Shown: in pieces, positions 1 through 47,671 of the stretch
How positions within the stretch are numbered: position 1 is the stretch's first letter
Layout: every line of letters begins with the position of its first letter
From: an uncultured Rhodospirillales bacterium
GTDB lineage: Bacteria; Pseudomonadota; Alphaproteobacteria; Azospirillales; Azospirillaceae
NCBI GenBank assembly: GCA_903856295.1
Contig: CAIOBP010000155.1
Coordinates: 1-47,671 of the forward strand
Direction of reading: 5' to 3'
Length of the DNA stretch: 47,671 nucleotides
Program-made: the position numbers and the translations under genes
Notes under the pieces: model-generated
Database searches by the model: none
Told to the model about the DNA's origin: nothing
Seen by the model: only the letters and a program-made list of their open reading frames with translations

Positions 1-64
1 GCCCCTGGCCTTCGGCGACCAGGGCTTCGCCCTGGACCCACTGGGGCCGCAGGCCCCAGACCCC
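1..64. repeat. Dispersed GC-rich double-hairpin repeat, copy downstream of mutY
   Basis: Two hairpins lie side by side: CCAGGG/CCCTGG at 19-24 and 30-35, and TGGGGCC/GGCCCCA at 42-48 and 52-58. The element begins two bases beyond the mutY stop codon, so it may act as its terminator although no T-run follows. Its sequence closely matches the repeat at 12393-12464 read on the other strand. Confidence 0.6.
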
Positions 65-65
65 T

Positions 66-1106
66 TTACTTGATCGCGTGGTGGATCAGCTTGCGCATCA
101 CGGTCGGCAGGGCGTGGTCGCCAAGACGGGATAGCGGCACCCAGAAGCCGTCGGTGACCGGGGTGGCCGCGCAGTTGCCGGCGACCAGCGTCATCTCAAG
201 GTGAAAATGGGTGAAGGTGTGGCGGACCAACCCCGGCAACGGCCGCCAGGACACCGCAACGGGTGCCTGGGCGGCCACCGTCGCGGCATCGGGCGGACCG
301 TTCTCGGTCCAATCGGTGGAGGGCAGCTCGACCATACCGCCGAGCAGGCCGCGTTCGGGCCGGCGGCGCAACCACACCGCGCCCTCGGGATTGGTCAGCC
401 AATAGCCGACCCCACGGCGCACCGGCTTGTTCGGCTTGGCCACCCGGCGCGGCAGGGTTTCGGCGATCCCCGCCGCCGCTGCCATGCACCCGGCCTGGAG
501 CGGACAGAGCAGGCAGCGCGGCCGGCGAGGCGAGCAGAGAGTGGCGCCAAGGTCCATCATCGCCTGGGCGTAATCCCCCGGACGATGCGCGGGCGTCAAG
601 GTCGCGGCCAAACGGCGCAACTCGGACTTGACGCCGGGCAGCGGCTCGGTAACGGCGAACAGGCGCGCGATCACTCGCTCGACATTGCCGTCGACCACCG
701 TCGCCGGCCGGTCGAAAGCGATCGCCGCAACGGCTGCCGCCGTGTAGGCCCCGACGCCCGGCAAGGCGCGCAACCCCTCTTCGGTATCCGGAAAACGTCC
801 CCCCGGCCGCTCGGCGACCTGCCGGGCGCAGGCGTGGAGATTGCGGGCGCGGGCGTAGTAGCCGAGCCCGGCCCAGGCCCTCAGCACCTCGTCGAGCGGC
901 GCCGCCCCGAGATCGGCAACCGTCGGCCACGACGCGAGAAAGGCGTGGAAATAGGGAACCACCGCCGCCACGGTCGTCTGCTGGAGCATGATTTCCGATA
1001 GCCAGACCCGGTAAGGCTCGGCCCGTTCGCCCGGAGGCGCACGCCAGGGCAGATCGCGCCGCTCCCGATCGTACCAGCCAAGCAGAGCTTCAACGCGGGC
1101 GTTCAT
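66..1106 (-). CDS. mutY: A/G-specific adenine DNA glycosylase MutY
   Basis: Base-excision repair enzyme that removes adenine mispaired with 8-oxoguanine. The 346 aa length is normal. Visible family marks are the catalytic glutamate E38 in SEIMLQQT, the helix-hairpin-helix LPGVGAYTA at 115-123, the catalytic aspartate D139 in VVDGNV, and a C-x6-C-x2-C-x5-C iron-sulfur loop near residues 190-207. The C-terminal third is the NUDIX-like 8-oxoG recognition domain, with HTFTHFHL. The ATG is preceded by a GAGG about ten bases upstream. It is transcribed divergently from the next gene across about 110 bp. Confidence 0.97.
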   Translation of the reverse strand: MNARVEALLGWYDRERRDLPWRAPPGERAEPYRVWLSEIMLQQTTVAAVVPYFHAFLASWPTVADLGAAPLDEVLRAWAGLGYYARARNLHACARQVAERPGGRFPDTEEGLRALPGVGAYTAAAVAAIAFDRPATVVDGNVERVIARLFAVTEPLPGVKSELRRLAATLTPAHRPGDYAQAMMDLGATLCSPRRPRCLLCPLQAGCMAAAAGIAETLPRRVAKPNKPVRRGVGYWLTNPEGAVWLRRRPERGLLGGMVELPSTDWTENGPPDAATVAAQAPVAVSWRPLPGLVRHTFTHFHLEMTLVAGNCAATPVTDGFWVPLSRLGDHALPTVMRKLIHHAIK

Positions 1107-1218
1107 GGTCCGTTATCCTCAAAAAATGCGTGAAAATCGGTCATGGCACCGCTCATCCGCTCGACTTCCGATTCCGGAAGTGGCAGTTTGTGCGCCGCAG
1201 CACGCTTTGGAGGCTTTT

Positions 1219-1692
1219 ATGAACGTCGAGTGGGTCGGGGGAGACATCGCCGGGGGCAAGGGTGCTTTCGGAGTCCTGGATACGGGATTCACGGTGGCGA
1301 TCTTCCGCCAGCGTGATGGGTCCGTGTGGTTCTCGGCCGCGCTGCCGCAATGCTCGCTCAAGCTCGACTGCCGCCGCATGCCGATTCTCTGGATCGACGA
1401 TACCATTGTCTGCGACGCTGCGGAAACCGCGGAACTCACCCTTCACGCCGAACGTGACCCCGCCCTCGACCCCAGGAACTTCATTCCGTACCATATGGTC
1501 GGCGATACCGTGGTCGGCTTCCGGCTATGGCACGGCATCGAGAGCAAGGGGCTCGGCTGCATGAAAAACTTCCTCGAGGGCGGCAAGCTGGCACTGCGCT
1601 ATTTCGTGATTCCCCACGACTCGATCGACATCACGATCAATCTGGCCGGCCTCGCGCCGCTGCTGCGCGCGGCTCTCGGCATCGGCACCTAA
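1219..1692 (+). CDS. Conserved hypothetical protein, 157 aa
   Basis: I do not recognise a named family. The frame is open further upstream, but the ATG at 1219 has a strong Shine-Dalgarno (TTTGGAGG, spacing about 5) and gives a product starting MNVEWVGGDI. The protein has no signal peptide or clear membrane segment. Alternating hydrophobic and charged stretches suggest a small beta-rich cytosolic domain (inference). It ends seven bases before the DUF721 gene on the same strand, so the two are probably cotranscribed. Confidence 0.7.
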   Translation: MNVEWVGGDIAGGKGAFGVLDTGFTVAIFRQRDGSVWFSAALPQCSLKLDCRRMPILWIDDTIVCDAAETAELTLHAERDPALDPRNFIPYHMVGDTVVGFRLWHGIESKGLGCMKNFLEGGKLALRYFVIPHDSIDITINLAGLAPLLRAALGIGT

Positions 1693-1699
1693 GGCCGCG

Positions 1700-2167
1700 A
1701 TGACGGCGCCGCGCACCCTCGCCGGCATTCTGCCCGCCCTGACCGGCAAGGCGCTGGGCCGGCGCGGTCTGGCCTTCGGGGGCTTGATCGCCGAGTGGCC
1801 GAGCATCGTCGGCGCGCGCATGGCCGATCGCACCTCGCCGTTCCGCATCGTCTTTCCCCATGGGCAGCGGGAAAACGCGGTGCTGCATCTCAGGGTGGCC
1901 TCGGCGGTCGCCCTCGACATCCAGCACCTGGAGCCGCAGATCGTCGAGCGGATCAATACCTTCTTCGGCTACAAGGCGGTGGCCAAGCTCAAGCTGATCC
2001 ACGCCACCATGACCCGCGCCGTCCGCCCCGCGCCGCGTCCGCGCCCGCTCGGAACCGCCGAGGCCGAGGCGATCGCCACGGCGGCGGCCACCATTCCCGA
2101 CGATGGCCTGAGCGAAGCCCTGGCCCGCTTCGGCCGGGCGCTGGCGACCGCGAAACCGAAAAACTGA
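1700..2167 (+). CDS. DUF721 / DciA-like protein
   Basis: A 155 aa protein with the DUF721 (DciA-like) pattern: an N-terminal segment with [18 protein letters not shown], a central [24 protein letters not shown], and [12 protein letters not shown]. DciA proteins load the replicative helicase in bacteria that lack DnaC, and the DUF721 gene often lies near mutY in alphaproteobacteria. The tail after residue 105 is low in complexity and rich in Ala/Pro/Arg. The identification rests on the motif pattern and neighbourhood, so the helicase-loading role is inferred from the family. Confidence 0.8.
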
Positions 2168-2255
2168 CCGGCTCCCTCCGCCGCGAAGCGCTGGAAAATC
2201 GGCATCGCCACCTGTAGGTTGGAGCGACACACCGCCCTGCCACAGGGGGCCCGGC

Positions 2256-2864
2256 ATGCTTCTGCTCATCGATAACTACGACAGCTTCACCTACAATCTT
2301 TACCACTTCTTCGGCGACCTCGAGGCCGAGCTGGTGGTCCGGCGCAACGACGCCCTGACGGTGGGGGAAGCCCTGGCCCTCAAGCCCGATGGCATCGTGC
2401 TGTCGCCGGGACCGTGCGATCCCGACAAGGCCGGCATCTGCCTGCCGCTGATTCACGCCGCCGCCGAACGGCGCCTGCCACTGCTTGGGGTCTGCCTTGG
2501 CCATCAGGCGATCGGGCAGGCCTTCGGCGGCCGGGTGGTGCGGGCGCCGGTGCCAATGCATGGCAAAGTCGGAATCATGACCCATCAGGGCAAGGGTGTG
2601 CTCGCCGGCCTGCCTTCGCCGTTCAAGGCCACCCGCTACCACTCCCTGATCGTCGAGCGCGAGAGCTTCCCCGCCTGCCTGGAAAGCACCGCCGAGACCG
2701 TCGACCCGCAGACCGGCATTCCGCTGGTGATGGCGCTGGCCCACCGGACCCTGCCGATCCACGGTGTCCAGTTCCACCCCGAGAGCATCGCCTCGGAGCA
2801 CGGCCACCAGATCCTCGCCAACTTCCTCGCCCTCACCCGCCCGCCCCTGGAGCAAGCCGCGTGA
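2256..2864 (+). CDS. trpG: Anthranilate synthase component II (glutamine amidotransferase)
   Basis: Supplies ammonia from glutamine to the TrpE subunit in the first step of tryptophan synthesis; in some bacteria it also serves para-aminobenzoate synthesis. At 202 aa it has the class I amidotransferase marks: [15 protein letters not shown] at the N-terminus, nucleophile C80 in [15 protein letters not shown], and the His-Glu pair in VQFHPES. AGGGGG lies about seven bases before the ATG. It heads trpG-trpD-trpC-moaC-moeA. No trpE is present in the window. Its stop overlaps the GTG of a small nucleotidyltransferase remnant. Confidence 0.97.
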
Positions 2865-3022
2865 CCGACGTCGAGGCCGTTATCGATCCGTTGCGCGCCC
2901 TCAATCCGGTGATCGGGGAGAAATGGGACGCGGAAATCGTCGGCCTGTTCGGCTCGGTGGCGCGGGGCGAGCCCGCGCATGACGAAGCTGATCTTTTCGT
3001 CACCAACTTTCCGCACTCCTGA
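2861..3022 (+). pseudogene. Minimal nucleotidyltransferase (MNT-like) N-terminal remnant
   Basis: A 53-codon reading frame starting with GTG overlaps the trpG stop by four bases (GTGA). It contains [19 protein letters not shown], matching the GSxxRG...DxD signature of minimal nucleotidyltransferases such as MntA-type antitoxins and KNTase domains. The usual DSDxDL is reduced to DEADL, which looks like loss of one aspartate, and the frame stops shortly after, where the family continues for another 40-60 residues. I read it as a decayed fragment lodged between trpG and trpD; a short expressed peptide cannot be excluded. Confidence 0.55.
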
Positions 3023-3044
3023 ACGCACTCGAAGGCAAACCGGC

Positions 3045-4094
3045 ATGACCCAGCCCCCCGCACCCCACGGCGATCTCGCCGATATGAAAGCGATCCTGGC
3101 CAAGGTGGCCGGCGGCGGCCGTCTTGGCGAGGAGGAGGCCGGACGGGCCTTCGACATCATCATGTCGGGCAACGCCACACCCGCGCAAATGGGCGGCTTC
3201 TTGATGGCGCTCAGGGTGCGCGGCGAGACGGTGGAGGAGATTACCGGCGCGGCGCGGGTGATGCGCTCCAAGGCGGTGAGCATCGAGTCGCCGCCCGGCG
3301 CCATCGACACCGTCGGGACCGGCGGCGACAATTCCGGCACCTACAACATTTCCACCGCCACCGCCCTGGTGGTGTCGGCCTGCGGTGTGCCGGTGGCCAA
3401 GCATGGCAACCGCGCCATGTCCTCGAAGTCCGGCGCCGCCGACGTGCTGGCCGAACTCGGCGTCAATCTCGACGCCGACATGGCGCTGGTGCGCAAGGCG
3501 CTGTGGGAGGCCGGCATCTGCTTCCTGATGGCGCCGCGCCATCACACCGCCATGCGCAATGTCGGGCCGACCCGAGTCGAACTCGGCACCCGCACCATCT
3601 TCAACCTGCTGGGGCCACTGTCCAATCCGGCGGGGGCGAAAAAGCAGCTGATCGGCGTTTTCGCCCGCGACTGGGTGGAGCCGATCGCCCACGTGCTGAA
3701 GCGGCTGGGCTCCGAGTCGGCCTGGGTGGTCCATGGCTCCGACGGGTTGGACGAGATCACCACCACCGGCATCACCCATGTCGCGGCGCTGAAGGACGGC
3801 ACGGTCTCGTGCTTCGACATCACTCCCGGCGACGCCGGACTGCCCCTTGCGCAACCGGCCGATCTCAAGGGCGGCGACGCCGCGGTCAACGGCAAGGCGT
3901 TGCGGGCGCTGCTGGATGGCGCCGAGGGGCCGTACCGCGATATCGTGCTGTTCAACAGCGCGGCGGCGCTGGTGGTCGCGGGAATCGCCGCGGACCTGAA
4001 AGTAGGAGTTGCACGGGCGCGCCAAGCCATCGACACTGGCGCTGCGAAATCCGTGCTGCAAAAGCTGGTTGCGGTTACCAACGGGCGGGGATGA
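3045..4094 (+). CDS. trpD: Anthranilate phosphoribosyltransferase
   Basis: Transfers phosphoribose from PRPP to anthranilate, the second step of tryptophan synthesis. The 349 aa protein has the family signatures [14 protein letters not shown] (PRPP loop), [21 protein letters not shown], and the magnesium-binding region around [12 protein letters not shown]. The frame is open upstream to 2979, but the ATG at 3045 ([10 protein letters not shown]) fits the family's usual N-terminus. Three bases separate its stop from trpC. Confidence 0.97.
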
Positions 4095-4097
4095 ACG

Positions 4098-4928
4098 ATG
4101 ACCGGAACGGTTCCTGACGTCCTGGCGAAAATCATTGCTGACAAACGCGTTCATGTCACCGAGCGCAAAGCGGCGCTGCCATTCTCCGAGGTCGAGCGGT
4201 TGGCTCACGCCGCCGGTCCGGTCCGGCGCTTCGCCGCCGCGCTCAAGCAGCATGTCACCACCGAAGGCTATGGCCTGATCGCCGAGATCAAGCGCGCCAG
4301 CCCCTCCAAGGGCCTGATCCGCGCCGATTTCGAGCCCCCGGTGCTGGCGCGGGCCTATCAGACCGGCGGTGCCGCCTGCCTCTCGGTGCTGACCGACAAG
4401 CCCCATTTCCAAGGCGACGACGCCTTCGTCAACGCCGCGCGCAACGCCTGCGGACTGCCGGTGCTGCGCAAGGATTTCATGATCGACCCCTATCAGATCG
4501 CCGAAGCGCGGATGCTTGGGGCCGATTGCGTGCTGCTGATCATGGCCGCCCTCAGCGACCCGCTGGCCGATGAACTGGCCACCGCCGCCCACGAGATGGG
4601 CATGTCGGTGCTGATCGAGGTGCACAACCGCCACGAACTCGACCGGGCACTGAAAATCCCCTCGGAGCTGATCGGGATAAATAACCGTAATCTCAGAACG
4701 ATGCACGTCGATCTTGAGACATCGATCAAGCTGGCCCCCCACCTGCCCCACGACCGGGTCGCGGTGGCGGAAAGCGGCATCTCGGTGTCCGCCGACTTGG
4801 CGCGGCTGGCGGCGGTGGGCATCCGCTGCTTCCTGGTCGGCGAGTCGCTGATGCGCCATGCCGACGTCGCCGCCGCCACCCGCAAGCTGCTGGCCCAGCA
4901 CGCCCACCCGGTCGGACCGGAGCATTAG
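4098..4928 (+). CDS. trpC: Indole-3-glycerol phosphate synthase
   Basis: Closes the indole ring from carboxyphenylamino-deoxyribulose phosphate. A TIM-barrel enzyme of 276 aa, the normal size for the stand-alone form. Active-site strands are visible: [13 protein letters not shown] (catalytic Lys, phosphate binding), VLRKDFMID (Lys), LIGINNRNL and VAVAESGI. The ATG follows the trpD stop by three bases, indicating one transcript, and moaC starts five bases after its stop. Confidence 0.97.
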
Positions 4929-4932
4929 GCCG

Positions 4933-5415
4933 GTGCCGCCCCTCACCCATTTCGACGCCGAGGGCCGGGCGGCGATGGTCGACGTCACCGCCAAGGACAT
5001 CACCGAGCGCACCGCCACCGCCACCGGTTCGGTGCTGATGCGCCCCGAAACCCTGGAACTGGTGCGGACCGGAACCGCGGCCAAGGGCGATGTGCTCGGA
5101 GTCGCCCGCCTCGCCGGCATCATGGCGGCCAAGCGCACCGCCGATCTGATTCCGCTCTGCCATCCGCTCGGGCTGACTTCGGTGGCGGTCGACCTGACCT
5201 GCGACGCCGCACGCAACGCCGTCGACATCGTCGCCACCTGCAAGCTCGCCGGCCGCACCGGGGTCGAAATGGAAGCGCTGACCGCGGTGTCGGTGGCGGC
5301 GCTCACGGTTTACGACATGTGCAAAGCGGTGGACCGGCAGATGGTGCTGACCGACATCCGCCTTGTGCACAAGGCCGGCGGCAAGTCCGGCATTTTCGGA
5401 GCCCCGCAGACATGA
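4933..5415 (+). CDS. moaC: Cyclic pyranopterin monophosphate synthase MoaC
   Basis: Converts 3',8-cyclo-7,8-dihydro-GTP to cyclic pyranopterin monophosphate in molybdenum cofactor synthesis. A GTG start is chosen because it gives a 160 aa product beginning [15 protein letters not shown], the family's usual start; the same frame runs back into trpC without a sensible start. Conserved blocks are [16 protein letters not shown] and [20 protein letters not shown], which hold the active-site His/Cys and Glu/Asp residues. It overlaps moeA by four bases (ATGA). Confidence 0.95.
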
Positions 5416-6635
5416 TTTCGGTCCAGGACGCCCTCGCCCGCATCGTTTCCAGCTTCACGCCGCTGCCGGCCGAAACCGTCGGCCTCGGCGAGTGCCTGGG
5501 CCGGGTGCTGGCCGAACCGGTGGTGGCGCGCACCACCGCGCCGCCGGCCAATGTCTCGGCGATGGATGGTTACGCCGTGCGCGCCGACGATTTCGTGCGC
5601 CGGCCACCGGTTCGGCTGTACATCATCGGCGAGGTCGCGGCCGGAAAAACCCTGAAGGGCGCGGTGCATCCCGGCGAGGCGGTGCGCATTTTCACCGGCG
5701 CGCCGATGCCCTCGGGCACCAACGCCGTGGTGGCCCAGGAGGCGGTCCGAACCGACGATGACGGCCATATCATCGTCAGCGAGCCGGTGCCGGCCAGCCG
5801 CAACGTCCGCCCCGCCGGCATCGATTTCAAGACCGGCGACATCTGCCTGCCCGCCGGCAAGACCGTGACCGTGCGCGACGTCGGGCTGATGGCAGCGATG
5901 AATGTGCCCTGGGTGCGGGTGCGGCGGCGGCCACGGGTGGCGATTCTGGCCACCGGCAACGAGGTGGTGCTGCCCGGCGAGCATCTCGGCCCGAACCAGA
6001 TCACCAGTTCCAACACGCTGTCGCTGATGGCGCTGGTCACCGCCTGCGGTGGCGTGCCGCTCAATCTCGGCGTCGCCCAGGATACCGCCGAGTCGCTGAT
6101 CGCCGGCGCCGCCGCCGCCGAGGGCGCCGATCTGCTGGTGACCAGCGGCGGCGCTTCGGTCGGCGACTACGACATCGTCCACAAGGTGCTGAGCAATCGC
6201 GGCCATGCGGTGCATAGCTGGAAGGTGGCGATGCGGCCGGGCAGGCCGCTGCTGTTCGGAAAAACCGGCAATGTGCCGCTGCTCGGCCTGCCCGGCAATC
6301 CGGTCTCGAGCATGATTTCGGCGCTGGTGTTTCTGCGCGCGGCGCTGCGGGCGCTGCTCGGCCAATCCACCGCCGCCGAGGTGCTGCCACCGACCGCCAA
6401 GCTTGGTCATGCCCTGCCGGCCGGGGATTCCCGCCAGCTTTATCTGCGCGCCACCCTCGGTCACGACGCCGCCGGCGATCTCACGGCGACGCCGTTCGTG
6501 CAGCAGGACAGCGCCATGCTGACCACCCTGGCCGCCTCGGACTGCCTGATCGTCCGCCCGCCCAACGCCGCCGCCGCCGCCCCCGGCGACCGGGTCGAAA
6601 TCCTGCTGCTGGAAGGCGGCATTTATAACTTGTAA
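5412..6635 (+). CDS. moeA: Molybdopterin molybdenumtransferase MoeA
   Basis: Inserts molybdate into adenylylated molybdopterin, completing the basic molybdenum cofactor. The 407 aa length and domain order are standard. Marks include [15 protein letters not shown] (substrate contact), [39 protein letters not shown] and [11 protein letters not shown]. The start ATG overlaps the moaC stop, and an in-frame upstream extension is ignored. It is the last gene of the trp/moco transcript and converges on the glycosyltransferase, with a double-hairpin repeat between them. Confidence 0.96.
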
Positions 6636-6649
6636 CCCCGTCCCGGTTT

Positions 6650-6696
6650 CCAAAGGCCCCCGGCCTTTGGTGGGGTCAAGGGGCAAAGCCCCTTGA
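6650..6696. terminator. Double-hairpin repeat between convergent genes (probable bidirectional terminator)
   Basis: Two perfect stems: CCAAAGGC/GCCTTTGG (6650-6657, 6663-6670) and TCAAGGGGC/GCCCCTTGA with an AAA loop (6676-6684, 6688-6696). It fills the gap between the convergent ends of moeA and the glycosyltransferase. There is no long T-run, so terminator function is inferred from position and structure. It has the same two-stem layout as 24863-24910. Confidence 0.55.
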
Positions 6697-6702
6697 TATC
6701 GC

Positions 6703-7872
6703 TCATGAAAAGATCGTCCCCAGCGCATGGCGCGCGCCGGGCCAAGCCTGATTCATCGTCTCGGCGATTATCTGTGCCCGCTGCACCCAGGTATGGTTGG
6801 CGCGATAGACCGGCCACGCCGCCCGCGCGATCTCGCCGGTCCGCCCCGAGCGGATGACGCTGCAAATTTTTTCCAGATCGAGATCGCATCCCTGGTAATA
6901 CAGAATACTCTGATCATCCGTGAAATATTCACGCAGGTAAGGCGTCGAATTGGTCAACACCGCGCAGCCGCTGGCCATGCCGTACCAGATGCGCTCGTGG
7001 GAACCATCGGTGAATTTATGGGAAATATTCAAACAGATTTTTGACTTGGCGTAGATAGTGCGGACATCGGTGAACTCCGCCGGCTTGACGATTTCAAAGC
7101 CTTCGGGAAGCTGGCGCGCCAGCCGGTCGCAAACACTGCCGACCACACAGACCCTGAGCCCGCGCAGCCTGTTGAGCACCCTTTCCCGCATCACCGATTG
7201 GCTGTAGCCGCTGACGAAGCCGAGCAACATGGCGTAGCCGTCGGCACCGAGGGCACCGGCGCCGAAGCCCTTGTCCGCAAGCGCCTGTTCGAGGGCGCGG
7301 GAAGACTCGGTGCCGCCATCGAGGCTCCGGGCGACCGCCGCCGCCGCGATGGCCCCGACCTCGGGCGAACCGCCGATCAGAGCGTCCGGCGGCCGGTCGG
7401 TTTCGGCGCCGATATTGCCAGAAAAAACCACATCGACCGGACGCTCGCCACCGCCGGGCTCGGCGGCGTTCAACGGCCCGCCATGGGGCACGAAAACCCG
7501 CCGCGCCGGACTGAACGAAACGCCGCCGAGATGGCTGCGGTCGATCACTCCCAGCAAATTGCGTCCATCGAAGGCCGCGACATGGGCGTGGCTGGCGGGG
7601 TGATCGACCATCAGGGAAAACCGGGGCAGCGGCCCGGTGCCGGGACGGGTCAGAATCTGGGTCTTGGCATTGATATCGAACAGAAAGAAGCTCTTGCCCC
7701 GGGCGTACAACTCCCGCCCGACCGTGCCCAGCAGGTGGTGAGTCTTGTCCTTCTGCCGCAAATGCACGGCCTCAAGACCGATCTCCGAAAAGCCTTTCTG
7801 GAGATCGACCAGGAAGGTGTCCGCCCAGTCGGCCGGGTTCTCGCCCCCGGATATCACGACGCTGTCGAACAT
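6703..7872 (-). CDS. CgeB-like glycosyltransferase (GT4-type C-terminal domain)
   Basis: A 389 aa protein. The C-terminal part (about 260-370) matches the group 1 glycosyltransferase C-terminal domain found in CgeB/DUF3880 proteins: IYAKSKICLNIS, then DGSHERIWYGMASGCAVLTN and YLREYFTDD. The glutamate of HERIWYGMASG corresponds to the nucleotide-sugar contact of the fold. Acceptor and sugar are unknown. It begins 20 bases after the cobM stop on the same strand with AAGGA upstream, so it appears to be the last gene of the cobalamin operon, an unexpected place. It could instead be transcribed independently. Confidence 0.8.
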   Translation of the reverse strand: MFDSVVISGGENPADWADTFLVDLQKGFSEIGLEAVHLRQKDKTHHLLGTVGRELYARGKSFFLFDINAKTQILTRPGTGPLPRFSLMVDHPASHAHVAAFDGRNLLGVIDRSHLGGVSFSPARRVFVPHGGPLNAAEPGGGERPVDVVFSGNIGAETDRPPDALIGGSPEVGAIAAAAVARSLDGGTESSRALEQALADKGFGAGALGADGYAMLLGFVSGYSQSVMRERVLNRLRGLRVCVVGSVCDRLARQLPEGFEIVKPAEFTDVRTIYAKSKICLNISHKFTDGSHERIWYGMASGCAVLTNSTPYLREYFTDDQSILYYQGCDLDLEKICSVIRSGRTGEIARAAWPVYRANHTWVQRAQIIAETMNQAWPGARHALGTIFS

Positions 7873-7892
7873 CGCCCCGCATCCTTCTTCCG

Positions 7893-8657
7893 TCAGCCGG
7901 CCGCCGCCTTGCGGGTGCCGTGGCTGAAGGCCGGATCATAGAGCAGGCTGTCGGGAAAACTCGCGGCATCGAGCACCCGGCCGACCATGATCAGCGCCGT
8001 GCGGTTGATCCCCTCCGCGCGGACCTTGGACGCGATATTGCCGAGGGTGCCGCGAATGATCCGCTGGTCAGGCCATGTCGCGCGGAAGACCACCGCCACC
8101 GGGCAATCGGCCCCGCGCACCGGCAGCAAATCCTCGACCACCGTCTCGATGTTGTCGATCGAGAGGTGAATGGCCAGGGTCGCGCCCGAGGCGCCCAGGC
8201 TGGGCAGATCCTCGCCGGGTGGCATCGCCGAAGTGCGCTTGGTGGTGCGGGTGAGGATGATGGTCTGGCTGATCCCGGGCAGGGTCAGCTCGTGACGCAG
8301 CGCCGCCGCCGCCCCGCAATAGGCCGGCACGCCGGGGGTGACGTCGTAGGGAATGCCGAGGGCGTCGAGCCGGCGCATCTGCTCGGCGATGGCGCCATAG
8401 AGCGACGGGTCGCCGGTATGAACCCGGGCGACATCCTGCCCGGCCTCATGGGCGGCCTGCATCTCGGCGATCATCTGGTCGAGGGTCATGCCAGCGGTGT
8501 CGAGTACCCGCGCGCCCGCCGGGGCACAGGCCACCACCTCGCGCGGCACCAGCGAGCCGGCATACAAACACACCGGACAGGCGGAAATCAGCCGCTGGCC
8601 GCGCACGGTGATCAGGTCGGGCGCCCCCGGCCCGGCACCGATGAAATGAACGGTCAC
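7893..8657 (-). CDS. cobM: Precorrin-4 C11-methyltransferase (CobM/CbiF)
   Basis: SAM-dependent methylation of precorrin-4 (or cobalt-precorrin-4) at C11. A 254 aa tetrapyrrole methylase with VHFIGAGPGAPDLITVRG at the N-terminus, then VCLYAGSLVP, ARVHTGDPSLYGAIAEQ and DVTPGVPAYCGAAA. The GTG start overlaps the stop of the cbiG-cobJ fusion (GTGA), so I use it rather than the 24-residue upstream extension. All upstream neighbours are corrin-ring enzymes. Confidence 0.95.
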   Translation of the reverse strand: MTVHFIGAGPGAPDLITVRGQRLISACPVCLYAGSLVPREVVACAPAGARVLDTAGMTLDQMIAEMQAAHEAGQDVARVHTGDPSLYGAIAEQMRRLDALGIPYDVTPGVPAYCGAAAALRHELTLPGISQTIILTRTTKRTSAMPPGEDLPSLGASGATLAIHLSIDNIETVVEDLLPVRGADCPVAVVFRATWPDQRIIRGTLGNIASKVRAEGINRTALIMVGRVLDAASFPDSLLYDPAFSHGTRKAAAG

Positions 8658-10504
8658 CCCTGCCCCTCCGCCACCGGCTTCATGCTCGAGCTGTCCTTGC
8701 CGGAAAAGCCGCGCGGTGTGTAGACCCACTGGCCGCCGCGCGGTTTCTCGACGATCCGGGTGTCGCTGGAGCCGATGATCACGATGCTCAGCATATCCAA
8801 AAGGTCGGGAGTAAGCTCGGACAAGGGCACCACCGACACCGTCTCCTCGGGCCGCCCCATCTGCCGGCCGATCACGGCGGGGGTGGTCGGCGCGCGGTGC
8901 CTGAGCAGGATCGCGACCGCCTCTTCCAGCTGCTGGCGCCGACTGCGCGAGACCGGATTGTACAGCGCCACCGCCATGTCGGCCGCCGCCACCGCTTCCA
9001 GCCGTTTGACGATCAGCGGCCAGGGGGTGAGCAGGTCCGAAAGCGAGACCAGGGCGAAATCATGGGCCAGCGGCGCGCCGATCTTCGAGGCCAGCGCCTG
9101 AAAGGCCGAAATCCCCGGCAGCACCCGAATATCGAGGCGTTGCCATTCCGGCCGGGGCGCGCGGTCGAGCAATTCGAAGACCAGGGTGGCCATGGCGTAA
9201 ATGCCGGGATCACCCGAGGTGACCAAACAGACATTGCGCCCGGTCGCCGCCAGCTCCAGCGCCTTGACCGCGCGGATTTCCTCATCGCCCATGCCGAAAT
9301 CATGGCGGACGACGTGGGCGGGAATCGGCGCGGCGAGATCGTTGTACAACCGGTAGCCGACCAGATCGTCCATCTCGGCCAGAGCGATGGCGGCATCGGC
9401 GGTGCGCCAGCCCGCCCCACCCGGCCCGAGCCCGACCACGGTCAACCGGCCGCGCGGCAGCCCCAGGGCGGCGGCGTCGAAGGGTTCGGGGGCGCGAGCG
9501 ATGGCGCAGGTCGCGCCCCGGCTCTTGGTTTTCGGCACCACCAGCAGGCCGCCATTGCCCACCGCCGCCAGCGCCGCCCCTTCGGAGACGCCATGGCAGC
9601 CGACATTGGCGAACACCACCTCGGACGGGTTGGCAAGGCGCGGCCGCTCCAGCTCCAGGGTTTCGGCGGGAAAGAAGCGCGCCGGCACCCCCAGCGCCTC
9701 GGCGGCGGCATGGACCGCCGGTTCGTCGCATTTGAGATCGATGGAATAGATGCCAGCCACCGCCAGCGGCGACAGCCCCTGAGCCTCCAGGGTCGATAGG
9801 ATCAGCGCGATCAGTTCGGCGGGATCGCCGTTGCGCTCGACGCCAACCCCCAGCGCCAGCGTCTTCGGATGATACACCAGCACCTCGGGCGAGCCGGCGA
9901 CGGCGCGCTCGGTGACCCGCAGCAGCAGTTCGGCATCGGGCGCGAAGGGCAGCCGGGTCGCGGCCAGCCAGGGCGCCCGCCCTTCCAGCCGCACCGGAGC
10001 CCCCGCCAGCAGCGCCCCGGCAAAGGGCTTGGCATCGGCGGGGTTGGCCAGCGCCCAACCCTCGGGCGGATCGTCGAAAGCGACGCCGAAGCGGACATCG
10101 CCGGCGGTGGTGATTGCGGGATCTACATTCAGCACCGCGCCCAGGCTGCGGGCGATGGCGTGGGCGCCATGATGACCGCCGAGCAGGGGAATGATCACCG
10201 TGCCGTCCTCGGCCAGGGCCAGCACCGGCGGCTCCGACCATTTGTCGCCAAGCAGCGGCGCCAGGGAGCGGATCAGCACGGCGGAGGCACACAGGCCGAT
10301 GATCGGCCGGCCGGCGAGAAACAGCCCGCGCAGATGGTCGGCGGTGCCGATGAAAACATGATCGACTGCGGTCGGCTCCAACCGGCCGCGCAGCCCGTGA
10401 ACCTCCGAGCCCGGCATCAGCGCCTGCAGCCGCCGGGCCAGCGCCAGACCGCCGGGGCTGAGCAGAATCAGGACCGGAGGATGTTCAGAAGCGCTCACCG
10501 CCAT
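8654..10504 (-). CDS. cobJ: CbiG-CobJ fusion: cobalt-precorrin-5A hydrolase + precorrin-3B C17-methyltransferase
   Basis: A 616 aa fusion. Residues 1 to about 350 are CbiG: an N-terminal domain with IIPLLGGHHGAHAIAR, a linker, and a C-terminal CbiG/CobE domain with LALGVGVERN and SIDLKCDEPAVHAAAEALG. CbiG opens the delta-lactone left by ring contraction. From about residue 370 it is CobJ: LTVVGLGPGG, LTSGDPGIYAMA.LVFE-like spacing, VLPGISAFQALASKIGAPL and ALYNPVSRSR. CobJ methylates C17 and drives ring contraction. AAGGAGG stands eight bases before the ATG; the gene overlaps cobI by ten bases and cobM by four. Such fusions are known in alphaproteobacteria. Confidence 0.95.
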   Translation of the reverse strand: MAVSASEHPPVLILLSPGGLALARRLQALMPGSEVHGLRGRLEPTAVDHVFIGTADHLRGLFLAGRPIIGLCASAVLIRSLAPLLGDKWSEPPVLALAEDGTVIIPLLGGHHGAHAIARSLGAVLNVDPAITTAGDVRFGVAFDDPPEGWALANPADAKPFAGALLAGAPVRLEGRAPWLAATRLPFAPDAELLLRVTERAVAGSPEVLVYHPKTLALGVGVERNGDPAELIALILSTLEAQGLSPLAVAGIYSIDLKCDEPAVHAAAEALGVPARFFPAETLELERPRLANPSEVVFANVGCHGVSEGAALAAVGNGGLLVVPKTKSRGATCAIARAPEPFDAAALGLPRGRLTVVGLGPGGAGWRTADAAIALAEMDDLVGYRLYNDLAAPIPAHVVRHDFGMGDEEIRAVKALELAATGRNVCLVTSGDPGIYAMATLVFELLDRAPRPEWQRLDIRVLPGISAFQALASKIGAPLAHDFALVSLSDLLTPWPLIVKRLEAVAAADMAVALYNPVSRSRRQQLEEAVAILLRHRAPTTPAVIGRQMGRPEETVSVVPLSELTPDLLDMLSIVIIGSSDTRIVEKPRGGQWVYTPRGFSGKDSSSMKPVAEGQG

Positions 10505-11196
10505 GACGAAGCCTCCTTGAAAACCAGAATGATCGCGAAATAGGTCGCGCTGGCCGGATCCACCCCGGCCAGCGGCAACACCCGCTGCGCCGCCTGCGAC
10601 GCCCGCTCGACATAATGGGCGCGGGCCGTGAGCCCCAGTTCGTCGATCAGCGCCGCCAGCCGCCGGAAATGCCGCCCGACCTTGACGATAGCAACCGAAT
10701 CGCCAAAGGCGAAGCCCTCTCGCAACTTTTCATCGGGCAAAATCGCCGGCATCACCACGAGCCGCTCGTCGCGCCCGACCAGCGGCAGCGGCAGCGCGGC
10801 GGCGCAGGCGGTGAGCGAGGTCACCCCCGGCACCACCTCGACCCGGTATTTTCCGGCCAACCGCGACAGCAGGTAAATGAAGGAGCCGTAGAACAGCGGA
10901 TCGCCCTCGCACAGCACCGCCACATCCTCGCCGCGCTCCAGATAGCCGGCGATGGTCTGGGCGGCGGCGTCGTAGCCGGGCTGGGCGGTTTCGCCACCGG
11001 TCATCGGGGCGTCGATGGCGATTTCGCTCTGATCGGGCCGGAGATGCGCCGCCACGATCGCCCGCGCCACGCTGTCGCCGCGCTGCACCGGATAGGCCAC
11101 CGCCCGCGCCGCCTGCAGCCGCTTCAGTGCCTTGAGGGTGATCAGCTCCGGATCACCGGGGCCGACGCCCAACCCATAGACCGTGCCTTTGTTCAT
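10495..11196 (-). CDS. cobI: Precorrin-2 C20-methyltransferase (CobI/CbiL)
   Basis: Methylates precorrin-2 (or its cobalt form) at C20. At 233 aa it is a typical tetrapyrrole methylase: YGLGVGPGDPELITLKA at the N-terminus, VAVLCEGDPLFYGSFIYL, and VVPGVTSLTACAAAL in the SAM-binding region. The ATG overlaps the cobL stop (ATGA), which fixes the start and argues for translational coupling; the frame's long upstream extension is cobL read out of frame. Confidence 0.96.
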   Translation of the reverse strand: MNKGTVYGLGVGPGDPELITLKALKRLQAARAVAYPVQRGDSVARAIVAAHLRPDQSEIAIDAPMTGGETAQPGYDAAAQTIAGYLERGEDVAVLCEGDPLFYGSFIYLLSRLAGKYRVEVVPGVTSLTACAAALPLPLVGRDERLVVMPAILPDEKLREGFAFGDSVAIVKVGRHFRRLAALIDELGLTARAHYVERASQAAQRVLPLAGVDPASATYFAIILVFKEASSWR

Positions 11197-12470
11197 GGTG
11201 CCTTCCGAACGCTCCATTGGCTGAGCGGCATCAGCGGGCGCCAGCCGGTGAAGCCGCCCAGCGGCACCGTGCGCGCAATCTCGATGCGGATCAAGGCGCC
11301 GCCATGGCTCTGCGACCAGCCGGCCAGCGCCGCCTCGGCTTCCAGGGTCACGCCATTGGCCACCAGCAGGCCGCCGGGCTTGAGCGCACCCCAGCAGGCC
11401 GCAAAAACGCCGGGGACGGTGATGCCGCCGCCGATGAATACCGTGTCGGGGGCGGTCAGCCCGGCCAGCGCCTCCGGAGCCTCGCCGGCGACGATCTCCA
11501 GCCGCGTCGCGCCGAAACGGACGCGGTTGTCGGCGATCAGGGCGCAGCGCTCGGGCTTGGCCTCGATGGCCAGCACCCGCGCCTTCGGCCCGGCCGCCCG
11601 CAGCCACTCGATGCCGATGGAGCCGCAGCCGGCCCCGACATCCCACAGCACTTGCCCCGGCAGCGGCCGCAGGGCGCTGATGGTCAGGGCCCGCGCCTCG
11701 CGCTTGGTCATCACGCCGTCGGAAGCGAAAAGATCGTCGTCGAGTCCGGGCGCGCGCGGCAGGGCCAGCGCCCCGTCCCCGGCACGGCACTCGATGGCCA
11801 GAACGTTGAGATCGTCAACCCGCTCATGGGGCCAGGAGCCGGCCACCCCCTCTAACCGGACCTCGCGCGGTCCGGCCATGCGCTCGAACACCGTCAACCG
11901 GCTCGGACCAAAGCCGCGCGCGGTCAGAAAGGCGGCGGCGGCGGCCGGGGTGGCGCCGTCGCGGGTCAGCAGCAGCAGCCGGGCGCCGGGGAACAGCGCA
12001 CCGGCCAGGCTTTCCAGTGGATGATGGTGAAGGCTGAGGCACTCCAGCGAGCCGTCGTCCCAGCCCATGCGGGCGCGGGCCAGCGCGAAGGAGGACGGCG
12101 CCGGCAGAAACACCGCCTCGGGAAAGCGCGCGGCGATCAGCGCGCCGATGCCGTGAACCAGGGGATCGCCGCTGGCCAGCACGCAAACCCGCCGCCCCCG
12201 TCGCTTTTCGATTTCCGGAAACAGCGCCGAAAGCGGCTTGGGCCAGCTCAGCCGCTCGCGGCCATCCTCGGGAACATGGCCGAGCATCCTCGCGTCACCG
12301 ACCAGCGTCTCCGCGCCCGCCACCACCGCCCGCGCCCGGGCGCCCAACCCGGCCAGCCCATCCTCATGAACCCCAACCACCGAAAGCCAGGCCCCGGGGT
12401 CTGGAGCCGCCGGCCCCAGTGAGGTCCAGGGGCCAGCCCCCTGGCCGTCGGAGACCGGGCTTTGCGTCAT
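11193..12470 (-). CDS. cobL: Precorrin-6Y C5,15-methyltransferase (decarboxylating), CbiE-CbiT fusion
   Basis: Methylates C5 and C15 and decarboxylates the C12 acetate. 425 aa: the CbiE-type methylase domain begins at WLSVVGVHEDGL (about residue 28) and carries VCVLASGDPLVHGIGALIA; the CbiT-type domain (about 225-425) shows MTKREARALTISALRP and the SAM loop LWDVGAGCGSIGIEWLR. The ATG overlaps the cobH stop (ATGA). Codons 3 to 26, before the conserved domain, are encoded by a copy of the dispersed GC-rich repeat, so the N-terminus is unusual for the family; a later start, such as the GTG within LSVVG, is possible. Confidence 0.93.
   Translation of the reverse strand: MTQSPVSDGQGAGPWTSLGPAAPDPGAWLSVVGVHEDGLAGLGARARAVVAGAETLVGDARMLGHVPEDGRERLSWPKPLSALFPEIEKRRGRRVCVLASGDPLVHGIGALIAARFPEAVFLPAPSSFALARARMGWDDGSLECLSLHHHPLESLAGALFPGARLLLLTRDGATPAAAAAFLTARGFGPSRLTVFERMAGPREVRLEGVAGSWPHERVDDLNVLAIECRAGDGALALPRAPGLDDDLFASDGVMTKREARALTISALRPLPGQVLWDVGAGCGSIGIEWLRAAGPKARVLAIEAKPERCALIADNRVRFGATRLEIVAGEAPEALAGLTAPDTVFIGGGITVPGVFAACWGALKPGGLLVANGVTLEAEAALAGWSQSHGGALIRIEIARTVPLGGFTGWRPLMPLSQWSVRKAP
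12393..12464. repeat. Dispersed GC-rich repeat inside the cobL 5' coding region
   Basis: Read on the minus strand, this segment runs alongside the repeat at 1-64 almost base for base, including the shared blocks CACTGGGGCCG and CCAGACCCC and the hairpin CCAGGGG/CCCCTGG. It lies directly after the translationally coupled cobL start codon and stays in frame with it. Confidence 0.6.
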
Positions 12471-13093
12471 GCCGGCTCGGCCCCCAGCGCATTGAGGGCG
12501 GCCGCGGCCATGGCGCTGCCGCCCAGCCGTCCGCGCAGGGTGACGTAGGGGATGCCCAGCCCGGCCTCGACCAGCGCCTCTTTCGACTCCGCCGCGCCGA
12601 CGAAGCCAATGGGAAAGCCGAGAATCGCCGCCGGCCGGGGCGCCCCGTCCTGAAGGCGTTCGAGCAGACGAAAGAGCGCGGTCGGGGCATTGCCGATCAC
12701 CACCACCGCGCCCGCCAGCCGGTCGCCCCACAGATCCACCGCCGCCGCCGAGCGGGTATTGCCGATGGCCTTGGCCACGGTGACGGTCTCGGGCTCGTAA
12801 AGGGTGCAGATCACCGGATTTTCGGCGGCGAGTCGGCGCTTGATCACGCCCTCGGCGACCATCCGGGTATCGGTGAGAATGGTCGCGCCGCCGGCCAGCG
12901 CCGCCCGCGCCGCCGGGACGATATCGGCACTCCAGGCCAGATCGCGCAAAATCGACGGCTGGCCGCTGGCATGGACGATCCGGATCGCCAGATCGTGCAG
13001 CTCCTCGGGCAAGCGGGTGAGATCGGTTTCGCTCCGGATAATCTCGAAGGAGCGCCGGTAAATCTCCAGGGGATCGCGCAGATACTCAAGCAC
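12467..13093 (-). CDS. cobH: Precorrin-8X methylmutase (CobH/CbiC)
   Basis: Moves the C11 methyl group to C12, giving hydrogenobyrinate (or the cobalt form). Family marks are YLRDPLEIYRRSFEIIR near the start, the catalytic-histidine region RIVHASGQPS, GATILTDTRMVAEGV and the C-terminal GFPIGFVGAAESKEAL. I chose the GTG at 13093 (208 aa) because AGGAG lies ten bases upstream; a TTG at 13111 that overlaps the cbiX stop would add six residues. It overlaps cobL by four bases. Confidence 0.94.
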   Translation of the reverse strand: MLEYLRDPLEIYRRSFEIIRSETDLTRLPEELHDLAIRIVHASGQPSILRDLAWSADIVPAARAALAGGATILTDTRMVAEGVIKRRLAAENPVICTLYEPETVTVAKAIGNTRSAAAVDLWGDRLAGAVVVIGNAPTALFRLLERLQDGAPRPAAILGFPIGFVGAAESKEALVEAGLGIPYVTLRGRLGGSAMAAAALNALGAEPA

Positions 13094-13107
13094 GCTCGGC
13101 AAACTCC

Positions 13108-14046
13108 TCAAATGCCCCAGCGGCGCGGCGACAGCGGACCGTTGGGATGGTCGGCGAAAGGATGACCGGGACCATGGTCATGATGATGGTGGTGATCATC
13201 GTGATCGTGGTCGTGATCATGGTCATCGTGGTCGTGATGGTTATGGCCGTGATCGTGGCCGGATTCCAGCGCGCCGGCTGCGGCTTCCTCGACCCGGTCG
13301 GCAAAAACCTCGATCACGCCGGGATGATCGTTGAAATAGGGCGCTTCATAGAACTCGAGATGCGGGTAGCGGCGCCGCGCCTCGGCCAGGGTCTCGCGCA
13401 ACCGGCGCAGCAGCACCCCGGTGAACAGCAGGTACGGAAACACCACGATCCGCCGGTAGCCGAGCCGGGCGGCATGATCGAGGGCCACCTCCATATGGGG
13501 GAAGGTAACGTCGAAAAAGCCGACCTCGCCCCAGCCGAAGCCCAGACTCTCCCAAAGCAGGCGCATGACCTTGACCAGATTGCCGTTGGCATCGAAGTCG
13601 GAGCAACCGCGCCCGATCACCAGCAGCAGGCTTTCCGCGCGCGACACCGGATCGCCCAGGGCCTCCTGATCGCCCAGCGCCAGGAGAATGCGATCGGCAG
13701 CCGCTTCCAGCAAATGGGGATCGACGCCGAAAGTTCGGCCGTAAGTCACCTCGACTCCGGGATGACCAGCCTTGAAGCCGGCGATCATGCGCGGAATGTC
13801 CGACTTGGCGTGCCCGGCCGCGAACAGCATGCAGGGAATGACCACGATCCGCGTGTGCCCGGCCGCCGCCAGTTCCCGCAGCGCCGCCGGCAGCAACGGC
13901 TCCGACAGCTCCAGAAAGGCGTGCACAACCTCATACTGGGGCAACCGGGCGCGCACCGCCCCGGCCACCGCCCGGAATTCGTCGGCACCATCGGCATGGC
14001 GGGTGCCGTGCCCGCACAGCACCACGGCGAGGCGGTGTTCGGTCAT
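13108..14046 (-). CDS. cbiX: Sirohydrochlorin cobaltochelatase CbiX, long form with His-rich tail
   Basis: Inserts cobalt into sirohydrochlorin, the defining step of the cobalt-early B12 route. 312 aa with two CbiX/CbiK half-domains: LCGHGTRHADGADEF with the metal-binding His, VVIPCMLFAAGHAKSDIP, and a second half with VVFPYLLFTGVLLRRL. From about residue 263 there is a run of alternating His and Asp (more than 15 histidines in about 32 residues), probably a cobalt store or delivery site. The ATG overlaps the cbiO stop. It lies between transporter and corrin genes, matching a hand-over of imported cobalt. Confidence 0.95.
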   Translation of the reverse strand: MTEHRLAVVLCGHGTRHADGADEFRAVAGAVRARLPQYEVVHAFLELSEPLLPAALRELAAAGHTRIVVIPCMLFAAGHAKSDIPRMIAGFKAGHPGVEVTYGRTFGVDPHLLEAAADRILLALGDQEALGDPVSRAESLLLVIGRGCSDFDANGNLVKVMRLLWESLGFGWGEVGFFDVTFPHMEVALDHAARLGYRRIVVFPYLLFTGVLLRRLRETLAEARRRYPHLEFYEAPYFNDHPGVIEVFADRVEEAAAGALESGHDHGHNHHDHDDHDHDHDHDDHHHHHDHGPGHPFADHPNGPLSPRRWGI

Positions 14047-14864
14047 GATCCAGTCTTCCTTTCCGCGAGGCGGGCCAAAATCTCATCCCGGCCGCCGGGC
14101 GGCACCCCGGCCGCCTCGGCGATGTCCAGCAGCAGCGGCCGGCGCAACCCCGCCTCGGCCAACAGCCCGGCGTCGGCCAGCACCGTCGCGGGCGCGCCCT
14201 CGCGCAGGCAGCGGCCGCCGGCCAGCACCGCCACCCGGTCGGCCCAGCCATAAGCGAAGTCGATATCGTGGGTGGAAAACACCAGGGTGGTGCCGCCGGC
14301 ATTCAGGCGTTCGAGGGCGGCGAGCAGCAACTCGGCGCCACGGGCGTCGAGACCGGCGGTCGGCTCGTCGAGCAGAATCACCTCGGGACGCATGGCCAAC
14401 ACGCCGGCCAGGGTCACCCGCCGCTTCTGGCCATAACTCAGCATATGGGTCGAGCGTTCGGCCAGATCGGCGATGCCCACCGCCGCCAGCGCCTCGGCCA
14501 CCCGCCGCCGCACCTCCGGCCCGGAAAGCCCGAGATTGAGCGGGCCGAAAGAGACGTCCTCGGCCACCGTCGCCGCGAACAGCTGGTCGTCGGGGTCCTG
14601 GAGCACCAGCCCGACCCGGCTTCGCCAGCCCATCAAAGCCGCCCGGCCATAGGAAACCGGCTCGCCCCCCAGCTCGATCCGCCCCCGCCCCGGCCGCAGC
14701 GAGCCGTTGAGATGGAGAAACAGCGTGGTCTTGCCGCAACCGTTCGAGCCCAGCACCGCCAGCCGGCACCCGCGCGGCACGGTGAGCGAAAGCCCGTCCA
14801 GCGCCAGCACCTCGCCGGCATAGGTGTGCTCGATCCCGTCGACGGCGAGGATGGCGCCGGTCAT
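14043..14864 (-). CDS. cbiO: Cobalt ECF transporter ATP-binding protein CbiO
   Basis: ATPase of the CbiMNQO cobalt importer. 273 aa with Walker A GSNGCGKTT, Q-loop LVLQDPDDQLF, an ABC signature seen as LSYGQKRR (YG in place of the usual SGG, as in many ECF ATPases), Walker B VILLDEPTAGLD and the switch His in VFSTHDID. The ATG overlaps the cbiQ stop by four bases. Confidence 0.96.
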   Translation of the reverse strand: MTGAILAVDGIEHTYAGEVLALDGLSLTVPRGCRLAVLGSNGCGKTTLFLHLNGSLRPGRGRIELGGEPVSYGRAALMGWRSRVGLVLQDPDDQLFAATVAEDVSFGPLNLGLSGPEVRRRVAEALAAVGIADLAERSTHMLSYGQKRRVTLAGVLAMRPEVILLDEPTAGLDARGAELLLAALERLNAGGTTLVFSTHDIDFAYGWADRVAVLAGGRCLREGAPATVLADAGLLAEAGLRRPLLLDIAEAAGVPPGGRDEILARLAERKTGS

Positions 14865-15604
14865 GGCTGCACCAAAGCCAGGGCGACCACCACCAACACC
14901 GCCAGCACCGCCAGCGCCAGCCGCTTGACCGACAGCTCCGGCTCGCGGCCAAGCACCCGCAACTCCCCATGATAACCGCGCGCGGCAAGACCGAGATCCA
15001 GCCGCCGCCCCCGGTCGAGGGAGCGCAGGAACAGCCCGCCCCCGAGCAACCCCAGCGAACGGATGCTGGTGCCGAACGTCCGATAACCGAGCCGCGCCTC
15101 CTGGGCCTGACGGGCCGCCGACGCCCGCTCCAGCACCACGAACACCAGCCGGTGCATGAGATAGGCGAGTTCGACCAGGGCCGGCGGCAAGCCGAGTCGC
15201 CGCGCCAGCGCCAGCAGATCGGGCACCGGGGTGGTCAGAATGAGAAAGGCCAGACAAGCCACCGCGGCCAGCGACCGCAGCGACACCGCCGCCGCCAGCG
15301 CCAGCCCCTCGGGAGACAACGACAGCAGCGGCCCGGCGCCATCGAGATTGAGCGACAGCGCCAGCGCCGGAATGCCGGCCAGCAAGAACAGCATCGGCAC
15401 CGCCATCACGCCCCAGAAGGCCCGGCCCGGCACCCTCGCCCCGGTGACGGTGGCGAGATAGGCCGCCCAAAACACCTGGGGCGCCACCGCCAGCGCCGGC
15501 AGGGCGAAATCGGCGGCCAGCAAGCCAGCCACGAACAGCGCCTTCTCGCCGGGATGGATGAAACGCCAGCGATTGGTCCAGGCGTGGCGATCAGTCGCCA
15601 GCAC
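14861..15604 (-). CDS. cbiQ: Cobalt ECF transporter transmembrane protein CbiQ
   Basis: Energy-coupling membrane component that links CbiO to the substrate-binding unit CbiMN. Several hydrophobic helices are visible (about 25-60, 85-110 and the C-terminal 25 residues), with the T-component arginine motif areas around ERASAARQAQEARLGYRTFG and GLAARGYHGE, which contact the ATPases. I use the GTG at 15604 (247 aa) because GAGGA sits about eight bases upstream; an ATG at 15613 adds three residues. It overlaps the end of cbiN. Confidence 0.92.
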   Translation of the reverse strand: MLATDRHAWTNRWRFIHPGEKALFVAGLLAADFALPALAVAPQVFWAAYLATVTGARVPGRAFWGVMAVPMLFLLAGIPALALSLNLDGAGPLLSLSPEGLALAAAVSLRSLAAVACLAFLILTTPVPDLLALARRLGLPPALVELAYLMHRLVFVVLERASAARQAQEARLGYRTFGTSIRSLGLLGGGLFLRSLDRGRRLDLGLAARGYHGELRVLGREPELSVKRLALAVLAVLVVVALALVQP

Positions 15605-15890
15605 GGGGGGCATCCTCGCGCCGACGCTGGCTGCCCCGGCGATAGCCGAGGTAATAGCCGACCAGACCGGCGCCGAGCGCCGCCTGAAGCGAAAACAGCA
15701 GGCTCTCGACCTCGCCGCTGGGCGGCGTCCACACTGGCTTGAACCAGGGCTGGTAATCGGGCGCCAGCGCGGCGACGGCCGCGCTGCCCTGATCGTCGGA
15801 GCCCTTGAAGCCGCCGTCAGCGCGCAGCAGCAACGGCAGCGCGGCAATCCCCGCCGCCACCCCGAGCAGCATGAGGTTGCGCCGGCTCAT
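15591..15890 (-). CDS. cbiN: Cobalt transport protein CbiN
   Basis: Small accessory subunit of the cobalt ECF transporter, two membrane helices with a periplasmic loop. 99 aa, with [30 protein letters not shown] and [15 protein letters not shown], a near-perfect match to the family core. It overlaps cbiM at its start (ATGA) and cbiQ at its end. Confidence 0.95.
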
Positions 15891-16573
15891 CGCGCACCCC
15901 CCTTGAGAGCCCCGCCCTTGAGGAAGGACAGCGCGCACAGCTCGTCGCGGCTGTGCTGAACCAGAATGTTGACCGCGACCACCGTGATCAGCCCCTCGAT
16001 GATGGCCAGCGGCACCTGGGTCACGGCGTAGATGGCCAGAAACTTCGACAGCGCGCCGCCGAAGCCGCTGGCGGGATCGGGAAAGGCCAGCGCCAGCTGG
16101 CAGGCGGTGACGCAATAGGTCGCGAGATCGCCGAGCATGGCGGCGAGAAATACCCCGGCCGCCTGGGGCAACCCCAGCGCCGCCGCGCCCCGGAAAATCG
16201 CGAACGACACCCACGGCCCGGCGATGGCCATGGAAAAGACATTGGCGCCCAGCGTGGTCAAGCCGCCATGGGCGAGCAGCAGCGCCTGGAACAGCAGCAC
16301 GATCGAGCCCAGCACCGCGGTCACCGGGGGACCGAACACGATCGCCCCCAGCCCGACCCCGGTGGGATGGGAGCAACTGCCGGTGATCGAGGGAATCTTC
16401 AGCGCCGACAGCACAAAGGCGAAAGCGCCGCTGGCGGCGAGCAGCAACCGCGTCTCGCGGTGTTCCTCCATGACCTTGGCGACCTTGCGCGCGCCCACCA
16501 GCACGAACGGCGCCGAAGCCACGGTCCAGGCCAGGGCATGGAGCGGTGGCAGATAGCCTTCCATGATATGCAT
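15887..16573 (-). CDS. cbiM: Cobalt ECF transporter substrate-capture protein CbiM
   Basis: Membrane protein that captures Co(II). The product starts [10 protein letters not shown], giving the invariant N-terminal Met-His that coordinates the metal; the conserved [17 protein letters not shown] supplies the remaining ligand region. 228 aa with about seven hydrophobic helices. It is the first gene of the long cobalamin operon and follows the cobalamin riboswitch by about 50 bases. Confidence 0.96.
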
Positions 16574-16626
16574 ACGCTTGCATCCTTTCTCCGGCGCACC
16601 CCGTCCGGACGATTAACCTTCAGAGC

Positions 16627-16822
16627 AAAGGCAGGTTTCCTGGCTCGCGGGTCAGCGTCCTTCACCATGCCTTCCCAGCGGACCAACGGCCCACCAGTGG
16701 CGTCATGACGGTAAGGACTCACCGCATACAGTTGCGGGGGCAGCCATGGTTGGAAGGTCGATCCCGACCATCCTCCACGTTCCCTTTTCGGCTCCGGACA
16801 AACGGCGTCCGCAAGCCACCTT
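16627..16822 (-). promoter_or_regulatory. Cobalamin riboswitch (adenosylcobalamin-type)
   Basis: Read on the minus strand, the leader of cbiM holds the conserved B12 aptamer blocks in order: GGTGGCTTGCGGACGCCG, GGGAACGTGGAGG, CCCCGCAACTGTATGCGGTG, GAGTCC, GCCACTGG, GGGAAGGC and the B12 box AGCCAGGAAACCTGCC (16630-16645). It should repress the cbiM-to-cobM operon when adenosylcobalamin is abundant. The distance from B12 box to start codon is about 55 bases, suiting control at translation or by a terminator not clearly visible. Confidence 0.95.
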
Positions 16823-16879
16823 CACTCTCCGCCCAAGCTAGCCCCGGACCGGCGGTGCGGTCAAGCCTCGCGGCTCATC

Positions 16880-16921
16880 GGGTCTCATAGGGCGGGGCTC
16901 ATAGGACGGGGCTCATAGGGA
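16880..16921. repeat. 14-bp tandem repeat, three copies
   Basis: Three consecutive 14-base units resembling GGGGCTCATAGGAC lie between the riboswitch and the DUF2269 gene. No gene or known regulatory site overlaps them. Confidence 0.6.
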
Positions 16922-16963
16922 TTGAATGCCGATTGACACTCAAGGCTCGACGCATGTGCGCAG

Positions 16964-17449
16964 TCACAGGTCGGGTTTGACCACCATCAGGTAGAACACG
17001 GCCATCACCGCCGAGAATGCCGGCCAGCCCAGGGCGAACCACAGCCGGAAATAGCGGCGGTAGGTGTCGGGCAGGTCGGTGCCGGCGGCCAGGGCGGCGG
17101 CGGCCAGGCGCTGCATTTGGATTTGCAGCCAGACCACCGGCAGCCAGCAGGCGCCGGCCAGGGCATAGAGTCCGAGCGAGAGCATCAGCCAGGGCGTGGT
17201 CAGCGGCCAGCCCTGGGCCAGAGCCAGCAGAACCCCGGTGATCGGTTGCAGGATCACCGCCGGGGTGGTGAACAGCCAGTCGGCGACGACGACGCTGCGG
17301 CTGGTCACCGCGATCGCCCGCAGATCACCGCTGATCGAGCCGCGCAGCCCATGGAAGGCGGTGCCGAGACCGGTGCCGAACAGCAGGGTCGAGGAGAGGA
17401 TATGCAGCCATTTGATCAGCAAGACATGCTCGGCCAGAAACGGGGTCAT
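16964..17449 (-). CDS. DUF2269 family integral membrane protein
   Basis: 161 aa with four predicted helices. The pattern LLIKWLHILSSTLLFGTGLGTAFHG at the start, GWPAFSAVMAVFYLMV at the end and a DTYRRYFRLWF segment fit DUF2269 (COG5528-type) proteins of unknown function. The ATG overlaps the stop of the upstream SDR/DoxX gene (ATGA), so the two are translationally coupled and probably form one functional unit in the membrane. Confidence 0.85.
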   Translation of the reverse strand: MTPFLAEHVLLIKWLHILSSTLLFGTGLGTAFHGLRGSISGDLRAIAVTSRSVVVADWLFTTPAVILQPITGVLLALAQGWPLTTPWLMLSLGLYALAGACWLPVVWLQIQMQRLAAAALAAGTDLPDTYRRYFRLWFALGWPAFSAVMAVFYLMVVKPDL

Positions 17450-18693
17450 CTCCGATCCTCCAGGGTCATCATGATCAGGATCGCCAGCGCCAGTGGCAGG
17501 TTTTTGAGCAGCGGCGCGAACGGGTGCAGCCAATATTCGGCGGGAAGAGCGAGGGCGATGCCGGTATAGGCCGCCATCGCCGCCAGTTGCACCGCGCCGA
17601 CCAGAACCGGCCGCCAGCCGGCCAGCAGCAAAAGGCCGATCACCCCGTCGAGACCGGCGGCGCCATAGAGCGCAAGATCGGCGGTGGTGCCGGTCAGCCC
17701 GGTCAGGGCCATCAGCCGGTAGCTTTCGGCCAGCGGATAGAGCCCGAGCGAACAGGCGGCCGTGGCCAGCCAGACCATGCCGAGGCTCCAGCGCAACGGC
17801 AGACGCAGCAGCGTCAGCCGGGCGTGCCAGCGATCGGCTTCGGTAGCCGGCTCCCGGGCCAGGGCCGTGGCCAGCGCACGGGGCGGACGACCAAGCGCGG
17901 CGGTCACCGGGCCGGCATCGCCGACATTGCCCTGTTTCAGCATGGCCAGGGTTTCCCGGTTGAGCGGGCTGGCGCTCAGACGCTCACCCACAGCGGCCAT
18001 GGCCTTCAAGACCACCTCCGGCACCCCGAGAAACCGGCGCGCCGGCAGGCCCAGCCAGCCGCGCAGAGTGACGGCCAGGGCATCGGTGGTCATCGGCTCC
18101 GGCCCGACCACATCGAGAAAGCGGGGCAAAGGCCCAGGCCGGGTGACCAGGGCGGCGACCAGCGCCGTGAGATCGCCGACATGAACGGGCTGGAGCCTCC
18201 AGGTGCCGGGACCGAGACGCAACGGCCAGGGCAGCGCGGCCAGCGCCGAAAACAGCGCCGTGGAGGCGCCGCCGCGTCCGAACACCACCGAGGGCCGCAG
18301 CACGCACCAATCCAGCCCGAACGACGCGCGGAGCGCCTCCTCGCCCTGCCCCTTGGTGCGGTGATAGGCGCTGGCGCCAGCGCTGGACGCGCCCAGGGCC
18401 GAAATCTGGATCAGCCGGGCCACGCCGGCGGCGCCACAGGCCCGAACCAGGGTCGCGGTCCCGATGGCATGAACCCCGTCCAGGCTGTTGCCGCTTTGGT
18501 CACGGATCAGCCCGGCGGCGTTGATGACCACGCCATAGCCGGCCAGCCGGGCCGCAACCGATGCGTCGTCGTCACGGGCGAGATCGAGGTCTCTGCGGCC
18601 GAGGGCCAGCACCTCATGCCCGGCGTCGCGTAAGGCCGCCGCGAGATGGCGGCCGATGAAGCCGGTGCCGCCGATGATCAGAATGCGTTTCAT
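17446..18693 (-). CDS. NAD(P)-binding SDR protein with C-terminal DoxX-like membrane domain
   Basis: 415 aa. Residues 1 to about 290 form an extended/atypical short-chain dehydrogenase: the dinucleotide loop is ILIIGGTGFIGRHLAAAL, followed by VVINAAGL and a YHRTKGQGE segment that carries Tyr-x-x-x-Lys (active-site Tyr and Lys). Residues about 305-415 hold four helices resembling DoxX. Such fusions typically accompany DUF2269 proteins, as here. The substrate is not known; a quinone- or lipid-linked role is only a guess. Confidence 0.88.
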   Translation of the reverse strand: MKRILIIGGTGFIGRHLAAALRDAGHEVLALGRRDLDLARDDDASVAARLAGYGVVINAAGLIRDQSGNSLDGVHAIGTATLVRACGAAGVARLIQISALGASSAGASAYHRTKGQGEEALRASFGLDWCVLRPSVVFGRGGASTALFSALAALPWPLRLGPGTWRLQPVHVGDLTALVAALVTRPGPLPRFLDVVGPEPMTTDALAVTLRGWLGLPARRFLGVPEVVLKAMAAVGERLSASPLNRETLAMLKQGNVGDAGPVTAALGRPPRALATALAREPATEADRWHARLTLLRLPLRWSLGMVWLATAACSLGLYPLAESYRLMALTGLTGTTADLALYGAAGLDGVIGLLLLAGWRPVLVGAVQLAAMAAYTGIALALPAEYWLHPFAPLLKNLPLALAILIMMTLEDRR

Positions 18694-18840
18694 GTCCTTG
18701 CCCCGAGTGGTTTCCCGCTCTCTTCAGCAATCGCCATGCCGGGGCCGGGGCGGCGGAAATCCTGGGACGCGCGGATCAGGCTGTTAACGCCGGACGCAAT
18801 TCGGGGTATTCTTCTGTCAACGATGGATACAGGAGAGGGC

Positions 18841-20490
18841 ATGGACGGCGCCGCGCTGCTCGCGCTTGCGATCCTGACCACGGCCGGAGTTGGGGCCGGT
18901 CTGGCGTGGTTCCTGGTCACCCGGACCGGGCAGGCTCCCGGTGCCCGGCCGCTGGCGGCGTTTCTGCTGCTGGTTGGGCTGTGGGCGCTCGGCCTGCTGC
19001 TGCCCGATGGCGCCGGCCGCTCCCTGCTGGCGCTGGCGCCGCTGGCCGGAGCGGTGTTCGTCCATTTCACCCTGCGGCTGGCGGACAGGGGGGTCGGGGC
19101 GCTGGGCTGGATTTACGGCGCCGGGGCGGGCGCGACCCTGCTTGCCCTGATTGGCGGCACCGGTGAATTCATCCCCTGGCCCGGCTGTGACCGGTTTTTT
19201 CGCTATCAGGGGGCAGGACTGGCCGCCGCCGGGGTGACGCTGACCCTGGCCGCCCTGGGACACGCCCTGCTGCTGGACTCCTGGCGGCGGACCCTCGGCA
19301 AGCGGCACCGGCAGATCGGCGTCGTGCTCGGTTCCTCGGCGCTGGGTCTTGGCTCGGTGGTGGCGCTGGCCTTTCCGGTGCTGGGCATCGAGGTCTTTCC
19401 CTGGACGTTGCTGCTGCTGCCCGGATACGCGATCGGGCTCGGCTATGGCGTGGTCCGCTATGAGCTGATGGCCGCCAACCATTGGGCGCGACAGGCGCTG
19501 ACCTGGGCCATGGTGACGACCCTGGCGGTGGTCGCCACGGCGGTGCCGCTCGGCTGGCTGGCGGCGGAGCGGTCGTGGCTGGCCTCCGTCCTGGCGGTGC
19601 TGGTGGCGATGCTGGCCTGGATGCCGCTTCAGCGGCTGGCCGGACGGCTGATCTTCCCCAGCGGCGAGGTTTCGGCGGCGGAGCTGGCGGAGTGGCGCGA
19701 AGCCCTCGACGCCGCAACCGATGAAACCGCGCTCGAGACCGTCGCCACGGTGCTGTTGAGCCGCAAGCTTGGCCTGCCCGAAGACGTGCTCTCCGATTGG
19801 TCCGAGGCGCCCCCCGGACCACGACGGCTGGCCGAGTTGATCGACACCCTCAAGGCCGAAGCGAGGCGAACGCTGGAGCGGCGGCGCGCCCACGCCGAAC
19901 AGCAGCGTCTGGCCGAGCTGGGCGCCCTGGCCGCCACCGTCGCCCACGATCTGCGCAACCCCATGAACATCATCGCCATGGCGGTGGCCGACACCGCCCC
20001 CGCGCCCAGAGCCGAGGTCGCGGCGCAGCTTGCCCGTATGGCGGCGCTGGTGCGGGACCTGCTCGACTATGCCAAACCCTGGACGGTCGAGCCCGCCGAA
20101 ACCGACCTCGCCGCCGTTTTGCAGGAAGTCGGGGCCGGACTGGCCTTCACGACCGAACTTCCCTCCGGCCTGAGCCTTCGCGCCGACCGGCTCCGGCTCG
20201 GTCAGGTCCTGGGCAACCTGCTGGCCAACGCCGCCGCCGCCAGCGGCCGGGTGCTGGTGACGGCTGAGACCACAGGCGATTTCACCGTCATCGAGGTTTG
20301 CGATGATGGTCCCGGCATTCCCGAGGACATCCGGGAGTCCCTGTTCCGCCCCTTCGTCTCGCGCGGTCCGGGCGGCACCGGCCTGGGGCTGGCCATCGTC
20401 GCCCGGATCATGGCCGCTCACGGCGGTTCGGTGACGGTGGCGTCCCGTCCGGGCTGGACCACCTGTTTTCGTCTGAGGTTCCCGCGATGA
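18841..20490 (+). CDS. Membrane sensor histidine kinase
   Basis: 549 aa. The first 270 residues are strongly hydrophobic (about eight helices) with no large periplasmic domain, so the signal is probably sensed in or at the membrane. The transmitter domain has the phospho-accepting H369 in TVAHDLRNPMN, N-box LGNLLANAAAASG, and ATP-lid boxes CDDGPGIP and GTGLGLAIV. I chose this ATG because AGGAG stands five bases before it; an in-frame ATG 18 bases upstream has no such site. It overlaps the next gene by four bases, making a two-component pair. Confidence 0.93.
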   Translation: MDGAALLALAILTTAGVGAGLAWFLVTRTGQAPGARPLAAFLLLVGLWALGLLLPDGAGRSLLALAPLAGAVFVHFTLRLADRGVGALGWIYGAGAGATLLALIGGTGEFIPWPGCDRFFRYQGAGLAAAGVTLTLAALGHALLLDSWRRTLGKRHRQIGVVLGSSALGLGSVVALAFPVLGIEVFPWTLLLLPGYAIGLGYGVVRYELMAANHWARQALTWAMVTTLAVVATAVPLGWLAAERSWLASVLAVLVAMLAWMPLQRLAGRLIFPSGEVSAAELAEWREALDAATDETALETVATVLLSRKLGLPEDVLSDWSEAPPGPRRLAELIDTLKAEARRTLERRRAHAEQQRLAELGALAATVAHDLRNPMNIIAMAVADTAPAPRAEVAAQLARMAALVRDLLDYAKPWTVEPAETDLAAVLQEVGAGLAFTTELPSGLSLRADRLRLGQVLGNLLANAAAASGRVLVTAETTGDFTVIEVCDDGPGIPEDIRESLFRPFVSRGPGGTGLGLAIVARIMAAHGGSVTVASRPGWTTCFRLRFPR

Positions 20491-21839
20491 CCACCGGCAC
20501 CATCCTGCTCGTCGATGACGAACCGGCCTTTCTGCGTCTGGCCGCGGCATGGCTGGAAAAGCAAGGCCAGCGGGTGATCACGGCGGCCAATGGCGCCGAA
20601 GCCAGGGCGGCGTTTGCCGGCGCACGACCCGATCTGGTCGTGCTCGATCTGGTCATGCCGCCGGAGCGCACGCCGGAAGCCGGTCTGGCGCTGATTTCGG
20701 TGTTTTCTGCGGTGCCGGTGGTGGTGTTGACCGCCCATGCCGACACCGCCCTGGCCTTGCGGGCGGTGGCCGCCGGGGCCTGGGATTTCCTGACCAAGCC
20801 GGTCGAGCCGGAGCTGCTGCGCTTCGTCGTCGAGCGCGCCCTGGCCAAACGCGCGCTCGACCAGGAATTGGCCCGCCTGCGCGCCCCCGGAACCGGGGAC
20901 GACGGCATGATCGGCGCCAGCCCGGCGATTCAGCGGTTGCGCGACATGGTGCGGCGGGTTGGTCCCGCCGCCGTGCCGGTGTTGGTGCTGGGGCCGAGCG
21001 GCAGCGGCAAGGAGTTGGTTGCCCGCGCCCTTCATGCCGCCGGTCCCCGCCGGGCCGGACCGTTCGTCACCGTCCATTGCGGCGCCATTCCCGCCGAATT
21101 GTTGGAAAGCGAGCTGTTCGGCCACCTCAAGGGCAGCTTCACCGGCGCTCACCAGGATCGCGCCGGTCTGCTGGCAACCGCTCATGGCGGCACGCTCTTC
21201 CTCGACGAGGTCGGCGAAACCCCGCCGCCGATGCAGGTCAAGCTGCTGCGGTTCTTGCAGGAGGGCACGTTCACCCCGGTCGGCGCCCGCCAGCCCGCGA
21301 CCGCCGATGTCCGGCTGATCTCGGCCACTCACCGCGATCTCGAAACCATGGTCGCCGCGGGCGGTTTCCGGGAGGATTTCTATTACCGTCTCAAAGGCGT
21401 GGTTTTGCGCAGCCCGGCCCTGACCGAACGCCGGGAAGACATCGCGCCGCTGGCCGCGCGCTTTCTGGCCGACACGGCGGGGCGCCGCCGCCTGCGCTTC
21501 ACCACCGAAGCCCTGGCCTGGCTCGCCGAGCAGTCCTGGCCCGGCAATGTTCGCGAACTGAAAGCGGTGGTGGCCGCCGCCACCGCTCTCGCCGACCCCG
21601 GCGGAGACGGAACGATCGGCCCCGCTGACCTGGGGTTCGCCCGCAGCGGCGAGCTGCCTGCCGGCACTCCCGGTCCCGCCCAGCCCCAAACCCTGCCCGA
21701 AGCGGTGGCGGCCCTGGAACGACGCCTAATCACCGCCGCCCTCGCCGCCACCACCGCCAACCACAGCGCCGCCGCCCGCCGCTTGGGCGTGTCGCGGGTC
21801 GGGTTGCTGAAAATGATGAAGCGGCTGGCTTTGCGCTGA
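20487..21839 (+). CDS. NtrC-family sigma-54-dependent response regulator
   Basis: 450 aa partner of the preceding kinase. Receiver domain: acidic pair in LLVDDEP, phospho-acceptor D54, Lys104 in FLTKP. AAA+ domain: Walker A GPSGSGKE (169-176), Walker B LFLDEVGE, arginine-finger region FREDFYYRL. The sigma-54 contact loop reads GSFTGA (216-221) instead of GAFTGA. The C-terminal Fis-type helix-turn-helix is NHSAAARRLGVSRVGLLKMM. Target genes are unknown; I found no convincing sigma-54 promoter nearby. The stop codon lies in a 22-bp tandem duplication. Confidence 0.94.
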   Translation: MTTGTILLVDDEPAFLRLAAAWLEKQGQRVITAANGAEARAAFAGARPDLVVLDLVMPPERTPEAGLALISVFSAVPVVVLTAHADTALALRAVAAGAWDFLTKPVEPELLRFVVERALAKRALDQELARLRAPGTGDDGMIGASPAIQRLRDMVRRVGPAAVPVLVLGPSGSGKELVARALHAAGPRRAGPFVTVHCGAIPAELLESELFGHLKGSFTGAHQDRAGLLATAHGGTLFLDEVGETPPPMQVKLLRFLQEGTFTPVGARQPATADVRLISATHRDLETMVAAGGFREDFYYRLKGVVLRSPALTERREDIAPLAARFLADTAGRRRLRFTTEALAWLAEQSWPGNVRELKAVVAAATALADPGGDGTIGPADLGFARSGELPAGTPGPAQPQTLPEAVAALERRLITAALAATTANHSAAARRLGVSRVGLLKMMKRLALR

Positions 21840-21873
21840 CCACCCTGGGCGTTTGCGCTGACCACCCTGGGCG
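21830..21873. repeat. 22-bp tandem duplication across a stop codon
   Basis: Two perfect copies of a 22-base unit, starting TTTGCGCTGACC and ending CCCTGGGCG, lie end to end. The first contains the last codons and stop of the response regulator. The unit length is not a multiple of three, so the second copy is out of frame and untranslated. Between here and cobA (about 230 bases) I see no gene. Confidence 0.85.
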
Positions 21874-22101
21874 ATGGCTCGTTCGAGCGCGCCCGATCAC
21901 ACGAAGGCGGTGGCAATAACTCTCGATGGCACCGAGCATCATAGCGCAGGTCAACTCACTGAAGAACATGGCATTACCCCCAATGAAACCGATTTTGCCG
22001 CTTTGCTCGGCGCGACTCAGGGCTTGACCCGGAGGCGGCCAATCTTCATTCCATAGGCCCGCTGCGGCACCAAGCCGCCTTGCCAGAGGACCAGACTCCG
22101 C

Positions 22102-22914
22102 GTGTTCGATTCCACCGACTATACCCCGCCCGATTTCGCCTTTCCGGTGTTCGAACCCGGCTGGGTGTGGCTGACCGGGGCCGGACCGGGCGATCCCGGC
22201 CTGCTGACCCTCCACGCCCTCCACGCCCTGCGTGGCGCCGACGCCGTGCTCTACGACGCGCTGATCGACCGGCGGACTTTGGCCATGGCCCGGCCGGAAG
22301 CCGAACAGATCTATGTCGGCAAGCGGGGCGGCCGGCGCTCGTGCAAGCAGGAAGACATCTGCGCCCTGATGGTCGAGCAGGCCAAACTGGGAAAGCGGGT
22401 GCTGCGGCTGAAGGGCGGCGATCCGATGGTCTTCGGCCGCGGCGCCGAGGAGGCCCAGGCGCTCTCCGAAGCCACGGTGCCGTTCCGGGTGATTCCCGGA
22501 GTCTCGGCCGGGCTGGGCGGGTTGGCCTATGCCGGGATTCCGCTGACCGCGCGCGGCATCAACGAAGCCGTGACCTTCGTCACCGGCCACGACATTCACG
22601 GCAAGGTGCCGGAACAAATCAACTGGGACGCCCTGGCCAAGGGCGCGCCGGTGCTGGTGCTGTTCATGGCCCTGCGCAACCTCCATGACATCGTGCCGCG
22701 CCTGCTGGCCGGCGGACGCCAGCCGGCCGAGCGGGTGGCCATCGTCCGCGCCGCCACCACGCCCGATCAGCAGGTCACCGAAACCACCCTCGGCGAGTGC
22801 GTCGCGGTGGCCGCCGGCATCGAGCCGCCGGCCCTGGTGGTGATCGGCGAGGTGGTGCGGCTGCGACCGCTGCTCAACCGCGTCGGCGCGCTGACCGGGG
22901 CCGCGGCCCCGTGA
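22102..22914 (+). CDS. cobA: Uroporphyrinogen-III C-methyltransferase (SumT)
   Basis: Methylates uroporphyrinogen III at C2 and C7 to precorrin-2, the branch compound for B12 and siroheme. 270 aa; core motifs VWLTGAGPGDPGLLTL, VLYDALID, VLRLKGGDPMVFGRGAEE and VIPGVSAGLGGLAYAGIPLTARG are those of the family. It is the stand-alone form without the CysG siroheme domains. The GTG start is weakly supported (GAGGA about 12 bases away). It leads cobB and cobO, and neighbours the siroheme-dependent sulfite reductase. Confidence 0.96.
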   Translation: MFDSTDYTPPDFAFPVFEPGWVWLTGAGPGDPGLLTLHALHALRGADAVLYDALIDRRTLAMARPEAEQIYVGKRGGRRSCKQEDICALMVEQAKLGKRVLRLKGGDPMVFGRGAEEAQALSEATVPFRVIPGVSAGLGGLAYAGIPLTARGINEAVTFVTGHDIHGKVPEQINWDALAKGAPVLVLFMALRNLHDIVPRLLAGGRQPAERVAIVRAATTPDQQVTETTLGECVAVAAGIEPPALVVIGEVVRLRPLLNRVGALTGAAAP

Positions 22915-22937
22915 GTCCGGCCGGACCATCCGGACGA

Positions 22938-24269
22938 ATGACGGCAACTCGGGGACTGATCCTGGCGGCCCCGGCCTCGGCCGGCGGCAAGACCACCCTG
23001 ACCCTGGCCCTGCTGCGCCATCTGCGCGACGCCGGAGTTGGCGTCGCCTCGTGCAAGAGCGGGCCGGACTATATCGACCCGGCCTTTCACGCCGCCGCCG
23101 GGGGACGACCGTGCCGCAACCTCGATGGCTGGGCGATGCGCCCCGAGACCCTGGCCGCCCTGGCCTGGACAGCCGGCGACGATGCCGAGCTGGTCATTGC
23201 CGAAGGGGTGATGGGGCTGTTCGACGGTACCGCCGGCGGCGCGGGCTCCACCGCCGATCTCGCCCAAAGCACCGGCTGGCCGGTGGTACTGGTGGTCGAT
23301 GTCAAGGGACAGGCGACCTCGGCGGCGGCGACCGTCCATGGCTTCAACAGCTTCCGCCCCGGCCTGACTCTGGCCGGCGTGATCTTCAACCGCGTCGGCG
23401 GCGACAAGCACGAACGGATGTTGCGTCAGGCCTGCGCGCCGCTCGGCGTGCCGGTGCTGGGCGCGGTGCGCCGCCACGCCGACCTCGCCCTGCCCGACCG
23501 CCATCTCGGATTGGTCCAGGCGGCCGAGCACCCCGATCTCGAGGCGTTTCTCGCCCGCGCCGCCGCCATCATCGCCCGCGAGGTCGATGTTCCGGCCCTG
23601 ACCGCCCTCGCCCGGCCGCTGGCCCTGCCCCGCCCCGACACCCGCCATCGTCCCGGCCCGCCGCCGCCCGGCCAGCGGGTGGCGGTGGCGCGCGACGTCG
23701 CCTTCGCCTTCGGTTATCCCTGGCTGCTGGAGTCGTGGCAGGCGAGCGGGGCCGATATCCTGCCCTTCTCGCCCCTGGCCGACGAAGCCCCCGCCGCCGC
23801 CGCCGACTCGGTGTATCTGCCCGGCGGCTATCCCGAGTTGCACGCCGGCCGGCTGGCCGGCAGCGCGCGCTTTCTCGATGGGCTACGCGCCGCCGCCGGG
23901 GCCGGCAAACCGGTATTCGGCGAGTGTGGCGGCTACATGGTGCTCGGCCAGGGCATGGTCGATGCCGAGGGCGCCCGCCATGCCATGGCCGGATTGCTCG
24001 GCCTCGAATGCTCCTTCGCGCACCGGCGGCTGCATCTCGGCTACCGGCAGGTGCAAATGGCGGCGGACGGGCCGCTGGGCCGGGCCGGGACGCGCTGTCG
24101 CGGTCACGAGTTCCACTTCGCCACCATCCTCGGCGCCAACGCCGCCCAGCCGCTGTTCTTCTGCCAGGACGCCGAAGGCACCGGACTGCCACCGGCCGGA
24201 GAAATCCGGGGTCCGGTGGCCGGTTCCTTTATTCACCTGATCGACCGCCACCTGATCGGCCGCGCATGA
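22938..24269 (+). CDS. cobB: Hydrogenobyrinate/cobyrinate a,c-diamide synthase (CobB/CbiA)
   Basis: ATP- and glutamine-dependent amidation of the a and c carboxylates of the corrin ring. 443 aa: an ATPase domain beginning LILAAPASAGGKTTLTLALL with CKSGPDYIDPAFH and VIAEGVMGLFDG, and a C-terminal type 1 glutamine amidotransferase domain with the nucleophile in FGECGGYMVLGQ and the C-terminal His region SFIHLIDRH. The ATG matches the family N-terminus; a GTG at 22911 that overlaps the cobA stop would add nine residues. Confidence 0.95.
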   Translation: MTATRGLILAAPASAGGKTTLTLALLRHLRDAGVGVASCKSGPDYIDPAFHAAAGGRPCRNLDGWAMRPETLAALAWTAGDDAELVIAEGVMGLFDGTAGGAGSTADLAQSTGWPVVLVVDVKGQATSAAATVHGFNSFRPGLTLAGVIFNRVGGDKHERMLRQACAPLGVPVLGAVRRHADLALPDRHLGLVQAAEHPDLEAFLARAAAIIAREVDVPALTALARPLALPRPDTRHRPGPPPPGQRVAVARDVAFAFGYPWLLESWQASGADILPFSPLADEAPAAAADSVYLPGGYPELHAGRLAGSARFLDGLRAAAGAGKPVFGECGGYMVLGQGMVDAEGARHAMAGLLGLECSFAHRRLHLGYRQVQMAADGPLGRAGTRCRGHEFHFATILGANAAQPLFFCQDAEGTGLPPAGEIRGPVAGSFIHLIDRHLIGRA

Positions 24270-24856
24270 GCGACTGGACCGGCAAGATGGAAAAGCGCAA
24301 GGCCCTCGCCGATCAGCGGGCGGCGGCGCACACCCTCGAGAAGGGCTTGCTGATCGTCCACACCGGTCCCGGCAAAGGCAAGAGCACGGCGGCCCTGGGG
24401 CTGATTCTGCGCGCGGTCGGCCATGGCTTTCCGGTCGGTTTGGTGCAATTCGTCAAGGGCGGCTGGAGCCCGGGCGAACTCGCGGCCCTGGCCCGCTTCG
24501 ACGATCTGGTGACCGTGCGGGTGATGGGCGAGGGCTTCACCTGGGAGACCCGCGACCGCGAGCGCGACCAAGCCGCCGCCCGCAGCGCTTGGCTTGAGGC
24601 TCAAACCCTGCTCGCCGCGCCGCGCTACCGGCTGATCGTGCTCGACGAGTTGACCATCGCGCTCCGCTACGGCTTTCTCGAAGTCGCCGAGGTCGTTGCC
24701 ACCCTTGCCGCACGCCGCAGCGACCTCCACGTGGTGGTCACCGGCCGCAACGCCCCTCAGGAGTTGCTGGCCGCCGCCGACCTGATCACCGAAATGAAAG
24801 CAACCAAACACCCCTACCAAGCAGGTGTGAGGGCTCAACCCGGAATCGAATATTGA
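24266..24856 (+). CDS. cobO: Cob(I)yrinic acid a,c-diamide adenosyltransferase (CobO/BtuR)
   Basis: Attaches the 5'-deoxyadenosyl ligand to cobalt using ATP. 196 aa with the P-loop HTGPGKGKSTAALGL, VGLVQFVKGGW, GFTWETRDRERD, LIVLDELTIALRYG and VVVTGRNAP, and a C-terminal KATKHPYQAGVRAQPGIEY that is the family's hallmark. The ATG overlaps the cobB stop (ATGA). A double-hairpin repeat follows immediately and separates it from the convergent DUF934 gene. Confidence 0.97.
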   Translation: MSDWTGKMEKRKALADQRAAAHTLEKGLLIVHTGPGKGKSTAALGLILRAVGHGFPVGLVQFVKGGWSPGELAALARFDDLVTVRVMGEGFTWETRDRERDQAAARSAWLEAQTLLAAPRYRLIVLDELTIALRYGFLEVAEVVATLAARRSDLHVVVTGRNAPQELLAAADLITEMKATKHPYQAGVRAQPGIEY

Positions 24857-24862
24857 CGGTTT

Positions 24863-24910
24863 CCAAGGGTCTGCGACCCTTGGCCGGAGGTGCAGGGGGC
24901 AGCGCCCCCT
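24863..24910. terminator. Double-hairpin repeat between convergent genes (probable bidirectional terminator)
   Basis: Stems CCAAGGGTC/GACCCTTGG (24863-24871, 24875-24883) and AGGGGGC/GCCCCCT (24894-24900, 24904-24910) lie between the ends of cobO and the DUF934 gene. Layout and flanking GGTTTCCAA match the element at 6650-6696. Terminator function is inferred. Confidence 0.55.
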
Positions 24911-24929
24911 TGCCATCGCCTCTCCGTCC

Positions 24930-25436
24930 TCACCCCACCGTGCCGACGCGGCGACGAAGGTTGGAGAGCGGAGTGTCGTCGGTCAGGGCGGCTTGGTAGG
25001 CGACGCTGATCTCGGAGAGGGCGTGGCGCCAGCTCTCCAGCTTGGCGGTGTCCGCGACTTCGACCGAGGTGAAGCCGGTGCGGACCAGGAACTGGTATTG
25101 ATCGGGGAGAACGTGACCGACGGCGCGGATTTCGCCGGTAAAGCCGTGATGCTCGCGCAACTCCCGCGCGGTCGAGAAGGCCCGGCCATCGCGGAACACG
25201 GGGAATTCCAGCGCCACCAGGGTGAAGCGATCGAGATCGGCGGCGACTTCACCGGCCAACTGATCGCTCTTCAGGCGCACGCCCAGCGGCGTGTTGCGGG
25301 CTGAAAGCGCCGCGCGGTCGCGCCGCCAGCGCTCCAGACTGACGATCACCGGCCCCTCGGGCACGGTTACCGCCTCGTCATCGATGGCGAGCCAGGAATT
25401 TTCGGCGACTGCGCCGTCTTTAAGCAGCAGGGCCAT
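24930..25436 (-). CDS. DUF934 family protein of the sulfite reductase operon
   Basis: 168 aa, starting MALLLKDGAVAENSW. The block from VALEFPVFRDGRAFSTARELRE through GEIRAVGHVLPDQYQFLVRTGF is the DUF934 core. Family members almost always sit next to cysI in proteobacteria and are taken to assist sulfite reduction or electron supply, though the activity is not established. It overlaps the 3' end of cysI by 17 bases, so the two are cotranscribed. Confidence 0.9.
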   Translation of the reverse strand: MALLLKDGAVAENSWLAIDDEAVTVPEGPVIVSLERWRRDRAALSARNTPLGVRLKSDQLAGEVAADLDRFTLVALEFPVFRDGRAFSTARELREHHGFTGEIRAVGHVLPDQYQFLVRTGFTSVEVADTAKLESWRHALSEISVAYQAALTDDTPLSNLRRRVGTVG

Positions 25437-27117
25437 AGACTCTCTCCCGGAATGCCTTGACGCCCAGCCGGGCGACGGTATCGATGAAGCGTTCGCCTTC
25501 GAGGCGCCAATCGAGATAGGCCGCGACCAGCCGCTCGATCTTGTCGGTGACCTCGTCATAGCCGACCGCCGGCCCGACCACGGCGCCGAGGGCGGCTTTC
25601 TCGTCGGCCGAGCCGCCGATGGTGATCTGGTAGGTCTCGACGCCGTGCTTGTCGACCCCGAGCACGCCGATATGGCCGACATGGTGATGACCGCAGGCGT
25701 TGATGCAGCCGCTCATCTTGATCTTGAGTTCGCCGATCAGGTGCTGGCGCTCGGGATCGGCGAAACGCTCGGAAATCTGCTGGGCCAGCGGGATCGAACG
25801 GGCATTGGCCAGCGCGCAATAATCCAGGCCGGGACAGGCGATGATGTCGCCGATCAGCCCGGCATTGGCGGTCTCGAGACCGTGCTTGCCGAGTTCGGTC
25901 CAGAGCGCATGCAACGCGTCGCGCCGGACATGGGCGAGCACCAGATTCTGCTCGTGGCTGACCCGGAGTTCGCCGAAGCTGAAGCGCTCGGCCAGATCCG
26001 CCACCGCCTCCATCTGCTCCGAGGTGGCATCGCCGGGAATGCCGCCGGCCGGCTTGAGGGAAATCGTCACCGAGGCGTAGCCGGGCTGACGATGCCGGAC
26101 GACATTGGTCTGAACCCAGCGCGCAAAGGCGGCGTCGCCGGTCATGGCCACCACGACGGACGGGACCTCGTCCGGCAACACCTCGAAGGGCGGCGGCGCG
26201 AAATGGGCGCGGATGGCGTCGACGATCGCGGACTCGAGCCGGTATTTCGGCCCCCGGATGCGCTCGAACTCGGCGTCGATCTGCTGACGCAGCTTGTCGA
26301 TGCCGACCTCGTGAACCAGAATCTTGATCCGCGCCTTGTAGATATTGTCGCGCCGGCCATACTGATTGTAGATGCGCAGCACCGCCTCGAGATAGGCCAG
26401 CAGATCGGCCTCGGGCAGGCCCTCGCGCAGCAGCTTGGCCAGGAACGGCGAGCGGCCGAGCCCGCCACCGACGTAAATGTCGAACCCGACCGCCCCGTCG
26501 GCCAACCGCCGCGCCCGGACCGCGACATCGTGAATGGCCAGCGCGGCGCGATCATGGGGGCTGCCGGTGATCGCGATCTTGAACTTGCGCGGCAGGAAGG
26601 TGAATTCCGGGTGCAGCGTCGACCACTGGCGCATGATCTCGGCGTAGACCCGCGGGTCCACCACCTCGTCCTCGGCGGCGCCGGCGAACTGGTCGGTGGT
26701 GACGTTGCGGATGCAATTGCCGCTGGTCTGGATGGCGTGCATGTCGACCTTGGCCAGATCGTCGAGAATCGCCGGCACATCGACCAGCTTGATCCAGTTG
26801 AACTGGAGATTCTGGCGGGTGGTGAAGTGGCCATAGCCGCGATCGTATTTGCGCCCGATCGCCGCCAGCTGACGCAGCTGCGCCGAACTCAGCACGCCAT
26901 AGGGCACCGCGACGCGCAGCATGTAGGCGTGCAGCTGCAGATACAGCCCGTTCATCAGCCGCAGCGGCCGGAACTCGGCCTCGGTCAGTTCGCCGGAAAT
27001 GCGGCGCTCGACCTGCCGGCGGAACTGCTCGACCCGCTCGGCCAGAAACCGCCGATCGATCTCGTCATAGTGGTACTGACCGGCTTGGTGATAGGGACCG
27101 GCTTGCAGATGGGTCAT
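25420..27117 (-). CDS. cysI: Sulfite/nitrite reductase hemoprotein (CysI-like)
   Basis: Six-electron reduction of sulfite to sulfide for cysteine synthesis. 565 aa with two nitrite/sulfite reductase ferredoxin-like halves. Siroheme and 4Fe-4S ligands are C427 and C433 (CPGLDYC) and C471 and C475 (SGCINACGHHH). N-terminal substrate-side residues lie in GHFTTRQNLQFNWIKL and TSGNCIRNVTTD. A nitrite-reducing role cannot be excluded by sequence alone, but the DUF2849/DUF934 context points to sulfite. No CysJ flavoprotein is present, so ferredoxin or another donor is likely. Siroheme precursors come from cobA nearby. Confidence 0.93.
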   Translation of the reverse strand: MTHLQAGPYHQAGQYHYDEIDRRFLAERVEQFRRQVERRISGELTEAEFRPLRLMNGLYLQLHAYMLRVAVPYGVLSSAQLRQLAAIGRKYDRGYGHFTTRQNLQFNWIKLVDVPAILDDLAKVDMHAIQTSGNCIRNVTTDQFAGAAEDEVVDPRVYAEIMRQWSTLHPEFTFLPRKFKIAITGSPHDRAALAIHDVAVRARRLADGAVGFDIYVGGGLGRSPFLAKLLREGLPEADLLAYLEAVLRIYNQYGRRDNIYKARIKILVHEVGIDKLRQQIDAEFERIRGPKYRLESAIVDAIRAHFAPPPFEVLPDEVPSVVVAMTGDAAFARWVQTNVVRHRQPGYASVTISLKPAGGIPGDATSEQMEAVADLAERFSFGELRVSHEQNLVLAHVRRDALHALWTELGKHGLETANAGLIGDIIACPGLDYCALANARSIPLAQQISERFADPERQHLIGELKIKMSGCINACGHHHVGHIGVLGVDKHGVETYQITIGGSADEKAALGAVVGPAVGYDEVTDKIERLVAAYLDWRLEGERFIDTVARLGVKAFRERVYGPAA

Positions 27118-27138
27118 GACCCGAAACTCCAGAAATAT

Positions 27139-27468
27139 CTATTGCTGCTGTCCCGCCTGAATCCCAAGATCGGCGCGGACGCTGGGGCCAAGGGAGCGAA
27201 TCAGCTCGCGCGGGCGGAGCGGCCGCACCCGGTCATCGCCCCGCACCACCTCGATCAGATAAGGCTCGACCACCACCCCGGCCGCCGCCGCGGCCTTGGC
27301 CCGTTCCAGCGCCGCTTCGGCCTCTTCCGCCCGCTCGAAAATCGTCGCGGCGGCGATCCGGTGGGCCCAGGAGTCGCCCGGCCCGAACCAGACCACGGCG
27401 CCGCTGTCGAGCCGGTTCGCGGTGATCACCCTCAGTCCTTCTGCAAAACCCTCTGCCGGCCGTGCCAT
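27139..27468 (-). CDS. DUF2849 family protein
   Basis: 109 aa, first gene of the sulfite reductase operon, 21 bases before cysI. The pattern RVITANRLDSGAVVWFGPG followed by a helical Glu/Ala-rich stretch and EPYLIEVV fits DUF2849, found upstream of cysI in many alphaproteobacteria. Its function is unknown. The 130 bp upstream of its ATG, before the AmrS stop, are AT-rich for this genome and are the likely operon promoter. Confidence 0.85.
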   Translation of the reverse strand: MARPAEGFAEGLRVITANRLDSGAVVWFGPGDSWAHRIAAATIFERAEEAEAALERAKAAAAAGVVVEPYLIEVVRGDDRVRPLRPRELIRSLGPSVRADLGIQAGQQQ

Positions 27469-27602
27469 GGCTGCCCTTTCCTCGCCGCACCCCGTCGCGG
27501 ATGCCTGATTTAAACTACAAAATGCGATACCGACAAGGCGAATCTTGATTTTTCATTTACCAATATGGCCTTGTGGTTTGCCCTGACAACCCCGCGCTCC
27601 GT

Positions 27603-28679
27603 TCAGGGAGCGGAGAACCGGACCGGCTGGCGGCGATTGCCCCAGCCCCCCGGTTTGGAGGCGTACACCCCGGCCAGCGGTACGCCGCAAAACCGGCAGG
27701 CGCCGCCGGGGGTCAGCTCCCAGGCGCTGAGGGCGTAGCCGCGACGCTCGATCAGGCGCACGCCGCAGCCCTGGCACCAAGTGCTTGCGCGTTCGGGGTC
27801 GTCGACATTCCCAAGATAGACATGATGTATGCCGGCGGCGCGGGCGATCTCGCGCGCCCGGACCAGGGTGGCCAGCGGGGTGTACGCGTGCCCGCTCAGC
27901 TTGTGGGCCGGGTGAAACGCCGAGAAGTGCAGCGGGACGTCGGGACCGAGGGTCTCGGCGATCCAGCGGCATTCGGCCTCGATCTCGCCGGGGCTGTCGT
28001 TTTCTCCGGGGATCAACAGCGTCGTGATCTCCAGCCACACCGAGGTTTCATGCCTGAGATAACGCAGGGTGTCGAGCACCGGCCCGAGTTCGGCCGAGCA
28101 TCGCGAACGGTAGAACGCCTCGGTGAAACCCTTGAGATCGACATTGGCGGCGTCGATGTCGCGGTAGAACGCGGCGCGCGGCTCGGGACAGACATAGCCC
28201 GCCGTGACCGCCACCGTACGGACGCCCCGGTCATGACAGGCCGCCGCGACATCGACGGCGTACTCGTGAAAAATCACCGGATCGTTGTAGGTGAAGGCGA
28301 CGCTGGCGCAGCCGAGCCGCTGGGCGGCGGCGGCAATGGTCTCGGGAGAGGCGGATTCGGCCAGGGTGTCGACCCGGCGCGAGGTGCTGACCTCCCAGTT
28401 CTGGCAGAACTTGCAGGTCAGGTTGCAGCCAGCGGTGCCAAAGGAGAGCACGGCGCTGCCGGGCAGAAAGTGATTGAGCGGCTTCTTTTCGATCGGATCG
28501 ACGCAAAAGCCGCTGGAGCGCCCGTATGTCGTCAGTATGACGGCGTCACTCCGGCGCTCGCGGACGAAGCACAGCCCCTGCTGGCCCTCGGCCAAGCGGC
28601 AATGGCGCGGACACAGGTCGCACTGAAGACGCCCATCGTCCCGCACATGCCAATATCGGGCAGGGAAAGCCGTACTCAT
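27603..28679 (-). CDS. amrS: AmmeMemoRadiSam system radical SAM enzyme
   Basis: 358 aa radical SAM protein. The cluster motif CNLTCKFC is preceded by FGTAG and followed by QNWEVS, as in the AmrS/PflA-related group. An N-terminal CDLCPRHCRL and a C-terminal pair of CxxC motifs (CQGCG and CRFCG) give additional metal sites. The family name comes from co-occurrence with AMMECR1 and Memo domain proteins; neither is seen in this window. The substrate is not established. It is divergent from the TPR glycosyltransferase across about 110 bp. Confidence 0.92.
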   Translation of the reverse strand: MSTAFPARYWHVRDDGRLQCDLCPRHCRLAEGQQGLCFVRERRSDAVILTTYGRSSGFCVDPIEKKPLNHFLPGSAVLSFGTAGCNLTCKFCQNWEVSTSRRVDTLAESASPETIAAAAQRLGCASVAFTYNDPVIFHEYAVDVAAACHDRGVRTVAVTAGYVCPEPRAAFYRDIDAANVDLKGFTEAFYRSRCSAELGPVLDTLRYLRHETSVWLEITTLLIPGENDSPGEIEAECRWIAETLGPDVPLHFSAFHPAHKLSGHAYTPLATLVRAREIARAAGIHHVYLGNVDDPERASTWCQGCGVRLIERRGYALSAWELTPGGACRFCGVPLAGVYASKPGGWGNRRQPVRFSAP

Positions 28680-28787
28680 GCCACTTCATCTCTTCGCGGC
28701 TCTGGAAAACCAGCCCGGTAAGGTACCATAACGTGAGCATGCCGGTCGCCCGCATTCCGGCGATGGCCGCCGACCCGAGGATGCCGC

Positions 28788-31016
28788 ATGCCCATGACCA
28801 CCGCCGAGACTCTCGAAACCGGGCTCCGTCATCACGAGGCCGGGCGGCTGGCCGACGCGGCGGCGGTCTACCAGCGGATTCTGACCACCGAGCCCGACCA
28901 CGCCGACAGCCTGCATCTGCTGGGGGTGGTCCATTTCCAGACCGGGCGCGCCGAGCTTGCGATTTCACATATCGCCCGCGCCATCGAGATCAACCCCGGA
29001 GTCGCGCCCTATCACAACAATCTGGCCAACGCCCTGTCGGCGCTCGGCCGCACCGCCGAGGCGATTCCGGCCTTTCAGGCGGCGCTGCACCTGCGCCCGT
29101 CCTCGGCGGAAATCCACTGCAACCTCGGCAACGCCCTCAAGGCCACCGGCCGGTTGGCCGAGGCGACCGATCATTACCGGCAGGCCTTGCGCCTCAAGCC
29201 CGATCTGCCCGAGGTCTGTTACAATCTGGCCAACGCCCGGCTCGAATCCGGCGACGGCCGCGAGGCGGAGCACTGGTATCGCGAGGCGCTGCGCCTGCGC
29301 CCGGCCTATCCCGAGGCGCTCTACAATCTGGGCAACGCCCTGGTCTCGCTGTGCCGGCTGAAGGAGGCCGAGGCCTGTTACCGCTCGGCCCTGGCCCTGG
29401 GTTCCGATCACGCGGAATGCCACAACAATCTCGGCACCGTGCTCCAGGAGTCGGGCCGGCTGAAGGATGCCGAGAGCTGTTACGCCAGCGCGCTGCGCCT
29501 CAAGCCCGACTATCCCGAGGCCCATTTCAATCTGGGCTGCGTCCACCAGACCCACAACCGGAACCAGGAGGCGATCGCCTGTTTTCGCCGTGCCCTGGCG
29601 CTTCAGCCCGATCATGGCGCCGCCCGCATCGCCCTCTGTATGGCCCAGTTGCCGATCCTCTATAGCGACGAAGCCGAAATCGCCCGCAGCCGGGCGGCCT
29701 ACGAGGCCGAGTTGCGGCGCCTCTGCCAGGAGGTCGAGCAGGGCCGGGGCGGCACCTCCCTCGCCGAAGCGGTCGGCACCAGCCAGCCCTTCTTTCTCGG
29801 CTACCAGGGCTTTTGCGACCGTGAGCTTCAAAGCCTCTATGGCACCATGGTCGCGCGCCTGCTGGCCGAGACCTGCCCGGTGGCCCAACCAAGGCCCCTG
29901 CCCCGCCCCGGCGAAAAAATCCGCCTCGGGCTGGTCAGCGGCTTTTTTCACGATCACACCATCTGGCGCCTGATGCTCTCGAGCTGGCTCAAGCAGATCG
30001 ACCGCAGCCGCTTCGAGCTGTTCTGCTATCACACCGGCCTCAAGCACGACGCCGATACCGACACCGCCGCCCGCCTCGCCGACCGTTTCGCCGAGGGCCG
30101 GCACAAGGGGGCGCGCTGGCGGGAGATCATCCTCGCCGACGCCCCCCACATCATCATCTATCCCGAAATCGGCATGGACGCGATGTCGGCCCATCTGGCC
30201 GCCCAGCGGCTGGCCGCCGTGCAATGCCTGTCCTGGGGCCATCCCGACACCACCGGCCTGCCGACCATCGATTACATGCTCAGCAGCGACCTGATGGAAC
30301 CCGAAAATGGCCAGGAGCATTACAGCGAAACCCTGGTCCGCCTGCCCAACCTGGGCACCTGTTACGAGCCCGGCCAGCACCGGCCGCTGGCTCTGGAGCG
30401 CGCCGAACTCGGCTTGCGCGCCTCGGCGACCGTCTATTGGTCGGGCCAGCCGCTCTATAAATATCATCCCCGGGACGACCGGGTCTTTCCGCGCATCGCC
30501 CGCGCGGCCGGGGATTGCCAGTTCGTGTTCATCGAGTTCGCCAAAAGCCGGCGGGTCACCGATCAATTCCGCCAGCGGCTGATCCGCGCCTTCGAGGCCG
30601 AGGGGCTGAGCTTCGAGGAGCACTGCGTCATCCTCCAACCCATGGCGCAAGACATGTTCATCGCCGCCGTCGGGCTGGCCGATGTGATTCTCGACACCAT
30701 CGGCTGGTCGGGGGGGCGCTCGACCCTGGATTGCCTGAGCCACGACCGGCCGTTCGTCACCCTGGCCGGGCCGCTGATGCGCGCCCGCCACACCGCCGCC
30801 ATCCTGACCCGAATGGAGGTGCCGGAGACCATCGCGACCAGCCCCGAGGACTACATCGCCATCGCCGCCCGCCTCGCCCGCGAACCGGACTGGCGCGCCG
30901 CCCTCGGCGCCAGAGTCCGCCAGAACAAGCACCGGGCGTTCAACGACCGCGACACCATCCGCGCCCTGGAGGATTTCCTCGGCCGGTGCATGCGGGAGTA
31001 CGCGCCGCCCCCCTAA
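28788..31016 (+). CDS. TPR repeat protein with O-GlcNAc transferase (SPINDLY/OGT-like) catalytic domain
   Basis: 742 aa. Residues about 8-285 are roughly eight tetratricopeptide repeats with the N-rich signatures NLGNALKATGRLAEA and NLANARLESGDGREA. From about 375 the GT41-type catalytic domain follows: IRLGLVSGFFHDHTIWRL, LAAVQCLSWGHPDTTGLPTID, YMLSSDLMEP, and ADVILDTIGWSGGRSTLDCL at the nucleotide-sugar site. It is likely a protein glycosyltransferase (N-acetylglucosamine or fucose); targets such as flagellin or secreted proteins are inference. GAGGAT precedes the ATG; a second ATG follows two codons on. Confidence 0.93.
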   Translation: MPMTTAETLETGLRHHEAGRLADAAAVYQRILTTEPDHADSLHLLGVVHFQTGRAELAISHIARAIEINPGVAPYHNNLANALSALGRTAEAIPAFQAALHLRPSSAEIHCNLGNALKATGRLAEATDHYRQALRLKPDLPEVCYNLANARLESGDGREAEHWYREALRLRPAYPEALYNLGNALVSLCRLKEAEACYRSALALGSDHAECHNNLGTVLQESGRLKDAESCYASALRLKPDYPEAHFNLGCVHQTHNRNQEAIACFRRALALQPDHGAARIALCMAQLPILYSDEAEIARSRAAYEAELRRLCQEVEQGRGGTSLAEAVGTSQPFFLGYQGFCDRELQSLYGTMVARLLAETCPVAQPRPLPRPGEKIRLGLVSGFFHDHTIWRLMLSSWLKQIDRSRFELFCYHTGLKHDADTDTAARLADRFAEGRHKGARWREIILADAPHIIIYPEIGMDAMSAHLAAQRLAAVQCLSWGHPDTTGLPTIDYMLSSDLMEPENGQEHYSETLVRLPNLGTCYEPGQHRPLALERAELGLRASATVYWSGQPLYKYHPRDDRVFPRIARAAGDCQFVFIEFAKSRRVTDQFRQRLIRAFEAEGLSFEEHCVILQPMAQDMFIAAVGLADVILDTIGWSGGRSTLDCLSHDRPFVTLAGPLMRARHTAAILTRMEVPETIATSPEDYIAIAARLAREPDWRAALGARVRQNKHRAFNDRDTIRALEDFLGRCMREYAPPP

Positions 31017-31099
31017 GGCGCTACGCGCTCTCGTCCAGCTCTGAGGCGCTATGCGCCCTCGTCCAGCCCTAAGGCGCTATGCGCCCTCGTCCAGCTTGG
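31016..31099. repeat. 28-bp tandem repeat, three copies, at convergent gene ends
   Basis: Three consecutive 28-base units starting AGGCGCTATGCGCCCTCGTC run from the TAA of the TPR glycosyltransferase into the 3' end of the convergent coiled-coil gene. The third copy encodes that gene's last residues KLDEGA and stop on the minus strand. Copies 2 and 3 differ at four positions, copy 1 by a few more. The period is not divisible by three, so the copies do not extend the protein. Confidence 0.85.
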
Positions 31100-31607
31100 T
31101 GATTTTGTAGCCCTGGGAGTCGTGGTAGACCTTTTCCAGTTCCTCGCGCGCCTCGGCCAGATTTTTCGCCCAGACCAGCACTTCCTGGGGCGTCTCCCAG
31201 ACCTGATCGATCGCCGCGGCGGCGGCCCCGCCCTTGGCCACATACTTGTTGACCACCAGCGCGATGAACGCCCGCCGGCCCTTGACCTCCTGACCGATCA
31301 GCCGCAACACCCGGTCGGGCGACTCCTGCTTCGCGGCCACCACCCTTCTGAGATGGGCGCGCTTGGCCGCCAGTTCCCTGACCTTGCCCTCAAGGGCGCT
31401 CAAAACCTTGCGCCGTTCGTCGGCACGGGCGAAAAGATCGCGCTCGAAGGCGCTGCGGCGATTGATCAGCGCCTCCAACTCGTCGCTTCTGGAATCGCGC
31501 CGAACCATGCCGACCAGCACGCGGCCGATCAGCAAACCGGAGGCGAAGGCGAAGGCGGAAAAGGCTCCGGCCACCACGAGGCCTTCGATGAAACGTTCAG
31601 CTCCCAT
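31077..31607 (-). CDS. Membrane-anchored coiled-coil protein, unknown function
   Basis: 176 aa from the ATG giving MGAERFIEGL. One helix (about 5-30, GLVVAGAFSAFAFASGLLIG) is followed by a long charged helical stretch (about 35-95) of coiled-coil character, for example RRSAFERDLFARADERRK. No named domain is recognised. It is the last of four minus-strand genes that start with the pseudokinase; the gaps to its neighbours are 70-90 bases. Like the pseudokinase and its 184 aa partner it is membrane-bound, which supports a shared complex (inference). Confidence 0.7.
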   Translation of the reverse strand: MGAERFIEGLVVAGAFSAFAFASGLLIGRVLVGMVRRDSRSDELEALINRRSAFERDLFARADERRKVLSALEGKVRELAAKRAHLRRVVAAKQESPDRVLRLIGQEVKGRRAFIALVVNKYVAKGGAAAAAIDQVWETPQEVLVWAKNLAEAREELEKVYHDSQGYKITKLDEGA

Positions 31608-31693
31608 GCCCTGACGACACGCCCCCGACCTTCGGCGACCTGGGGCCCTTCCCCGGAACCCCACCGGAACCGACGGCCCGGACCCCGATACTA

Positions 31694-32206
31694 TCAGCCA
31701 TCGAACCGGAACAATACCTCCCGGTTGCCATAGCTGTTGCTGCGAACCACCGACCAGCGATGAAATCCGACCAGAGGACGACCGAGATCGGCCTGGGTTC
31801 CTCCGGCAAGTTCGAAAAGATCGCACTCGCAATCGTCGCGGTTGCGATTGCGGAAGGCTTTCAGATACAGCCGGCCATCGGAGCCGGCGCAGAGCACCGC
31901 CTTGACGAAGCTGGCATCCGAGTCCCAGGCGATGGTCTCGACACTGTGCTCGACCTCGATCAGATACTCCGCGAGCGCCACCACCAGACGGTCATCGGTC
32001 AGCATCGCCCCCAAGGCCGGCGTCTGCCCGCCCCGCCCAGCCACCGCCGGGTCGAAAATGCGCACGACATTGTGCCGGCCGTCGCTGTGGCGAACCTTGA
32101 GCAGGATGGCGGTGTTCCCGCTGCCATCCAGGGAGTGATCGAGAAACAGCGTCCCCGGCCGAACCTCGCCAAAGGGAACGAACGCTCCGAATCCACAGGC
32201 ATTCAT
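31694..32206 (-). CDS. Hypothetical protein, 170 aa, in pseudokinase operon
   Basis: No family recognised. The ATG (MNACGFGAFVPFGEV) has an excellent GGAGG seven bases upstream, which fixes the start. The sequence is soluble and beta-rich in appearance, with HSLDGSGNTAILLKVRH, DSDASFVKAVLCAGSDGRLY and a C-terminal WSVVRSNSYGNREVLFRFD, resembling a sandwich or barrel fold with no signal peptide. A DCECD motif could bind metal but is weak evidence. It lies 70 bases after the 184 aa membrane protein on the same strand. Confidence 0.75.
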   Translation of the reverse strand: MNACGFGAFVPFGEVRPGTLFLDHSLDGSGNTAILLKVRHSDGRHNVVRIFDPAVAGRGGQTPALGAMLTDDRLVVALAEYLIEVEHSVETIAWDSDASFVKAVLCAGSDGRLYLKAFRNRNRDDCECDLFELAGGTQADLGRPLVGFHRWSVVRSNSYGNREVLFRFDG

Positions 32207-32276
32207 GACGCAACCTCCAAGAAGAACCGGCAGCCCCCTAGATAAGTGGGGGCATCCGCGATTTGTCCAAGAGAAT

Positions 32277-32831
32277 TCAGGCCTTGGCCTGCCCCGATGG
32301 CGCCCCCAGCGACTGCGCCTGCGCCGAGGCCTTGTTCTTCTCCAGCAACGCCTCGTCGCTGATCGCGACATCCGGCCCCCACTCCTCGGTCAGCTCCGCC
32401 TTTTTGGCGGTCAGAACCTCGATGCGGGACTCTGCGCGCATCACCTCGAAGTTGGTCACGATCGGCGGAATCAAGAAGTAGAGCGCCCACCCCACCGCCG
32501 CCGCGCCGTACATCACCAACCAGGTCAACGGATCGCCCAGCAGGTGCATTGCCGCCTGCATGGTGTGCTGGTGTTTCCACATGTCCATGGCGAAGGGCAG
32601 GATGCCGCAAACATTGATCGGCGCCACGGTCATCGACGCGCTTTTCGCCGGATCGCGGTCGGCGACGTAGGCGACCAGCGAGGGAATCATGCCGACGGCG
32701 GCCAGCACCGTCGTCGGCATCGCGAACAGCACCGCCGGGGTCACCACCAGCAGAAAGGTGACGAACGCACCGCCACCACCGCCACTGGCCTTGTGCGGCT
32801 TCTTCTTGCCGTGGGACTTGCCATCCGTCAT
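32277..32831 (-). CDS. Two-helix membrane protein with C-terminal coiled coil, coupled to pseudokinase
   Basis: 184 aa. A basic His/Lys/Gly-rich N-terminus (MTDGKSHGKKKPHK) precedes a long hydrophobic region at about 22-56 and a second at about 102-126; the remainder (130-184) is a charged helix, VMRAESRIEVLTAKKAELTE, likely coiled-coil and cytoplasmic. No database family is recognised. Its ATG overlaps the pseudokinase stop (ATGA), so the two are made together, probably in fixed ratio. Confidence 0.8.
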   Translation of the reverse strand: MTDGKSHGKKKPHKASGGGGGAFVTFLLVVTPAVLFAMPTTVLAAVGMIPSLVAYVADRDPAKSASMTVAPINVCGILPFAMDMWKHQHTMQAAMHLLGDPLTWLVMYGAAAVGWALYFLIPPIVTNFEVMRAESRIEVLTAKKAELTEEWGPDVAISDEALLEKNKASAQAQSLGAPSGQAKA

Positions 32832-34888
32832 CGCGAACCACCGAACATGATCATCATTCCCAGCAGCGCGCTGACGGCGATGCCCAGCAGCCACGCGATC
32901 ACGCTGGCCACCTGACGGCCGACGGTCTCGGTGATCGAAACGGTGTCGGCGATCTTTTCCCGAAGACGCTCGCCCTCCGCGACCGCCCGCTTGTAATCGC
33001 GCCGGGCGCCGGCGAATCCCATGGCGTCCTTGCGGATGGCCTCCGGATCGTCGACGGCGCGCAGCAACTCGGGCAATTTGCCTTCGGACGCCACCTTTTC
33101 GACCTGCTTGCGCACGACCTCCCGATTCTTCCGGTTGTGGAAGCGGGCGAAGGTCGGGTCCATCACCGAGGCCAGCCACCGGCACAGGCCGGGCAGCGGA
33201 TCAATCGAAAAGCGCACCTGAATGTCGCCGAAAATGCTGATCAGGGCGGTGATCCGGCGCACCGGATCGACACCGGGCATGAACTGGAGAAACAGCGCGT
33301 CCTCCAGGCGGCGGTGACGGGCGGCGAGGAACGCGGCGATATGACGGTCGAGCGGTTCGCGCGCCCGGTCCGACTGGGCCGAGGCCAGTTCCAGCGCCGT
33401 CAGCAGATCGGGCGGAGTCGCGGCGTGAAAGTCCGAGACCACCGGACTGAGACACTGAAGATGCGGATTGGTCTCATACAGCACCCGCTCGATGCCGAAT
33501 CCGGGGCCGGCGCGCTCAAGCAGCGGATGCACACTCTCGAGGGCCTGAACCAGCGGCGCCACCTCGACCTTGCCCTCGGGCTGAACATTGAGCCAGTAGG
33601 CCGGCAATTGCCAGGCGATGATCTCGGCCACCGGCTGGGTGGCCTCGCGCCGCACGAAGGAGTCGGCGAGGGCCAAGCCGATGCTGTCGGGCAGCACCGC
33701 CTTGCCGCGATAGCGAATCGGCGCGTGGGGGTCGAGGGCCATGGCCACCCGCGCCACCATCCGGTCGACGACGCTGGAGGAGCGGGAGGTCGCCGCCGCC
33801 GCCGGTTCGGCCGCCGAGGCCACGGTTTCGGCGAGGAGTTCGTCGGACAGGCCGCGCCGCAACCAGCGGTCGACATCGCCGCCCTCGATCAATGTCGCGG
33901 CGGCGGGCACGTTGGCCGCCATCAGCCGCGCCAGCCCCCGGCAATGCCAGACCTCGCGCCCCGCCAGTTCCAGCGGCCGGACGGCGCGCTTGGGCAACTG
34001 GCTCTGCTTGGGACTGAGGCGCCGGCCGGACAGCCAGAGATCGAACTGGTTGACGCCCCAGCGCTGCTTGGAATCATCGAGCAGCATGCCGCGCACCGGT
34101 TCCACCAGATCCTGAGGCAGGCGGGCATTGCCGACGATGGTGGCGAAACTGCCTTTGTCGATCTTGGCGTCGATCAGCGCCTCGTCGCTCATGTCGTGCA
34201 CCGGGTTGCGGCCCAGCGCCAGCACCACCAGCGTCACGCCGAACGCGTACATGTCGTCGAGAATCGAGCCGCGGCCGCGGCCGCCCGGGGTGGCCATCGC
34301 CCGCTCGACCGGTTCGAACAGCGCCGGCTGACCATAGCCCGGCGGCGCCGAGGCGCACTCGCCCAGCAGCACCCCGGCGTTGCTTTCCCGCAAGAACATG
34401 TTGGTGGGACGAATGCCGCCATGGGTGATGCCCCGCCCCGCCAAGTCCCGCAGCACGGCGGCCATCGAGGGAATCACCACGCGCATGATCTGGTCGTCGG
34501 GGACCGAGTCCGCCCCTCCGGTCAGGCTGGCCATCAGCCGCCGCCCCATCGGCCGCTCGAAGAACAGGGCCTGACGGCGCCCCGCGCCCTGATTCCACTC
34601 GACATGGCCGAAATCGAGCAGCTTCATGATGCCGGGATTGTCGATGGACATCAGAGTCGACAAGGCGTCGCCGCGCGGCGGCACGCCCCCGGACAGAATC
34701 AGGGCGAAGCACTCGCTCCGGCGCCCGCGCAGCATCCGCGCGGCGAAGGCGGGGCCGGCGATGCCGTCGAAGGCGGTCAGAGGCTGGCCGGGCAAAACCT
34801 CGTACCGGTCACCGAGTCTGACCGGTTCGGAGCCGCCATCCTTCCTGGCATCGGCCCTGGTATCGGCGAATTGTGGATCGCTCGGCAT
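32828..34888 (-). CDS. Protein-kinase-fold protein, predicted pseudokinase, C-terminal membrane anchor
   Basis: 686 aa from the ATG giving MPSDPQFADT. Residues about 20-290 follow the Ser/Thr kinase plan: SIDNPGIMKLLDFGHVE (subdomain IV), THGGIRPTNMFL at 155-166 where HRDxKPxN should be, GEC at 176-178 where DFG should be, PALFEPVERA near the APE position, DDMYAFGVTLVVLALG (subdomain IX) and DDSKQRWGVNQF (subdomain XI). The catalytic Asp is Gly, the DFG Asp is lost, and no glycine loop or VAIK Lys is visible, so phosphotransfer is unlikely; the Asn of the loop and the helical core remain. The middle (300-640) is unrecognised. A single helix at about 660-682 anchors it. Confidence 0.85.
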   Translation of the reverse strand: MPSDPQFADTRADARKDGGSEPVRLGDRYEVLPGQPLTAFDGIAGPAFAARMLRGRRSECFALILSGGVPPRGDALSTLMSIDNPGIMKLLDFGHVEWNQGAGRRQALFFERPMGRRLMASLTGGADSVPDDQIMRVVIPSMAAVLRDLAGRGITHGGIRPTNMFLRESNAGVLLGECASAPPGYGQPALFEPVERAMATPGGRGRGSILDDMYAFGVTLVVLALGRNPVHDMSDEALIDAKIDKGSFATIVGNARLPQDLVEPVRGMLLDDSKQRWGVNQFDLWLSGRRLSPKQSQLPKRAVRPLELAGREVWHCRGLARLMAANVPAAATLIEGGDVDRWLRRGLSDELLAETVASAAEPAAAATSRSSSVVDRMVARVAMALDPHAPIRYRGKAVLPDSIGLALADSFVRREATQPVAEIIAWQLPAYWLNVQPEGKVEVAPLVQALESVHPLLERAGPGFGIERVLYETNPHLQCLSPVVSDFHAATPPDLLTALELASAQSDRAREPLDRHIAAFLAARHRRLEDALFLQFMPGVDPVRRITALISIFGDIQVRFSIDPLPGLCRWLASVMDPTFARFHNRKNREVVRKQVEKVASEGKLPELLRAVDDPEAIRKDAMGFAGARRDYKRAVAEGERLREKIADTVSITETVGRQVASVIAWLLGIAVSALLGMMIMFGGSR

Positions 34889-35319
34889 GGCGGTCCGGAA
34901 CTTTCTGCGATCGGTTGCCGCGCCGGCGGAAGTTTCCCTCCCCCTGCGGTCGCAGGCACCATACCCCAGGAATGCCGCGAGAAAAAACGGCAATCGCGCC
35001 GGGAGACCGGCTTTGCCGCCGACTCGCCCACGGAGTCTGCCGATTTTTTGACCGTTTCGAACAGCACCGCCCGGAGCTTTCCGAGAAACCGCGCCGCCGG
35101 CCCCGCGATTTTTTCACGGGCGCCCTGGCACGGACCACTGACGAACCACTTATTGATATCGCAATGATAATTCCCGCTTGGCAGCTTGCCTCAAGCTCCG
35201 TATGGTGCGTGCAACCTGATTTTTTCGGTTATTTCAACCGGTGACACTCGCTCTCCCCTCACCATCCGAGGGTCCCCGCCGACTGGCTCGTCCCAGTCAT
35301 ATCCACGACGGAGAAGCCT
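34889..35319. promoter_or_regulatory. Divergent intergenic region between pseudokinase operon and triplicated small genes
   Basis: 431 bp without a convincing gene. It must carry promoters for both directions. The near-palindrome CCTGCGGTCGCAGG lies in the pseudokinase leader at about 34952-34965. Near 35146-35182 the sequence becomes AT-rich (CTTATTGATATCGCAATGAT), the most promoter-like part. A small hairpin CGGTT/AACCG (35226-35240) follows a T-run about 80 bases before the first small gene. Individual promoter boxes cannot be fixed. Confidence 0.4.
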
Positions 35320-35643
35320 ATGCGCAGACTGTTGATCGTCGCTATCGTCGCCTTAATCGGCGCCCTGCCCGTGACCGGCCACGCCCAGACCAAGGGGCAA
35401 GCCCCGACCGCCGCCAAGCCGCCCTCGGAAACCCCATATCCTTATGTTGTCGGCCTCGGCGCGATCGCCGGCATCGTCGGCGCCCAGTACGTCCTCTTCG
35501 GCCCGGCGGGCTTTCCCTTCTGGGAGTCCACCGTGTCCGGACAGCAGATTCCGGCGGTCATCTCGGTCGGCGTGAGCCGCATGTTCGCCATCACCAGCTC
35601 GGTGACCGGCGGCCTGATCGCCAACTGGATGTACGACCACTAG
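35320..35643 (+). CDS. Small exported membrane protein, paralogue 1 of 3
   Basis: 107 aa. A signal peptide MRRLLIVAIVALIGALPVTGHAQT (about 24 residues, cleavage likely after HA) is followed by a Pro/Ala/Lys-rich linker, a glycine-zipper-like helix GLGAIAGIVGA, an aromatic segment FPFWES and a C-terminal TSSVTGGLIANWMYDH. A GGAG precedes the ATG. It shares the signal peptide, the A-G-I/V-V helix and the TGxLIANW ending with the two genes that follow. No named family is recognised; an inner-membrane or periplasmic oligomer is plausible. Confidence 0.8.
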   Translation: MRRLLIVAIVALIGALPVTGHAQTKGQAPTAAKPPSETPYPYVVGLGAIAGIVGAQYVLFGPAGFPFWESTVSGQQIPAVISVGVSRMFAITSSVTGGLIANWMYDH

Positions 35644-35726
35644 GCCGTGATCCGGTGAACCTTGCCGCGGGCGACCTCGTGCCGCCGCAGCCCCATTGCC
35701 CCGATCAAGACCTCCGAGGAGGAACC

Positions 35727-36056
35727 ATGCGCAGACTGATCATCGTTGCCCTGATCGCCCTGATCGGCTTGATGCCGCTCACGTTTTCGGCCAACGCCTA
35801 CGCCCAGACCCAGCCCCAGGGCCAGACCGTCGCCAAGACCGACCATCGCCTCATGGCGGTCGGTGCCGGCGCCATTGTCGGCATCGTGCTGTTCAACATG
35901 CTGACCTATCCCTACGGCTCGGTGCCGTTCGTCGCGGCTCCGCTCGCGCCGACTCCGACCAACATCGCCCTCGGCAGCCGCGTGCTCGCGACTCTCACCG
36001 GTGGCGCCGGCGGTCTGGCCGCGCACTATCTCTACAACGCGTCCTCGAACAACTGA
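35727..36056 (+). CDS. Small exported membrane protein, paralogue 2 of 3
   Basis: 109 aa, second of the triplet, 83 bases after the first. The ATG follows GAGGAGG by a few bases. Signal peptide MRRLIIVALIALIGLMPLTF, cleavage around NAYAQT, then a Gln/Lys linker, hydrophobic helix MAVGAGAIVGIVLFNMLTY, a Pro-rich middle and a C-terminal LTGGAGGLAAHYLYN. Its 5' coding DNA is nearly identical to that of the third copy, pointing to recent local duplication. The ending has lost the IANW of the other two. Confidence 0.8.
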   Translation: MRRLIIVALIALIGLMPLTFSANAYAQTQPQGQTVAKTDHRLMAVGAGAIVGIVLFNMLTYPYGSVPFVAAPLAPTPTNIALGSRVLATLTGGAGGLAAHYLYNASSNN

Positions 36057-36177
36057 TTCCGGCGCTAAGGCCCCCGGCCCGCCCCTTCCGCCCAGGCTCG
36101 ACCGCACCGCCGATCCCGAGCCGGCATGAGGACGCGACCGGTATCCCACCGCCGAATTCCGCTCCAAGGAGACCATA

Positions 36178-36495
36178 ATGCGCAGACTGGTCATCGTTGC
36201 CCTGATCGCCTTGATCGGCCTTGTGCCGTTCACCGCTTCGGCCCAGACCCACACCACCGCCCAGACCGCGGCCAAGACCGATTACGTCTATCCGCTGGTG
36301 CTGGCGACCGGTGCCCTGGCCGGCGTCGTCGCCATCAACCTCTACTCGTTCTCCTACTTCACCCTGCCGCTGGCGCTCGACACCGCCGCCGGTCCTGCGA
36401 TTTCCTCGCCGGCCGCCGCCGCCGCCAGCCGCATCTATGTGATCACCTCGGGCGTCACCGGCGCCCTGATCGCGAACTGGCTCTACGGCAAGTAA
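36178..36495 (+). CDS. Small exported membrane protein, paralogue 3 of 3
   Basis: 105 aa, last of the triplet. AAGGAGA lies seven bases before the ATG. Signal peptide MRRLVIVALIALIGLVPFTA with cleavage at ASAQT, a linker with repeated Gln-Thr, helix LVLATGALAGVVAINLY, an Ala-rich middle and the ending TSGVTGALIANWLYGK. It ends 46 bases before a strong intrinsic terminator, so the three genes probably form one transcript. Confidence 0.8.
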   Translation: MRRLVIVALIALIGLVPFTASAQTHTTAQTAAKTDYVYPLVLATGALAGVVAINLYSFSYFTLPLALDTAAGPAISSPAAAAASRIYVITSGVTGALIANWLYGK

Positions 36496-36541
36496 GCGGC
36501 CCGGACGGGCCCCGCCCGTCTTGGTGACTCCCTTCAAGCAG

Positions 36542-36578
36542 CCGCCGCTGGCGATCCGGCCAGCGGCGGTTTCTTTTT
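36542..36578 (+). terminator. Rho-independent terminator after the small-protein triplet
   Basis: A perfect 10-bp stem CCGCCGCTGG/CCAGCGGCGG (36542-36551, 36560-36569) with an eight-base loop is followed by TTTCTTTTT. Confidence 0.9.
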
Positions 36579-36664
36579 GCGGCGATGCCCATCCTTCAGC
36601 TTGCGGTGCCCATGCGAAGTTGTTACTACATGTTGCCACGTAGACCGCTGAGAGCCGCCCAACC

Positions 36665-38341
36665 ATGACCGGTTCACGCGACTCCTGGGATTGGCTGAAA
36701 GACGGCGTCGAGGCGCTGGCCTTTGGCAATCCCATATACAACCTGATGCTGGGCGGACGCACCCTGTCCGCGCTGCCCGTTGTCCCGCAAGACCTCTGGC
36801 CGGGGGATCCCGAGCGCGGCACCGCCTTGCTTGACGGCGTGTTCCAGTTCGCCGGCCAAACCCTGACGCTCGAAGCCTCGCCGATGACCGATGCGTTCTG
36901 GCAGCCCGAGGGCGCCAGCGATGCTTGGTACGCCGGCCTGCACAGCTTCCATTGGCTGCGCGACCTGCGGGCGCTGGGCGGCGACGAGGCGCGCCGCGCC
37001 GCGCGCTCGCTGGTTTACGGTTGGTCCTGCTGCCACGCGGTCTGGCATGGCGATGCCTGGTCGCCGTTTCTGGCCGGAACCCGCATCGCCAACTGGGTTG
37101 GCCTGCACGATTTCTACTGTGCCAGCGCCGACGAGAGCTTCCGCGCCTGTATCTTCGACAGCCTCGCCCGCCAGACCCGCCATCTGCGGCAGGTCGTTCC
37201 CGGCGATCTCCAAGGCACCAAGCTGCTGACCGCGATCAAGGGGCTGGTTTTCGGCGGCTTGCTGCTACCCAACAGCCGGCTTTGCTTCACCGAGGCCCGG
37301 CGTCTGCTTGAACGTGAGTTGCCGCGCCAGATTCTGCCCGATGGCGGTCACGTCTCACGCAACCCCTCGGCGCACCTGATGGTGCTGCGCGACCTGATCG
37401 ACATCCGCGCGGCGCTGCGGGCCGCCAAGGTTGAGTTGCCGACGGCGCTGACTCAGGCCATCGACCGCATGGCGCCAGTCCTGCGCTTCCTGCGTCACGG
37501 CGATGGCGGCCTCGCCCTGTTCAACGGCGGACGCGAGGAAGAGGCGCCGCTGATCGACACCGTGCTGACTCAGGCCGATTCCCGCGCCCGACCGGTACGC
37601 GTTCTGCCCGAGACGCGATTCGAGCGCCTGCATGGCGGTCGCGCCCTGGTGATCTTCGATGCCGGAGCGCCGCCGCCGACCGGGGCCGACCGCAGGGCCC
37701 ATGCCGGCACCCTCAGTTTCGAATTCAGCATCGGCAAGGAACGGCTGGTGGTGAATTGCGGCGCTCATCCCGAAATCGGCAATCCCTGGCATCAGGCCCT
37801 GGCCGGCACCGCCGCCCATTCCACGGTGATGATCGGCGACCAGGACTCCTCGGAAATCGCCGCCAGCGGTGGGCTCAGCCGGCGCCCCGCCCAGATCGTC
37901 TGCGAACGCCGGGAGACCGGCGACGAAATCACCGCCACCGCCAGCCACAATGGCTACGCCTCGACCTTCGGCCTGATCCACCGCCGGCACCTGAATCTGG
38001 ATCTCCACGGCAACGCCCTCAGCGGCGAGGATGTGCTGGACCCGGTCGCCGGCACCGCCGCCCCGCCGCTCCACCCCTTCGCAGTGCGCTTTCACCTCCA
38101 CCCTCTGGTCCAGGCCCGAGTCGAGGAGGGTATCGACGGTCCGACCGTGCTGATGCTGCTACCCAACGGCACCATCTGGCGTTTTAGCGCCGAAGGCGCG
38201 CTGGTCGAACTCGGAGAAAGCATCTATTACGGCAGCGACGCCCCGCCCCGCCCCTGCTTCCAGATCACCGCCAGCGGTGAAACCGGCGTCGGCGCCACCT
38301 CGGTCACCTGGGCCTTCACCCGCGAGCAGCCTTCGGGGTAG
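36665..38341 (+). CDS. Heparinase II/III family protein
   Basis: 558 aa. The N-terminal two thirds are an alpha-helical toroid with [14 protein letters not shown] and [20 protein letters not shown]; the C-terminal beta domain has [21 protein letters not shown] and [18 protein letters not shown], which match the heparinase II/III C-terminal domain. No signal peptide is visible. This gene type commonly precedes purH in alphaproteobacteria, as here (40 bases upstream). Its substrate there is unknown; cleavage of an acidic polysaccharide is inferred from the family only. Confidence 0.9.
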
Positions 38342-38381
38342 AAAGGCGCACGCGCCCCTTCCCCTGCTCGAGAACTCCCCC

Positions 38382-39965
38382 ATGACCTCAGACCTCATCC
38401 GCGTCACCCGCGCCCTGATCAGCGTTTCCGACAAGACCGGCCTTGTGGCCCTGGGTCAGGCGCTGGCGGACCGCGGCGTCGAAATCCTCTCCACCGGTGG
38501 CTCGGCCCAGCGGTTGCGCGAGTCCGGCGTGCCGGTGACCGAAGTTGCCGACTTCACCGGCCATCCCGAGATGCTCGACGGCCGGGTCAAGACTCTGCAT
38601 CCGCGACTCCATGGCGGCATTCTCGGCCGGCGCGATCTGGCCAGCCATCGCGAGCAAATGGCCGCCCACAACATTCCGCCGATCGATCTGGTGGTGGTCA
38701 ATCTCTACCCCTTCGAGGCCACGGTGGCACGCGGCGCCGATTTCGAGGAGTGCGTCGAGAACATCGACATCGGAGGCCCGACCCTGATCCGCGCCGCCGC
38801 CAAGAATCATGATTCGGTCGCGGTGGTCACCGATGCCGCCGATTACCAGGCGCTGCTCGCCGAACTGAGCGCCCACGATGGCGCCACCACCCTGACGCTG
38901 CGCCGGCAGTTGGCCCGTCTCGCCTACTCCCGCACCGCCCTCTATGATTCGGCGATCTCCCGCTGGTTCGCCGAACAGGCCGGCGAGACCTTCCCGCCGG
39001 TTTTGACCTTCGGCGGCCGGTTGGCCCAATCGCTGCGCTATGGCGAGAATCCGCACCAGCAGGCCGCCTTCTATCTTGGCGGCCCGGCCCGGCCCGGCGT
39101 CGGCACCGCGGTGCAGGTTCAGGGCAAGGAGCTGTCCTACAACAATCTCAACGACACCGACGCCGCCTATGAGTTGGTCGCCGAGTTCGACAAGCCGGCC
39201 GTGGCGATCATCAAGCACGCCAACCCCTGCGGCGTCGCCGAGGCCGCGACTCAGGTCGAGGCCTACAAGGCGGCGCTACAGTGCGATCCGGTCAGCGCCT
39301 TCGGCGGCATCATCGCCCTCAACCGACCGCTGGAAGCCGCCACCGCCGCCGAAATCGCCAAGCTGTTCGTGGAGGTGATCATCGCCCCCGATGCCGGCGA
39401 GGAAGCCCGCGCGATCATCGCCACCAAGAAAAACCTGCGCCTGTTGCTGACCCGCGATCTGCCCAACCCCGACGTCGGCGGCCTTCAGGTCCGCAACATC
39501 GCCGGCGGCCTGCTGGTTCAGACCCGCGACATCGTCCGCGTCGGGCTCAAGGACCTCAAGGTCGTCACCAAGCGCCAGCCGACCGAGCAGGAACTGGCCG
39601 ATCTGCTGATCGCCTTCCGGGTGGCCAAGCACACCAAGTCCAATGCCATCATCTATGTCAAGAACGGCGCCACGGTCGGTGTCGGCGCCGGCCAGATGAG
39701 CCGGGTCGATTCCGCCCGCATCGCCGCGATCAAGGCCGCCGACGCCGCCAGGATGGCCGGTCTCCCGGCACCCCTGACCCTCGGCTCCGCCGTCGCCTCG
39801 GAAGCCTTCTTCCCCTTCGCCGATGGCCTGATCGCCACCGCCGAAGCCGGAGCCACCGCCGTGATCCAACCCGGCGGCTCGGTCCGGGACGCCGAAGTGA
39901 TCGCCGCCGCCGATGAACGTGGCTTGGCCATGGTCTTCACCGGGGTTCGCCACTTCCGGCATTAG
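38382..39965 (+). CDS. purH: Bifunctional AICAR formyltransferase/IMP cyclohydrolase
   Basis: Catalyses the last two steps of IMP synthesis. 527 aa: an N-terminal MGS-like cyclohydrolase domain ([39 protein letters not shown]) and a C-terminal transformylase domain with the catalytic Lys-His in [23 protein letters not shown] and [17 protein letters not shown]. The ATG is chosen from the family start [14 protein letters not shown]; the frame is open further upstream inside the heparinase gene. Confidence 0.97.
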
Positions 39966-40120
39966 CGCGGATCGCGAAGACCCCGCGCTCCCCGCCGTCG
40001 GTACCACCTTCCGATGAGAACTCCTCATTGGGGGGTGGTCTTCCGGCGCGACAAACACCCCAGAAGCAAGATGAAGGTCGCCCGACACTCGGGCGGACAG
40101 TGGACACATCCGGTGGAAGG

Positions 40121-40139
40121 CCCCTTATCCATCAAGGGG
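40121..40139. terminator. Small hairpin beyond the lipoprotein gene, possible terminator
   Basis: CCCCTT and AAGGGG pair across a seven-base loop six bases past the lipoprotein stop codon. There is no T-run on either side, so terminator function is weakly supported. The remaining space to purH holds no gene that I can support. Confidence 0.3.
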
Positions 40140-40145
40140 GGCTCG

Positions 40146-40559
40146 TCAATTCCGCAGAACGACCACTTCATCGACAACGTTGTTGTTGTCATACCGCACT
40201 TGATAGGACAGTTGGTCGCTCCCTCCGGCATTGCGCAGTGGCAGCGATATCAGTTCCCATGTGAACAAAGTACAGACATCCAAAAGTAGGTTGCCAAAAG
40301 CGAGCCCCGTCCGTTTTACGCCGCTTTGCCCCCTTGGAATATAGAATATATCGTACTGCCGCTCATTTTTGACAAAACTTGTTGTCGGAGCCTCGAATTC
40401 CGCGACAAGCTTCACTTTCTCAGTTCCAACCTTAAACAGATCAAGGTTGTCTGGTGCCCCAGGCTGAGTAAGAGCCCTGATTGGGGCGCACCCTGACAAA
40501 ACAAGAACCACCACAGCGACGATGATCGCGCTGGCATGTGAGGTTTTTATTTGTTTCAT
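40146..40559 (-). CDS. Lipoprotein with possible BamE-like fold
   Basis: 137 aa. The start ATG gives MKQIKTSHASAII followed by a hydrophobic run ending in the lipobox LSGC, so the mature protein begins with a lipidated Cys near residue 24. The mature part reads like small BamE/SmpA-type outer-membrane lipoproteins: LFKVGTEKVKLVAEFEAPT early, YDIFYIPRG, LLLDVCTLFTWELISLP, and a closing YQVRYDNNNVVDEVVVL. This fold assignment is inference. It is last in a run of four small minus-strand genes in AT-richer DNA. Confidence 0.75.
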   Translation of the reverse strand: MKQIKTSHASAIIVAVVVLVLSGCAPIRALTQPGAPDNLDLFKVGTEKVKLVAEFEAPTTSFVKNERQYDIFYIPRGQSGVKRTGLAFGNLLLDVCTLFTWELISLPLRNAGGSDQLSYQVRYDNNNVVDEVVVLRN

Positions 40560-40658
40560 TTTACATGACCCAAACAGATATGGTGAAAGTTGCGGAAAGT
40601 TGAATCCGCACCCAGGATGAATAACCTCCAAACCCCTTAAAACTTACATGGCCTTGTT

Positions 40659-40683
40659 GGGACGAAGGGGCCCCCTTCGTCCC
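40659..40683. repeat. Near-perfect 12-bp inverted repeat between two lipoprotein genes
   Basis: GGGACGAAGGGG is followed after one base by its exact complement CCCCTTCGTCCC. It lies between the two lipoprotein genes and resembles the GC-rich dispersed hairpins elsewhere in the window. It could act as a terminator or RNA-processing site that lowers expression of the downstream gene (inference). Confidence 0.6.
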
Positions 40684-40694
40684 GGTACCAAGGG

Positions 40695-40904
40695 TCAATT
40701 CTTCAGCTCAGGATGCCGCAAGTTGATAAACGGCGCCGCATCGTCAGGCACCTGGGTAAGGCATTCCGAATAAGCCGACAACTTATGCCCCTTCTCATCC
40801 AACACGCGATCCGTAATGCACTTCTTAACAACGACCGGAGCGCAACCGCTCATCCCAAGGACAGCAGCCCCAATCACCAGGAGTATTTGCGTCTTCTTGC
40901 TCAT
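40695..40904 (-). CDS. Small lipoprotein, paralogue A
   Basis: 69 aa with lipobox MSGC after a hydrophobic signal; AAGGA precedes the ATG (MSKKTQILLVIG). The mature part of about 50 residues has KKCITD, a Gly, LSAYSECLTQ, and ends LRHPELKN. The neighbouring 70 aa lipoprotein shares the pattern K-C-x2-D...G...S-x-Y-x-E-C-x-T-Q...P...L-R-H-P...N, so they are paralogues. The two Cys of the mature part may form a disulfide in the periplasm. No named family is known to me. Confidence 0.78.
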   Translation of the reverse strand: MSKKTQILLVIGAAVLGMSGCAPVVVKKCITDRVLDEKGHKLSAYSECLTQVPDDAAPFINLRHPELKN

Positions 40905-41005
40905 CGCTATTTCCTTCTCGGCTAGGCCAGGTAATGGATGGCGCATACAGCCCTCCGCCCCCGATTTTGAGAATTTGGCTCTTCGTATTTTTCGATACAG
41001 GACGC

Positions 41006-41218
41006 TTAGTTAAGCATGTCCGGATGCCGCAGATGAACTGGAGCAATGGCTTTCGAAGGCGGCAACATCTGAGTGACGCATTCGGTATACGTCGAAACAT
41101 TTTTCCCGGACACGTCGTTGGTATAGTCGACAGAGCATTTGCTGAACGTCGTCGGCTTGCCGCACCCACTTAGCCCAAGGACAACAGCACCCAGCGCCAG
41201 AATCGTTACCTTTTTCAT
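41006..41218 (-). CDS. Small lipoprotein, paralogue B
   Basis: 70 aa: signal MKKVTILALGAVVLGLSGC with lipobox LSGC, then KPTTFSKCSVD, GKNVSTYTECVTQ and the ending VHLRHPDMLN. It shares the spacing of its two internal cysteines and the LRHP ending with paralogue A, which lies about 100 bases downstream on the same strand. Function unknown; lipoprotein location is a confident inference from the lipobox. Confidence 0.8.
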   Translation of the reverse strand: MKKVTILALGAVVLGLSGCGKPTTFSKCSVDYTNDVSGKNVSTYTECVTQMLPPSKAIAPVHLRHPDMLN

Positions 41219-41290
41219 TGCAAACTCCTTCTCAGGTTGACTTATTTATGTCAAGACGACCCATCAGCCGGCATCCCAACCATGTTGGGG

Positions 41291-41572
41291 TCAGCCGTTT
41301 GCTTCAACTTCTTCGTCTTCGTCTTCTTCTATCAACGCGTTCCCAAGAGAATCTTCGAGGGCCCCCGTGTCGCCGAGATCAATCGTCTCACGCGTCCCCC
41401 CTCTGCCCATACTCTGCGATTGCTGCCTTCCGACGGCCTGCATAAAGTTGTTGAAGTTAAAGCCGCCGGCCATCTGCACTCCGCCATGGTTCGTAGCCTG
41501 CCGGTGATCGGGCAAACAGACGACTACCCCGATAGATAGGGCGACTATCGCCAACAATACTATCTTTCTCAT
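41291..41572 (-). CDS. Small exported protein with acidic tail, unknown
   Basis: 93 aa starting MRKIVLLAIVALSIG, with GGAG seven bases before the ATG. After the signal or anchor segment there is a Gly/Asn/Gln-rich middle (GGFNFNNFMQAVGRQQSQSM) and a very acidic end (IEEDEDEEVEANG). A Cys follows the hydrophobic run (VVVC), but the context is not a good lipobox. I do not recognise a family. It heads the small-gene series, 72 bases before lipoprotein B. Confidence 0.65.
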   Translation of the reverse strand: MRKIVLLAIVALSIGVVVCLPDHRQATNHGGVQMAGGFNFNNFMQAVGRQQSQSMGRGGTRETIDLGDTGALEDSLGNALIEEDEDEEVEANG

Positions 41573-41937
41573 TTCGGCTCCTTCATGACTTGTCACAGAT
41601 ACTTAAGAACGGTCACGAGACTTTAGTGTCACCTGCCTCGAATCACCACCAGTGAGCAGACGCACCAGCGCCACCTCTCCGCCAATGCACACGAAGTCTT
41701 CGCTCCCTTAAGTCTTTACAAGTGCCTACCAAACCTTCCAGCTTACCAAGCGGGCCACGATACCATCGCCATTGCGCAAACTTCGGCTCACTGGCGCCCG
41801 CTCGGCTGCCACGCTAGCTTAAAATGGCTGATGGTCAACAGCAAAATTGTCGCACTCAATATTCAATATTTGTAATTCAAAGACTTGTTTCAGTCGAATG
41901 CAGTGCAACAAGCGTTACAGAAAACCAAACGCCCTTC
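41573..41937. other. Non-coding stretch upstream of the small lipoprotein genes
   Basis: 365 bp with no supported gene. Part of it, around 41846-41885, is markedly AT-rich (CAATATTCAATATTTGTAA), unlike the rest of the window. It should hold the promoter of the minus-strand small genes and the 3' end region of the Sel1 gene. I see no clear hairpin terminator. Confidence 0.5.
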
Positions 41938-42864
41938 TTAAATCGGGCACACACGACTGACATTATTCCTTGCCCCCCCTGGACACTGCCGCTGGGATTG
42001 GGTCAATATCCTGCATGTCTGCCTGGGATTCGGCGAGGTATCGTCCTTGCTCTTGGCAGCGGCATTAGCAATCTTTTCCTTCCACTGCACGACGCGCTTC
42101 CGCGACTTCGCGAGTTGTGCGGCCGTTAGGCGAACAACCAACAAATCCCGGGCGGCAATGGCGGCCTGATCCCCCCCCTCCCCGGCCAAAGAGAACCATG
42201 TGTGAGCGAGGGCCTCATCCTTTGTTACGCCTCGCCCCCCGGCGTACAAAGCAGCAATGGCAGACTGGGCCAAAATATCGCCGTGATCGGCGGCCTTGCG
42301 ATACCATTTCATGGCTTCAGTATAGCTCTGAGTCACAGTATCGCCGTTTTCGTACATCTCTCCGAGTTTGGTCTGGGCAAAAGAAACGCCCTGATCCGCA
42401 GCCTTACGATACCACCGGAGCGCCTCGTTAACGTCTCGCGGCACACCTGTGCCGGTCATGTACATGTTTGCAAGGTTGAGTTGAATGTTTTCGGCACCCT
42501 GTTCTCCGGCTCTGCGATACCACTTGAGCGCTTCTTCGTGATCCTGCGGCACCCCGGAGCCATTCTCGTACATAAACCACAAGCTGACCTGAGCGGCGAG
42601 ATAGCCCTGTTCGGCGGCTTTTCGGAACCATTTCGCCGCTTCCTCCTCGCTCTGCTCAACGCCCTCGCCATGTTTGTAAAGCACGGCGATATTGTGCTGT
42701 GCCGTCACATTGCCCTGTTCGGCGAGGGAGCGCCAAATTTCCAGCGCCTTCGGAATGTCGCCATGCTTGAAGGCGGCGGTGCCGTCCTCAAACGTTGCCG
42801 CCGTTGCCAATGCCACCGGCAGGAGCAGGGCAACAAGCCACGCCTTGATCAGCCTTCCGACCAT
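41938..42864 (-). CDS. Sel1-repeat (SLR) exported protein
   Basis: 308 aa. The ATG giving MVGRLIKAWLVALLLP has GGAGG upstream and starts a signal peptide cut near ATAAT. Residues about 40-260 are about six Sel1 repeats of 36 residues with the signature AxxWYRKAAEQG, for example EALRWYRKAADQGVSFAQTKLG and EAMKWYRKAADHGDILAQSAIA. The last 50 residues are basic and unstructured. SLR proteins act as scaffolds for periplasmic or envelope complexes; no specific partner can be named. Confidence 0.9.
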   Translation of the reverse strand: MVGRLIKAWLVALLLPVALATAATFEDGTAAFKHGDIPKALEIWRSLAEQGNVTAQHNIAVLYKHGEGVEQSEEEAAKWFRKAAEQGYLAAQVSLWFMYENGSGVPQDHEEALKWYRRAGEQGAENIQLNLANMYMTGTGVPRDVNEALRWYRKAADQGVSFAQTKLGEMYENGDTVTQSYTEAMKWYRKAADHGDILAQSAIAALYAGGRGVTKDEALAHTWFSLAGEGGDQAAIAARDLLVVRLTAAQLAKSRKRVVQWKEKIANAAAKSKDDTSPNPRQTCRILTQSQRQCPGGARNNVSRVCPI

Positions 42865-43172
42865 ATTCCGCCCTCCAAACAGCGTAAGTCCTTGGGAGGG
42901 AAACCGGGGCCAAGTACGGGGGATCACGCCGAGGCCCCCCCGGTCACCGAAGGTCAAGGGCCCGAACTTGCCCCCACCAGCCCAAATAGACAGCACTCCA
43001 GCGTCCCACGCGGGTTGCATAACATGGAACAGGGGGCGCCTCAAGGACGCCCCCCGACACCGGAAAGGTGCGACAATCGCGCACGAAAACCAGGATCACC
43101 GCACCGGAAGACCCGGCGCAAGCGATACCCGAGGGGCAGCAACAGGAGCCACAACCGTTACCGCACCTGACC
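42865..43172. other. Intergenic region with GC-rich hairpin
   Basis: 308 bp between the Sel1 gene start and the stop of the TPR pair. A seven-base stem GGGGGCG/CGCCCCC (43032-43038, 43048-43054) could terminate the TPR transcript, though no T-run follows. The segment around 42890-42975 has the C/G-run character of the dispersed repeats. No gene is supported. Confidence 0.45.
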
Positions 43173-44270
43173 TCAACCGCTGATAGCGACGGCGGCGGCG
43201 GGGAGTTCTTTGATCCGCCCGACCAGATTGTCGGTGTAGACCCTTTCCACCGGCGTCAGCTTCAGAGCCTTGGCGGTCATTTTCTGGGCCTCATCGGCAT
43301 TGCCGTTGGCGCTCAGCACCTCGCCCCAGGCGGAATAGACGCCGGAGAACGTGGGATCGGCGGCAATCGCCTGCCTGAATTTGACCTCGGCATCCTTGGT
43401 GCGCCCCATCAGAGCCAGCGCAAAGCCCCACTCGGTGTAAGCGGCGGCCAGCACGTCGGTATAGCCCCCCCGGCGCCAAACCTGGGTGACCTGCTGAAAC
43501 TTGGCAATCGCCTCCTCGCGCTTGCCCTGGCGCAGCAGCACCACCCCAGCATTGAGCAGCGGCGAGGTGAAGGTGGGGTCGATCTCGGCGGACAGGCGGA
43601 ACTTCTCGACCGCCCCGGCGAAATCGCCCTGCTGATACAGCACGATTCCCCACAGATTCATCAGCCATTTGTGGGGGCGGACGTCCTCGGACGACAGCCC
43701 GCGGCGAATCACTTCCTCGGTGCCGGTAAAGTCGCGGGTCAGGTAATCCTTCTTGAACTGGTAGGCCGCGAGCAGAGTGGGTTCGACCACCCGCATCATC
43801 TCGTAAGCGGTTTTGTCGACCAGGGACTCGACATCGCCAACGGCGACCCGGGTGCGAATCAACGACTCGTGGTGAGCGGCGTCGGTTCCGCGCATCACCA
43901 GTTCCATCTCCTTGCCCTCGACCACGATCTCGCCGGAAAAGGAGTTGGGAATCAGGCCGAAGCTGGTCTGAACCACATGCAACAACGGCGTCAGGCCGAA
44001 ATACTGACCGAGAATCGCGGCCGAGCCGCCATCATCCTGCACGATCACCGGGGCATGATCGGCGCGCGACGACGCCCGGTTCTCGATCTCCTCCATCCGG
44101 TCAACCAGGGTCTTGATCAGAAAATCCGGGGTGATGCCGGTACTACCCACCGCCGTTCCCGGAACGCTTAGCGACTCGATGTTGATCGCGTCGACGCTGT
44201 TGAAGATGGCCAGGGTGAACGCCGCCATCCCGGTGAAAACCGGCACCATCAGTAAACGCAGTTGCAACAT
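43173..44270 (-). CDS. TPR-repeat membrane or periplasmic protein, paralogue 1
   Basis: 365 aa. An N-terminal hydrophobic segment (MLQLRLLMVPVFTGMAAFTL) probably anchors or exports it. The middle (about 45-190) is a unique domain with GITPDFLIKTLVDRMEEIE, FSGEIVVEGKEMELVMRG and TAYEMMRVVEPTLLAAYQFKKDY; the C-terminal half (about 200-345) has four TPR-like repeats with WGIVLYQQGDFAGAVEKF and EWGFALALMGRTKDAEVKF. It ends ERVYTDNLVGRIKELPA, matching the end of its upstream paralogue. GGGAG precedes the ATG. Confidence 0.85.
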   Translation of the reverse strand: MLQLRLLMVPVFTGMAAFTLAIFNSVDAINIESLSVPGTAVGSTGITPDFLIKTLVDRMEEIENRASSRADHAPVIVQDDGGSAAILGQYFGLTPLLHVVQTSFGLIPNSFSGEIVVEGKEMELVMRGTDAAHHESLIRTRVAVGDVESLVDKTAYEMMRVVEPTLLAAYQFKKDYLTRDFTGTEEVIRRGLSSEDVRPHKWLMNLWGIVLYQQGDFAGAVEKFRLSAEIDPTFTSPLLNAGVVLLRQGKREEAIAKFQQVTQVWRRGGYTDVLAAAYTEWGFALALMGRTKDAEVKFRQAIAADPTFSGVYSAWGEVLSANGNADEAQKMTAKALKLTPVERVYTDNLVGRIKELPAAAVAISG

Positions 44271-44298
44271 GGCTCGGACTCCCGGAGCGGCGTACGAT

Positions 44299-45402
44299 TC
44301 AATTGATCACGGAGGCGGTTGCCGGCAGGTTCTGAACCGGGCCAACCAGATTCTCGGTATAAATCACCTCGGAAGGCGCCAATTTCACCGAGCGGTCGGT
44401 CATGGCCGCCGCCTCGTCGGCGCGGCCAAGCGCGCTCAGAACTTCCGCCCAGCTGGCATAGACATCGGCGAACCCCGGATCCGTGGCGGCCGCCTGGCGG
44501 AACTTGGCGAAAGCCTGCTCATACTGACCGAGCAACGCCTGGGCGAACCCCCACTCGCTGTAGGTGGCGGCCACGGTCGCGGTGGACGCGTCGCTCTTGC
44601 GGTTGCCGATCACCGACCGGAAACGCTCGATCGCCTCCTGGTTATGGCCCTGACGCGTCAGAACCACGCCCCAGTTCAGCATCGGCGAGGCGAAATTGGG
44701 GTCGATGGCCAGCGCCGCCTGAAACTTTTCGATCGCGCCGACTCGGTCGGCCTGCTGATACAGCACCATGCCCCAAAGATTATAGAGCCATTTGCGATTG
44801 GGGCTGGTCGCCTTATCCGGATCGCTCAGCTCCGACTGGATGATCTCGAGAGTCTGGCTATAGTCACGGGTCTTGAAATCCTTGCGGAACTGATAGGCCG
44901 CGACAATATAGGGATCGATCATCCGCATCGCCTCATAGGCGGTCAGCCGGATCAACTTGTCGAGCTGGTCTTGCGGAACCCTGACGACGATATGCTTCGC
45001 CTTTTGATGCGAGCCGTGGCCCCGCAGAACCATCTGCAGATCCTTGCCCGAAACGATGATGTCGCCGGTGAAGCGGAAGGGAATCAGTCCGGCGGTCTCT
45101 TGCGCCACCCGCATCAGCGGCGTGACCTTCATGAAGTCCGCGAGCACGGCGACGGCGCCCTTGTGACCGGACAGCTGAAGCTGGCGCGCCTCGGCGCGAG
45201 ACTGCGCCTGATGCTCGATCTCATGCATTTCATCGGCCAGATGCTTCAGCACCACCTCGGGGGTGTAGCCGTTCGCGGCCGAAGCCACCGCCGGCGGCAG
45301 CGTTATCTTGTCGATGACGACGGACTGGGTATCGGTCACCACGGCGAAGCCAAAGGCCATCGCAGCCATGGTAAGAGGAACGGTTAAAAAACCCAGGTCC
45401 AT
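44299..45402 (-). CDS. TPR-repeat membrane or periplasmic protein, paralogue 2
   Basis: 367 aa, starting MDLGFLTVPLTMAAMAFGF after a GGGAGA ribosome site. It is colinear with the next gene: GYTPEVVLKHLADEMHEIE, FTGDIIVSGKDLQMVLRG, TAYEAMRMIDPYIVAAYQFRKDF, then TPR repeats (WGMVLYQQADRVGAIEKF, EWGFAQALLGQYEQAFAKF) and the ending EVIYTENLVGPVQNLPA. The two genes are 28 bases apart and arose by tandem duplication. The repeated IVxGK segment before the TPRs is not a domain I recognise. Function is unknown. Confidence 0.85.
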   Translation of the reverse strand: MDLGFLTVPLTMAAMAFGFAVVTDTQSVVIDKITLPPAVASAANGYTPEVVLKHLADEMHEIEHQAQSRAEARQLQLSGHKGAVAVLADFMKVTPLMRVAQETAGLIPFRFTGDIIVSGKDLQMVLRGHGSHQKAKHIVVRVPQDQLDKLIRLTAYEAMRMIDPYIVAAYQFRKDFKTRDYSQTLEIIQSELSDPDKATSPNRKWLYNLWGMVLYQQADRVGAIEKFQAALAIDPNFASPMLNWGVVLTRQGHNQEAIERFRSVIGNRKSDASTATVAATYSEWGFAQALLGQYEQAFAKFRQAAATDPGFADVYASWAEVLSALGRADEAAAMTDRSVKLAPSEVIYTENLVGPVQNLPATASVIN

Positions 45403-45739
45403 CGGACGTCTCCCTGCGCCTGCCCAGTGGGGCTTATACAACAGCCGGGCGGTAGATCAATACATCAGCTCGATCCAATCTTCCACGAATTTCAGGGGGC
45501 CGCCGCGCCGCCATAAATCGGTGACGGAACCGCGCCACGTGAACGGCGGAAAATGCCGATCCGGAGCCCCGCCGGTGCGCGACGGCCAATTTACTTTTGA
45601 CAAGCGCGCGCGGTCATGGCAAACGGCGCCCCTGACCTGTCGCAGTACCCCTGGGCGCTGCCTGATGGAACACACGCGATTTAAAGCCCCGCGCTCCGCC
45701 GACGTCGGCGGCCGGCGCGGACGACACGGAGGACCGAGC
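45403..45739. other. Divergent promoter region between the TPR pair and the TIGR02300 gene
   Basis: 337 bp without a supported gene. The left end carries the promoter listed separately for the TPR pair. On the plus strand a perfect TTGACA lies at 45597-45602, but the hexamer 17 bases on is CAAACG, so a TIGR02300 promoter there is only a suggestion. Confidence 0.4.
45433..45460 (-). promoter_or_regulatory. Candidate sigma-70-type promoter of the TPR pair
   Basis: On the minus strand TTGATC (45460-45455) and TATAAG (45438-45433) are separated by 16 bases. Transcription would start about 25 bases before the ATG at 45402, leaving room for the GGGAGA ribosome site. This is a pattern match only. 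Confidence 0.4.
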
Positions 45740-46126
45740 GTGGCGAAACCGGAATGGGGCATCAAACGCATCTGCCCGAGTTGCGGCGCGCGCTACTATG
45801 ATTTGCGCAAAGACCCGCCGATATGCCCGACCTGCAACGCCGAATTCGATCCGGAGGCGCTGCTGAAGTCTCGTCGCGCCCGCCCGGCTCCCGCCGAGGA
45901 AACGGTCAAGAAGCTGCCGTTGCCCCTCCAGGCGAGCCTGGGGGTCGAGGTCGACGACGACGCCGCCGATCTGGTGGACGCCGAAGACGCCCTGCCGGTC
46001 GGTGAACTCGAGGACGACGCCGAGGACGAGGAAGATGTCCTGATCGAGGACGCCTCCGAACTGGGCGAGGACGACATGGGCGAAGTGGTTGTCGACGGCA
46101 CCGACGAGGACGAAGAGGGCCGCTGA
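45740..46126 (+). CDS. TIGR02300 (FYDLN acid domain) family protein
   Basis: 128 aa. The GTG start follows GGAGGA by six bases and gives MAKPEWGIKRICPSCGARYYDLRKDP. Two CxxC pairs (CPSCGARYYDL and CPTCNAEFDP) form a small zinc ribbon, and the last 60 residues are almost all Asp, Glu and hydrophobic residues. This layout is typical of an alphaproteobacterial family of unknown function; here the FYDLN motif reads YYDLR. Nucleic-acid mimicry or RNA polymerase contact has no support from the sequence. Confidence 0.92.
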   Translation: MAKPEWGIKRICPSCGARYYDLRKDPPICPTCNAEFDPEALLKSRRARPAPAEETVKKLPLPLQASLGVEVDDDAADLVDAEDALPVGELEDDAEDEEDVLIEDASELGEDDMGEVVVDGTDEDEEGR

Positions 46127-46135
46127 AAAAGAGAT

Positions 46136-46168
46136 GCGGAAGGTGCATTTTTCGCTTGCACCTTCCGC
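46136..46168. terminator. 12-bp perfect hairpin after the TIGR02300 gene
   Basis: GCGGAAGGTGCA pairs with TGCACCTTCCGC across a nine-base T-rich loop, ten bases past the stop codon. No T-run follows on the plus strand; on the minus strand it is followed by TCTCTTTTT. It may terminate either direction. Confidence 0.5.
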
Positions 46169-46345
46169 CCGCCTTGATCAATATCCGCCCCCACGGACGG
46201 CCGCCGGGAACGGGCACAGCGGAAGTACAAAGCGCTGGATCAGCTTGGTGGTCACTGAAGATTATTATCGTTTGATTTCCGCAAGTACGTGCAATGCGGA
46301 GTTTAGGAATACTCGGGAGAGCGAAACCTTTCCCGTCTCAGTTTA

Positions 46346-46421
<76 letters not shown>

Positions 46422-46430
46422 ACTAAAACA

Positions 46431-46461
46431 AGGGCTTAGCGAGAAATCGCTAAGCCCTTTT
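46431..46461 (+). terminator. Rho-independent terminator of tRNA-Ala
   Basis: A perfect 12-bp stem AGGGCTTAGCGA/TCGCTAAGCCCT with a GAAA tetraloop is followed by TTTTGG. It sits just after the tRNA. Confidence 0.9.
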
Positions 46462-46531
46462 GGTTTCCAGGGTCCCTGATTTTTAGGACCCTATCCCCAT
46501 GATTAATCAAAATAAGGTCAGGATTAGCCCG

Positions 46532-46824
46532 TCCTGCACATATCCTTGCACACCTTTTTTAGATGGCGTAGCCCGCGCCCAACCTTGGCACGAACCTTGT
46601 CTTGAAGGTGTGCAGATAGCCTGTCGAAAGCCCCGACGGTAGATCGGCTGATAGCCTGTCAGATAGACTGTCCGGAAGGTTGTCTTGCACATACCCAGAT
46701 GTGCGGAAGGCCGTTCTGCACATGTGCAGAAGGTCGTCGGGTAGATGTGCAGGAAGGTCGACGGCTACCTCGTACCAAGGTCGGCGGGCGGGTTGCCGGT
46801 AGATCGACGGAAGGTCGTCAGATA
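46532..46824. repeat. Degenerate short-repeat region with an 18-bp palindrome
   Basis: This gene-free stretch of nearly 300 bp is built from irregular variants of AGATGTGCAGGAAGGTCGTC and related pieces: AGATAGCCTGTC, AGATAGACTGTCCGGAAGG, AGATGTGCGGAAGG, TAGATGTGCAGGAAGGTCG and GACGGAAGGTCGTCAGATAG. It also contains the perfect palindrome TTCTGCACATGTGCAGAA (46714-46731). Reading frames through it give peptides with no family resemblance. It lies between the tRNA terminator and the IS66 fragment. Confidence 0.6.
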
Positions 46825-47130
46825 GACCCCCACTGGGTCTTTCTCTCCGATCAGGCGGTGCTGCACGAAATCGCCGCCAACCGGGGCCGCGCCGTCGCCG
46901 AAACCGTGCTGGGCGAGCATCGCCCCGAGGTCTGGATTTCCGATCGCTACGCCGGCCAGCAGGGCTTGGCCGAGGTCCATCAGGTCTGTCTGGCCCATGT
47001 CCTGCGCGACGTTCAATACGCCATCGATTGCGGCGACACCCTCTTCGCCCCGAAAATCCGCGAGCTTCTGCGCTGGGCCATCCGGATCGGCAAACGAAGA
47101 CCGAGCTTGAAGGACAGCATGGTATGGTGA
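46825..47130 (+). pseudogene. IS66-family transposase remnant
   Basis: About 100 codons match part of the IS66 TnpC DDE domain: WVFLSDQAVLHEI, RGRAVAETVLGEHRPEVWIS, DRYAGQQGLAEVHQVCLAHV, LRDVQYAIDCGDTLFAPKI and LLRWAIRIGKRR. Full IS66 transposases are about 500 aa, so both ends are missing. The frame runs in from the degenerate repeats on the left and stops at the edge of the recombinase segment. No terminal inverted repeats were identified. Confidence 0.88.
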
Positions 47131-47158
47131 CAAAGTTCCGAAGCAGCCCCTTGCCGCA

Positions 47159-47671
47159 ATGACGGGAGAACATGTACTTGCCGTCGTCGAGCATCTCTTG
47201 TCGATGTCTTCCAAAGACGCCACACGGTCAGCAAGCACATCGCATACTCGAACATTTCTTCGGTTTTTGCGGTGGGCTGACTTCAACGATCAGGACCTTG
47301 CACGGTTTGTTCCACGAACACCGTGTTGGCGGCTGGCTCACCTGCCACCACGGCTCCCATGGGAAGACGTCAGGCGGGCGATTGATGCAATCGACCTGAC
47401 GACGCCGAGAGGCGTGCGCGACCGCGCACTTTTTCTCCTGCTGGCCACCACCGGGATGCGCAACAAAGAACTGCGATTGCTTGAGCTCCCAGATATCCGC
47501 TGGCGCACTGCTGAAGTCCTCGTGCGGCAGACCAAGGCGCGACGCGACCGGGTAGTGCCGCTCATGCAGGAAGCGGGTGACGCTCTCGCTGATTACATTC
47601 TGCACGCCAGACCCAGGATCGATAGTCAGCGGGTTTTCTTGTGCACTGTGCCGCCGGTATCCTCGCCAGGC
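47159..47671 (+). CDS. Tyrosine recombinase/integrase, truncated by window end
   Basis: 171 codons, open at the right edge of the window. The catalytic-domain start is clear: LPWEDVRRAIDAIDLTTPRG, RDRALFLLLATTGMRNKELRL (first catalytic Arg at residue 101), LELPDIRW, VLVRQTKARRDRVVPLM and ADYILHARPRI. This is the XerC/XerD-like group often found in tandem integrase sets. The region before LPWEDV is short (about 57 residues against the usual 120 or more), so the N-terminal domain is probably truncated, perhaps by the adjacent IS66 insertion. Start codon uncertain; the ATG used is the first sensible one after the IS66 stop. Confidence 0.85.
   Translation, partial: MTGEHVLAVVEHLLSMSSKDATRSASTSHTRTFLRFLRWADFNDQDLARFVPRTPCWRLAHLPPRLPWEDVRRAIDAIDLTTPRGVRDRALFLLLATTGMRNKELRLLELPDIRWRTAEVLVRQTKARRDRVVPLMQEAGDALADYILHARPRIDSQRVFLCTVPPVSSPG

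Follow-up and report, generated by a model that had tools for sequence, protein, structure and literature searches.

The window, a stretch of 47,671 nucleotides from an uncultured Rhodospirillales bacterium, contains seven open reading frames that a preliminary description of the sequence had listed, and all of them were found at the positions given there. Four lie on the minus strand and three, divergent from these, on the plus strand:

31077-31607, minus strand: P4, 176 aa, hydrophobic N-terminal segment and charged tail
31623-31689, no strand assigned: copy of a dispersed repeat, mostly inside the gap between P3 and P4
31694-32206, minus strand: P3, 170 aa, a genus-level neighbour outside the conserved module
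32277-32831, minus strand: M, 184 aa, membrane protein, the gene after KIN
32828-34888, minus strand: KIN, 686 aa, start ATG at 34888, a kinase-fold protein with a predicted tail anchor
35320-35643, plus strand: T1, 107 aa, exported-looking small protein
35727-36056, plus strand: T2, 109 aa, exported-looking, T1 family
36178-36495, plus strand: T3, 105 aa, exported-looking, T1 family
36540-36571, plus strand: terminator-like hairpin, 13 pairs followed by a T-rich tail, 3' of the triplet

Both the 4-bp ATGA overlap between the stop codon of KIN and the start codon of M and the divergent spacing of 431 bp between KIN and the triplet (34889-35319) were recovered. With Kyte-Doolittle hydropathy (19-aa windows, cut-off at least 1.6), putative membrane segments were found in three of the four minus-strand products, as had been claimed: in KIN at residues 658-685, in M at 17-57 (a second segment at 103-121 scores 1.59, just below 1.6) and in P4 at 6-35, with none in P3. 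T1 to T3 share an MRRL..IVA N-terminus, each contains one N-terminal hydrophobic segment and one near residues 35-62, and identities of 46% and 45% to the third member agree with their earlier designation as paralogues; a DUF3309 assignment for T1 was rejected (20.1 bits, below the cut-off of 22.3). Export, coiled coils and membrane topology of all these proteins are predictions from the sequence. The dispersed repeat has at least 20 matches listed in this genome, including the copy between P3 and P4. Folding of the repeat stretch 31608-31696 is not unusually stable (z -1.09), and Rfam at gathering scores yielded nothing for 31000-36700.

That the open reading frames are real genes is demonstrated by their relatives in the order, which includes Azospirillum: among the 82 genomes of the order that were searched, KIN and M were each present in all 82, P3 in four, the P4 family in at least 79 and the triplet family in 11. 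The preliminary description had read the four-gene operon and the triplet as a single envelope system in which the exported proteins are partners or outputs of the pseudokinase, and within the genus of this bacterium such an arrangement is indeed seen, with the triplet divergent to KIN in five of five genomes and P3 following M in four of the five, these being the only four genomes in which P3 was found. However, purH and a heparinase-like gene are likewise retained in this block across the genus, so that synteny is general there. The triplet family is found beside KIN in this genus only; KIN and M occur without a triplet match (at E 0.001) in 71 of the 82 genomes, triplet-family genes lie on a contig other than that of KIN in six, and besides the set next to KIN each of the five genus genomes has another three such genes at a separate location (one genome with a single match, G081, was left out of this reading of context). 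The proposed tie between the triplet and KIN-M is therefore not supported, since the two occur independently of each other, the outcome that the preliminary description had named as refuting its proposal, and as a general system the seven-gene reading is already refuted; we regard it as very improbable altogether. The triplet might also have transcription signals of its own, as two promoter-like sites were found versus 0.8 by chance and five terminator-like sites in 31000-36700 versus a mean of 3.6 in shuffled sequences; both counts are little above chance, and the hairpin at 36540-36571, which has the longest stem, suggests that the triplet could form its own transcription unit. P4, judged by its relatives, appears to be a local copy of a family located elsewhere in other genomes: it has a paralogue in its own genome (45%, C1:7908-8423), its copy in the nearest genome (G050) lies on another contig, and among the matches listed it adjoins KIN in this genome only. 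No match in Pfam, NCBIfam or PADLOC points to a characterised secretion or polysaccharide system.

The core of the proposed seven-gene module is a two-gene unit of KIN and M. In a sample of 385 genomes of the class, KIN was detected in 131, M in 133 and both in 129 (phi 0.965), and in the two seeming exceptions (G253, G412) M was found beside KIN too, which places M in all 131 KIN genomes. M lies directly downstream of KIN in 122 class-sample genomes, and the 131 pairs concerned are separated by a median of 55 bp. KIN is single-copy in most of the 82 genomes of the order; in the class sample, the two genes are duplicated as a pair in three genomes (G432, G355, G213) and are apart, both retained, in three others (G298, G382, G251). 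Four genomes (G176, G215, G315, G396) encode a KIN paralogue with no M detected downstream, and in each of them another KIN is accompanied by M. That M can multiply without KIN is indicated by two genomes (G095, G227) with four copies of M and one KIN each. M without KIN was observed in four class-sample genomes, two of which are estimated to be 84% (G113) and 75% (G127) complete; the matches in the other two, G085 (53 residues) and G431 (28 residues), are still included in the count of 133 and are probably spurious. Together with the presence of both genes throughout the order, these figures bear out M as the evolutionary partner of KIN.

KIN consists of a kinase fold (about residues 19-289), a helical C-terminal domain (about 298-655) and the terminal membrane segment. 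The kinase assignment is consistent across methods: profile searches matched PDB kinases (E 7.6e-11), the Pfam Pkinase family was found in 23 of the 23 homologues chosen for alignment (with E no higher than 0.5 and 2e-10 as the best value), and the AF2 model (pLDDT 88.0) gave a kinase-fold match in Foldseek (E 1e-8) and four WNK kinases as its top structural neighbours in VIA, with WNK3 at Z 20.7 and an rmsd of 3.0 over 255 residues. For the survey of residues, 104 full-length KIN open reading frames were reduced to 85 unique sequences, many of them from Azospirillaceae and with fragments left out, and the kinase landmarks were also aligned residue by residue to MK2. The beta3 lysine is absent from all 85 (I in 45, V in 30, A and L in 5 each; surroundings FA[LIT][IVA] in the 23 aligned sequences) and the HRD aspartate is present in a single one, which argues against KIN being an active Ser/Thr protein kinase. 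The HRD histidine position is His in 78, Cys in 5, Ser in 1 and Ala in 1; the metal-binding asparagine (HRDxxxxN) is kept in 84; and the position of the DFG aspartate is acidic in 81 (Glu 55, Asp 26; Gln 3, Pro 1), most of the aligned sequences reading GEC or GDC here. The alphaF aspartate and the subdomain XI arginine (Arg 276) are invariant in all 85; by these residues and its bilobal fold KIN belongs to the protein kinase fold superfamily. Because both the lysine of beta3 and the aspartate of HRD are missing, KIN should not work as an ordinary protein kinase, and we suggest that the label "serine/threonine protein kinase", under which it appears in public Azospirillum records, is misleading. 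The kinase fold, the loss of catalytic residues and the hydrophobic C-terminus among the 85 homologues support the original proposal of a membrane-anchored pseudokinase.

With its asparagine kept and an acidic residue at the DFG position, KIN may still be capable of catalysis of an unusual kind. It might be a working non-canonical enzyme that binds Mg-nucleotide through these residues, uses a different basic side chain, for instance Arg 72, in place of the beta3 lysine, and transfers phosphate, AMP or some other group to a partner, perhaps M. The persistence of both metal-site positions despite the deep divergence of KIN and the 98% conservation of Arg 72 would fit such an activity, but the alphaC glutamate position is variable (D 52, E 14, others 19), in addition to the missing HRD aspartate. 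That aspartate is kept by WNK kinases, the closest folds among the PDB matches listed, and in this respect KIN differs from them. Like KIN, WNK kinases are described as having no lysine in beta3, and they are active with a lysine moved to beta2 (PMC12599244). According to the same account, the pseudokinases SelO and SidJ have acquired new activities, but both retain the beta3 lysine that KIN does not have (PMC12599244). On balance we consider an enzymatic KIN of this kind rather unlikely.

The C-terminal part of KIN, of about 360 aa, was confidently predicted when folded alone (pLDDT 90.6), and it was also searched alone; in searches with the whole model the kinase domain filled the list of matches. 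Foldseek against the PDB gave a best E of 1.2, with no match at 0.001, and the best VIA score, Z 5.3, came from a 43-residue section of one long helix, all others being 4.7 or lower. Profile searches returned designed armadillo-repeat constructs with E down to 2.4e-7 and nothing else under 0.2; as no stretch of these matches passed individually, we took the likeness as noise. The predicted domain is hence one for which we saw no PDB match, an absence that does not in itself prove a new fold. In a sample of 378 genomes of the phylum, a weak test of its absence outside the class as the number from elsewhere is not given, it was matched in 16, all of the same class, and one of these matches (G628) is weak (115 residues, E 6.2e-4). 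The hydrophobic C-terminus that follows the domain reaches the cut-off in 83 of the 85 KIN homologues, the lowest value being 1.58.

M is a small protein with a basic N-terminus, two hydrophobic stretches and, at its C-terminus, a charged and probably helical tail. In the alignment of 23 homologues (L029 and L057 were left out and L010 was trimmed at its stop), a hydrophobic window of at least 1.3 is present before residue 60 in all 23 and after it in 21. No credible Pfam match was found for these homologues, the lowest E being 0.0052 for a single one of them, and sequence searches with M of the PDB (best E 0.36) and of PADLOC gave no match.

The commonest context of the pair is hisZ-purA-KIN-M-rpoH, as in Azospirillum thermophilum. 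Among 36 distinct KIN loci (L053 and L009 are the same locus of genome G050 and were counted once; L058 and L065 contain no KIN), 25 have purA upstream at a centre-to-centre distance of no more than 3 kb, and 16 have rpoH in the downstream sequence that was retrieved, several contigs being short. Such a neighbourhood might indicate that KIN-M is a membrane regulator of a chromosomal neighbour, for example of purA, and with it purine supply, or of the heat-shock sigma factor gene rpoH. However, rpoH lies on the opposite strand and converges on KIN-M, and the pair persists intact away from both genes, in its own genus beside purH, in Azospirillum ramasamyi in a different context, and at the loci L061 and L107. 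In addition, core genes often keep their neighbours without a functional link. A regulatory role of this kind is thus improbable.

The reading that we favour, and hold to be fairly probable, is that KIN and M constitute a complex, old in Alphaproteobacteria, that acts at the inner membrane as a pseudokinase scaffold or as a sensor of nucleotides, and that P3, P4 and T1 to T3 are its neighbours, not its parts. KIN and M would form one inner-membrane complex, with the kinase domain and the helical C-terminal domain of KIN directed toward the cytoplasm and its last helix in the membrane, packed against M. KIN could then serve as a scaffold, or as a switch gated by nucleotide or metal, that brings cytoplasmic partners to M. 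A basic membrane function is what the conservation points to, because KIN is found in all 82 genomes of the order and in about one third of the class sample and is so tightly associated with M. More speculatively, and in our estimation with only a small chance of being right, KIN-M may be a membrane machine of two proteins that has not been described before and goes back to early Alphaproteobacteria. Its kinase-fold domain, with a rebuilt metal site, and its helical domain, with a new fold, would then perform or gate a nucleotide-dependent reaction of a non-canonical type at the inner membrane. KIN is a widespread pseudokinase tied to one partner gene and has a confidently predicted domain for which no PDB match was seen; as the unit comprises only two genes, direct testing by deletion and pull-down is feasible.

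Several known families resemble KIN to some degree. Weak matches to the lanthionine synthetase LanL were obtained for 23 of 23 KIN homologues at E up to 0.001 (best 5.3e-14) and to MAD6 for 19 of 23 (best 1.1e-11), but KIN itself reached only 27.8 bits over the kinase segment versus a LanL cut-off of 650, and 16.2 bits versus a MAD6 cut-off of 460; both identities were rejected, and we read the LanL matches as reflecting the shared kinase fold. In PADLOC, a library without cut-off, KIN matched PD-T4-6 (E 2.3e-5, part of the kinase segment) and mad6 (E 0.0007). Assignment to a defence system is judged improbable: these matches cover kinase segments only, and M matches nothing. Our literature searches found no paper on the KIN-M pair, and KIN may already carry a family name.

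Experimental work has so far left most of the bacterial pseudokinases aside, according to PMC12599244, and KIN could be set apart from three of their families by the descriptions given in that review. As characterised there, GLW pseudokinases occur in proteobacteria and have a C-terminal transmembrane segment, a feature to which the hydrophobic C-terminus of KIN corresponds. In contrast to KIN, their GLW motif replaces HRD and a poly-leucine motif ending in Leu/Trp occupies the site of the beta3 lysine (PMC12599244); KIN mostly reads H[GR][ASG]IRPTN and FAL[IV] at these sites, and the HRD histidine position is never Gly in the 85 homologues, which speaks against this identity. DLHK pseudokinases keep the HRD aspartate and have no membrane segment, and DYD pseudokinases, from actinobacteria and firmicutes, carry a beta3 arginine, which none of the 85 KIN homologues has, and a DYD motif (PMC12599244); both assignments were rejected.

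Other parallels, as far as the same account describes them, are membrane-linked pseudokinase domains that act by recruitment. MviN of Mycobacterium tuberculosis (ActPs3), which acts with FhaA, is a transmembrane peptidoglycan-synthesis protein of which the pseudokinase is one domain and which lacks the asparagine and DFG residues (PMC12599244); in contrast, KIN keeps both positions and has no peptidoglycan-synthesis domain according to Pfam. No type VII secretion genes were recognised around three KIN loci, one scanned with Pfam and two annotated. EssB/YukC, like KIN, is a protein of the membrane whose kinase domain is cytoplasmic and degraded (PMC12599244). It is described from Firmicutes, whereas KIN was found in Alphaproteobacteria, and KIN differs from it by the large additional helical domain and the C-terminal anchor. 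In type VIIb secretion, EssB/YukC functions as a scaffold that recruits other proteins (PMC12599244).

The seven open reading frames at 31077-36495 all lie where the preliminary description had placed them:

32828-34888, minus strand, kinase-fold protein of 686 aa (KIN)
32277-32831, minus strand, membrane protein of 184 aa (M)
31694-32206, minus strand, protein of 170 aa (P3)
31077-31607, minus strand, protein of 176 aa (P4)
35320-35643, plus strand, first small protein of the triplet
35727-36056, plus strand, second small protein of the triplet
36178-36495, plus strand, third small protein of the triplet

As had been described, KIN and M overlap at an ATGA on the minus strand and are followed by P3 and P4, and three tandem small paralogues with exported-looking N-termini lie on the opposite strand, 431 bp upstream of KIN. 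None of the seven proteins passed the Pfam or NCBIfam cut-offs. The gap between P3 and P4 contains a stretch of about 65 bp (31623-31689) for which 20 copies, counting this one, are listed in the same genome, the other 19 showing 74-85% identity. Three copies sit no more than 6 bases from a contig start, so this stretch is possibly a dispersed repeat at which the assembly breaks. A 16-base piece of it is found again at positions 5-20 of the window with two mismatches, and Rfam gave no match to the stretch.

The durable association among these genes is that of KIN with M. Both were present in all of the 82 genomes sampled from the order (including the genome under study; each at least 90% complete), whereas P3 was found in 4/82, all four within the five-genome genus, and the triplet family in 11/82. 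The proposal that all seven genes form one envelope system was thus not borne out, and outside the genus KIN-M and the triplet family occur separately. All five genus genomes carry three triplet-family copies beside KIN and another set of three elsewhere; in the six other carriers KIN and the triplet family are on separate contigs, the family members clustering in threes or fours in five genomes and being represented by a single match in G081. The P4 family is present in 79/82 genomes, but none of the matches listed outside the genus lies beside KIN, and each of the four remaining genus genomes has its listed match on a contig other than that of KIN.

Among 385 genomes drawn across Alphaproteobacteria, KIN (E <=1e-10) was detected in 131, most matches spanning nearly the full length, M (E <=0.001) in 133, and both together in 129 (phi 0.965). 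In 122 genomes M lay downstream of KIN in the same orientation; these contain 131 such pairs, with a median of 55 bp separating the two matches. Local profile searches revealed M beside KIN in the two apparent KIN-only genomes, G253 and G412 (E 1.1e-17 and 6.1e-5), and M therefore occurs in 131/131 KIN genomes and is adjacent in 124. In G251, G298 and G382 the KIN contig shows no adjoining M, which is encoded elsewhere in the genome; in G112, G192, G231 and G422 the two genes are on different contigs, KIN lying no more than 140 bases from a contig end in G192 and G422. In G432, G355 and G213 the two genes are duplicated as a pair. Against the pairing stand four listed M-only genomes, two of them incomplete and two with short matches that are probably spurious.

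Two further observations run counter to a strict pairing. G095 (C1) and G227 (C111, C137, C4, C86) each carry four M-family copies and a single KIN, and M may therefore have a KIN-independent role or another partner. Four second KIN copies (L123, L124, L125, L127) have no M detected downstream; they have lost the beta3 lysine and the HRD aspartate, as have other KIN proteins.

A profile of 23 KIN homologues matched solved kinases with an E value of 7.6e-11, and in the AF2 model (mean pLDDT 88.0) residues 19-289 align with WNK3 (Z 20.7, rmsd 3.0, 255 residues aligned). Among 85 unique full-length homologues from the collected loci, the beta3 lysine is found in none (isoleucine in 45, valine in 30, alanine and leucine in 5 each) and the HRD aspartate in one. 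The alphaF aspartate is invariant, the asparagine of HRDxxxxN is kept in 84, and the DFG-aspartate position is acidic in 81 (glutamate in 55, aspartate in 26). The C-terminus reaches the hydropathy cut-off in 83/85. This residue pattern and hydrophobic C-terminus point to KIN being a tail-anchored pseudokinase with metal-binding positions retained. Because the asparagine and the acidic DFG residue persist, it is also possible that KIN is a non-canonical enzyme. The approximately 360 residues after the kinase domain include a part (298-600) about as conserved as that domain (mean majority frequency 0.552 vs 0.576), with G463, G465, E467, R468, Y471, C479, S481 and D514 near-invariant. Folded alone, this C-terminal region reached a pLDDT of 90.6; Foldseek gave no PDB match under E 1.2, and the best hit of a VIA search had a Z of 5.3 over 43 residues.

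The joint conservation of KIN and M, the pattern of residues in KIN and its predicted folds are what the analysis shows; beyond these, we infer a most likely arrangement and role for the pseudokinase and M. Judged from its anatomy, KIN is most likely anchored at the inner membrane so that both its kinase-fold domain and its helical domain reach into the cytoplasm, where the charged C-terminal tail of M would likewise be located. KIN would pack against M through its tail anchor and the long juxtamembrane helix. The dead kinase domain would then act as a platform by which cytoplasmic proteins are brought to M, and nucleotide and metal may gate it.

The triplet proteins constitute a family of their own; 10 of the 11 carrying genomes have them in clusters of three or four neighbouring copies, including:

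35320-36495 of the window
6540-7822 of locus L097
537-1794 of locus L098
5215-7174 of locus L100

In every member the N-terminus is signal-like, and a hydrophobic segment rich in glycine is present. Seven sets away from KIN, one from the genome under study, were compared and lie mostly in unrelated contexts with few recurring neighbours; two Azospirillum loci (G024, G018) have one neighbouring ORF cluster in common. At L058 (7772-8912) and L065 (5780-6992), the gene after the P4-family member is also small and encodes about 172 aa; its products have a hydrophobic N-terminus and fall into one shared cluster, and the two genes are an unnamed pair of their own.

purA lies upstream of KIN in 25, and rpoH downstream on the opposite strand in 16, of 36 distinct loci, some on short contigs. 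In the genus studied here the neighbours of KIN-M are purH and a heparinase-like gene, and A. ramasamyi has the pair in yet another context, M still following KIN. By our comparison, coordinates in G028 match those in the A. ramasamyi record and coordinates in G022 those of Azospirillum strain B510, on which basis the family is assumed to be Azospirillaceae. KIN-M also occurs at L015, on a contig that carries the label Candidatus Marinimicrobia and is possibly mis-binned; the gene after M is rluD-like there, as it is in Rhodospirillales, and the contig does not extend far enough for purA to be seen.

In the public annotation of Azospirillum thermophilum, KIN is named a serine/threonine protein kinase and M a hypothetical protein, and our literature searches on the pair found nothing. 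KIN departs from the DLHK and DYD pseudokinases of PMC12599244 in the residues that define them. Scaffold-type membrane pseudokinases are already known, namely EssB/YukC and MviN (PMC12599244). Among the families compared from that source, GLW is nearest by habit, occurring in Proteobacteria and having a C-terminal membrane segment as KIN does, but the two motifs that define GLW there are missing from the 85 KIN homologues.
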